The notes under the pieces are model-generated. The model did not search any database. It was not told the origin of the DNA and was given only the letters and a program-made list of their open reading frames with translations. Positions 1 through 34,908 of a stretch of DNA of 34,908 nucleotides are shown here, piece by piece (the first letter of the stretch is position 1; each line of letters starts with the position of its first letter). Both the position numbers and the translations under genes were made by a program. The stretch is from Candidatus Omnitrophota bacterium (GTDB taxonomy: Bacteria > Omnitrophota > Omnitrophia > Omnitrophales > Aquincolibacteriaceae). The stretch covers positions 1-34,908 of the forward strand of contig VFQY01000014.1 of NCBI GenBank assembly GCA_018883425.1. The letters are read 5' to 3'.

Positions 1-1
1 G

Positions 2-868
2 GAAGTGGTAGTTCATTGGGGGGCGGGTGCTTATATTTGCGGTGAAGAGACCGGGCTTCTGGAATCCCTGGAAGGTAAACGCGCTTATCCCCGTTTGAAA
101 CCTCCGTTTCCTGCCGTTGCGGGTCTTTTCGGCTGTCCGACGGTCATCAACAATGTCGAAACGCTCTCTTATCTTTCCGCCGTGTTTCAAATGGGCGGCG
201 AGGAATTTGCGAAGCTTGGGTCTGAGAAGAACGGCGGCATGCGTCTTTTCTGTGTCAGCGGGCATGTAAAAAAACCGGGCGTCTACGAGCTGCCGCTCGG
301 AACGCCTCTGCGGGAAATTATTTATCAGCATGCCGGCGGCATCCGCGGAGACCGCAAGCTCAAGGCGGTTGTTCCCGGGGGGCTCTCAGCCGCAATCCTG
401 ACCGCCGATGAAATTGATGTCGGTATGGATTTTGATCAGCTGCGCGCCCGGGGAACCATGGCTGGTTCAGGCGGCGTGATTGTCATGGATGAGAGCGCGT
501 CGATTGTTGAAGCTCTGATGGTCGCGATGCGGTTTTACGCGCATGAATCCTGCGGGCAGTGTTCGCCGTGCCGCGAAGGCACGGGCTGGGTAGATAAAAT
601 TCTGCACCGCGTCGTCGGCGGTGAAGGCCGGAAGCAGGATGTTGATAATCTCCTGGATATCTGTTCTTTTATGGGCGGAACGACAATTTGCGCGCTTGCC
701 GACGGAGCCGCCATGCCTCTGCGCAGCTACCCGACGAAGTTCCGCTCCGAGTTTGAAAGTTACATTGCTGAAAAAAAATCCAACCCCGGCCTGGTTTCGC
801 AAAGTCATCACGGAGCCCTGAGCGGCCGCGGGGGACAAAGGGAATTTCATAAGGCCGGCCATGCCTAA
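2..868 (+). CDS. nuoF: NADH-quinone oxidoreductase subunit F (NuoF), C-terminal part
   Basis: This is the 51-kDa-type flavoprotein subunit of complex I, which takes electrons from NADH to FMN and passes them through a [4Fe-4S] cluster at the tip of the peripheral arm. The gene is cut by the window edge, so the Rossmann-like glycine-rich FMN/NADH loop lies upstream and is not visible. What remains starts inside the conserved GAGAYICGEET segment. It then runs through the PTVINNVET block and a SLBB-like region to the N3 cluster motif SCGQCSPCREGTGW. Counting from the GTG at position 5, the ligands are C183, C186, C189 and C229, in the normal C-x2-C-x2-C-x39-C arrangement. The GTG at 5 is not a true start because the homology clearly continues upstream. 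The stop overlaps the nuoG start by 8 nt, indicating co-transcription and probably translational coupling. nuoE probably lies upstream, outside the window. Confidence 0.96.
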   Translation, partial: EVVVHWGAGAYICGEETGLLESLEGKRAYPRLKPPFPAVAGLFGCPTVINNVETLSYLSAVFQMGGEEFAKLGSEKNGGMRLFCVSGHVKKPGVYELPLGTPLREIIYQHAGGIRGDRKLKAVVPGGLSAAILTADEIDVGMDFDQLRARGTMAGSGGVIVMDESASIVEALMVAMRFYAHESCGQCSPCREGTGWVDKILHRVVGGEGRKQDVDNLLDICSFMGGTTICALADGAAMPLRSYPTKFRSEFESYIAEKKSNPGLVSQSHHGALSGRGGQREFHKAGHA

Positions 869-2489
869 ACTGACGATCGACGGTAAGGAAGTTGAAGTCC
901 CGAAAGGAACGCGCCTGATTGAAGCCGCGAAGGCGGCGGGCATTGACGTGCCCTATTACTGCTATCACCCCGGGCTCTCGGTCGCGGGAAACTGCCGCAT
1001 GTGTCTCGTCGAAGTTGAAAAAGCTCCAAAGCTCCAGATCGCCTGCCACCTCGAGGCCGCTGACGGCATGGTGGTGCGCACCCAGACCGAAAAAGTCCTC
1101 AAAACCCGCCAGCATGTTTTGGAATTTCTGCTCCTCAATCATCCGGTCGACTGTCCGGTATGCGATCAGGCCGGCGAATGCTGGCTGCAGGACTACTACA
1201 TGAAGCACGGGCTCTACGACAGCCGTCTGAACGAAAACAAAAACAAGAAACCCAAAGCGGTACCTCTGGGTCCGCACGTCATGCTCGATGCTGAGCGCTG
1301 TATCCTTTGTTCACGCTGTATCCGTTTTTGCGACGAAGTTTCCAAGACCTCTGAATTAGGCTTTATCCATCGCGGCAGTCATACTGAAATCTCTGCGGCA
1401 CCCGGCCGGGAACTCGACAACCGCTATTCCGCCAATACGGTCGACATCTGCCCCGTCGGCGCTCTCACAGACCGGGATTTCCGTTTCAAGATCCGCGTTT
1501 GGTACCTCAAAGAAGGCAACTCGGTTTGCAGCGGATGCGCCCGGGGGTGCAGCATTCAGGTCCACTACAATCTCGATCGGCCGCATCATGGACGCGGAGA
1601 CCGCGTGAAGCGTCTCAAGCCCCGGTACAACCCGCGCGTGAATCAATGGTGGATGTGTGACGAAGGCCGCTACAGCTACAAGAGTCATGACCAGAACCGT
1701 ATTTTGGAACCTGTGCGGAGGAGCCCTGAGGGTGTCCGTGAAATGACGTGGAGCGAGGCGGTGTCGGAGCTCACGCCCCGCTTGGCCTCTGCGGGAAAAT
1801 CTTTCGGCGTTCTGCTCTCACCGCAAATGTCTAACGAAGAACTCTTTTTTGCCCGCCGTCTTTTTGCCGAGCAGATAAAAACAGGCGATATCGCTCTTCT
1901 CGCGCCGAATGCCGAGGGCTTTCAGGATGATATCCTGATCCGGGCTGACAAAAATCCCAATACGAGGGGCGCGGCGGAGTTGGGGTTGAAAGAGGGAGGC
2001 GCCGCAAGTTTGCTGGAGAAGGCCGCTCAGGGAAAGCTTGAGGGTCTTGTGATCTTCGGACAGGATCTCACCGTGCGCTGTGAATCGGGCCAGCAAAAGC
2101 GGGCGTTTGAAAAACTCTCATGGACAATTTTTATCGGCAGTCACCACCATCTCACTTCAGAATTTGCCGGATGGGTCCTTCCGGCGGCAGCACACTTTGA
2201 AAGGGAAGGAACGTTCACCAATTTTGAAGGCGTCACGCAGAAATTTGAAAAGGTTCTCGAGCCCTTGGGTTCGGCCAAGCCTCTGCTCGAGATTCTCGCG
2301 CTGCTGGCGCAGCAGCTCGGGATCAATCTCCCGAGCTCGGAACCTCGCGCGCTTTTCCGCGAGATGGCCGGATGCATTCCGTTTTTCAGCGGTCTTGATT
2401 ACGGCGCCCTGGACACAGGCGGTGAAACGATTCGGGCCATGGCAGCCCCGACGATCCCCGCTCTCGAGCAGTACGACAACATTCTCTAA
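861..2489 (+). CDS. nuoG: NADH-quinone oxidoreductase subunit G (NuoG), short form
   Basis: This peripheral-arm subunit carries the iron-sulfur wire of complex I; the product is 542 aa. The N-terminal ferredoxin fold has [2Fe-2S] ligands C34, C45, C48 and C62. The His-Cys domain has H94, C98, C101 and C107 for a [4Fe-4S] cluster. A second [4Fe-4S] site is C147, C150, C153 and C197. A further motif, C223-x2-C226-x3-C230-x35-C266, matches the extra N7-type cluster at the front of molybdopterin-oxidoreductase domains. The molybdopterin-like part that follows is only about 270 residues, whereas E. coli NuoG is about 900 aa in total, so this is a shortened version. The reading frame is intact to a normal stop, so it is not a visible frameshift. 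The ATG overlaps the end of nuoF, and nuoH follows 21 nt downstream. It could be mistaken for an NADH-dependent hydrogenase or formate dehydrogenase subunit, but nuoF and nuoH on either side favour complex I. Confidence 0.95.
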   Translation: MPKLTIDGKEVEVPKGTRLIEAAKAAGIDVPYYCYHPGLSVAGNCRMCLVEVEKAPKLQIACHLEAADGMVVRTQTEKVLKTRQHVLEFLLLNHPVDCPVCDQAGECWLQDYYMKHGLYDSRLNENKNKKPKAVPLGPHVMLDAERCILCSRCIRFCDEVSKTSELGFIHRGSHTEISAAPGRELDNRYSANTVDICPVGALTDRDFRFKIRVWYLKEGNSVCSGCARGCSIQVHYNLDRPHHGRGDRVKRLKPRYNPRVNQWWMCDEGRYSYKSHDQNRILEPVRRSPEGVREMTWSEAVSELTPRLASAGKSFGVLLSPQMSNEELFFARRLFAEQIKTGDIALLAPNAEGFQDDILIRADKNPNTRGAAELGLKEGGAASLLEKAAQGKLEGLVIFGQDLTVRCESGQQKRAFEKLSWTIFIGSHHHLTSEFAGWVLPAAAHFEREGTFTNFEGVTQKFEKVLEPLGSAKPLLEILALLAQQLGINLPSSEPRALFREMAGCIPFFSGLDYGALDTGGETIRAMAAPTIPALEQYDNIL

Positions 2490-2510
2490 TCCGCGGACAG
2501 GTTTAAAGGC

Positions 2511-3623
2511 ATGATCACAACGGTAATTTTGGCGGGCTTAGTTCTCTTCATGGTCATCAACTACGCCGCGCTTCATACGTGGATCGAACGTAAGCAGAGC
2601 GCGATGATGCAGGACCGCGTCGGCGCAAACCGTGCGCGCGTCGAACTGCCCTGGAAATGGGCCGCGCCGATTAATTTTCTTCTCAGACCCGTCAATGCTC
2701 TCGGCCTGTTTCATCCGATCGCGGATGCGATCAAGATGTTCACGAAAGAAGATTACATCCCGCCCTTCGGAGACAGATTTCTGCACACCCTGGCGCCGGC
2801 GCTGTCTCTGACTTTTGCGCTGGCCGGTTTTGCGGCGATACCTTTCGGCGACGTTCTCATTCTGAATGGACAGACGATCAATCTGCAGGTTGCTCCGGTG
2901 AATGTCGGGATTTTGTACGTCTTTGCGATGACTTCGATGGGGGTTTACGGCGTCATCCTTGCGGGTTTTGCGTCCAACAGCAACTATGCGTTTTTGGGCG
3001 GGCTGCGGGCCTCAAGTCAAATGCTCGCTTATGAAATTACTCTCGGACTGACGATTCTGGGCGTCGTTATGATTTACGGCTCGGTCGACTTGCAGGCGAT
3101 TGCCCGGGGACAAGGACAGCTGCTTTGGGGCTGGCTTCCCATGTGGGGTGTTCTCGTCCAGCCGGTCGGATTCATTTTGTTTCTTGCCGCCGGCATCGCT
3201 GAAACCAAGCGCATTCCTTACGACATGCCGGAGGGAGAGTCTGAGATTGTCGGTTACTTTACGGAGTACAGCGGTATGAAATTCGGGATGTTCTACTTTA
3301 CCGATTTTATAGAAACGATCCTGATAGCGTCCCTGACCACCGCTCTTTTTTTCGGAGGCTGGCAGGTTCCGTATCTCTACGCAGGCGGCTTTGAATTTCC
3401 GTGGGGAGCTTCATGGGCTCTGCCCCATTTCATGGTTGTTGCCCTGCAGATCGGTTCTTTTGCCTTGAAAGTGATTTTCTTCTGCTGGCTTTTTATGATT
3501 ATCCGCTGGACTCTGCCCCGTTTCCGCTACGATCAGCTGATGGATCTCGGCTGGAAGGGTATTTTTCCCATTGCTCTCGCCAATCTTGTCGCAACCGCGG
3601 GCATCCTGCTTCTTTTGCGCTAA
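2511..3623 (+). CDS. nuoH: NADH-quinone oxidoreductase subunit H (NuoH)
   Basis: This 370-aa membrane subunit sits at the junction of the two complex I arms and helps form the quinone chamber. It is strongly hydrophobic with about eight to nine predicted transmembrane helices. Family landmarks are the ERK segment after helix 1, the ADAIKMFTKEDYIP block, the acidic loop PYDMPEGESEIVGYFTEYSG, and FFGGW near the C-terminal third. Two departures are visible. The usual GPNR reads GANR, and the helix 1-2 loop is about 15 residues longer than in E. coli, between RVGANR and the ADAIK block. It follows nuoG by 21 nt, with a weak AAAGG upstream of the ATG. nuoI, which normally comes next, is instead at 16019, and a NUDIX gene takes its place. 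Confidence 0.95.
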   Translation: MITTVILAGLVLFMVINYAALHTWIERKQSAMMQDRVGANRARVELPWKWAAPINFLLRPVNALGLFHPIADAIKMFTKEDYIPPFGDRFLHTLAPALSLTFALAGFAAIPFGDVLILNGQTINLQVAPVNVGILYVFAMTSMGVYGVILAGFASNSNYAFLGGLRASSQMLAYEITLGLTILGVVMIYGSVDLQAIARGQGQLLWGWLPMWGVLVQPVGFILFLAAGIAETKRIPYDMPEGESEIVGYFTEYSGMKFGMFYFTDFIETILIASLTTALFFGGWQVPYLYAGGFEFPWGASWALPHFMVVALQIGSFALKVIFFCWLFMIIRWTLPRFRYDQLMDLGWKGIFPIALANLVATAGILLLLR

Positions 3624-3649
3624 CCCCCTGAACAACCTTTGACCTTACG

Positions 3650-4081
3650 ATGAAAGAGACCGAAAGCGCCGGGGGCATTATCCTGAATCAGGAGGGTTAC
3701 GTTCTGCTGGTCGAACAGAAGCGAGGCGTTTGGTCCCTTCCCAAAGGCCACCTTGAAGGAAAAGAAACTCCGCTTGAAGCCGCTCTGCGCGAAATCGAAG
3801 AAGAGACCGGCATCACCCGCCTTGAATTCAAAAAAGAACTGGGCAGTTACAAGCGCTTCAAGATCGGCAAGGACGGCCGGGATGACGCTGCTGAACTCAA
3901 GACGATGCACATTTTTCTTTTTACCACGAACGAGAAAAACACCCGGCCGCAGGATCCCACGATTGTCGGCCTTGCATGGGTGTCTCCCGAGGAGATTGCT
4001 CAGCGCCTGACCCATCCGAGGGACCGCGAATTTGTCACAGCCGTTCTTCCTCAAATCCGCCGGGACCCCGCGCAGGCATAA
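3650..4081 (+). CDS. NUDIX hydrolase
   Basis: This 143-aa protein belongs to the NUDIX family, whose members cleave nucleoside diphosphates linked to another moiety, commonly as housecleaning or Ap4A-type hydrolases. A complete NUDIX box is visible: G33, E39, R47, E48, E51, E52 and G54 fit the G-x5-E-x7-R-E-U-x-E-E-x-G-U pattern, so metal binding and catalysis should be intact. The short WSLPKGHLEGKE lead-in and small size resemble the MutT/Ap4A-pyrophosphatase type, but the substrate cannot be read from the sequence. It starts 26 nt after nuoH on the same strand with only a weak ribosome-binding site, so it may be expressed from the nuo transcript. A hairpin follows its stop directly. Confidence 0.9.
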   Translation: MKETESAGGIILNQEGYVLLVEQKRGVWSLPKGHLEGKETPLEAALREIEEETGITRLEFKKELGSYKRFKIGKDGRDDAAELKTMHIFLFTTNEKNTRPQDPTIVGLAWVSPEEIAQRLTHPRDREFVTAVLPQIRRDPAQA

Positions 4082-4113
4082 AAAAAGCGGGACAGGATTG
4101 CTCCCGTCCCGCT
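4080..4113 (-). terminator. Rho-independent terminator of sodB, possibly bidirectional
   Basis: The perfect 8-bp stem AGCGGGAC (4086-4093) / GTCCCGCT (4106-4113) encloses a 12-nt loop. On the minus strand the stem is followed directly by a run of six to seven T (4080-4085 read in reverse), 24 nt after the sodB stop. On the plus strand the trailing bases are CTTAGTT, which is only a weak U-tract, so terminating the nuoH-NUDIX transcript here is less certain. Confidence 0.8.
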
Positions 4114-4136
4114 CTTAGTTACCGGCGGGGCCGGCT

Positions 4137-4742
4137 TTAGGCGTTGACCGCAGCCCGCGTTCCCTGAAGCTGACTTTCCACAAAATCCCAATTCACGAGT
4201 TTCCAGAAGGCCTCGACATATTTGGGGCGCGCATTGCGATAATCGACGTAATAAGCATGTTCCCAAACATCGCAGGTCAAAAGCGGCTGGTTCGGACCCG
4301 TCAGAGGCGTGCCCGCGTTGGACGTCGACTCGAGAGCGAGCTTCCCGTCGGGTTTTTTAACAAGCCAGGCCCAGCCTGATCCGAAGAGGTTGATGGAAGC
4401 ATTCGTGAAGGATTCCTGAAATTTTTCGAAGGATTCAAAGGAATTCTTGATAGCGTCCCCGATGGCGCCCTTCGGAGCACCGCCGCCTTGCGGGGAAAGG
4501 CAATTCCAGTAAAAGGTGTGATTCCACACTTGTGCCGCGTTGTTGAACACCGGCCCTTGCTGGACTTTGCGGACGATGTCTTCCAGCGAAGCATTCGCGT
4601 GTTCACCGCCCTCGATCAGACCGTTGAGCTTGGTCACGTATGTCTGATGATGTTTGCCGTAGTGATACTCCAGAGTTTCTTTGGAAATGTGAGGCGCCAG
4701 GGCATCCATGGCATAAGGAAGTTCAGGGAGTTTGAAGGCCAT
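4137..4742 (-). CDS. sodB: Superoxide dismutase, Fe type
   Basis: This 201-aa cytoplasmic enzyme dismutates superoxide to oxygen and hydrogen peroxide. The four metal ligands are present: H27 (in EYHYGKHH), H75 (in QVWNHTFYW), D158 and H162 (in CDVWEHAYY). The [11 protein letters not shown] block and NLFGSGWAW favour iron over manganese, judged from family knowledge only. No signal peptide is seen and the length is normal. The ATG is preceded by GAGAGG at about 8 nt. It lies downstream of ahpC on the same strand, which makes functional sense because AhpC consumes the peroxide that SOD makes. A strong hairpin sits between the two genes, so sodB may be transcribed partly by readthrough from the ahpC promoter. 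Confidence 0.96.
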
Positions 4743-4763
4743 TTGGGAATCCTCTCATGAAAC

Positions 4764-4798
4764 GCCGACCCTCCGCGGAGCGTCTCCGGAGGGTCGGC
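4764..4798 (-). terminator. Intercistronic hairpin between ahpC and sodB
   Basis: A perfect 12-bp GC-rich stem (4764-4775 paired with 4787-4798) encloses an 11-nt loop, 30 nt after the ahpC stop and just ahead of the sodB ribosome-binding site. Only GTTT follows on the minus strand, so it is a poor intrinsic terminator by itself. It may be a partial terminator or an RNA-stability element that separates ahpC and sodB expression levels. Confidence 0.6.
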
Positions 4799-4827
4799 AA
4801 GGTTAAGGCTTGAGCGTTAGAGCTGAC

Positions 4828-5391
4828 TTAGATTTTACCGACGAGATTCAGGCCGGGCTTGAGTGTGCTCTTGCCGGGCTTCCAGCTCGCGGGGCAAACC
4901 TCGCCCTTGCTTTCACGGACGAACTTTGCGGCCTGAACTTTACGCAGCAGCTCTTCAGCGCTGCGGCCGATGGAGTTGTCGTGGATCTCGATACATTTCA
5001 GCACACCGTCCGGATCGATGATAAACGATCCGCGCAGCGAGAGTCCCTCGGCTTCGATCAGCGTTCCGAATTCCCGGGAAAGAGACTGGTTCGGATCCGC
5101 AACCATGGGGAACTTAATTTTTTTGATGGCCGGGGAAACATCGTGCCAGGCTTTGTGGGTAAAAACGGTATCCGTGCTGACGGAGAGAACTTCCGCGCCC
5201 AAGCCCTGAAAACTGTCATAATGATTGGCCAGCTCTTCAAGTTCAGTGGGACAGATGAAGGTGAAATCGGCCGGATAAAAAACCATCACAACCCATTTAC
5301 CCTTGTAATCCGAAAGCTTGACGGTTTTGATTTCGTCATTCTGGTAAGCCTTCGCTTGAAACTCATTCACTTTATCGCCGATCTTAACCAT
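4828..5391 (-). CDS. ahpC: Alkyl hydroperoxide reductase C (typical 2-Cys peroxiredoxin)
   Basis: This 187-aa cytoplasmic peroxidase reduces hydrogen peroxide and organic peroxides. The peroxidatic cysteine is C47 in DFTFICPTE and the resolving cysteine is C166 in GEVCPASW. The length and the LVGKI C-terminus match enterobacterial AhpC closely. Other typical blocks are FYPADFTF, STDTVFTHKAWH and the SIGRSAEELLRK region. No AhpF or thioredoxin-like reductant is encoded next to it, so its electron donor is not known from this window. Translation starts at an ATG with a strong AGGAGG at good spacing. It heads a two-gene unit with sodB, and an extended -10 promoter candidate lies about 90 nt upstream. 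Confidence 0.96.
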   Translation of the reverse strand: MVKIGDKVNEFQAKAYQNDEIKTVKLSDYKGKWVVMVFYPADFTFICPTELEELANHYDSFQGLGAEVLSVSTDTVFTHKAWHDVSPAIKKIKFPMVADPNQSLSREFGTLIEAEGLSLRGSFIIDPDGVLKCIEIHDNSIGRSAEELLRKVQAAKFVRESKGEVCPASWKPGKSTLKPGLNLVGKI

Positions 5392-5481
5392 GGTGAATCC
5401 TCCTCTTCGTGCTGAAGTTTTTTAGTTGATGAAGACACATTCGGGTCAATCGGGGGATCTTCCGAACTCAAGCAGGGCCGT

Positions 5482-5490
5482 ATTCTAGCA
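5482..5490 (-). promoter_or_regulatory. Candidate extended -10 promoter for ahpC
   Basis: Read on the minus strand this is TGCTAGAAT: an extended -10 TGn followed by TAGAAT, five of six matches to TATAAT. No convincing -35 hexamer lies 16-18 nt upstream, as expected for an extended -10 element. It implies a leader of roughly 80 nt before the ahpC start. No clear OxyR or PerR operator was recognised. Confidence 0.4.
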
Positions 5491-5955
5491 TAAGCGGTTC
5501 AAATAACCAGACTGAAATTGTCCGAGAAGGTGGAGATTCTGTAGGCGGGGGCGCGGGGTATTCCGCCCGTCGCTGTTCAATCAAGCACGAGACCCTCAAA
5601 CTGAAAAAAAATCCGAATCCCCAACACTCTCTCCAGCAGAGCGGAAATGGCGGAGCTCATTTTAGCGGGGCGGCGGGTCTTAAGGTCTGAAGCGGTTCGG
5701 GGTGCTTCTCCTAGGTCGAGTGGAGGCAGCTGTGCCATGCTCATAAGATTCGGCCTCGGGGCTGTTTTCCTCGTCGGCGGGGATCAGGTCTTTAGAACTT
5801 CCCTTAGAGCCAAGCCTTGCGTGCTTGGCGCCCTGCTTTCTAAACCGAAGCTCATGAACAATTTAGAATGTGATTGCACTCCCCAAGCGAAGGGGGTGAT
5901 GTTTGAAATTGGCGGCTCAGACTGCTGTCTTTCGCCGAGAAGTCGGAAATTTCTT
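5491..5955. other. Long non-coding stretch with several hairpins
   Basis: No convincing gene is seen here. The open frame 5647-6006 has an unusual composition, no good ribosome-binding site, and runs through the terminator-like structure at its 3' end. Several local hairpins are present on the plus strand: GAAGC..GCTTC near 5689-5709, GCCAAGC..GCTTGGC at 5809-5829, CACTCCC..GGGGGTG near 5878-5901, and GGCG..CGCC near 5911-5936. I searched by eye for tmRNA, RNase P RNA, SRP RNA and 6S RNA signatures and found none. It may hold an unrecognised small RNA or an sdh leader. Confidence 0.5.
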
Positions 5956-5996
5956 CCCTACTCCCGACCGGAGCTCCATCGAGAGGGTTTTTTTTT
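5956..5996 (+). terminator. Terminator-like hairpin plus U-tract upstream of sdhC
   Basis: CCCT-A-CTC (5956-5963) pairs with GAGAGGG (5981-5987) to give a 7-bp stem with one bulged A. The inner loop contains the palindrome GGAGCTCC. Nine T follow directly (5988-5996), then CATTTTTT. It lies about 85 nt before the sdhC start with no upstream plus-strand gene, so it would end a non-coding transcript or attenuate the sdh operon. Confidence 0.55.
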
Positions 5997-6083
5997 CATT
6001 TTTTAAGCGGCTTATGGTAGACTACGCAACGCTTTTCCCCCAAAAAGCCCGAACTCCAAAATCTATTCCAGTTAAGGTAAAAA

Positions 6084-6767
6084 ATGAACGGTGTAAATCC
6101 CTGTCTTTTTCGCAGCTCTGTCGGCAAAAAGTTTTTGATGGCCTTTACCGGGTTCATTCTCGTAGGCTTTATTGTCGGTCATCTGGCTGGGAATTTTTTC
6201 ATCTACGCCGGCAGGGAAGCGATTAACGACTATGCCGAGCATCTCGAGAGCCTGGGTCCTCTTCTTTGGCTTGCCCGCATCATTCTGCTGGCAGCTGTAA
6301 GTATCCATGTCGTTACGGCAGTTCAGCTTGCCCGGGAGAACAGGGCCGCGCGTCCCTTAAATTATCAGGCGTACAAGACAAGAGAAACGACCTATGCGGC
6401 GCGCACGATGATGATGTCCGGTTTGATTGTGCTGGCGTTTATTATCTACCATCTGCTGCACTTTACCTTCGGAATAACTCATCCGGAAATCTCTCATGAG
6501 GTTGACGCACACGGCCGTCATGACGTCTATTTGATGATCGTAAAAAGTTTTCAGGATCTGTGGGTTGTCGCGGCCTACGTTACGGCCCAGATCCTTTTGG
6601 CGGCTCACCTTTCCCACGGATTATCGAGTATTCCCCAGTCCCTTGGTTTTCTGGGAGAGTCGCAGCGTAAAAAGCTCCGGTGCGCCGGGCGCATTTTCGC
6701 AATCCTGCTTTTTGCGGGCTATATCTCAATACCTTTGTCGGTCTATTTCGGATGGGTGAAACTGTGA
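6084..6767 (+). CDS. sdhC: Succinate dehydrogenase cytochrome b558 subunit (SdhC)
   Basis: This 227-aa integral membrane protein anchors SdhA/SdhB, binds heme b and passes electrons to quinone. It belongs to the single-anchor cytochrome b558 type with five transmembrane helices, at about residues 17-40, 60-82, 108-130, 155-178 and 203-222. Candidate heme-ligating or quinone-site histidines are H33 (VGHLAGN), H75 (VSIHVV), H123/H126 (YHLLHF) and H175/H178 (AAHLSHGL). There is no separate sdhD, as expected for this type. The ATG is preceded by TAAGG at about 5 nt. sdhA begins 10 nt after the stop. The type is shared by Bacteroidota, Chlamydiae, delta-proteobacterial groups and others, and some relatives work as fumarate reductases. 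SOD, AhpC and complex I nearby favour the succinate-oxidising direction, but that is inference. Confidence 0.93.
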
Positions 6768-6777
6768 GTTTAAGATC

Positions 6778-8700
6778 ATGACCCCTCAGCTCAATTCAAA
6801 AATTCCTTCGGGTCCTCTGGAAGAAAAATGGGACCGTCACCGCTTCGAAATGAAGCTGGTCAACCCCTCCAATAAGCGCAAATACAAAGTGATTGTGGTC
6901 GGGACGGGTCTTGCCGGATCCTCAGCCTCGGCGACGCTGGCCGAACTCGGCTACCAAGTTGAAACCTTCTGCTTCCAGGATAGTCCGCGCCGCGCTCACA
7001 GTATTGCCGCTCAGGGCGGAATCAACGCCGCTAAAAACTACATGAATGACGGCGACAGTGTGAAAAGACTTTTTTACGACACGATCAAGGGGGGCGACTT
7101 CAGAGCCCGCGAGGCCAATGTTTACCGTCTCGCCCAGGTCAGCGGGAACATTATCGACCAGTGCGTCGCCCAAGGCGTTCCTTTCGCGCGCGAATACAGC
7201 GGCTACCTCTCGAACCGATCGTTTGGGGGCGCGCAGGTGTCGAGGACCTTTTATGCCCGGGGTCAGACAGGACAGCAGCTTCTTTTGGGAGCTTATCAGG
7301 CCCTCGAACGCCAGATCGCTCTCGGCACGGTGCGCATGCATCCGCGGACCGAAATGCAGGACCTGGTTGTCGTGAACGGCGAGGCCAAGGGCATCATCTC
7401 AAGGTGCCTTGTGACGGGAAAAATGACGCGCCATTGTGCCGACGCCGTGGTTCTTGCTACCGGCGGTTACGGGAATGTTTTCTACCTCTCGACCAACGCC
7501 AAGGGTTCGAACGTTACGGCCATTTACCGCGCCCACAAGAAGGGCGCGCTGATGGCCAATCCCTGCTTTACGCAGATTCATCCCACCTGCATCCCCGTCA
7601 GCGGCGATTATCAGTCCAAGCTGACCTTGATGTCAGAGTCGCTCAGGAATGACGGAAGAATCTGGGTTCCGAAGAAGAAGGGTGAAACCCGGGCTCCGGA
7701 TCAGATCCCTGAGGAGGAGCGTGATTACTTTTTGGAGCGGAAGTATCCGAGCTTCGGCAATTTGGCCCCGCGCGATATCTCATCGCGTGCCGCCAAGGAA
7801 GTTTGCGACGAAGGCCGCGGCGTCGGTCCTGGGGGGCAGGGGGTCTATCTCGACTTTGCCGATGCGATTGAACGTTTAGGGGAAAACAAGATCCGTGAGC
7901 GTTACGGCAACCTCTTTCACATGTATGGAAAAATCACGGGAGAAAATCCTTACAAGGTCCCGATGAGAATCTATCCGGCGATCCATTACACCATGGGCGG
8001 ACTCTGGGTGGATTACAATCTTATGAGCAATGTCCCGGGCCTTTTTGTGATCGGTGAAGCGAACTTTTCAGATCACGGAGCCAACCGTCTCGGAGCCAGC
8101 GCGCTCATGCAGGGACTCGCGGACGGCTATTTTGTTCTGCCCTACACGATCGCCGATTACCTTGCCCGGATAACTAAGCCCGGCTCGGTCAAAACGGATC
8201 ATGCAGAATTTGAAAGGGCTGAAACGGAATCGATGTCGCGCATCAAAAAACTTCTCGCGATCAAGGGTAAGAAAACTCCGGACGAAATTCACCGTCAGCT
8301 CGGCAAACTTCTGTGGGATAAATGCGGGATGGCGCGCGATGAGGCAGGCTTGAAGCAAGCCCTCAAGAAAATACCGGAAATTCGCGAAGAGTTCTGGAGC
8401 AGCGTCAACGTCCTTGGGTCGGGCGAAGAAATCAACCAGTCTCTCGAAAAAGCCGGCCGCGTTGCTGATTTCATCGATTTCGGAGAGCTGATGTGCTACG
8501 ACGCCTTGAACCGCAATGAATCCTGCGGCGGTCACTTCCGGACGGAACATCAGACCGAGGAGGGAGAGGCCCTGCGTAATGACGCCGATTACTGTTATGT
8601 CGCGGCATGGGAATATAGCGGTGAGGGCAAGGCGCCGATCCTTCATAAAGAACCGCTTGCTTATGAGAACGTGAAGCTTGCCCAAAGGAGTTATAAGTAA
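6778..8700 (+). CDS. sdhA: Succinate dehydrogenase / fumarate reductase flavoprotein subunit (SdhA)
   Basis: This 640-aa catalytic subunit oxidises succinate to fumarate. The dinucleotide-binding motif GTGLAG is at residues 42-47. The histidine that normally carries covalent FAD is H74 in [11 protein letters not shown]. Substrate-site blocks are visible: [20 protein letters not shown], and [18 protein letters not shown] near the FAD-binding end. The C-terminal helical and capping regions are complete and the length fits the cytochrome-b558-associated class. It starts 10 nt after sdhC with little ribosome-binding signal, so coupling is likely. The stop TAA overlaps the sdhB ATG by one base. 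The direction of catalysis (succinate dehydrogenase or fumarate reductase) cannot be settled from sequence alone. Confidence 0.96.
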
Positions 8701-9443
8701 TGAATCTGACTCTGCGTGTTTGGCGTCAAAAGAACGCTGAAGATCAAGGGAAGATGGCAACCTACAGCCTTGAAGGAATCAGCGAGCACATGTCGTTTCT
8801 CGAAATGCTCGATGTTCTCAACGAAAAACTGACGGCCGAGGGCGAGGATCCCGTGGCCTTTGATCATGATTGCCGCGAAGGGATCTGCGGTTCCTGCTCT
8901 CTGGTTATCAATGGGCGTCCTCATGGACCGGATCATGGGACGACGGCTTGCCAGCTGCACATGCGGCGGTTCAAGAACGGTGATGAAATTGTGATCGAGC
9001 CCTGGCGGGCCCGCGCTTTTCCCGTGCTCAAAGACCTGATGGTCAACCGCAGTGCCTTCGACCGGGTCATTCAAGCCGGCGGTTTTACCTCCGTCTCGAC
9101 CGGAAGCGCTCCGGATGCCAACGCGATTCCCATTCCCAAGCCCCATGCGGACTCCGCGATGGATGCGGCGGCCTGCATCGGCTGCGGCGCTTGTGTCGCC
9201 GCCTGCCCGAATGCCTCAGCGATGCTGTTTGTGGCGGCTAAAGTTTCTCATCTCGGGCTTCTTCCTCAGGGGCAAGTTGAAGCTTCTGCCCGAGTCCGCG
9301 GTATGATACGAACCATGGACCAGGAAGGCTTCGGAAACTGCACGAACCATTATGAGTGCCAGGCGGCATGTCCCAAAGAGATCAGCGTCGATTTCATCGC
9401 TCTGATGAACCGCCGCTACCTCAAAGAGGCCGTCAAGCCATGA
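8700..9443 (+). CDS. sdhB: Succinate dehydrogenase iron-sulfur subunit (SdhB)
   Basis: This 247-aa electron-transfer subunit links SdhA flavin to SdhC heme/quinone. The [2Fe-2S] ligands are C58, C63, C66 and C84. The C-terminal ferredoxin-like domain has C159, C162, C165 and C169-P, then C214, C220 and C224-P. By family convention C159, C162, C165 and C224 hold [4Fe-4S], while C169, C214 and C220 hold [3Fe-4S]. All expected cysteines are present. AAAGGAG lies about 9 nt upstream of the ATG inside the end of sdhA, and TAATG overlaps the two genes by one base. The stop overlaps the start of thrH as ATGA. Confidence 0.96.
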
Positions 9444-10033
9444 AGATTTGCTGTCTCGATCTGGAAGGCGTCCTTGTTCCGGAAATATGGATCAAGGTTG
9501 CGGAAAAAACGCGCATTCGCGAGCTGCGTCTGACCACGCGCGAGATCCGGGATTATGACAAGCTTATGAAATACCGGATTGACCTTTTGCGCGAAAAAAA
9601 AATTCGCCTGAAAGATATTCAGAAAGTGATCTCGACCCTCCGCCCCCTATCCGGAGCGAAGACCTTTCTTGAGCGTCTCCGCGCTCAGCGTGAAGTCATC
9701 ATCCTTTCGGACACGTTTTACGAATTCGCCGGACCCTTGATGAAGCAATTAGGCTGGCCGACGCTTTTTTGCAATACCCTGGAAACTGACGGCAAAGGTT
9801 TCATTTCGGGCTATCATCTTCGGATCCGTAACGGCAAGGAGCATGCGGTGCGCGCGCTCAAGAAGCTCAACTTCCGGGTGAAAGCGGCGGGTGACTCCTA
9901 TAATGATTTAACCATGATTCACGCTGCCGACGAGGGCATTCTTTTCAACCCGCCCGATTCGATCGTCAAAGAATACCCGAAGCTTCCGGTGGTCCGGACG
10001 CATTCGGAGCTTCTCAAAAAACTGCTGGCCTGA
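9440..10033 (+). CDS. thrH: ThrH-type phosphoserine phosphatase / homoserine phosphotransferase
   Basis: This 197-aa HAD-superfamily enzyme closely resembles Pseudomonas ThrH, which dephosphorylates phosphoserine and can transfer the phosphate to homoserine. HAD motif I is [11 protein letters not shown] with D7 as nucleophile and E9 in place of the usual second aspartate, as in ThrH. Motif II is [11 protein letters not shown] and motif IV is [11 protein letters not shown]. The GILF segment near the C-terminus also matches. The chosen ATG at 9440 gives the family N-terminus; an in-frame ATG at 9356 would add 28 residues reading through sdhB and is rejected. The start overlaps the sdhB stop as ATGA, so translation is probably coupled to the sdh operon. 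That position is unusual for a serine/threonine metabolism gene. Confidence 0.93.
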
Positions 10034-10060
10034 GGCCGGCGAGGAAAGGAGGAAATCGAC

Positions 10061-10225
10061 ATGGCAAAAAAAGAAGGAGCACGCGTCAACGTTCAGCTTC
10101 GCAGCACGGAGAGCAGCTTTTCCTACTACGTCTCCAAGAACAAGCGCAATAACGCGGAACGTCTTGAACTGCGCAAATATGATCCTACGCTTCGTAAGCA
10201 CGTGATCTTCAAGGAAAAGAAATAA
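10061..10225 (+). CDS. rpmG: 50S ribosomal protein L33
   Basis: This 54-aa basic protein of the large ribosomal subunit is easily missed because of its size. It begins MAKKEGARVNVQLRS and contains the family-typical KNKRNNAERLELRKYDP block followed by RKHVIFKEKK. It has no cysteines, so it is the zinc-independent (C-minus) L33 type. A perfect AAAGGAGG Shine-Dalgarno (10045-10052) sits 8 nt before the ATG, the best in the region and suited to a ribosomal protein. It lies 27 nt after thrH and 16 nt before the Trm112-like gene, so it is in the same transcription unit. Confidence 0.93.
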   Translation: MAKKEGARVNVQLRSTESSFSYYVSKNKRNNAERLELRKYDPTLRKHVIFKEKK

Positions 10226-10241
10226 CTCAGAAAGCCTTTCG

Positions 10242-10499
10242 ATGATCGATCCCGAATTTCTGAAAATTCTGGCTTGTCCCGAGACCCGTCAGCGTCTTCA
10301 GGAGGCTGATGAGCGGACGCTTGAACGCCTGAATGCGGCGATCGAATCCGGGTCCTTGATGAACCGGGGTAATCAGAAAGTTTCTTGCCGCCTTGAAGCG
10401 GGGCTCGTCCGCAGCGACGGCCTGATTCTTTACCCGGTTCGGGAGGAAATTCCTGTGCTGCTTTTCGAGGAATCGATCGCTCTTGCCGCCCTGAGCTGA
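10242..10499 (+). CDS. Trm112-like small protein (YcaR/UPF0434 family)
   Basis: This 85-aa protein has the layout of bacterial Trm112-like proteins: an N-terminal LKILACPETRQRL segment, a middle region, then DGLILYPVREEIPVLL, which matches the usual 'LAYPIRDGIPVML' ending. In most relatives the N-terminus has a CPxC zinc motif. Here only the first cysteine (C12) and an isolated C49 remain, so the zinc site seems lost or altered. Family members are thought to act as partners or stabilisers of methyltransferases, but no methyltransferase is adjacent. An extra stretch of about 25 residues between the two conserved ends makes it longer than typical 60-aa relatives. Confidence 0.75.
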   Translation: MIDPEFLKILACPETRQRLQEADERTLERLNAAIESGSLMNRGNQKVSCRLEAGLVRSDGLILYPVREEIPVLLFEESIALAALS

Positions 10500-10635
10500 G
10501 CGCCCGCGCCGTCCCCGTTGAGGATTCAAAAAAACAGGCAATGACCGATTGACGCAGCCTGATGATTCTGCGAAAATTCGGACGTTCAGCTCCCAGGTCC
10601 TGCAGCAGCGGGCCTTGTGGGCCTTAGTGTGCAAG

Positions 10636-10665
10636 GACGGCCGTGATCCCCAAGGAACGGCCGTC
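10636..10665 (+). promoter_or_regulatory. Strong hairpin in the leader of the DHS-like gene
   Basis: A perfect 9-bp stem (GACGGCCGT, 10636-10644, with ACGGCCGTC, 10657-10665) encloses a 12-nt loop in which TCC and GGA can also pair. It ends 24 nt before the start codon and is not followed by a T run, so it is not a standard terminator. The surrounding 190 nt (10500-10689) holds no gene. A leader structure is possible; its role is unknown. Confidence 0.5.
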
Positions 10666-10689
10666 AGGCTTTCAAAGTGAGGAGAAAAG

Positions 10690-11694
10690 ATGACGAACGA
10701 AACAGGAGTGGCTGTGGCCAAAGACGCGACGATTAAGAATTTTATCAAAACCAATTACCGCCATTTTAATGCGGCCGTGATCGTGGATGCCGCTCAGGCC
10801 TGGGTTGATCATCTGAACGCGGGCAACAAAATGCTTCTGACGATGGGCGGAGCGATGAGCACGGCAGAGCTCGGCATCACCCTCGCCGAGATGATCCGTC
10901 AGGACAAGGTTCATGCGATCTGTACGACCGGAGCCAATCTTGAGGAAGACGTCTTCAACCTCGTCGCGCACAGCGAATACGAGCGCGTCCCTCACTACCG
11001 TAACCTTACCGTAGAGGATGAGGTCGCGCTTCATGACCGGGGTCTTAACCGGGTCACGGACACCTGTATTCCGGAAGATACCGCGATGCGGCGCATCGAG
11101 AGTGAGGTCCTTTATTTTTGGCAGAAAGCCGACAAAGAAGGCAAGCGCTACTTTCCGTACGAGTATATGTATCAGCTTCTCAAAAGCGGCAAGCTCGAAA
11201 AATATTATGAGATCGATCCGAAGAATTCTTGGATCCTCGCCGCCTGCGAAAAAAATCTTCCGATTTTCACCCCGGGCTGGGAAGACTCAACGCTCGGAAA
11301 CATGTTTGTCGGGCAGGTAAGAAAGAAGAATGTGTCCACGCTCAACGTTGTCCGTTCCGGTCTGGAAATGATGGACACGTTAATCGATTGGTACCTTGCC
11401 AACACAGCCGGTGCGGGAAATGTCGGATTCTTTCAGATCGCCGGGGGAATCGCGGGCGATTTTCCGATCTGCGTCGTACCTCTCATCAATCAGGATCTCA
11501 AGGGCGATTGCAAGCGGTGGGGTTATTTCTGCCAGATTTCCGACAGCACGACGTCTTACGGCTCTTACAGCGGGGCGGTGCCGAATGAGAAGATTACCTG
11601 GGGAAAACTCGAAGGCGATACGCCTCGTTTCATCATCGAATCAGATGCAACGATCGTGGCGCCGCTGGTGTTTGCCTACGTTCTTGAGATGTAA
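10690..11694 (+). CDS. Deoxyhypusine-synthase-like protein
   Basis: This 334-aa protein belongs to the deoxyhypusine synthase family, which transfers an aminobutyl group from spermidine. In eukaryotes and archaea the target is eIF5A; bacterial relatives are less understood and some work as homospermidine-forming enzymes. Family blocks visible are LLTMGGAMSTAELG near residue 50, AICTTGANLEEDVFN near 78, PIFTPGWEDSTLGNMF, AGGIAGDFPIC and ISDSTTSYGSYSGA. The catalytic lysine equivalent to human K329 (in SWGK) is K306 in ITWGKL, followed by SDATIVAPL. The NAD-binding and active-site regions therefore look intact. The ATG follows GAGGAG at about 6 nt. It ends a co-directional series with sdh and rpmG, but a 190-nt gap with a hairpin suggests its own control. 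Polyamine metabolism is the likely role; the acceptor is unknown. Confidence 0.88.
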   Translation: MTNETGVAVAKDATIKNFIKTNYRHFNAAVIVDAAQAWVDHLNAGNKMLLTMGGAMSTAELGITLAEMIRQDKVHAICTTGANLEEDVFNLVAHSEYERVPHYRNLTVEDEVALHDRGLNRVTDTCIPEDTAMRRIESEVLYFWQKADKEGKRYFPYEYMYQLLKSGKLEKYYEIDPKNSWILAACEKNLPIFTPGWEDSTLGNMFVGQVRKKNVSTLNVVRSGLEMMDTLIDWYLANTAGAGNVGFFQIAGGIAGDFPICVVPLINQDLKGDCKRWGYFCQISDSTTSYGSYSGAVPNEKITWGKLEGDTPRFIIESDATIVAPLVFAYVLEM

Positions 11695-11706
11695 AAATAC
11701 CGAAAG

Positions 11707-11741
11707 AAAAAAAGGCCTCCTTCCCAGGAGGCCTTTTTTTT
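11707..11741. terminator. Bidirectional Rho-independent terminator
   Basis: The stem AAGGCCTCC / GGAGGCCTT has a 6-nt loop (11721-11726), flanked by an A run on the left and eight T on the right. It works equally well on both strands and sits between the convergent DHS-like gene and hemB, just after both stops. Confidence 0.93.
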
Positions 11742-11758
11742 GCCTGAATCTGCCGCTG

Positions 11759-12766
11759 TCAGCGGCGGAGAATTTCCGCGGCCTGAAGCGCGGCGTAGGT
11801 GAGGATGATGCCGGCTCCGGCGCGGCGTATCGATAAGAGCGTTTCCATCAGAGCGTCCTCTTCCCGGACCCAGCCTTTTTGAGCCGCGGCTTTCAGCATG
11901 GCATATTCCCCGCTGACCTGATAGGCGGCAACCGGAACTTTCACGGCAGCACGCACGCGTGCGATCACATCAAGATAAGCCAGCGCGGGCTTCACCATCA
12001 CGATATCGGCGCCTTCCTGAATATCGAGCTGAACTTCACGCAGAGCTTCGCGGCTATTGGCAGGGTCCATCTGATAAGTTTTTTTATCGCCTGTACGGGG
12101 CGCTGAATCTAAGGCGTCGCGGAAAGGTCCGTAAAAAGCCGACGCATATTTGGCGGAGTAAGCCAGAATCCCTGTATCCGTGTGACCAGCGGAATCCAAG
12201 GCGCGCCGCAGAGCCCCCACACGCCCATCCATCATGTCAGAAGGCGCCACAAAATCGGCTCCTGCGCGGGCTTGCGACACGGCCATGGCGGCAAGAATAT
12301 CGAGCGTCTCATCGTTGACGATTTTTCCGCCGCGCACCAGTCCGTCGTGGCCGTCGCTTGAATAAGGATCCATGGCAACGTCGGTGATCACGGTCATTTC
12401 CGGGCAGGCGTCCTTGAGCGCCCGCACGGTTTCCTGAAGAAGCCCTTTGGGATTGAGGGCTTCGCCTGCCCGTTTGTCCTTCATCGAATCCGGCAGAGCA
12501 GGGAATAAAGCTAGGCCCGGAATACCCAGGCGGAAGGCCCGGCGGGCTTCCTGCACGATCCGGTCACGGCTGAAGCGGAAGACACCCGGCATGGAATCTA
12601 CCGGATTCTGGACGTTCTTTCCCGGCACGACAAAAAGCGGAAGAATCAGATTCTCGGGCGAAAGCCGGGTTTCCCGCACAAGAGACCGAATCGAGGACGT
12701 GCGGCGGTTTCGGCGGGGACGCTCGGTGATGACGAGATCTTTTTTCTTTCGAGAGCTGGGCTTCAT
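11759..12766 (-). CDS. hemB: Porphobilinogen synthase (delta-aminolevulinic acid dehydratase)
   Basis: This 335-aa enzyme condenses two 5-aminolevulinate molecules to porphobilinogen, the first common step of heme and other tetrapyrroles. The two Schiff-base lysines are K206 (AYSAKYASAFYGPFRDA) and K259 (MVKPALAYLD). The region that binds catalytic zinc in cysteine-rich enzymes reads DVAMDPYSSDGHDG, with aspartates instead of cysteines, so this is the magnesium/alkali-metal-dependent type known from Pseudomonas. The N-terminus RPRRNRRTSSIRSLVRETRL is typical but is preceded by about 15 basic residues, so the true start could be slightly downstream. Ribosome-binding signal at the annotated ATG is weak. 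The gene is single, convergent with the DHS-like gene and divergent from 12830. Confidence 0.95.
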   Translation of the reverse strand: MKPSSRKKKDLVITERPRRNRRTSSIRSLVRETRLSPENLILPLFVVPGKNVQNPVDSMPGVFRFSRDRIVQEARRAFRLGIPGLALFPALPDSMKDKRAGEALNPKGLLQETVRALKDACPEMTVITDVAMDPYSSDGHDGLVRGGKIVNDETLDILAAMAVSQARAGADFVAPSDMMDGRVGALRRALDSAGHTDTGILAYSAKYASAFYGPFRDALDSAPRTGDKKTYQMDPANSREALREVQLDIQEGADIVMVKPALAYLDVIARVRAAVKVPVAAYQVSGEYAMLKAAAQKGWVREEDALMETLLSIRRAGAGIILTYAALQAAEILRR

Positions 12767-12829
12767 GGAAGGTATTTTAAACGCGACGCAGGATTTTCCT
12801 AGAGGATTTTTTTAGGCGGCGCCTTAACG

Positions 12830-13348
12830 ATGCGGCCTCCGGGCTGGATCGTGAAGGGAGGCGAGCTGACCGTGCGTGATTCGGCGGTTGCCAAGTCGGC
12901 GCTAAAAATTTATCATGAACCGCCGCTCAGAGGAGGATCAGGATCAACGATGGGTGTTTACGGTCAGTTCGAGATCGAAATTACGGATTTCAAAGAAGAT
13001 CCTGCCAGCGACGCAGCCTGCGAAATTTTTTTCGACATCCGGGGACCTGTGAATTTTTACGAAATGGCAGTTGTGCTCTTCGAAGAAGATTTCATGGTCC
13101 GTTATTTTCGGATTCCCTGGTATAAAGATCTGCCCACTGAAGAAAGGCGGATCTGGAAAGAAAAAAGGCCTCTTTTTATCCGGTGGGCTCTGATGAAGGC
13201 GGAAGAAAAGATTAAAAAGCAAATCCAAGATGTGAAAATCAGCGTGCATTTCGAGGGTGACGCGGCCTGGGCCGAGAAAGTCGAACAAGGGCTGCTCCGA
13301 CCCTCGAGTGAAGAGCGCAGTCCCAACTTGTTTATCCTAAAATTGTGA
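12830..13348 (+). CDS. Uncharacterised protein
   Basis: I do not recognise this 172-aa protein. It is soluble, charged, and has no signal peptide or membrane helix. The middle reads like a beta-rich domain (GQFEIEITDF, ACEIFFDIRGPVNFYEMAVVLF) followed by a helix-rich, lysine/glutamate-rich segment at about residues 100-135. The start is uncertain. The ATG at 12830 has no clear ribosome-binding site, while an in-frame ATG at 12950 (M41) follows AGGAGG and a nearer AGGA and would give a 132-aa protein. It lies 7 nt before the short-chain dehydrogenase and is probably co-transcribed with it. Confidence 0.7.
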   Translation: MRPPGWIVKGGELTVRDSAVAKSALKIYHEPPLRGGSGSTMGVYGQFEIEITDFKEDPASDAACEIFFDIRGPVNFYEMAVVLFEEDFMVRYFRIPWYKDLPTEERRIWKEKRPLFIRWALMKAEEKIKKQIQDVKISVHFEGDAAWAEKVEQGLLRPSSEERSPNLFILKL

Positions 13349-13355
13349 GTCTACC

Positions 13356-14162
13356 ATGTCCTTGAAATCCGCTTCTACAGCACTCGTCACAGGAGCATCC
13401 TTCGGTATCGGCCTTGAAATGGCGCGTGAACTGGCGGCGAGAGGGCACAATCTCGTGCTTGCCGCACGCAATATCGAAAAACTAAGGGAAGTGTCCCGCG
13501 AGTTATCCTCCGCCTCAATTCGGGTGGAGATTCTGCAGACGGACCTTTCCCAGTCCGGGGCCGCCCGCGCGCTCTATGATGAACTGAAGCGCCGCGGTAT
13601 CAAAATTGACATCCTGATCAACAATGCAGGATCCGGCATTCATGGTCATTTCACAGACATGGACTGGCAGGCCGTGTCGGCGATGCTGCGCTTAAATATC
13701 GAATCGCTGACGGAGCTCACTCATCTTTTTCTTCGGGATTTTTTGGAGGCACGCGCCGGAAGAATTCTCAACGTTGCTTCGACGGCGGCTTTCCAGCCCG
13801 GTCCGCTGATGGCTTGCTACTATGCCTCAAAAGCGTTTGTCCTGAGTTTTTCGGAGGCGCTTTGTGAGGAACTCCGAGACAGCGCCGTCACGGTGACGGC
13901 GCTTTGTCCCGGCCCGACGCATTCCGAGTTTCAAAAACGCGCGGGTATGGGCCATGTGGAGCTTTTTACTCGGTTCAGTATGAAAACGCGTCAAGTCGCC
14001 CGGGACGGGGTTCAGGCGATGCTCAAGGGCAAACGTCTCGTCGTTTCGGGATGGCTGAATAACCTGCTCGTTTTTCTGATCCGTTTTTCACCGCGGTTCC
14101 TGACGCCTAAATTGGTCTACTCCTTCCAATCCGGCCGGCTGGCGTCCAGCCAAAAAAAATAA
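13356..14162 (+). CDS. Short-chain dehydrogenase/reductase (SDR) family protein
   Basis: This 268-aa classical SDR oxidoreductase uses NAD(P)H. The cofactor motif TGASFGIG is at residues 12-19, with NNAG at 89-92. The catalytic serine is S142 (NVASTAAF), and the YxxxK pair is Y155 and K159 in YYASK. The RN after the second strand (LAARNIEKL) is common in NADP-preferring members. The C-terminal 40 residues are hydrophobic and basic (WLNNLLVFLIRFSPRF), a feature of SDRs that associate with membranes and often act on lipids. The substrate cannot be named. It follows the unknown 12830 gene by 7 nt. Confidence 0.92.
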   Translation: MSLKSASTALVTGASFGIGLEMARELAARGHNLVLAARNIEKLREVSRELSSASIRVEILQTDLSQSGAARALYDELKRRGIKIDILINNAGSGIHGHFTDMDWQAVSAMLRLNIESLTELTHLFLRDFLEARAGRILNVASTAAFQPGPLMACYYASKAFVLSFSEALCEELRDSAVTVTALCPGPTHSEFQKRAGMGHVELFTRFSMKTRQVARDGVQAMLKGKRLVVSGWLNNLLVFLIRFSPRFLTPKLVYSFQSGRLASSQKK

Positions 14163-14232
14163 AAGCCGGCCCTCGTGTTTCTCCAGAAAAAAAGATAAAA
14201 TAGCGGCTCTCTTTGAACCGGAGGTTAACGTT

Positions 14233-15945
14233 TTGATTATTTTGGGCATCGGCAACCTGCATCATGATCCTGCAGCCTGTCTTTTGGTGGACGGCAAACT
14301 GGTCGCCGCTTCGGAAGAAGAGCGTTTCAGCCGCAATAAGCATGCTTTCGGTGAATACCCTCTGAATGCAATCCGGTTTTGTCTCGAGAAGGCCGGTCTT
14401 AAGCCGGAGGATGTTCAGGCCGCCGCGCACCCGTCCTCGCCGGAAGCCTATGACCGGCATAAATGGAATTACTTGCGCCGTTCGCTCTTCAGCCGGCCCT
14501 CCCAAGCTCTCAAGGCGGTGATCAAAGCGGACTCCCGAAAAAAGAATTTTCTCGAAACTCCGCGCAAGGTTCTTAAGGCGGCAGGTTTTCGGGAGGATTT
14601 GCCTCTGCATGCGATCGAACACCATGCCGCGCATGCCGCTTCTGCCTTTTATTTCTCGGGATTCCCGGATGCGGCTTTTCTCACCATGGACGGTTCCGGA
14701 GAGTTTACGGCAACGATGCTCGGCGCTTTTGACCGTCAGGGGAAGATGCGGATGATCCGGGAGTTTATCGTCCCTGACTCGCTGGGATTTTTCTATGCCA
14801 CCATGACTGATTACCTCGGATTCGAACACGATGACGGAGAATACAAAGTCATGGGCATGGCGCCTTACGGGGATCCCTCCCGGTTCAGCGTCGATGATTT
14901 TATCCGTTACGAAAACAAAAAATACCGCGTCAACGACCGGTATATTTACGCGGTTCGCCGGCAGCGTTATCAGCAGGACAAATGGTTTTCCAAGGCCATG
15001 GTGGATCGTTACGGGAAACCCCGGGAAGGCGATGCCTTGAGCGAGCCCTACATTCACATTGCGGCCGCGACGCAAAAAAAACTCGAAGACATCACGCTTC
15101 AGCTCATCGACGATTATCTTGGGGAGGCTTTAGAAGCCTCCGGCGGGCGCCTCTGTTTTGCCGGGGGATGCGCCTTGAATGTGAAACTCAATCAGCGGCT
15201 GATTGCTCACCCGGCGGTCAAGGAGCTTTGGGTTCAGCCGGCGTCCAGCGATGCAGGGCTTCCGCTTGGAGCCGCCGCCATGATCGCTCATGGAGCAGGC
15301 GATAAAATTGAACCGATGAGACACGCTTACTACGGCCCCGAATATTCGGATGCCGAGATCGAGGCGGTTCTCAAAAAGACGTCCTATCCCTTCCGCCGCG
15401 AGACTTCGATCACGGAGACAGCAAGCAAGCTTCTCCACGAGGGGCACATTGTCGGGTGGTTCCAGGGCCGAATGGAGTGGGGACCGAGGGCTCTGGGCAA
15501 CCGCAGTATCCTGGGAAATCCCACGGTCAAGGGAACGGCCGACCGCATCAATGAAATCATCAAGTTCCGGGAGAATTGGCGTCCTTTCTGTCCCTCGGTG
15601 CTCGAGGAATGCGGCCGGGAGGTCCTGGAAACTGAGCATGATTCGCCCTTCATGACATTCTGCTTCAATGTCCGGGAAAACTGGAAGGCCCGCGTGCCTG
15701 AAATTGTTCACGTGGACGGGACGGCCCGGCCGCAGTATGTCAGCCGTGAACACAATGCCCGGTTCCATGAGCTTATTACACGGTTCCGAGAGAAATCGGG
15801 CGTGCCGCTGGTGATCAACACATCTTTGAACCGCAGGGGAGAACCTATGATTTGTTCGCCGGAAGATGCGTTGAAAATGTTCGAGGGAAGCGGCCTTCCC
15901 TATATGGCCATTGGGAATTTTCTCGTCTCAAAACAGGCCATTTGA
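14233..15945 (+). CDS. NodU/CmcH-family carbamoyltransferase
   Basis: This 570-aa enzyme is of the family that transfers a carbamoyl group from carbamoyl phosphate via carbamoyl-AMP onto hydroxyls of sugars or antibiotics (NodU, CmcH, TobZ). The N-terminal ASKHA-like/Kae1-like domain shows GIGNLHHDPAA at the start, the metal-site EHHAAHAASAF (H130, H131, H134), TMDGSGE near 151-157 and GEYKVMGMAPYG near 202-213. The C-terminal carbamoyltransferase domain contains GWFQGRMEWGPRALGNRS (about residues 408-425) and a late VINTSLNRRGEP block. Translation starts at TTG with GGAGG 8 nt upstream. No glycosyltransferase or nod-like cluster is adjacent, so the acceptor is unknown; a surface polysaccharide sugar is a reasonable guess. 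Confidence 0.93.
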   Translation: MIILGIGNLHHDPAACLLVDGKLVAASEEERFSRNKHAFGEYPLNAIRFCLEKAGLKPEDVQAAAHPSSPEAYDRHKWNYLRRSLFSRPSQALKAVIKADSRKKNFLETPRKVLKAAGFREDLPLHAIEHHAAHAASAFYFSGFPDAAFLTMDGSGEFTATMLGAFDRQGKMRMIREFIVPDSLGFFYATMTDYLGFEHDDGEYKVMGMAPYGDPSRFSVDDFIRYENKKYRVNDRYIYAVRRQRYQQDKWFSKAMVDRYGKPREGDALSEPYIHIAAATQKKLEDITLQLIDDYLGEALEASGGRLCFAGGCALNVKLNQRLIAHPAVKELWVQPASSDAGLPLGAAAMIAHGAGDKIEPMRHAYYGPEYSDAEIEAVLKKTSYPFRRETSITETASKLLHEGHIVGWFQGRMEWGPRALGNRSILGNPTVKGTADRINEIIKFRENWRPFCPSVLEECGREVLETEHDSPFMTFCFNVRENWKARVPEIVHVDGTARPQYVSREHNARFHELITRFREKSGVPLVINTSLNRRGEPMICSPEDALKMFEGSGLPYMAIGNFLVSKQAI

Positions 15946-15970
15946 AATCGGTCCGGAAAAGCGTTAATAT
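15942..15970 (+). promoter_or_regulatory. Candidate sigma70-type promoter of nuoI
   Basis: TTGAAA (15942-15947), a 17-nt spacer and TAATAT (15965-15970) resemble a housekeeping promoter. It overlaps the very end of the carbamoyltransferase gene and would give a leader of about 40 nt before nuoI. Confidence 0.5.
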
Positions 15971-16018
15971 ACCCCATCCCGAAAATATTCCCCCAAAACT
16001 CCCCTCAGGATTCAAGAC

Positions 16019-16576
16019 ATGGCGATAAGAACCAAGGTTGTTGAAAGACCTAAACTGAACTTCTGGCAGCGTATTTATCTGTCCGAGGTGCTGAGAGGTA
16101 TTGCCATCACATCACGGCATTTTTGGAAGAACACGTTCTTTCATGCCATGCACGCGATCGGTCTTTTCAAGGGAATCCAGGCGGCTGTCACCATTCTCTA
16201 CCCGGAGCATCGGCGCGACATGGCCAAACGTTCGAGAACCCGTCATCGTTTGACCAAGCGGGCCGACGGATCTGCACGCTGTGTAGCCTGCATGATGTGT
16301 GAGACTGTTTGCCCTGCCCGCTGCATCACCATCGTAGCGGAAGAACATCCGGATCCTACGATTGAAAAACGTCCCGCCAGTTTCGATATTGATTTGGGCA
16401 AATGTGTTTACTGCGGTTTTTGCGTCGAAGCCTGTCCTGAAGACGCGATCCGCATGGATACGCAAATCATCGATACGGCCGCTTACAGCCGTAAGGCGAT
16501 GGTTCTGGATATCCGCGAGCTTTTGAATCCGAATCCTCTTTATTCGCAAGTACCCCCGCCCGCCGAAAAGAATTAA
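16019..16576 (+). CDS. nuoI: NADH-quinone oxidoreductase subunit I (NuoI)
   Basis: This 185-aa connecting subunit of complex I holds clusters N6a and N6b, which pass electrons to the last cluster in NuoB. Two complete ferredoxin motifs are seen: C88, C91, C94, C98-P and C129, C132, C135, C139-P. The N-terminal region (about 1-60) is the usual amphipathic membrane-docking segment, ending in LYPEHRRDMAKRSRTRHRL. The gene stands alone: it is about 12 kb from nuoH and convergent with nuoN. AGGA lies 8 nt before the ATG, and a separate promoter candidate lies upstream. A generic ferredoxin is unlikely given the length and the YPEH block typical of NuoI. Confidence 0.94.
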   Translation: MAIRTKVVERPKLNFWQRIYLSEVLRGIAITSRHFWKNTFFHAMHAIGLFKGIQAAVTILYPEHRRDMAKRSRTRHRLTKRADGSARCVACMMCETVCPARCITIVAEEHPDPTIEKRPASFDIDLGKCVYCGFCVEACPEDAIRMDTQIIDTAAYSRKAMVLDIRELLNPNPLYSQVPPPAEKN

Positions 16577-16762
16577 GAAGCGCCTCTTCCTCAATCGCCC
16601 CAGAGCTCCAAGGGCTGTGTGGGCACTTTCCCGAGAGAAGACATCGGGTGCTCCGTCATCCTCAAGGCTGAGAATCCGGGCGATTGAAGAGAGCTCTCCC
16701 CGGTTTAGAACCTCAAAATCAGGCAGATGAAGGGCGTTCCGAGCGGAAACCCTTGAGCGGGT

Positions 16763-18184
16763 TTAAAACAGAACTTCCGCCGCGCTTGAAGCGAGCGAAA
16801 GGAGCGGTGCGGGGAAGAATCCCGCGGCGATGATGAGAGCCGAAGAAATTCCCAAAAGAACGAGGGTCGGGGCAGGTACCGCGAGGGGGTCTGCTGCCGA
16901 CGGCTCGTCGGCATAGATTTTCTTGATGAGTCCGAAATAGTAATAAAGAGATACTGCGACAGCACAGCATCCCAGGAAGGCCGGAAAAATCAGACCTTGC
17001 TGGACCGCCGCCGAGAGAATCAGAAATTTGCCGAAGAATCCCGCCAAGGGGGGCAGGCCCGTCAGCGAAGCTAAAGCAATAAAAAAGGCGGCCCCAAGGA
17101 ACGGAGATCGCCGTGCCAGGCCTCGGTAGGCATCCACCTTGTCGCTCCCCAGCAGCTGACCAGCTGTCGTGATTACCATGAAAGCGGTCAGGGTGCTGAG
17201 ACTGTAGGCGGCAAGGTAATAGAGAATCGATTCAAGGCCGGCGCGGCCGCCTGCGGCAAGGCCGATCAGAAGATAGCCCGCGTGACTGATGCTCGAATAC
17301 GCGAAGAGTCTCTTGATGTTGGTTTGATGTAAAGCGGCCAGATTACCATAGATGAGTGTCAGCGCGGCCAGAACAGAGAACAGGGCTGTCCGCCCGGTTT
17401 CGAATGCCGGAAAGACCCCAAACAGAATTTGAATCAAAACCAGAAACGCCGCTGACTTGGATGCTGTGGACAGAAAGGCCGTTACAGGTGTCGGAGCGCC
17501 TTCATAGACGTCCGGTGCCCAGAGTTGGAAAGGAACGGCGGCAGCCTTAAAAGCTGAGGCACAGAGAGTGAGAATCAGACCGAAGGTGATCAGCGATGCA
17601 GCTTGACCCGACTCGTAGGCGGTCCGGATTCCTTCAAAGGAAGTTGTGCCCGAGGCAACGTAAAAAAGACTAATCCCGTAAATCATGAAAGCCGAGGCGA
17701 GAGATCCCAGGATGAGGTATTTTAACCCGGCTTCAATGGAAAATAAGTCCCTCTTTAAATAAGCCGCCATGATGTAAAAGGAAAAGGTCACGATTTCCAG
17801 AGCGATGAACAGCAGCAGAAAGTCCCGGGCCGAACTGAGAACGAAAAGGCCGATCAGAGTGATCCAGAGGGTCAGAAAAAATTCTCCAGGAAAGCGCAGG
17901 CGCGGCGCGAAAAACTCCTTCGACATTTGAAGCACCGGAATGACGGCGAGCGCAAAAAATCCCTTGAAGAAAAGACTGAAAACATTGACTCCGAACATAC
18001 CGCCGAACGCAGTTCCCTGCCGGCCCCACGAGAAAAGAACCGCCGCAAAAACTGCTAAGGATCCCAAGCAGGCCGCTCGCGCAGAAAATTTCTGCGAGAA
18101 GTCTTTAACATACATTTCCCCCAGCGTCAGGACTCCAAGCACGGTCAGGGCGGTCAGTTCGGGCAGCATCAGAGACAGATTCAT
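16763..18184 (-). CDS. nuoN: NADH-quinone oxidoreductase subunit N (NuoN)
   Basis: This 473-aa antiporter-like proton-pumping subunit of the complex I membrane arm has about 13-14 transmembrane helices. Typical blocks are ALEIVTFSFYIMAAYLKRDL with the conserved glutamate, VPFQLWAPDVYEGAPTPVTAF, the AFYSSI-like LFAYSSISHAGY, and LTGLPPLAGFFGKF. The ATG at 18184 overlaps the nuoM stop as ATGA. A longer in-frame start 18 residues upstream would lie inside nuoM and is rejected. It is the last gene of the atp-nuo run, and 16577-16762 behind it holds no gene. A short AAACCC/GGGTTT repeat at the stop is not a convincing terminator. Confidence 0.95.
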   Translation of the reverse strand: MNLSLMLPELTALTVLGVLTLGEMYVKDFSQKFSARAACLGSLAVFAAVLFSWGRQGTAFGGMFGVNVFSLFFKGFFALAVIPVLQMSKEFFAPRLRFPGEFFLTLWITLIGLFVLSSARDFLLLFIALEIVTFSFYIMAAYLKRDLFSIEAGLKYLILGSLASAFMIYGISLFYVASGTTSFEGIRTAYESGQAASLITFGLILTLCASAFKAAAVPFQLWAPDVYEGAPTPVTAFLSTASKSAAFLVLIQILFGVFPAFETGRTALFSVLAALTLIYGNLAALHQTNIKRLFAYSSISHAGYLLIGLAAGGRAGLESILYYLAAYSLSTLTAFMVITTAGQLLGSDKVDAYRGLARRSPFLGAAFFIALASLTGLPPLAGFFGKFLILSAAVQQGLIFPAFLGCCAVAVSLYYYFGLIKKIYADEPSAADPLAVPAPTLVLLGISSALIIAAGFFPAPLLSLASSAAEVLF

Positions 18185-19614
18185 GAGATAAAGGCTCCGA
18201 TCGCGGGTTCGATCCATTGAAGAAGTCCTGAAGGCCAAAGCCCGAAAAGAATCAGGGTTCCTATCAGAAGAGCGAGAGGGAGCGTTTCATGAAGACGCAG
18301 GTTCGAAAACGTCTCGGCCTGAACCGCCTTCCCATAGCAGACGGCCTGAATCATTCTCAAAAGATAGACCGAAGTCAGCAGGATTCCTAAAACCGCAAGC
18401 CCTGTCAGCCAGGGATAAACGCTCCAGGTGCTGAGAAGAATCATCAGTTCTGATGCGAAGTTGGCGAATCCCGGCATTCCCAAAGAGGCCATAGAGGCCG
18501 CGATCAAGGCCGCTGAGAGAAAGGGAGCTGATTGCGCCAGTCCGCCGAAGGCTTGAATTTCGTCATGCTGAGTGCGGTTCGACAGAGTTCCGGCTGCCGA
18601 GAAAAGCGCGGCCGTCAGGATGCCGTGGGCGAAAACGAGAAAAACAGCCCCGGAAACCGATGGGGCGCTGAAGGCCGCAAGGCCCAAAAACACATAGCCC
18701 AGGTGCGAAACACCGGAAAATCCGAAGATGAGACGAAGACTTTTTTGGCGAAGTGCCGCATAGGCGGCATAAACAATACCTACTGCCGCAGCAAGAGCAA
18801 GGGCATCTGCCCAAGCCCGCATGCCTTCAGGCAGGAGTCCCGCGGCGACGCGAAGCAGGAGGTAGGGCCCCGCCTTGATTCCCGCATGCAGCATCGCTGC
18901 CGAAGCGGGCGCAGAGGCATAGGCCGCCGGTGCCCAGCTGTGCAGCGGCCACAGTGACGAGAGCAGACCGAAGGCAATAAGGAAAAGGGGCGCGAGGCGG
19001 ATTTGCGTTTCTGCCGCTAAAAGATTTCTGGGAGCGGCTTCAAGGTCAAAGACCGCGGGACCGCCTTGCTGATAAAGAAGAAAGAGACCGAAGAGAGCCA
19101 GGACAGCACCCAAGCCTGTCATGACGGCCATTTGGATAGCCGCCGCCTCTTTCTTTCCGGTTCCCCAGACGGCAATCATAGGATAAACCGCAAGCAAGGT
19201 CACTTCATAGAAAACATACACAAAGAAAAGGTTCATCGATGTAAAAACGCCGTAAAATGCGCCGCTCAGCAGCAGAAAGAAGACGAGGTATTCTTTGAGA
19301 CGGTCAGAGACAGTGAAGGCTGAAAAAAGGGATGCTCCCGAGACCAGAGCGGTCAAAAGACAGAAGGTTAGACCCAGGCCGTCGACGCCGCTTACGTAAT
19401 CGATCCCGAGGGCCGGAAGCCACGAAAGGCGCGTGACAAACTGATACTCAGCGCCGCTTCGGCCGTCGAAATTCAGCACCATAAAGAGAACAGCCGCCGC
19501 GGACAACAAACAGGCTGATGCGGTGAGTCTTTTCAACAGCCGCAGGTTTTGACGAGGTATCCCAAGCAGCGTTAAAGCGGTGATCCACGATATCCAGGGT
19601 AAAATCAGGGTCAT
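18181..19614 (-). CDS. nuoM: NADH-quinone oxidoreductase subunit M (NuoM)
   Basis: This 477-aa antiporter-like proton-pumping subunit has about 14 helices. The TM5 glutamate region reads FVYVFYEVTLLAVYPMIAVW, and the channel segment reads PLHSWAPAAYASAPASAAML then GIKAGPYLLLRVAAGLLP with the conserved lysine. FSGVSHLGYVFLGLAA and MPGFANFASELM also match. Compared with common NuoM sequences the segment is divergent at 'AYASAPASAAMLHAGIKAG' (usually AHVEAPTAGSVLLAGVLLK). It starts 15 nt after nuoL and overlaps nuoN by 4 nt. Confidence 0.94.
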   Translation of the reverse strand: MTLILPWISWITALTLLGIPRQNLRLLKRLTASACLLSAAAVLFMVLNFDGRSGAEYQFVTRLSWLPALGIDYVSGVDGLGLTFCLLTALVSGASLFSAFTVSDRLKEYLVFFLLLSGAFYGVFTSMNLFFVYVFYEVTLLAVYPMIAVWGTGKKEAAAIQMAVMTGLGAVLALFGLFLLYQQGGPAVFDLEAAPRNLLAAETQIRLAPLFLIAFGLLSSLWPLHSWAPAAYASAPASAAMLHAGIKAGPYLLLRVAAGLLPEGMRAWADALALAAAVGIVYAAYAALRQKSLRLIFGFSGVSHLGYVFLGLAAFSAPSVSGAVFLVFAHGILTAALFSAAGTLSNRTQHDEIQAFGGLAQSAPFLSAALIAASMASLGMPGFANFASELMILLSTWSVYPWLTGLAVLGILLTSVYLLRMIQAVCYGKAVQAETFSNLRLHETLPLALLIGTLILFGLWPSGLLQWIEPAIGAFIS

Positions 19615-19629
19615 AAAAATATCTTCAGA

Positions 19630-21555
19630 TTAAAAGCGCCAGCCTGACGTCATAAAAAAAAGAATCGTCAAAGCGCCGATTAAAAAAGTTAAGGCATAAA
19701 ACTGAACGACACCGGTTTGAAAGGACCGCAGCCCGCCGCCGATCCAGCGCGCGAGACGTCCCAGACCATTGATCGTCCATTCCGTGATGACATAGCGTTC
19801 CAGGAGATCTGCAGCACGGGCTTTCTTTTCAAGTGCTCCGCAAACCCATCGGTCGTAGATGTCGTCGAGAAAATATTTATGCTCAAGCACACGGGCCGGC
19901 TGAGCAAGCCAGGGAAGAGCATCGCGCAGACGCCCTGATCTTTTCCAGTAGACGAGAGCGGCGGAAGCGAATCCCAGCAGGGCAGCGCCGACGGAGATCA
20001 GCGCAAGGGGATCCAGACCATGCGGCGCCACGTGGGATGGCTCTTTTCCCGAAGAAAGCCAGGCATGAATCGGCAGTGCTGAACCGAAGACCGAAAGAAC
20101 GGCCAGCAGGATCAGCGGCACGGTCATTGCGGGACTGCCCTCATGAAGGGGATGCTCTGCGTGCGAAGCATGAGAAGACGTCTTCCCGCCCGGCAGAAAA
20201 ACGATTGTGAATAGCCTGCCGTTGTAGAAAGCTGTGACCAGGACCGTGGCAAGTGCCAGTCCGAAGAGAAAAGCCGGCCCGTGCGCAGCGGCTGCCAGCA
20301 CTTCCTCTTTGCTGAAAAATCCGCTGAAAGGCGGCAGGCCGATGAGGGAAACGGTTCCGATGAGAAACGTCAAACTTGTCACAGGCAGGGCTTTGAAAAG
20401 ATAAAGCCGCGAGCCCCGGCCTTCATGGAGCACTCTCGCTCCCATTTCCCGGATATCCTGAGAGTGGAAGGCATGGATGAGCGAACCCGCCCCCAGGAAC
20501 AAAAGTGCTTTAAAAAAGGCATGCATGGTCAGATGAAGAATGCCGGCCTGCGCGTCAGAGACCCCCAGCGCAAGCACCATATAGCCGAGTTGGCTTACTG
20601 TGGAATACGCGAGAATCTTTTTGATGTCCGTTTGCACCAGCGCCAGAAGCGCCGCAAGAAATGCCGTAAGACCGCCGGTCCAGGCAATGAAGGTCATGGC
20701 ATCGGGAGAAGCTTCAAAGATAAAGAAAATGCGGGCCAGAAGAAAAATACCGGCCGCCACCATGGTTGCGGCATGGATCAGGGCGCTGACAGGCGTAGGA
20801 CCCTCCATCGCGTCAGGCAGCCAGACATGCAGGGGAGCCTGAGCTGATTTGCCCGCGGCGCCGAGAAAGAGACCCAAAGCAATGAGGGTCATTGCAAGTT
20901 CGGGTATGCCCAGAGAAGGCAGCGCAGTCTCGAGGACGGTGAAATCGAAACTGCCGATACCCCCGGCAGCCATGAAACCCGATAAGGCCAAAAGCCCCAG
21001 CATCATGCCGGCATCGCCGACGCGCGTTGTCATAAAAGCTTTCTTGGCGGCAGTGCAGGCTTCTTTTTTTTCAAACCAAAAGCCGATCAAAAGGTAAGAG
21101 CTGAGCCCCACCAGCTCCCAGAAAATAAAGATCTGAATGAGATTGGGCGAGAGCACGATGCCCATCATCGAAAATGTGAAGAAGGACAGACAGGCAAAAT
21201 AGCGGCTAGTGCCCGGATCGCCGGCCATATAAGCAGTCGAAAAAAGGAAAACCAGAGTCGCGACTCCCGTGACAACCAGCAGCATCACCAGGGTGAGGCC
21301 GTTAAAATAGACGCCGAAATTTAAGGTGAAAAGTCCTGCCGTCAGCCAGCGGACCGAGGATTCCAGAACAGGAGTGCCCTCGTTTTTCAGCGCTTCGTAG
21401 GGTGCGATTAATGAGCAGGTTAAGGCAAAACATAATCCCATGACAAGTGTCGCAAGGGCACCGGCGGTTTTAGGCGATTTTCTGAGAAAGACGCTGATGA
21501 AAGCGGCTGAGGCAAGCGGTAAAGCTAGGAGAGTCCAAGCCGTTGTGAGAATCAT
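19630..21555 (-). CDS. nuoL: NADH-quinone oxidoreductase subunit L (NuoL)
   Basis: This 641-aa distal antiporter-like subunit includes the long lateral helix at its C-terminus. Conserved parts are FIFWELVGLSSYLLIGFW (the key glutamate), KAFMTTRVGDAG, APLHVWLPDAMEGPTPVSAL, IHAATMVAAGIFLLARI, and the KILAYSTVSQLGYMVLALG segment. The C-terminal part has the lateral-helix landmark KYFLDDIYDRWV and ends in a last membrane helix. It begins 11 nt after nuoK and is followed 15 nt later by nuoM. Length is normal. Confidence 0.96.
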   Translation of the reverse strand: MILTTAWTLLALPLASAAFISVFLRKSPKTAGALATLVMGLCFALTCSLIAPYEALKNEGTPVLESSVRWLTAGLFTLNFGVYFNGLTLVMLLVVTGVATLVFLFSTAYMAGDPGTSRYFACLSFFTFSMMGIVLSPNLIQIFIFWELVGLSSYLLIGFWFEKKEACTAAKKAFMTTRVGDAGMMLGLLALSGFMAAGGIGSFDFTVLETALPSLGIPELAMTLIALGLFLGAAGKSAQAPLHVWLPDAMEGPTPVSALIHAATMVAAGIFLLARIFFIFEASPDAMTFIAWTGGLTAFLAALLALVQTDIKKILAYSTVSQLGYMVLALGVSDAQAGILHLTMHAFFKALLFLGAGSLIHAFHSQDIREMGARVLHEGRGSRLYLFKALPVTSLTFLIGTVSLIGLPPFSGFFSKEEVLAAAAHGPAFLFGLALATVLVTAFYNGRLFTIVFLPGGKTSSHASHAEHPLHEGSPAMTVPLILLAVLSVFGSALPIHAWLSSGKEPSHVAPHGLDPLALISVGAALLGFASAALVYWKRSGRLRDALPWLAQPARVLEHKYFLDDIYDRWVCGALEKKARAADLLERYVITEWTINGLGRLARWIGGGLRSFQTGVVQFYALTFLIGALTILFFMTSGWRF

Positions 21556-21566
21556 GCGGTTGCGTT

Positions 21567-21869
21567 TCAGCCTTTCAGAAAAGAAATATCCCGGGTATCC
21601 ACCGAGGACTGTTTACGGAAAAGAAGGACGGCGATGGCCAGGCCGATGGTGACCTCGGCTGCCGCGACCACCATAACAAAAAACGCAATCACCTGCCCGC
21701 CTGTGTCGGAGTGAGCAGCTGAACCGGCGATAAAATTCAAATTGGCGGCGTTCAGCATGATTTCCACAGAGAGCAGAACCAATAGAAGGTTTCTGCGGAG
21801 CAGAAGTCCTGCTAAGCCGATGGAAAACAAAATTCCGCTGACGATCAGGTAGTGCGACAGCGGGATCAT
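21567..21869 (-). CDS. nuoK: NADH-quinone oxidoreductase subunit K (NuoK)
   Basis: This 100-aa three-helix membrane subunit of complex I begins with the typical PLSHYLIVSGILFSIGLAGL. The conserved membrane glutamates lie in LLSVEIMLNAANLNF and AAAEVTIGLAI. The ATG overlaps the end of nuoJ as ATGA, and nuoL follows 11 nt after its stop. Size and composition are normal for the family. Confidence 0.95.
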   Translation of the reverse strand: MIPLSHYLIVSGILFSIGLAGLLLRRNLLLVLLSVEIMLNAANLNFIAGSAAHSDTGGQVIAFFVMVVAAAEVTIGLAIAVLLFRKQSSVDTRDISFLKG

Positions 21870-22360
21870 GCGTCTTCTTTCTTAGCCAAAGCAACTGCAG
21901 CGAAAACGCTCAAAAGAAGAAGAATGGAGGTTAACTGAAACGGCAGAAGGTAACCGCTGAAAAGAGTCAACCCCAGGCTTTTGACGTCGCCGGGTGCCCC
22001 GATCATTTTGAATTCCGGACTTCTGACGGCGGCCCGGATGAAAAGCGACAGAAAGATAAGAACAGCAAGGATACCCGCAGCGGAAGTCAGAGGAGGAAAA
22101 CGCTTCAGCAGAGGGATTTCAACGGCCGCGGTACCCTGCAGCATGATGACAAAAAGGAAAAGAACGAGCACTGCGCCGGCGTAAACGATGATCTGCGCAA
22201 TGGCGACAAAGTGCGCATTCAGGAGGAGGTAAAGCACGGTAATTGCCGTCATCGCTAGAATCAGGCTCAGAAGGGCGCGGGTCGGTTTGGACAGCAGGAT
22301 GACCATGAGCGAACCGAGGATCGCGACAGCCGATGATGCGTAAAATAATACGGCTTCCAT
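21866..22360 (-). CDS. nuoJ: NADH-quinone oxidoreductase subunit J (NuoJ)
   Basis: This 164-aa membrane subunit has five predicted helices. The family signature is LLNAHFVAIAQIIVYAGAVLVLFLFVIML, with the conserved tyrosine and the pi-bulge helix. It starts only 15 nt after the atpC stop without an obvious ribosome-binding site, so it is very probably on the ATP synthase transcript. The stop overlaps nuoK by 4 nt. It is the first of five complex I membrane-arm genes in canonical J-K-L-M-N order. Confidence 0.95.
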   Translation of the reverse strand: MEAVLFYASSAVAILGSLMVILLSKPTRALLSLILAMTAITVLYLLLNAHFVAIAQIIVYAGAVLVLFLFVIMLQGTAAVEIPLLKRFPPLTSAAGILAVLIFLSLFIRAAVRSPEFKMIGAPGDVKSLGLTLFSGYLLPFQLTSILLLLSVFAAVALAKKEDA

Positions 22361-22375
22361 AGCTGAACAGAACGC

Positions 22376-22645
22376 CTAGTTAGCGGCTGGGGAAAATTTT
22401 TGAGTGATGAAAACAGCCTGATTGCGCTTCACCTCAAAAAAACCCGATCCGACGATAAAAGCTTTTTGACCCGCGTTTTTCTCGCGCAGCTTCAAGCGCC
22501 CGCCCGCTGAAGACGTGATAAAGGGGGCGTGGTTAGCCATAACGCCCACAAAACCCTTTTCTGCGGGTACTTCCGCATGGAGGACGGCGCCCTCGTAAGC
22601 GATTCCTTGCGGCGTGATGATTTGAAGCTGATACGTTTGAGCCAT
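22376..22645 (-). CDS. atpC: ATP synthase epsilon subunit, short form
   Basis: This F1 central-stalk subunit is only 89 aa. The N-terminal beta-sandwich is complete (YQLQIITPQGIAYEG, VPAEKGFVGVMANHAPFI, FIVGSGFFEVKRNQAVFI). It then ends shortly after the last strand. The C-terminal two-helix domain, which in many bacteria can extend and inhibit ATP hydrolysis, is missing. The usual length is about 130-140 aa. The frame ends in a clean stop with nuoJ 15 nt later, so no frameshift remnant is visible. Such short epsilon subunits are known from a few groups, including green sulfur bacteria. Confidence 0.93.
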   Translation of the reverse strand: MAQTYQLQIITPQGIAYEGAVLHAEVPAEKGFVGVMANHAPFITSSAGGRLKLREKNAGQKAFIVGSGFFEVKRNQAVFITQKFSPAAN

Positions 22646-22663
22646 AATCTCTGAGAGAACCCT

Positions 22664-24088
<1,425 letters not shown>

Positions 24089-24092
24089 TCAG

Positions 24093-24129
24093 CCTGACTG
24101 GATGCGCCCGCATCGCGCGGCGCGTCAGG
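24093..24129 (-). promoter_or_regulatory. Hairpin in the atpG-atpD spacer
   Basis: CCTGAC (24093-24098) pairs with GTCAGG (24124-24129), and GCGCC (24104-24108) pairs with GGCGC (24119-24123). This gives a two-part GC-rich stem with a 5-nt asymmetric bulge. It fills the only sizeable spacer in the F1 part of the operon. No T run follows. It may tune atpD expression or mRNA stability relative to atpG. Confidence 0.45.
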
Positions 24130-24130
24130 A

Positions 24131-25015
24131 TTATTTTATTTTCAGGGAGCTAGACCCCGAAACGATTTCGATAATTTCTTTCGTAATAGCCGCTTGACGC
24201 GCTTTGTTGCGAAGAAGCACGAGCGAATCGATCATTTCCTTGGCGTTTTCCGTTGCCAGATGCATGGCCTGCATCCGGGCGATTTGCTCGGAAACTAGAG
24301 CTTCGAGAAGAATCATGCGGGTTTTGGCCTCAAAAAACATAGGCACAATCCGGCTGAAGATCGCTGCCGGATCCGGCTCAAAAATGTAGGGCGTTTCAGC
24401 GCCCGCCGTTTCACCCTCGGGTTTTTCAAGGGGGAGAATTCTTTCGACCACGCCTTGATACGTGCTGAGCGTCAGAAAGTGATCGTAGACCACATGGATC
24501 GCGTCAACCCGGCGCGAAACGTAGAGTTCTTCCAGCATTTCTTTGAATCCCTTGAGGACTTCTTCAACGCGGCTTGCGCGAAGATCGGTGAAGGTTCCCG
24601 CGAAATCATAACCTTCACGCTGAAGCGCTGTGATGCCGGATTTTCCGATGCCGATCAGCACCGGCTCCGAACCCTTGAGATCGTTTTTCAGGAACCTTTT
24701 GGTCAGATTAACGAGATCCGTATTGTAGGAACCGCAAAGTCCAGTATCGGATGTCATGACGACGACAGCAGTCTTCTTCGGGGCCCGTTCTTCGAAGAAC
24801 GGGTGCGGCGCTTCCTCTGCTGAAGCCCCGCCCTGAGCCTGGAAGAGACGCTTGACCTGATTTTCCAGAGCCAGCGTGTAAGGGCGGGCGCTGTTCATCA
24901 TCCCCTGAAAGCGGTGGAGCTTGGCAGCCGCCACCATCTCCATGGCACGGGTGATCTTCTTCGTGCTCTCGACGCTTCGTATGCGGTTTTTAAGTTCTCT
25001 CAGCTGACCTGACAC
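24131..25015 (-). CDS. atpG: ATP synthase gamma subunit
   Basis: This 294-aa rotor shaft of F1 opens with the typical coiled-coil SGQLRELKNRIRSVESTKKITRAMEMVAAAKL. Its mate is the C-terminal helix EMIDSLVLLRNKARQAAITKEIIEIVSG. The globular middle begins with VVMTSDTGLCGSYNTDLV. Translation starts at GTG. It follows atpA by 21 nt. The terminal helix and length are normal for bacterial gamma subunits. Confidence 0.97.
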   Translation of the reverse strand: MSGQLRELKNRIRSVESTKKITRAMEMVAAAKLHRFQGMMNSARPYTLALENQVKRLFQAQGGASAEEAPHPFFEERAPKKTAVVVMTSDTGLCGSYNTDLVNLTKRFLKNDLKGSEPVLIGIGKSGITALQREGYDFAGTFTDLRASRVEEVLKGFKEMLEELYVSRRVDAIHVVYDHFLTLSTYQGVVERILPLEKPEGETAGAETPYIFEPDPAAIFSRIVPMFFEAKTRMILLEALVSEQIARMQAMHLATENAKEMIDSLVLLRNKARQAAITKEIIEIVSGSSSLKIK

Positions 25016-25036
25016 AAAAGACTCCGTCGGGAATGG

Positions 25037-26542
25037 TTATGCTAAAAACTTCGCCTTAAACTTTTTTACACCGTCGGCGAGTTTGGCCTTCACATCATCG
25101 CTGATGGCTTTTTTCTCGCGGATGTTGTGGAAAACGTCCGGATAGTGTTCATCCAAGAAAGCGAGCAGCTGGATTTCGAAATCTTTGAGGCGGTCAAGAG
25201 GAACGTCGTCCAGGTGACCCTCGTTGCCGGCGAAAATCACAGCGACCTGGCGTTCAAACGGAATCGGCTGAAGGATGTTCTGCTTCAAGATTTCGACCAT
25301 GCGCTCGCCGCGGGTAAGCTGATCCTTGGTTGACTTGTCGAGATCCGTCGAAAGCTGGGCAAACGCCGCCAACTCCCGGTATTGGGCCAAAGCGAGACGA
25401 AGCTGACCGGCGACCTGCTTCATTGCCTTGGTTTGAGCGTTGCCTCCGACGCGCGAAACAGACAAGCCGACGTTCACAGCAGGGCGGACGCCGGCGTAAA
25501 AAAGATCGCTTTCCAGATAAATCTGGCCGTCAGTGATCGAGATGACGTTCGTGGGGATGTAGGCCGACACGTCGCCCATTTGGGTTTCAATGACGGGCAG
25601 AGCCGTGAGAGATCCTGCGCCGAGATCATCACGAAGTTTGGCCGCCCTCTCGAGCAGACGTGAGTGCAGGTAGAAGACGTCGCCAGGGTATGCCTCTCGG
25701 CCCGGCGGACGCTGCAGCAGCAGTGAAAGTTCTCGGTACGCCACGGCATGCTTGGAGAGGTCATCGTAAACGACCAAGGCGTGCTGTCCGTTGTGCATGT
25801 ATTCCTCGCCGATTGCGCAGCCGGCATAAGGCGCCAGATACTGCAAAGGCGCCGGATCGTCTGAAGATGCAGAGACAATCGTGGTGTATTCCATCGCGCC
25901 GTATTCTTCCAGGGTTTTGGCAAGCGCCACGACGCTGGAAAGCTTCTGGCCGATGGCAACATAGATGCATTTAACGCCCGTGCCCTTCTGGTTGACAATC
26001 GTGTCGATCAGGATGGCTGTCTTGCCGGTCTGACGGTCACCGATGATCAGCTCGCGCTGACCGCGGCCGATCGGGATCATGGCGTCGATGGCTTTGATAC
26101 CAGTCTGAAGAGGTTCTTTTACAGGCTGGCGTTCGATGACTGAAGGCGGCACGGTTTCAAGCGGACGGCGCTTCTCCGATGCGATGGGACCCTTGCCGTC
26201 GAGCGGAACGCCCAGAGGATTGACCACACGGCCTAAGAGGGCTGTGCCCACAGGAACTTCCGCGATGCGGCCCGTGCGTCGGACCTGGTGGCCCTCCTTG
26301 ATGTTGCGGTCTGAACCCAGGATGACAACGCCGACATTCCCCGGTTCGAGATTCAGGGCAAGTCCCATGGTCTCATCCTGAAAGCTCACCAGCTCACCGG
26401 CCATGACTTCGTCGAGGCCGTAAACGCGCGCGATGCCGTCGCCGACCTGCAGGACGTAGCCGACAGACTCCATCTTGAGTTTGCTTTCGTACTTCTTGAT
26501 TTCGGTCTGGATTGCTTGTACGACTTCTTCAGGTTTCAGCAT
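25037..26542 (-). CDS. atpA: ATP synthase alpha subunit
   Basis: This 501-aa non-catalytic nucleotide-binding subunit of F1 has the P-loop GDRQTGKT at residues 168-175. Other invariant parts are [18 protein letters not shown] near the N-terminus, [14 protein letters not shown], and [19 protein letters not shown] with the conserved arginine of the arginine finger. The first 25 residues are the delta-binding helix. It follows atpH by 46 nt and precedes atpG. Length is normal. Confidence 0.98.
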
Positions 26543-26588
26543 GTGCCCGGATCCTCTTCAGTTATTCGGTCTCTCTTGGGTCAGATCG

Positions 26589-27128
26589 TCAGGAAACCAG
26601 CAGTTTTTGCCGGATCTCCCGCAGACGGTTCTTGAAACTAGCATCGATCTCGCGTCCGTCGAAGCGAAGCACGAGGCCGCCGATCAGGCTTGCGTCCGTT
26701 TTCACGGAAAGCCGTATTTCAGAAGCCAGTTTTTTATTCAAAAGCGTCAGAAGCTTGGACTGCGCCTCGCCTGTCAGCGCACGCGGTACCAGCACCGTAA
26801 CTTCCCGAATCTTCTTCTTCGCCTCAAAACGGGCGTGAAAAGCTTTCTGAATGGAGGCAATTTCAGAAAAGCGGTTCTTTTCGATCAGGAGTTTAAGAAA
26901 ATGAAGCACTAGAGCCGGTGCGAGGCTCGAAAAAATTCTGTTCAGCAGGGCTTCCTTGTCCTCTGTCGAGATCGTCGAATTTTCGACAACCCGGAGAATC
27001 GGGGGATGTTCCCCGATCAGGCGCACGACGGACGCAAGTCCATCTTGCGCCGCTTGAAGTTCGCCTCTCTCTTCGGCTAATTGGAAGAGGGCGTCAGAGT
27101 AACGGTGGGATGCCCGCAGGTCTTTCAC
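26589..27128 (-). CDS. atpH: ATP synthase delta subunit
   Basis: This 179-aa peripheral-stalk protein joins subunit b to the top of F1. The N-terminal helical domain begins KDLRASHRYSDALFQLAEE. The C-terminal region has TVLVPRALTGEAQSKLLTLL and the family signature-like DASLIGGLVLRFDGREIDAS. The start is GTG, overlapping the atpF stop as GTGA. atpA follows after 46 nt, the longest gap before the F1 catalytic genes. Confidence 0.93.
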   Translation of the reverse strand: MKDLRASHRYSDALFQLAEERGELQAAQDGLASVVRLIGEHPPILRVVENSTISTEDKEALLNRIFSSLAPALVLHFLKLLIEKNRFSEIASIQKAFHARFEAKKKIREVTVLVPRALTGEAQSKLLTLLNKKLASEIRLSVKTDASLIGGLVLRFDGREIDASFKNRLREIRQKLLVS

Positions 27129-27628
27129 AGAGCTTTCTCCATCTCCTCAATGATCGATAAAATCTTTTCCTGCTGTTTCTTGTCGTCCGACATCTTTTCC
27201 CTCAGCACTTTTTCGGAAGCATCAAGGGCGATTTCCGCAATTTCGCGGCGGAGGCTGATCCTTGCCTTGGCCACCTCGATGGCCAGATTCTCTTTGGCCT
27301 TTTCGAAGGTTGCCTGAGACTCGAGCCGCGCTTTATCCTGAATCTCCCGGGAGATCCGGCGGCCCTCATCGATGGCCTCCTGAAGCTTCGCGCGCGCCTG
27401 ATCCTCGATCTTCTGAAGACTTGCGGCATACTCGGCTTTCAGGGCTTCGATCTCTTTCTTGGCCGCCTCGATCGACTCGAATTCTCCCCGGATTTTCGAG
27501 CGGCGAGCCTCAAGCGATTCCAGGACCGGTTTCCAGGCCAGCTTCCGAAGCGTGAAGAAGACGATCAGAAACGCAAGAATCTGAACGACGACTTCCGCGG
27601 GAATGATGTTCGTCTGAAAGAATTCCAT
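27125..27628 (-). CDS. atpF: ATP synthase b subunit
   Basis: This 167-aa protein forms the peripheral stalk. A single N-terminal transmembrane helix (about residues 10-27, VVVQILAFLIVFFTL) is followed by a long charged coiled-coil rich in Lys, Glu, Arg and Ala. One b gene is seen; there is no second b' copy, so the stalk is probably a homodimer. The ATG lies 7 nt after the atpE stop, and the stop overlaps atpH by 4 nt. Confidence 0.94.
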   Translation of the reverse strand: MEFFQTNIIPAEVVVQILAFLIVFFTLRKLAWKPVLESLEARRSKIRGEFESIEAAKKEIEALKAEYAASLQKIEDQARAKLQEAIDEGRRISREIQDKARLESQATFEKAKENLAIEVAKARISLRREIAEIALDASEKVLREKMSDDKKQQEKILSIIEEMEKAL

Positions 27629-27635
27629 GGAATGC

Positions 27636-27866
27636 TTAGATCTTTCCCATCAGAGAAAAACCGAACACCAAGGCATAAAGCGTAAGAGCTTCAATAAGCG
27701 CGCAGCCGGCCATCATATTCACAAGAATCTTGGTGGAGGCTTCGGGCTGACGGCCCGTGGCTTCAAGAGCGGCGGCAACGGCTTTGCCGAGACCTAGCCC
27801 GCAGCCCAGGGCGGCGAGTGCGAGACCGAGAGGCAGTGAAAAAGCGAGAGCTGTATTGGGTTCCAT
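27636..27866 (-). CDS. atpE: ATP synthase c subunit (proton type)
   Basis: This 76-aa two-helix hairpin forms the rotor ring. The polar loop is the conserved RQPE (R39-E42). The ion-binding carboxylate is E59 in ALIEALTLYALV. Compared with sodium-type c subunits such as Ilyobacter, the positions that bind Na+ (Gln on helix 1, Ser-Thr after the Glu) are Leu26, Ala60 and Leu61, so protons are the likely coupling ion. The first helix keeps a glycine-rich packing pattern (GCGLGLG). AAGGAG precedes the ATG. No signal peptide is present. Confidence 0.96.
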   Translation of the reverse strand: MEPNTALAFSLPLGLALAALGCGLGLGKAVAAALEATGRQPEASTKILVNMMAGCALIEALTLYALVFGFSLMGKI

Positions 27867-27883
27867 TCTAAACTCCTTCTTTT

Positions 27884-28735
27884 TTAATGAGCATGAGCCG
27901 AAGCTTCGTCATGCTCGGGGTGTTCATGTTCGTGAGGTAAAAGCAGTGCAATGTAAACCGTCGAAAGCAGCATAAAAACAAAGGCTTGGATGACGCTGAA
28001 AAGAATGACCAGACAATTGGCGAAGATTTGAAAAACGAAGGGCATGTAGTTAAAAGCCGTGTTCAATTCCGCAAATTTCAGCAGCAGACGGTCTTCGCTC
28101 GAAATGTTAGCGAAAAGACGCAGCGAAAGGCTGAACGGCACGGCAATAATCTCAAGGATGATGTTCAGGCAGAACATCAGCGGCAGAAGAAGCCACCCCA
28201 CAAGAGTCGACGGATTTCCGGCGATGTGTTTCAAGTAATGAGCGAACCCCTGTTCGCGGATGCCGACAGCCTGAACATAGACGACGGTGATGAGGCCAAG
28301 GGCGGCCGTGGTGCTCCAGGCGGACGTCGGGGCCTTCATGAAGGGGATCATGCCGAACCAGTTCATGAACAGAACGTAGAAGAACAGCGTTCCTAGAAAG
28401 GGAATGTGCTTGGGGGCGTGTTTTTCTCCCAGAATACCGGTGACGAAGCCCGCAATGCCCTCCATCAGGATCTCGACAAAGTTCCGCAGAGAGTCAGGTA
28501 TCAGGGATTTGCGCCTCGCGGCTCTGATGGCTACCGCGGAGATCAAGAGCGCTGCCAGCGCCGAGAAAAAAATATTTTGCCACTGCAGAAGAAAATCTAG
28601 ACCGGGCAGATCGGGGAAATGTTCTTTGAGAATCGCCAGCAGATTCGGCAGCTCATGGGCTTCATGGTGGCCGTGATGGGCCGCCGCGTGAGCCGCGTCG
28701 TGAGTCGCATTGGCAAGAGCCTCATGTTTTTCCAT
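27884..28735 (-). CDS. atpB: ATP synthase a subunit, histidine-rich termini
   Basis: This 283-aa membrane stator subunit forms the two proton half-channels. The essential arginine is R206 in SLSLRLFANI, with the supporting helix FQIFANCLVILFSVIQAFVFMLLSTVYI. Five to six membrane helices are visible. Both ends are unusual: the first 28 residues contain eight histidines and the last 16 contain six, among Glu and Ala. The start overlaps the end of the upstream small membrane protein by 14 nt, and atpE follows 17 nt after the stop. The rest of the sequence is normal. Confidence 0.96.
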   Translation of the reverse strand: MEKHEALANATHDAAHAAAHHGHHEAHELPNLLAILKEHFPDLPGLDFLLQWQNIFFSALAALLISAVAIRAARRKSLIPDSLRNFVEILMEGIAGFVTGILGEKHAPKHIPFLGTLFFYVLFMNWFGMIPFMKAPTSAWSTTAALGLITVVYVQAVGIREQGFAHYLKHIAGNPSTLVGWLLLPLMFCLNIILEIIAVPFSLSLRLFANISSEDRLLLKFAELNTAFNYMPFVFQIFANCLVILFSVIQAFVFMLLSTVYIALLLPHEHEHPEHDEASAHAH

Positions 28736-29003
28736 GATCCGGCGCTGTCTTTTTTTCGGGAGGTTTCGCTCCCTGGTTTAAAACGTATACCCGGCGTATC
28801 AGGCGGAAACACTGGTAGGCGGATAAGGCAAATCCTGCTGATACCGCCAAGGGTAAAACAGAATCACCGCCGTCAAAATGTTTCACCCAAAGATTGCCCA
28901 GGAGGTAACCCGCAACCGGTCCGCTCAAGAGAATCATCGGGACCGTGAGCCCGAGGGCCATGATCCACAAAGACATGTCTGGATGATTTTTTTGAGCGGC
29001 CAA
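28722..29003 (-). CDS. Small two-helix membrane protein heading the atp operon (AtpI-like position)
   Basis: This 93-aa protein has two predicted membrane helices (about residues 11-36 and 48-66) and a basic Lys/Pro-rich tail. Its position just before atpB, with a 14-nt overlap, matches the small AtpI/AtpZ/AtpQ-R proteins that help assemble the c ring or modulate Mg2+ in other bacteria. Sequence similarity to any one of them is not obvious by eye, so the assignment rests on position and topology. Translation is taken from a TTG with AGGG a few bases upstream; M10 is an alternative start. Confidence 0.65.
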   Translation of the reverse strand: MAAQKNHPDMSLWIMALGLTVPMILLSGPVAGYLLGNLWVKHFDGGDSVLPLAVSAGFALSAYQCFRLIRRVYVLNQGAKPPEKKTAPDHGKT

Positions 29004-29033
29004 ATTTCCCTGCCGAGAGAACTCGAGGAAAGA

Positions 29034-29072
29034 TCCGGATTCATTCAGAACAATTCCTTATAAGAATCCGGA
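29034..29072 (-). promoter_or_regulatory. Inverted repeat around a -10-like box before the atp operon
   Basis: TCCGGATTC (29034-29042) and GAATCCGGA (29064-29072) form a perfect 9-bp inverted repeat. On the minus strand the 21-nt spacer carries TATAAG (29057-29062), a plausible -10 element about 55 nt before the operon start. A matching -35 was not found. The arrangement could be an operator or a leader hairpin. Confidence 0.4.
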
Positions 29073-29189
29073 ATTTTTCTGCGGCATCTAACCCTGAACA
29101 ACCTAGGGGATTTGAGAACAAATTAAGGCCGTCATTATCTTTAAGCCCCCTGGAAAAGTCAAACAAAAAACCGATGGCTGGGTTGAGGG

Positions 29190-29218
29190 TTGCGGCATGG
29201 AGGTCATGACGTTACAAT
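29190..29218 (+). promoter_or_regulatory. Candidate promoter of the AsmA-like gene
   Basis: TTGCGG (29190-29195), a 17-nt spacer and TACAAT (29213-29218) could form a sigma70-type promoter about 40 nt before the start codon. The -10 is good and the -35 is weak. Confidence 0.4.
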
Positions 29219-29259
29219 GCCTGATCGGCCGGCTGTGATTGCTTAACCTCGGGAGTCTC

Positions 29260-29886
29260 ATGCGCCTCATTTGGAATCTCATCAAGATCGCCTTTTGGGC
29301 AGCTGTGCTTGGTTTTTTCCTCAAAGTTTATGGTGCCAAGTGGCTGCTGACTTTTTACCTCCAGAAAGAGCTCGGAACGCGCGTTACCGTTCAAGATGTC
29401 AGGCTTGACTTTGTCAACACCCAGGCTAAATTCCGAGGCCTCATGATCCAAAATCCCCTGGTTTATCCTGAGGGCGTCATGATCGCAGTCTCGGACTTGT
29501 TTTTGGATTTCGAGCCCCGCTCTCTCCTGAAAGGTAAGCCGGGATTCTCCGCCGTGGATCTGAATGCTGAGGAGATCAGGGTTCTTAATGTCCCCGGAAA
29601 CGGACTGAATTTGAGGGCGCTGACGATTTTGAAGCCGCAATACAGGGATGTTGGAAAAGACGGAATACCTCGGTATGAAACCGACCCGAAAGCCGATTTT
29701 TCAACGCAAAAATTCTACCTGACGGCCGAACGGGCCACTTACACGGATTTGACTGGACCCAATCCAGTTCAGAAAAGCTACGCGCTGGGGCTCCGCCATG
29801 CTGAATTTAACGATCTCGAGGGGCTCCGCGGCCTGACCGAGACCCTTGTCAGGGAAACTTTAAACCGGATCGGACTTCGCGAATAA
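29260..29886 (+). CDS. AsmA-like membrane-anchored protein
   Basis: This 208-aa protein has one N-terminal hydrophobic helix (about residues 4-22) and a periplasmic-looking remainder. The pattern YLQKELGTRVTVQDVRLDF, then RGLMIQNPLVYPEG, then LFLDFEPRSLL, is typical of the opening of AsmA/YhdP/DUF748-like proteins, which are linked to envelope lipid transport and outer-membrane homeostasis. Only this opening module is present, so it is much shorter than most AsmA proteins. The ATG at 29260 has GGGAG at about 4-5 nt; a TTG seven codons earlier is less likely. The exact function is unknown. A gene of this class fits a two-membrane cell envelope. Confidence 0.7.
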   Translation: MRLIWNLIKIAFWAAVLGFFLKVYGAKWLLTFYLQKELGTRVTVQDVRLDFVNTQAKFRGLMIQNPLVYPEGVMIAVSDLFLDFEPRSLLKGKPGFSAVDLNAEEIRVLNVPGNGLNLRALTILKPQYRDVGKDGIPRYETDPKADFSTQKFYLTAERATYTDLTGPNPVQKSYALGLRHAEFNDLEGLRGLTETLVRETLNRIGLRE

Positions 29887-29887
29887 A

Positions 29888-29925
29888 AAAACCCGCACCT
29901 CCCGACAAGCTGAGGCGCGGGTTTT
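29888..29925. terminator. Bidirectional Rho-independent terminator
   Basis: The stem AAACCCGC-A-CCTC / GAGG-C-GCGGGTTT has one internal mismatch, with an A run on the left and TTTT on the right. It sits just after the AsmA-like stop and 27 nt after the convergent gpmA stop. Confidence 0.88.
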
Positions 29926-29952
29926 AATGCCGGTAACCGGGAAATTCTCTTC

Positions 29953-30588
29953 TCAGAGATATTTTTTGGAAAGCACCTTCAGATCCTTGTCCAGATCGTA
30001 CACCAGCGGCGTTCCTGTCGGAATATTCAGTTCCAGCACTTCCTCTTCGGTCATTTTGTCTAAGTGCATGACGATTGACCGAAGACTGTTGCCGTGGGCG
30101 GCCACGAGAACGTTTTTCCCTGAACGGAGGTCCTTGACGATATTCTCCTCAAAGTAAGGAATCGTGCGCGCTGCGGTGTCTTTCAGGCTTTCGCTGATCC
30201 CTTCCGGGTTCATTTCGGTCTTATCTTTGGGCGGGGGGATGTCGTAACTGCGCCGCCAGATATGGACCTGATGGTCCCCGTAGATCTTCGCAGTTTCCGC
30301 TTTATCCAGGCCTTGCAGAGCACCATAGTGCCGCTCGTTGAGGGCGATGTCGCGCGTGATTGGAAGCCCTGATTTTCCGGCATTCTCAAGCGCGATGTCG
30401 CAGGTATTCATGGCCCGCTTGAGGACCGAAGTGTAGGCTTTGTCGATCGTGTAAGGTTTGAGTTTGATCCCGGCATCAGCAGCTTCTGAACGGCCCTTCG
30501 CGGACAACTCGACGTCCACCCAGCCCGTGAAGCGGTTTTCGAGATTCCATTGAGATTGACCGTGGCGAAGCAGAATCAAGTGCGGCAT
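29953..30588 (-). CDS. gpmA: 2,3-bisphosphoglycerate-dependent phosphoglycerate mutase
   Basis: This 211-aa glycolytic and gluconeogenic enzyme interconverts 3- and 2-phosphoglycerate. The phosphorylated histidine is in LILLRHGQSQWN, followed by NRFTGWVDVELSAKG. The catalytic glutamate region is LNERHYGALQGLDKAE, and the second histidine is in VAAHGNSLRSIV. The ATG at 30588 is chosen because AGGAAAGG lies at good spacing before it; a GTG three codons upstream overlaps that site. Length fits the cofactor-dependent class. The gene stands alone, convergent with the AsmA-like gene and divergent from tRNA-Gly. Confidence 0.96.
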   Translation of the reverse strand: MPHLILLRHGQSQWNLENRFTGWVDVELSAKGRSEAADAGIKLKPYTIDKAYTSVLKRAMNTCDIALENAGKSGLPITRDIALNERHYGALQGLDKAETAKIYGDHQVHIWRRSYDIPPPKDKTEMNPEGISESLKDTAARTIPYFEENIVKDLRSGKNVLVAAHGNSLRSIVMHLDKMTEEEVLELNIPTGTPLVYDLDKDLKVLSKKYL

Positions 30589-30638
30589 TGTGATCACCTT
30601 TCCTGTTGAAGAAGTTTCTCAAAACGTTAAAGCATCCA

Positions 30639-30667
30639 TTGACGAGATTTTTTTGACTGCCTATAAT
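30639..30667 (+). promoter_or_regulatory. Near-consensus sigma70 promoter of tRNA-Gly
   Basis: TTGACG (30639-30644), exactly 17 nt, then the perfect TATAAT (30662-30667). Transcription would begin about 7 nt later, giving a short 5' leader before the tRNA at 30681. It is one of the two best promoter matches in the window, the other being that of nusA. Confidence 0.88.
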
Positions 30668-30680
30668 GACCGCCTTTCCA

Positions 30681-30751
30681 GCGGGCATAGCTTAATGGTA
30701 AAGTCCCAGCCTTCCAAGCTGGTCATGCGGGTTCGATTCCCGCTGCCCGCT
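30681..30751 (+). tRNA. tRNA-Gly (anticodon TCC)
   Basis: This is a 71-nt cloverleaf. The acceptor stem is GCGGGCA (30681-30687) with TGCCCGC (30744-30750), and the discriminator base is T30751. The anticodon stem CCAGC/GCTGG encloses the loop CTTCCAA with anticodon TCC at 30713-30715, reading GGA codons (and GGG by wobble). The T arm has GGGTTCGATTCCC. CCA is not encoded. The last ten bases of the tRNA are also the first bases of the tandem repeat that follows. Confidence 0.97.
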
Positions 30752-30953
30752 CGTCTTCATTAAACTGTCCCAATGAGACGTGCGGCTGTCCCAGCAACCA
30801 CGAATTTTTATAGAGGTTGGGGCTGCCCGCTCGTCTTCCTTAAACTGTCGCATTGAGACGTGCGGCTGTCCCAGCAACCACGAATTTTTATAGAGGTTGG
30901 GGCTGCCCGCTCGTCTTCCTTAAACTGTCCCAATGAGACGTGCGGCTGTCCCA
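30742..30953 (+). repeat. 80-bp tandem repeat, 2.65 copies, beginning in the tRNA-Gly 3' end
   Basis: Copy 1 is 30742-30821, copy 2 is 30822-30901 and partial copy 3 is 30902-30953. Copies 1 and 2 differ at three positions and copies 2 and 3 at two over 52 bases. Each unit opens with GCTGCCCGCT, identical to the tRNA 3' end, and then carries two small dyads: GTCT..AGAC, and CAACC..GGTTG around an AT-rich loop. No open frame is conserved. The units are directly adjacent, so this is not a CRISPR array. The nearly identical copies point to recent duplication. Confidence 0.9.
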
Positions 30954-30974
30954 AGCACGTGTCCCTGCAAAATA

Positions 30975-31001
30975 AAAGCGCCCCGGAACAAGGGGCGCTT
31001 T
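30975..31001. terminator. Rho-independent terminator, tRNA-Gly and/or desaturase
   Basis: A perfect 10-bp stem AAAGCGCCCC / GGGGCGCTTT has a 7-nt loop (GGAACAA). The T tract is short on the plus strand (TTTC) and on the minus strand it reads TTTTATTTT, so it is best suited to end the desaturase gene (stop at 31031) while also capping the tRNA/repeat transcript. Confidence 0.85.
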
Positions 31002-31030
31002 CATAACTTTATTTCCGCAGCCGTTTAGAA

Positions 31031-31930
31031 TCAAGCCGCAGTTTTTTTTGTCAGCAGATCCTGCGATGGAATTTTAACGGCTTTTGCCAAACCCAAGAGT
31101 TCCATGACGCGGATCGTCAGGTACGTGGTATCAAACTCCCACCATGCCAGACCGTGACGGGCAGAATGCTGAAATGCATGGTGATTGTTGTGCCACCCTT
31201 CGCCGTAGGTCAACAAGGCAACCCACCAGAGATTACGGGAATCATCACGGCTCTCATAGGTTTGATAGCCCCAGACATGAGCGGCCGAGTTCACCAGCCA
31301 TGTGCAGTGGTAAACAAGCACGATGCGTACGAAAATCCCCCACACCACGAAGGACCAGCCTCCCCACAGGTAAAGTCCGATACCCAAAAGAACCGTCGGA
31401 AGGATGTGCAGCTTTTCCAACCCGACGTAGAATCGGTCTTTGGCCAACTCAGGGGCATGCTTCGCAAACTCGTCAAAGCTTTCCAGAAGAGGGTTGTGCG
31501 TAACGCACCAGAGCATGTGCGACCACAGGAAACCTTCGCGCGGGCTATGCGGATCACCTGGGAGGTCGGATTTGGCATGATGGACCCGGTGAGCTGCAAC
31601 CCAGGAGAGGGGACCTCCCTGACAAGCTAGGGTGGCAAGGACCGCCAGAACGTATTCGACGGGTTTGGGTACCGTAAAACTCTTGTGAGTCAACAGGCGG
31701 TGATAGGTCAGTGTGATCCCGAGACCCCCGGAGACCCAATGAAGAACTAAACATACAAGCAGGGCCGGCCAGCTAAAAGTAAAAAAACCCGCAAGGGCCG
31801 CGACATGCACCCCTGTAATAAAAACAAAAGGAATCCAGGAAATTTCCTTCCACTGAAGACGTCGAGATGTAAGAGGATTCGAGACAGACTTGGCACACGA
31901 ATCCGGCGTTAAGGCAATAGGTTGAGACAC
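31031..31930 (-). CDS. Acyl-CoA/acyl-lipid fatty-acid desaturase
   Basis: This 299-aa membrane-bound di-iron enzyme introduces a double bond into fatty acyl chains, probably at delta-9. The three histidine boxes are intact: HRLLTH (77-82), HRVHH (114-118) and HNNHH (247-251). Four hydrophobic segments lie at about 33-55, 57-76, 175-192 and 193-212. NSAAHVWG and GEGWHNNHHAF are typical of the stearoyl-CoA desaturase-like family. It needs oxygen and an electron donor, which is not encoded next to it. Translation starts at GTG with GGGAGG about 11 nt upstream. The gene stands alone and ends at a strong terminator. Confidence 0.93.
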   Translation of the reverse strand: MSQPIALTPDSCAKSVSNPLTSRRLQWKEISWIPFVFITGVHVAALAGFFTFSWPALLVCLVLHWVSGGLGITLTYHRLLTHKSFTVPKPVEYVLAVLATLACQGGPLSWVAAHRVHHAKSDLPGDPHSPREGFLWSHMLWCVTHNPLLESFDEFAKHAPELAKDRFYVGLEKLHILPTVLLGIGLYLWGGWSFVVWGIFVRIVLVYHCTWLVNSAAHVWGYQTYESRDDSRNLWWVALLTYGEGWHNNHHAFQHSARHGLAWWEFDTTYLTIRVMELLGLAKAVKIPSQDLLTKKTAA

Positions 31931-32145
31931 TTTGAAGAACCTCCCTTGGAATGCTTGCAGGCGGGGTAGAGACCGCGCAAATTTGAGTCATGATAGTGGA
32001 TTTTCGGACGCGGCGCCAGAATTTTTATCGGATCTTTGGAGTGCGTAAGGGCGCATCCCTAAAAAAGAGCCACACCAGAAACCAAAAAAATTCAAAAACA
32101 ATCAAATTTAATCAAAAAATAAATAAATAGACTTTTTTTGAGGCG
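31931..32145. other. AT-rich intergenic region between desaturase and nusA
   Basis: No gene is visible. The part nearest the desaturase carries its ribosome-binding site. The sequence from about 32060 to 32140 is unusually A/T-rich with runs such as AATAAATAAATAG, and lies immediately upstream of the nusA promoter, where it could act as an UP element. A small dyad TGCG..CGCA near 32041-32060 is too weak to name. Confidence 0.5.
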
Positions 32146-32173
32146 TTGACAGCGAAGCTTTTTTTCATATAAT
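32146..32173 (+). promoter_or_regulatory. Consensus sigma70 promoter of nusA-infB
   Basis: A perfect TTGACA (32146-32151), a 16-nt spacer and a perfect TATAAT (32168-32173). An A/T-rich tract precedes it. Transcription should begin near 32180, about 80 nt before the nusA start. The -10 box overlaps an ATG at 32172 that would otherwise be the longest nusA frame, which rules that start out. Confidence 0.92.
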
Positions 32174-32202
32174 GAATCCAATACTTGGCAGAAAGTGCGA
32201 AG

Positions 32203-32236
32203 AAAGTGGGCCAGTTTTAGCCCACTTTTTTATTTT
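32203..32236 (+). promoter_or_regulatory. Terminator-like hairpin in the nusA leader (putative attenuator)
   Basis: A perfect 9-bp stem AAAGTGGGC (32203-32211) / GCCCACTTT (32220-32228) with an 8-nt loop is followed by TTTATTTT. It has the form of an intrinsic terminator but lies between the promoter and the nusA start, so it would release an RNA of about 55 nt unless read through. The nusA ribosome-binding site follows directly. Confidence 0.8.
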
Positions 32237-32258
32237 CAGGAGAAAAGAGGAATTTGTC

Positions 32259-33383
32259 GTGAACCAGGAACTTTTAACTTCGCTTGAATATATTGAAAAG
32301 GAAAAGGGCGTCCGCAAAGAGGTCCTGATCGAAGCCTTGAAGCAGGCCCTGTATTCTGCTTGCCGCAAGACCTACCCTGAAACCGAAGATATTCAAATCA
32401 CGATTGACCCGATTACATACCGCATCAGCCTTATTAAGGAAGGCCGCGAGATTAACGATGCCGCTTTTGGCCGTATTGCCGCGCAGACGGCTAAGCAGGT
32501 CATCATCCAGAAAATCCGCGAGGCTGAGCGTGACTCGATCTACGATGAATTCAACCACCAAGTGGGCGACATTGTCTCAGGGACCGTGCATCGGATTGAG
32601 AAAAAAGCCATTTTTGTGGACTTCGGCAAAACCGAAGGGATCCTGCCCGCCCGCGAGCAGTCTCCGGTGGACGAGTTCCAGCAGGGCAACCTTGTGCGGG
32701 CTTATGTGATGGAAGTCAAAAAGACTTCTAAGGGCCCCGAAATCATTCTCTCCCGCGCCCACGATGGGCTTGTACGGCGTCTTTTCGAGCTTGAGGTTCC
32801 TGAAATTCATGATGGGATCGTGAAAGTGCTCGGGGCTGCCCGCGAAGCCGGATCCCGCACCAAGATCGCGGTTCACTCAACCGATGACAAGATTGATTGC
32901 GTGGGATCCTGTGTAGGCGTCCGGGGTCAGCGCGTTAAAAATATCGTTCGTGAGCTCGGCGGAGAAAAAATCGACATCATCCGCTTCAGCGATGACATCG
33001 AGACCTACATCCGCAATGCCATGGCTCCTGCACAGCTTGCAGAAATCAAAATCCATAAAGAGCAAAAGTCGGCCGAAGTCCTTGTCGAGGATGATCAGCT
33101 GTCTTTGGCTATCGGCAAGAAGGGCCAAAATGTCCGCCTGGCCTCTAAGCTTCTCGGCTGGAATCTCGACGTGCGCAGTGTTCATCAGAAGATTCCGCTC
33201 GGTTCCCTTGAGGGTATCGGGGACAAGACCGAGGAAATTCTCAAAGAAGCCGGTATTGTATCCATCAAGGATATTTTGAAAACGACAGCCGAGGATTTAC
33301 AGAAAATCCCGGGCATCGGTGAAAAGACGGCGGAAAGAATTATTGCGGCCGCTCACAAAGCCATTCTGGAAAAAGGCAATTAA
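32259..33383 (+). CDS. nusA: Transcription termination/antitermination factor NusA
   Basis: This 374-aa RNA-polymerase-associated factor promotes pausing and intrinsic termination and takes part in antitermination. The N-terminal domain begins NQELLTSLEYIEKEKG. The S1 domain (GDIVSGTVHRIEKKAIFVDF) is at about 105-170. Two KH domains follow, with GVRG and GKKG loops. Two helix-hairpin-helix-like elements form the C-terminus (LEGIGDKTEEIL and IPGIGEKTAERI). The GTG start at 32259 is chosen because it gives the family N-terminus and has AAGAGG 8 nt upstream; the longer frame from 32172 overlaps the -10 box. No rimP precedes it and no ylxR follows: infB starts 19 nt after the stop. Confidence 0.96.
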   Translation: MNQELLTSLEYIEKEKGVRKEVLIEALKQALYSACRKTYPETEDIQITIDPITYRISLIKEGREINDAAFGRIAAQTAKQVIIQKIREAERDSIYDEFNHQVGDIVSGTVHRIEKKAIFVDFGKTEGILPAREQSPVDEFQQGNLVRAYVMEVKKTSKGPEIILSRAHDGLVRRLFELEVPEIHDGIVKVLGAAREAGSRTKIAVHSTDDKIDCVGSCVGVRGQRVKNIVRELGGEKIDIIRFSDDIETYIRNAMAPAQLAEIKIHKEQKSAEVLVEDDQLSLAIGKKGQNVRLASKLLGWNLDVRSVHQKIPLGSLEGIGDKTEEILKEAGIVSIKDILKTTAEDLQKIPGIGEKTAERIIAAAHKAILEKGN

Positions 33384-33402
33384 AAAAGGGTCATTCTGAG
33401 CG

Positions 33403-34908
33403 ATGAGAGTTCATGAGCTTGCCAAAGAATTAGGGATGACGAGCAAAGATCTGATGGCGCGCATTGCCGAGCTCGGGGGCAGCGTGAAAAGCCACATGGC
33501 AATCGTTGACGTTGAACTTTTGACCTTGCTGCAGGGAAAGCTGAAAAACGCGGCGCAGCAGCCGGCCGCGAAAGATGAAAAAATTCCGGCCGCGGGGGAA
33601 GCCAAAACGGCGGTCCTCGCCGAAAAGCCTTCTGCCAAACCCGGTGAAACTCAAACAGCGGCAGCCGAGGCCGTGCCGGCGCCTGCGCAGGCAAGACCTG
33701 CTGCTGTTTCTTCAGCAGTGCAGGAAAAATCCAAAAAACTTGCGATCAATTTCCCGGTGACGGTAGGTAATCTCGCCTCTGAATTGAACGTCCGTATTCC
33801 GCTCCTGATCAAGGCTCTGATGGAGATCGGCATTTTTGCCAACGTCAATCAACTCCTGAACGAGGACATCGGATTGGCGGTCGCTGAAAAGATGGGTTTT
33901 CAGGTAGAGTCGGTCAAAGCGGTTGAGCTTGACGCTCTGACGAAGGCCGCAGAAGATCCCTCAAGGCTTGTTCATAGGTCGCCGGTTGTGACCATGATGG
34001 GGCACGTTGACCACGGCAAGACCAGTCTTCTGGATGCTATCCGCAAGACGAATGTCGCGGCCCGAGAGCACGGCGCAATTACTCAGCACATCGGTGCTTA
34101 CAATGTCGCGATTCCGGGCAAAGGCTTTGTAACGTTCCTGGATACGCCGGGCCATGAAGCTTTCACGGCCATGCGCGCGCGGGGAGCGAATATTACCGAC
34201 GTCGTCGTGTTGGTCGTTGCTGCGGACGACGGAATCATGCCTCAGACGATTGAGGCGATTGATCACGCGCGCGAAGCCAACTGCCCGATTGTGGTCGCTA
34301 TCAATAAATGCGATCTGCCTGCTGCGAACACCGAAAAAGTCATGCGTGATCTGCAGCGTCATGATCTGACTCCCGAAGAGTGGGGCGGCAAGACGATTTG
34401 CGTCAAGGTTTCGGCGAAAACGGGCAAGGGTTTGGAACAGCTTCTTGAAATGCTTCTTCTGGAATCTGAGATTTTGGAACTTAAGGCTGACCCTGCGTGC
34501 GCGGCTTCGGGCTCCGTGATTGAAGCGCATCTCTCCAAGGGATCCGGTCCTGTCGCGACCGTGATTGTTCAGCGGGGAACGCTGCGTGTCGGCGATGTGG
34601 TTGTTTGCGGGACTTATACGGGCAAAGTTAGAGCTCTGAAATCTGATCAGGGCAAGACCCTCCGCGAAGCCGGCCCTGCCTATGCGGTGCAGTTGAGCGG
34701 ACTTGGCGGCGTTCCTGAGGCTGGTGAACCTTTTGTTGTGGTTGAAAGTGAAAAGCTCGCGCGGGAGATCACCGAGCGGCGCGTCCTGGAAAAGCGCGAG
34801 CAGGAAATGAACGCGTCTTCCAAACACCTTTCCCTGGAAAATCTTTATCAGAAAATTTCGGAAGGCAACTTCCGTGAGCTGAAGCTGATCATCAAGGCAG
34901 ACGTGCAG
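33403..34908 (+). CDS. infB: Translation initiation factor IF-2, N-terminal part
   Basis: This GTPase places initiator tRNA on the ribosome. The window ends inside the gene after 502 codons, so the C-terminal IF2 domains are missing. The N-terminus [20 protein letters not shown] is an IF2_N module. A spacer rich in Ala, Pro, Lys and Glu follows (about residues 45-110), then a second IF2_N-like region ([19 protein letters not shown]). The G domain carries GHVDHGKT at 200-207, [23 protein letters not shown] and SAKTGKG. It follows nusA by 19 nt and shares its promoter. The spacer is shorter than in enteric IF-2. Confidence 0.97.

Follow-up and report, generated by a model that had tools for sequence, protein, structure and literature searches.

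A rimP-leader-like terminator directly ahead of nusA in Omnitrophota lineages without rimP, and its probable role in NusA feedback

The window, by which we mean the whole stretch of 34,908 nucleotides analysed here, comes from an Omnitrophota metagenome-assembled genome (MAG). Toward its 3' end, the genes for NusA and IF-2 lie behind a compact series of elements, listed here with the evidence for each.

32146 to 32151, + strand: -35 hexamer TTGACA (direct reading; 12/12 in the pattern scan; position kept in relatives)
32168 to 32173, + strand: -10 hexamer TATAAT, after a spacer of 16 (direct reading; pattern scan; simulation)
32180 to 32236, + strand: predicted short leader RNA of about 57 nt, starting about 7 nt past the -10 hexamer (from the promoter and terminator positions)
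32203 to 32228, + strand: predicted terminator hairpin AAAGTGGGC(CAGTTTTA)GCCCACTTT, of the rimP-leader type (fold; conservation; top match of covariance model R1 in the genome; pair counts)
32203 to 32211, 32212 to 32219 and 32220 to 32228, + strand: first stem arm AAAGTGGGC, loop CAGTTTTA and second stem arm GCCCACTTT of that hairpin (direct reading)
32226 to 32236, + strand: T tract TTTTTTATTTT (direct reading; T tract kept in relatives)
32247 to 32250, + strand: Shine-Dalgarno-like GAGG, 8 nt ahead of the start codon and outside the hairpin (direct reading)
32259 to 33383, + strand: nusA, GTG start, with NusA_N, S1, KH and HhH domains (Pfam and NCBIfam)
33403 to 34908, + strand: infB, encoding IF-2, its 3' end past the contig (Pfam)
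31031 to 31930: fatty acid desaturase gene, upstream of nusA and divergent from it

The initial annotation of this DNA had named a perfect TTGACA-N16-TATAAT promoter, a 9-bp stem with a U tract, a ribosome-binding site and the nusA start behind them, and each of these is present. The stem consists of 9 Watson-Crick pairs, or 12 if the flanking G.U and A-U pairs are counted, and the identity of NusA is secured by a TIGR01953 match of 360 bits. Since the desaturase neighbour is divergent, no gene immediately ahead of nusA runs in its direction. The 34.9-kb window has one perfect promoter match only, the one before nusA, and the pattern scan showed no further promoter-like site from the hairpin to the start codon; the predicted terminator thus stands ahead of nusA on the gene's own promoter, with no alternative promoter behind it. 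Chance does not explain this combination, because a first-order Markov model of the intergenic region, simulated 20,000 times, produced a perfect promoter twice and an equivalent terminator not once. (A tRNA gene elsewhere in the window, at 30681 to 30751, follows a near-perfect promoter, TTGACG-N17-TATAAT; the unit spans 30639 to 30751, + strand.)

The hairpin has a folding energy of -16.7 kcal/mol (z = -6.0), and its core one of -9.8 kcal/mol. Our automatic terminator scan did not flag it at 32203 to 32236, a miss that we think is due to greedy stem extension swallowing the T tract. Folding of the leader revealed no evident alternative to the terminator, and neither an aptamer nor an antiterminator was visible. 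One candidate antiterminator, built from the repeated AGAAAGTG (32190 to 32197), was rejected: the fold ignores it, and it has no counterpart in the leaders of relatives.

A search for relatives of the window's NusA returned 20 loci, all from Candidatus Omnitrophota MAGs and at 63-77% identity. All 31 class genomes with readable upstream sequence carry this array before nusA; 23 of them belong to the family and 8 to further families within the order and class. The shared order is a TTGAC.-TATAAT-like promoter, a short spacer, an AAGTGGG..CCCACTT stem or a near variant, a T tract, and nusA. In these class leaders the stem is near-fixed as AAGUGGGC..GCCCACUU while the flanks vary and the loop does so freely, the hairpin stands 16 to 155 nt ahead of the start codon across relatives, and the sequence before the stem shows nothing conserved that resembles an aptamer. 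Every leader has a T tract immediately after its stem, which the leader finder itself required; the tract is interrupted in 24 of 30 class leaders, a count that has no ordinary-terminator baseline for comparison.

How specific is this element to its operon? Searching the window's genome for exact matches to AAGTGGG-N3-14-CCCACTT gave one site, at nusA. A looser pattern occurs elsewhere in class genomes at about the rate of a reversed control; therefore, location and T tract, rather than the pattern alone, carry the argument. The covariance model R1, built from 26 class leaders, has the nusA-upstream element as its top genome-wide match in 23 of 27 family genomes, the other four comprising three without a match and one with a weak match. 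Sequence, conservation and fold all indicate that the nusA-infB operon carries an intrinsic terminator in its 5' UTR, with an operon-specific conserved GGGc..gCCC stem motif. With the operon sitting behind a phylogenetically fixed promoter-plus-terminator array, its reading as an attenuator is well supported.

Outside the class, a scan located the same leader in 41 of about 90 other Omnitrophota genomes inspected (our own count), and in 40 of the 41 the order is leader, rimP, nusA. With the class-built model, 35 leaders outside the class, none used in model building, are recovered at E ≤ 0.025. Among the leaderless genomes that we viewed closely, rimP mostly lies directly behind another gene, often one with a ProRS-like C-terminus. 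Whole-genome searches of 16 leaderless genomes with R1 gave no match at nusA and two weak matches, both in G038, by a procedure that is not fully sensitive, as it also missed the leader-bearing G141. A wider regulon was considered and set aside: the extra R1 matches are weak, and the best of them (contig G018:C171) carries GCGGG, not GUGGG, in its 5' arm. At that site (L193, positions 340-440), TATAAT is followed by a leader-like GAAGCGGGC..CCCGCTTTTTTT ahead of a TPR/porin-like ORF.

The 35 outside leaders also allow the pairing itself to be assessed. None of 500 shuffles reaches their observed covariation score, and the both-side changes are placed at the helix ends. Pairing is kept through such changes.

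The two arms are not equally conserved. Of 71 unique leaders, 69 retain GUGGG in the 5' arm and 48 retain CCCAC in the 3' arm; the leader finder demanded the GGG of the 5' arm and left the preceding G and U free. The U of GUGGG pairs with A (52 leaders) or with G (17), and a C paired to G never replaces it in the 71. These cells are not independent events, and the change from A to G is found in at least 8 families when read by family label. Because GUGGG is kept more than CCCAC, and because U-A repeatedly becomes U.G and never C-G, the 5' arm appears to be constrained as sequence, which the comparison suggests rather than establishes. It is possible, if doubtful, that NusA, or NusA together with RNA polymerase, binds GUGGG specifically, so that this terminator would be tuned to NusA in a way that ordinary ones are not. 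Given the asymmetry of the arms, recognition of the 5' arm by its sequence could be tested with the minimal 57-nt leader.

These patterns bear on whether the leader senses anything. A terminator of fixed strength would lower nusA-infB expression to a constant level; its anatomy alone would look identical to what we observe, and the leader has no visible aptamer or antiterminator that would speak for a sensor. However, the exact stem sequence is kept across the phylum to a degree exceeding the needs of a set point, and a 2025 review (PMC12288461) describes a NusA response of the B. subtilis leader. We consider a fixed-strength attenuator unlikely.

If the leader does respond to a factor, RimP is the main rival of NusA as that factor, and here the class is informative. 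The Pfam domain RimP_N has no match in any of 25 class genomes, compared with matches in 30 of 33 other Omnitrophota. By a phylum-specific profile built from 14 Omnitrophota RimP proteins, 48 of 49 class genomes lack RimP. We rejected the lone match (G017:C307) as a contaminant contig, since its NusA is 50% identical to the window's and the genome has its own class-type nusA. This 4-kb contig (L197) reads leader-rimP-nusA-infB, with the hairpin GTGGG-GAACT-CCCAC and then a T tract.

A second case lies outside the class. Genome G155 has no RimP, and its leader stands 69 nt ahead of nusA; two members of the same family, G141 and G183, have the order leader, rimP, nusA. From these gene orders, we read the two separate rimP-less lineages as having probably lost rimP twice, each time keeping the leader. 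Neither rimP nor a leader ahead of nusA was found in families f8 and f10 (G027, G029, G031, G036 and G038). These are possibly further losses of rimP without retention of the leader; such retention is therefore not universal. What is new is that the leader stays directly before nusA in lineages without rimP. Such lineages constitute a natural experiment: since RimP is absent and the leader is kept, RimP cannot be a required sensor in them.

A reader other than NusA could still be NusG, IF-2, a metabolite or, where present, RimP. In B. subtilis, intrinsic termination is stimulated by NusG as well (PMC8060035), and RimP was considered as a reader by Naville & Gautheret (PMC2965389). The absence of RimP removes it as a required sensor here, and no aptamer-like conserved element precedes the stem. 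Regulation by NusG or some other factor is conceivable, but we regard it as very unlikely. Least probable is that the hairpin is no terminator at all, serving instead as a 5' stability or translation element or giving rise to a trans-acting small RNA. In favour of this, one list of ProQ-associated small RNAs that derive from attenuators includes the rimP-leader (PMC5391140), but every leader has its T tract directly after the stem (the finder's requirement notwithstanding), and the Shine-Dalgarno site lies outside a hairpin whose distance to the start codon is so variable.

The best explanation is probably attenuation of nusA-infB by NusA feedback through the leader, because it has a precedent and because RimP is excluded. 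Transcription would start near 32180, and RNA polymerase would make about 57 nt before meeting the intrinsic terminator at 32203 to 32236; the fraction that reads through would transcribe nusA and infB. Abundant NusA would most likely set this fraction by promoting hairpin formation and termination, giving a negative feedback loop for which no antiterminator structure is needed. The initial annotation had proposed a by-product RNA of about 55 nt; the promoter and terminator positions predict about 57 nt, the RNA itself being deduced from them.

The steps of this scheme differ in strength. Reading the nusA leader as an attenuator is strongly supported by the sequence comparisons; from these we also infer that the hairpin terminates transcription in vivo, and by analogy NusA level would control it. 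Of the autoregulation first proposed for this locus, the attenuator anatomy holds, being fixed in the class, and comparing lineages that lost rimP eliminates the main rival sensor, with NusA itself a presumptive regulator. NusA-dependent terminators in B. subtilis tend to be weak, as reportedly found by Mondal et al. 2016, whereas the hairpin and T tract here look fairly strong, which counts against the mechanism. Omnitrophota NusA could behave differently, because about 32 residues of the N-terminal domain (around E. coli 66-97) are missing, relative to E. coli, in the window's NusA and in all Omnitrophota NusA compared.

Among the papers searched, none links Omnitrophota and NusA. To our knowledge, no Omnitrophota genomes were available to the survey in which Naville & Gautheret described the rimP-leader. 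In their description, it is a terminator ahead of rimP-nusA-infB that lacks an antiterminator and bears a conserved GGGc..gCCC motif of an unusual kind; they ranked it the most ubiquitous attenuator (Naville & Gautheret 2010, PMC2965389). They proposed NusA as its likely reader, also considered RimP, and left the matter unsettled. Judged by its motif and position, the window element matches this widespread leader, which the initial annotation did not recognise. Both are short intrinsic terminators with a GGGc..gCCC stem and a T stretch, ahead of an operon with nusA and infB, without an antiterminator or large aptamer and at a variable distance from the start codon. In the window, by contrast, the stem is longer and stricter (AAGUGGGC) and the leader stands directly before nusA. 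The gene rimP, which follows the leader first in other Omnitrophota, is absent from this genome and from the class. We treat rimP in first place as the name-giving, not the functional, feature; our claim is that the element probably works like the rimP-leader and is homologous to it in position and motif, not that it is a strict member.

Rfam searches at gathering and relaxed thresholds gave no meaningful match at the window site. In the case of RF01770 (rimP, a 102-position model), 0 of 27 genomes scored above the gathering cut-off, with only chance-level matches across the family. RF01770 shares the operon and the leader name, but presumably represents the tandem gammaproteobacterial form, whereas the window leader is a single hairpin. 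The E. coli metY-rimP-nusA-infB leader likewise has a hairpin, CTGGGC(TTTAG)GCCC, and then T7 before rimP; it differs in scoring weakly with R1 (13.5 bits, E = 0.15) and in also holding metY and further terminators. In S. agalactiae, a short RNA and a long transcript arise at the leader from one start site (PMC4448216).

The closest functional precedent is B. subtilis, in line with the Bacillus precedent that the initial annotation had cited. According to the 2025 review (PMC12288461), NusA is there autoregulated through NusA-stimulated termination in its own 5' leader, work credited to Mondal et al. 2016. The B. subtilis nusA operon leader resembles ours in that it contains an intrinsic terminator and that polymerase reading past this terminator enters the NusA-encoding operon; it differs in that its first gene is rimP (ylxS) and that its NusA dependence was measured, whereas ours is deduced. 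The Omnitrophota lineages that have the leader and lack rimP are in keeping with the NusA loop described in B. subtilis.
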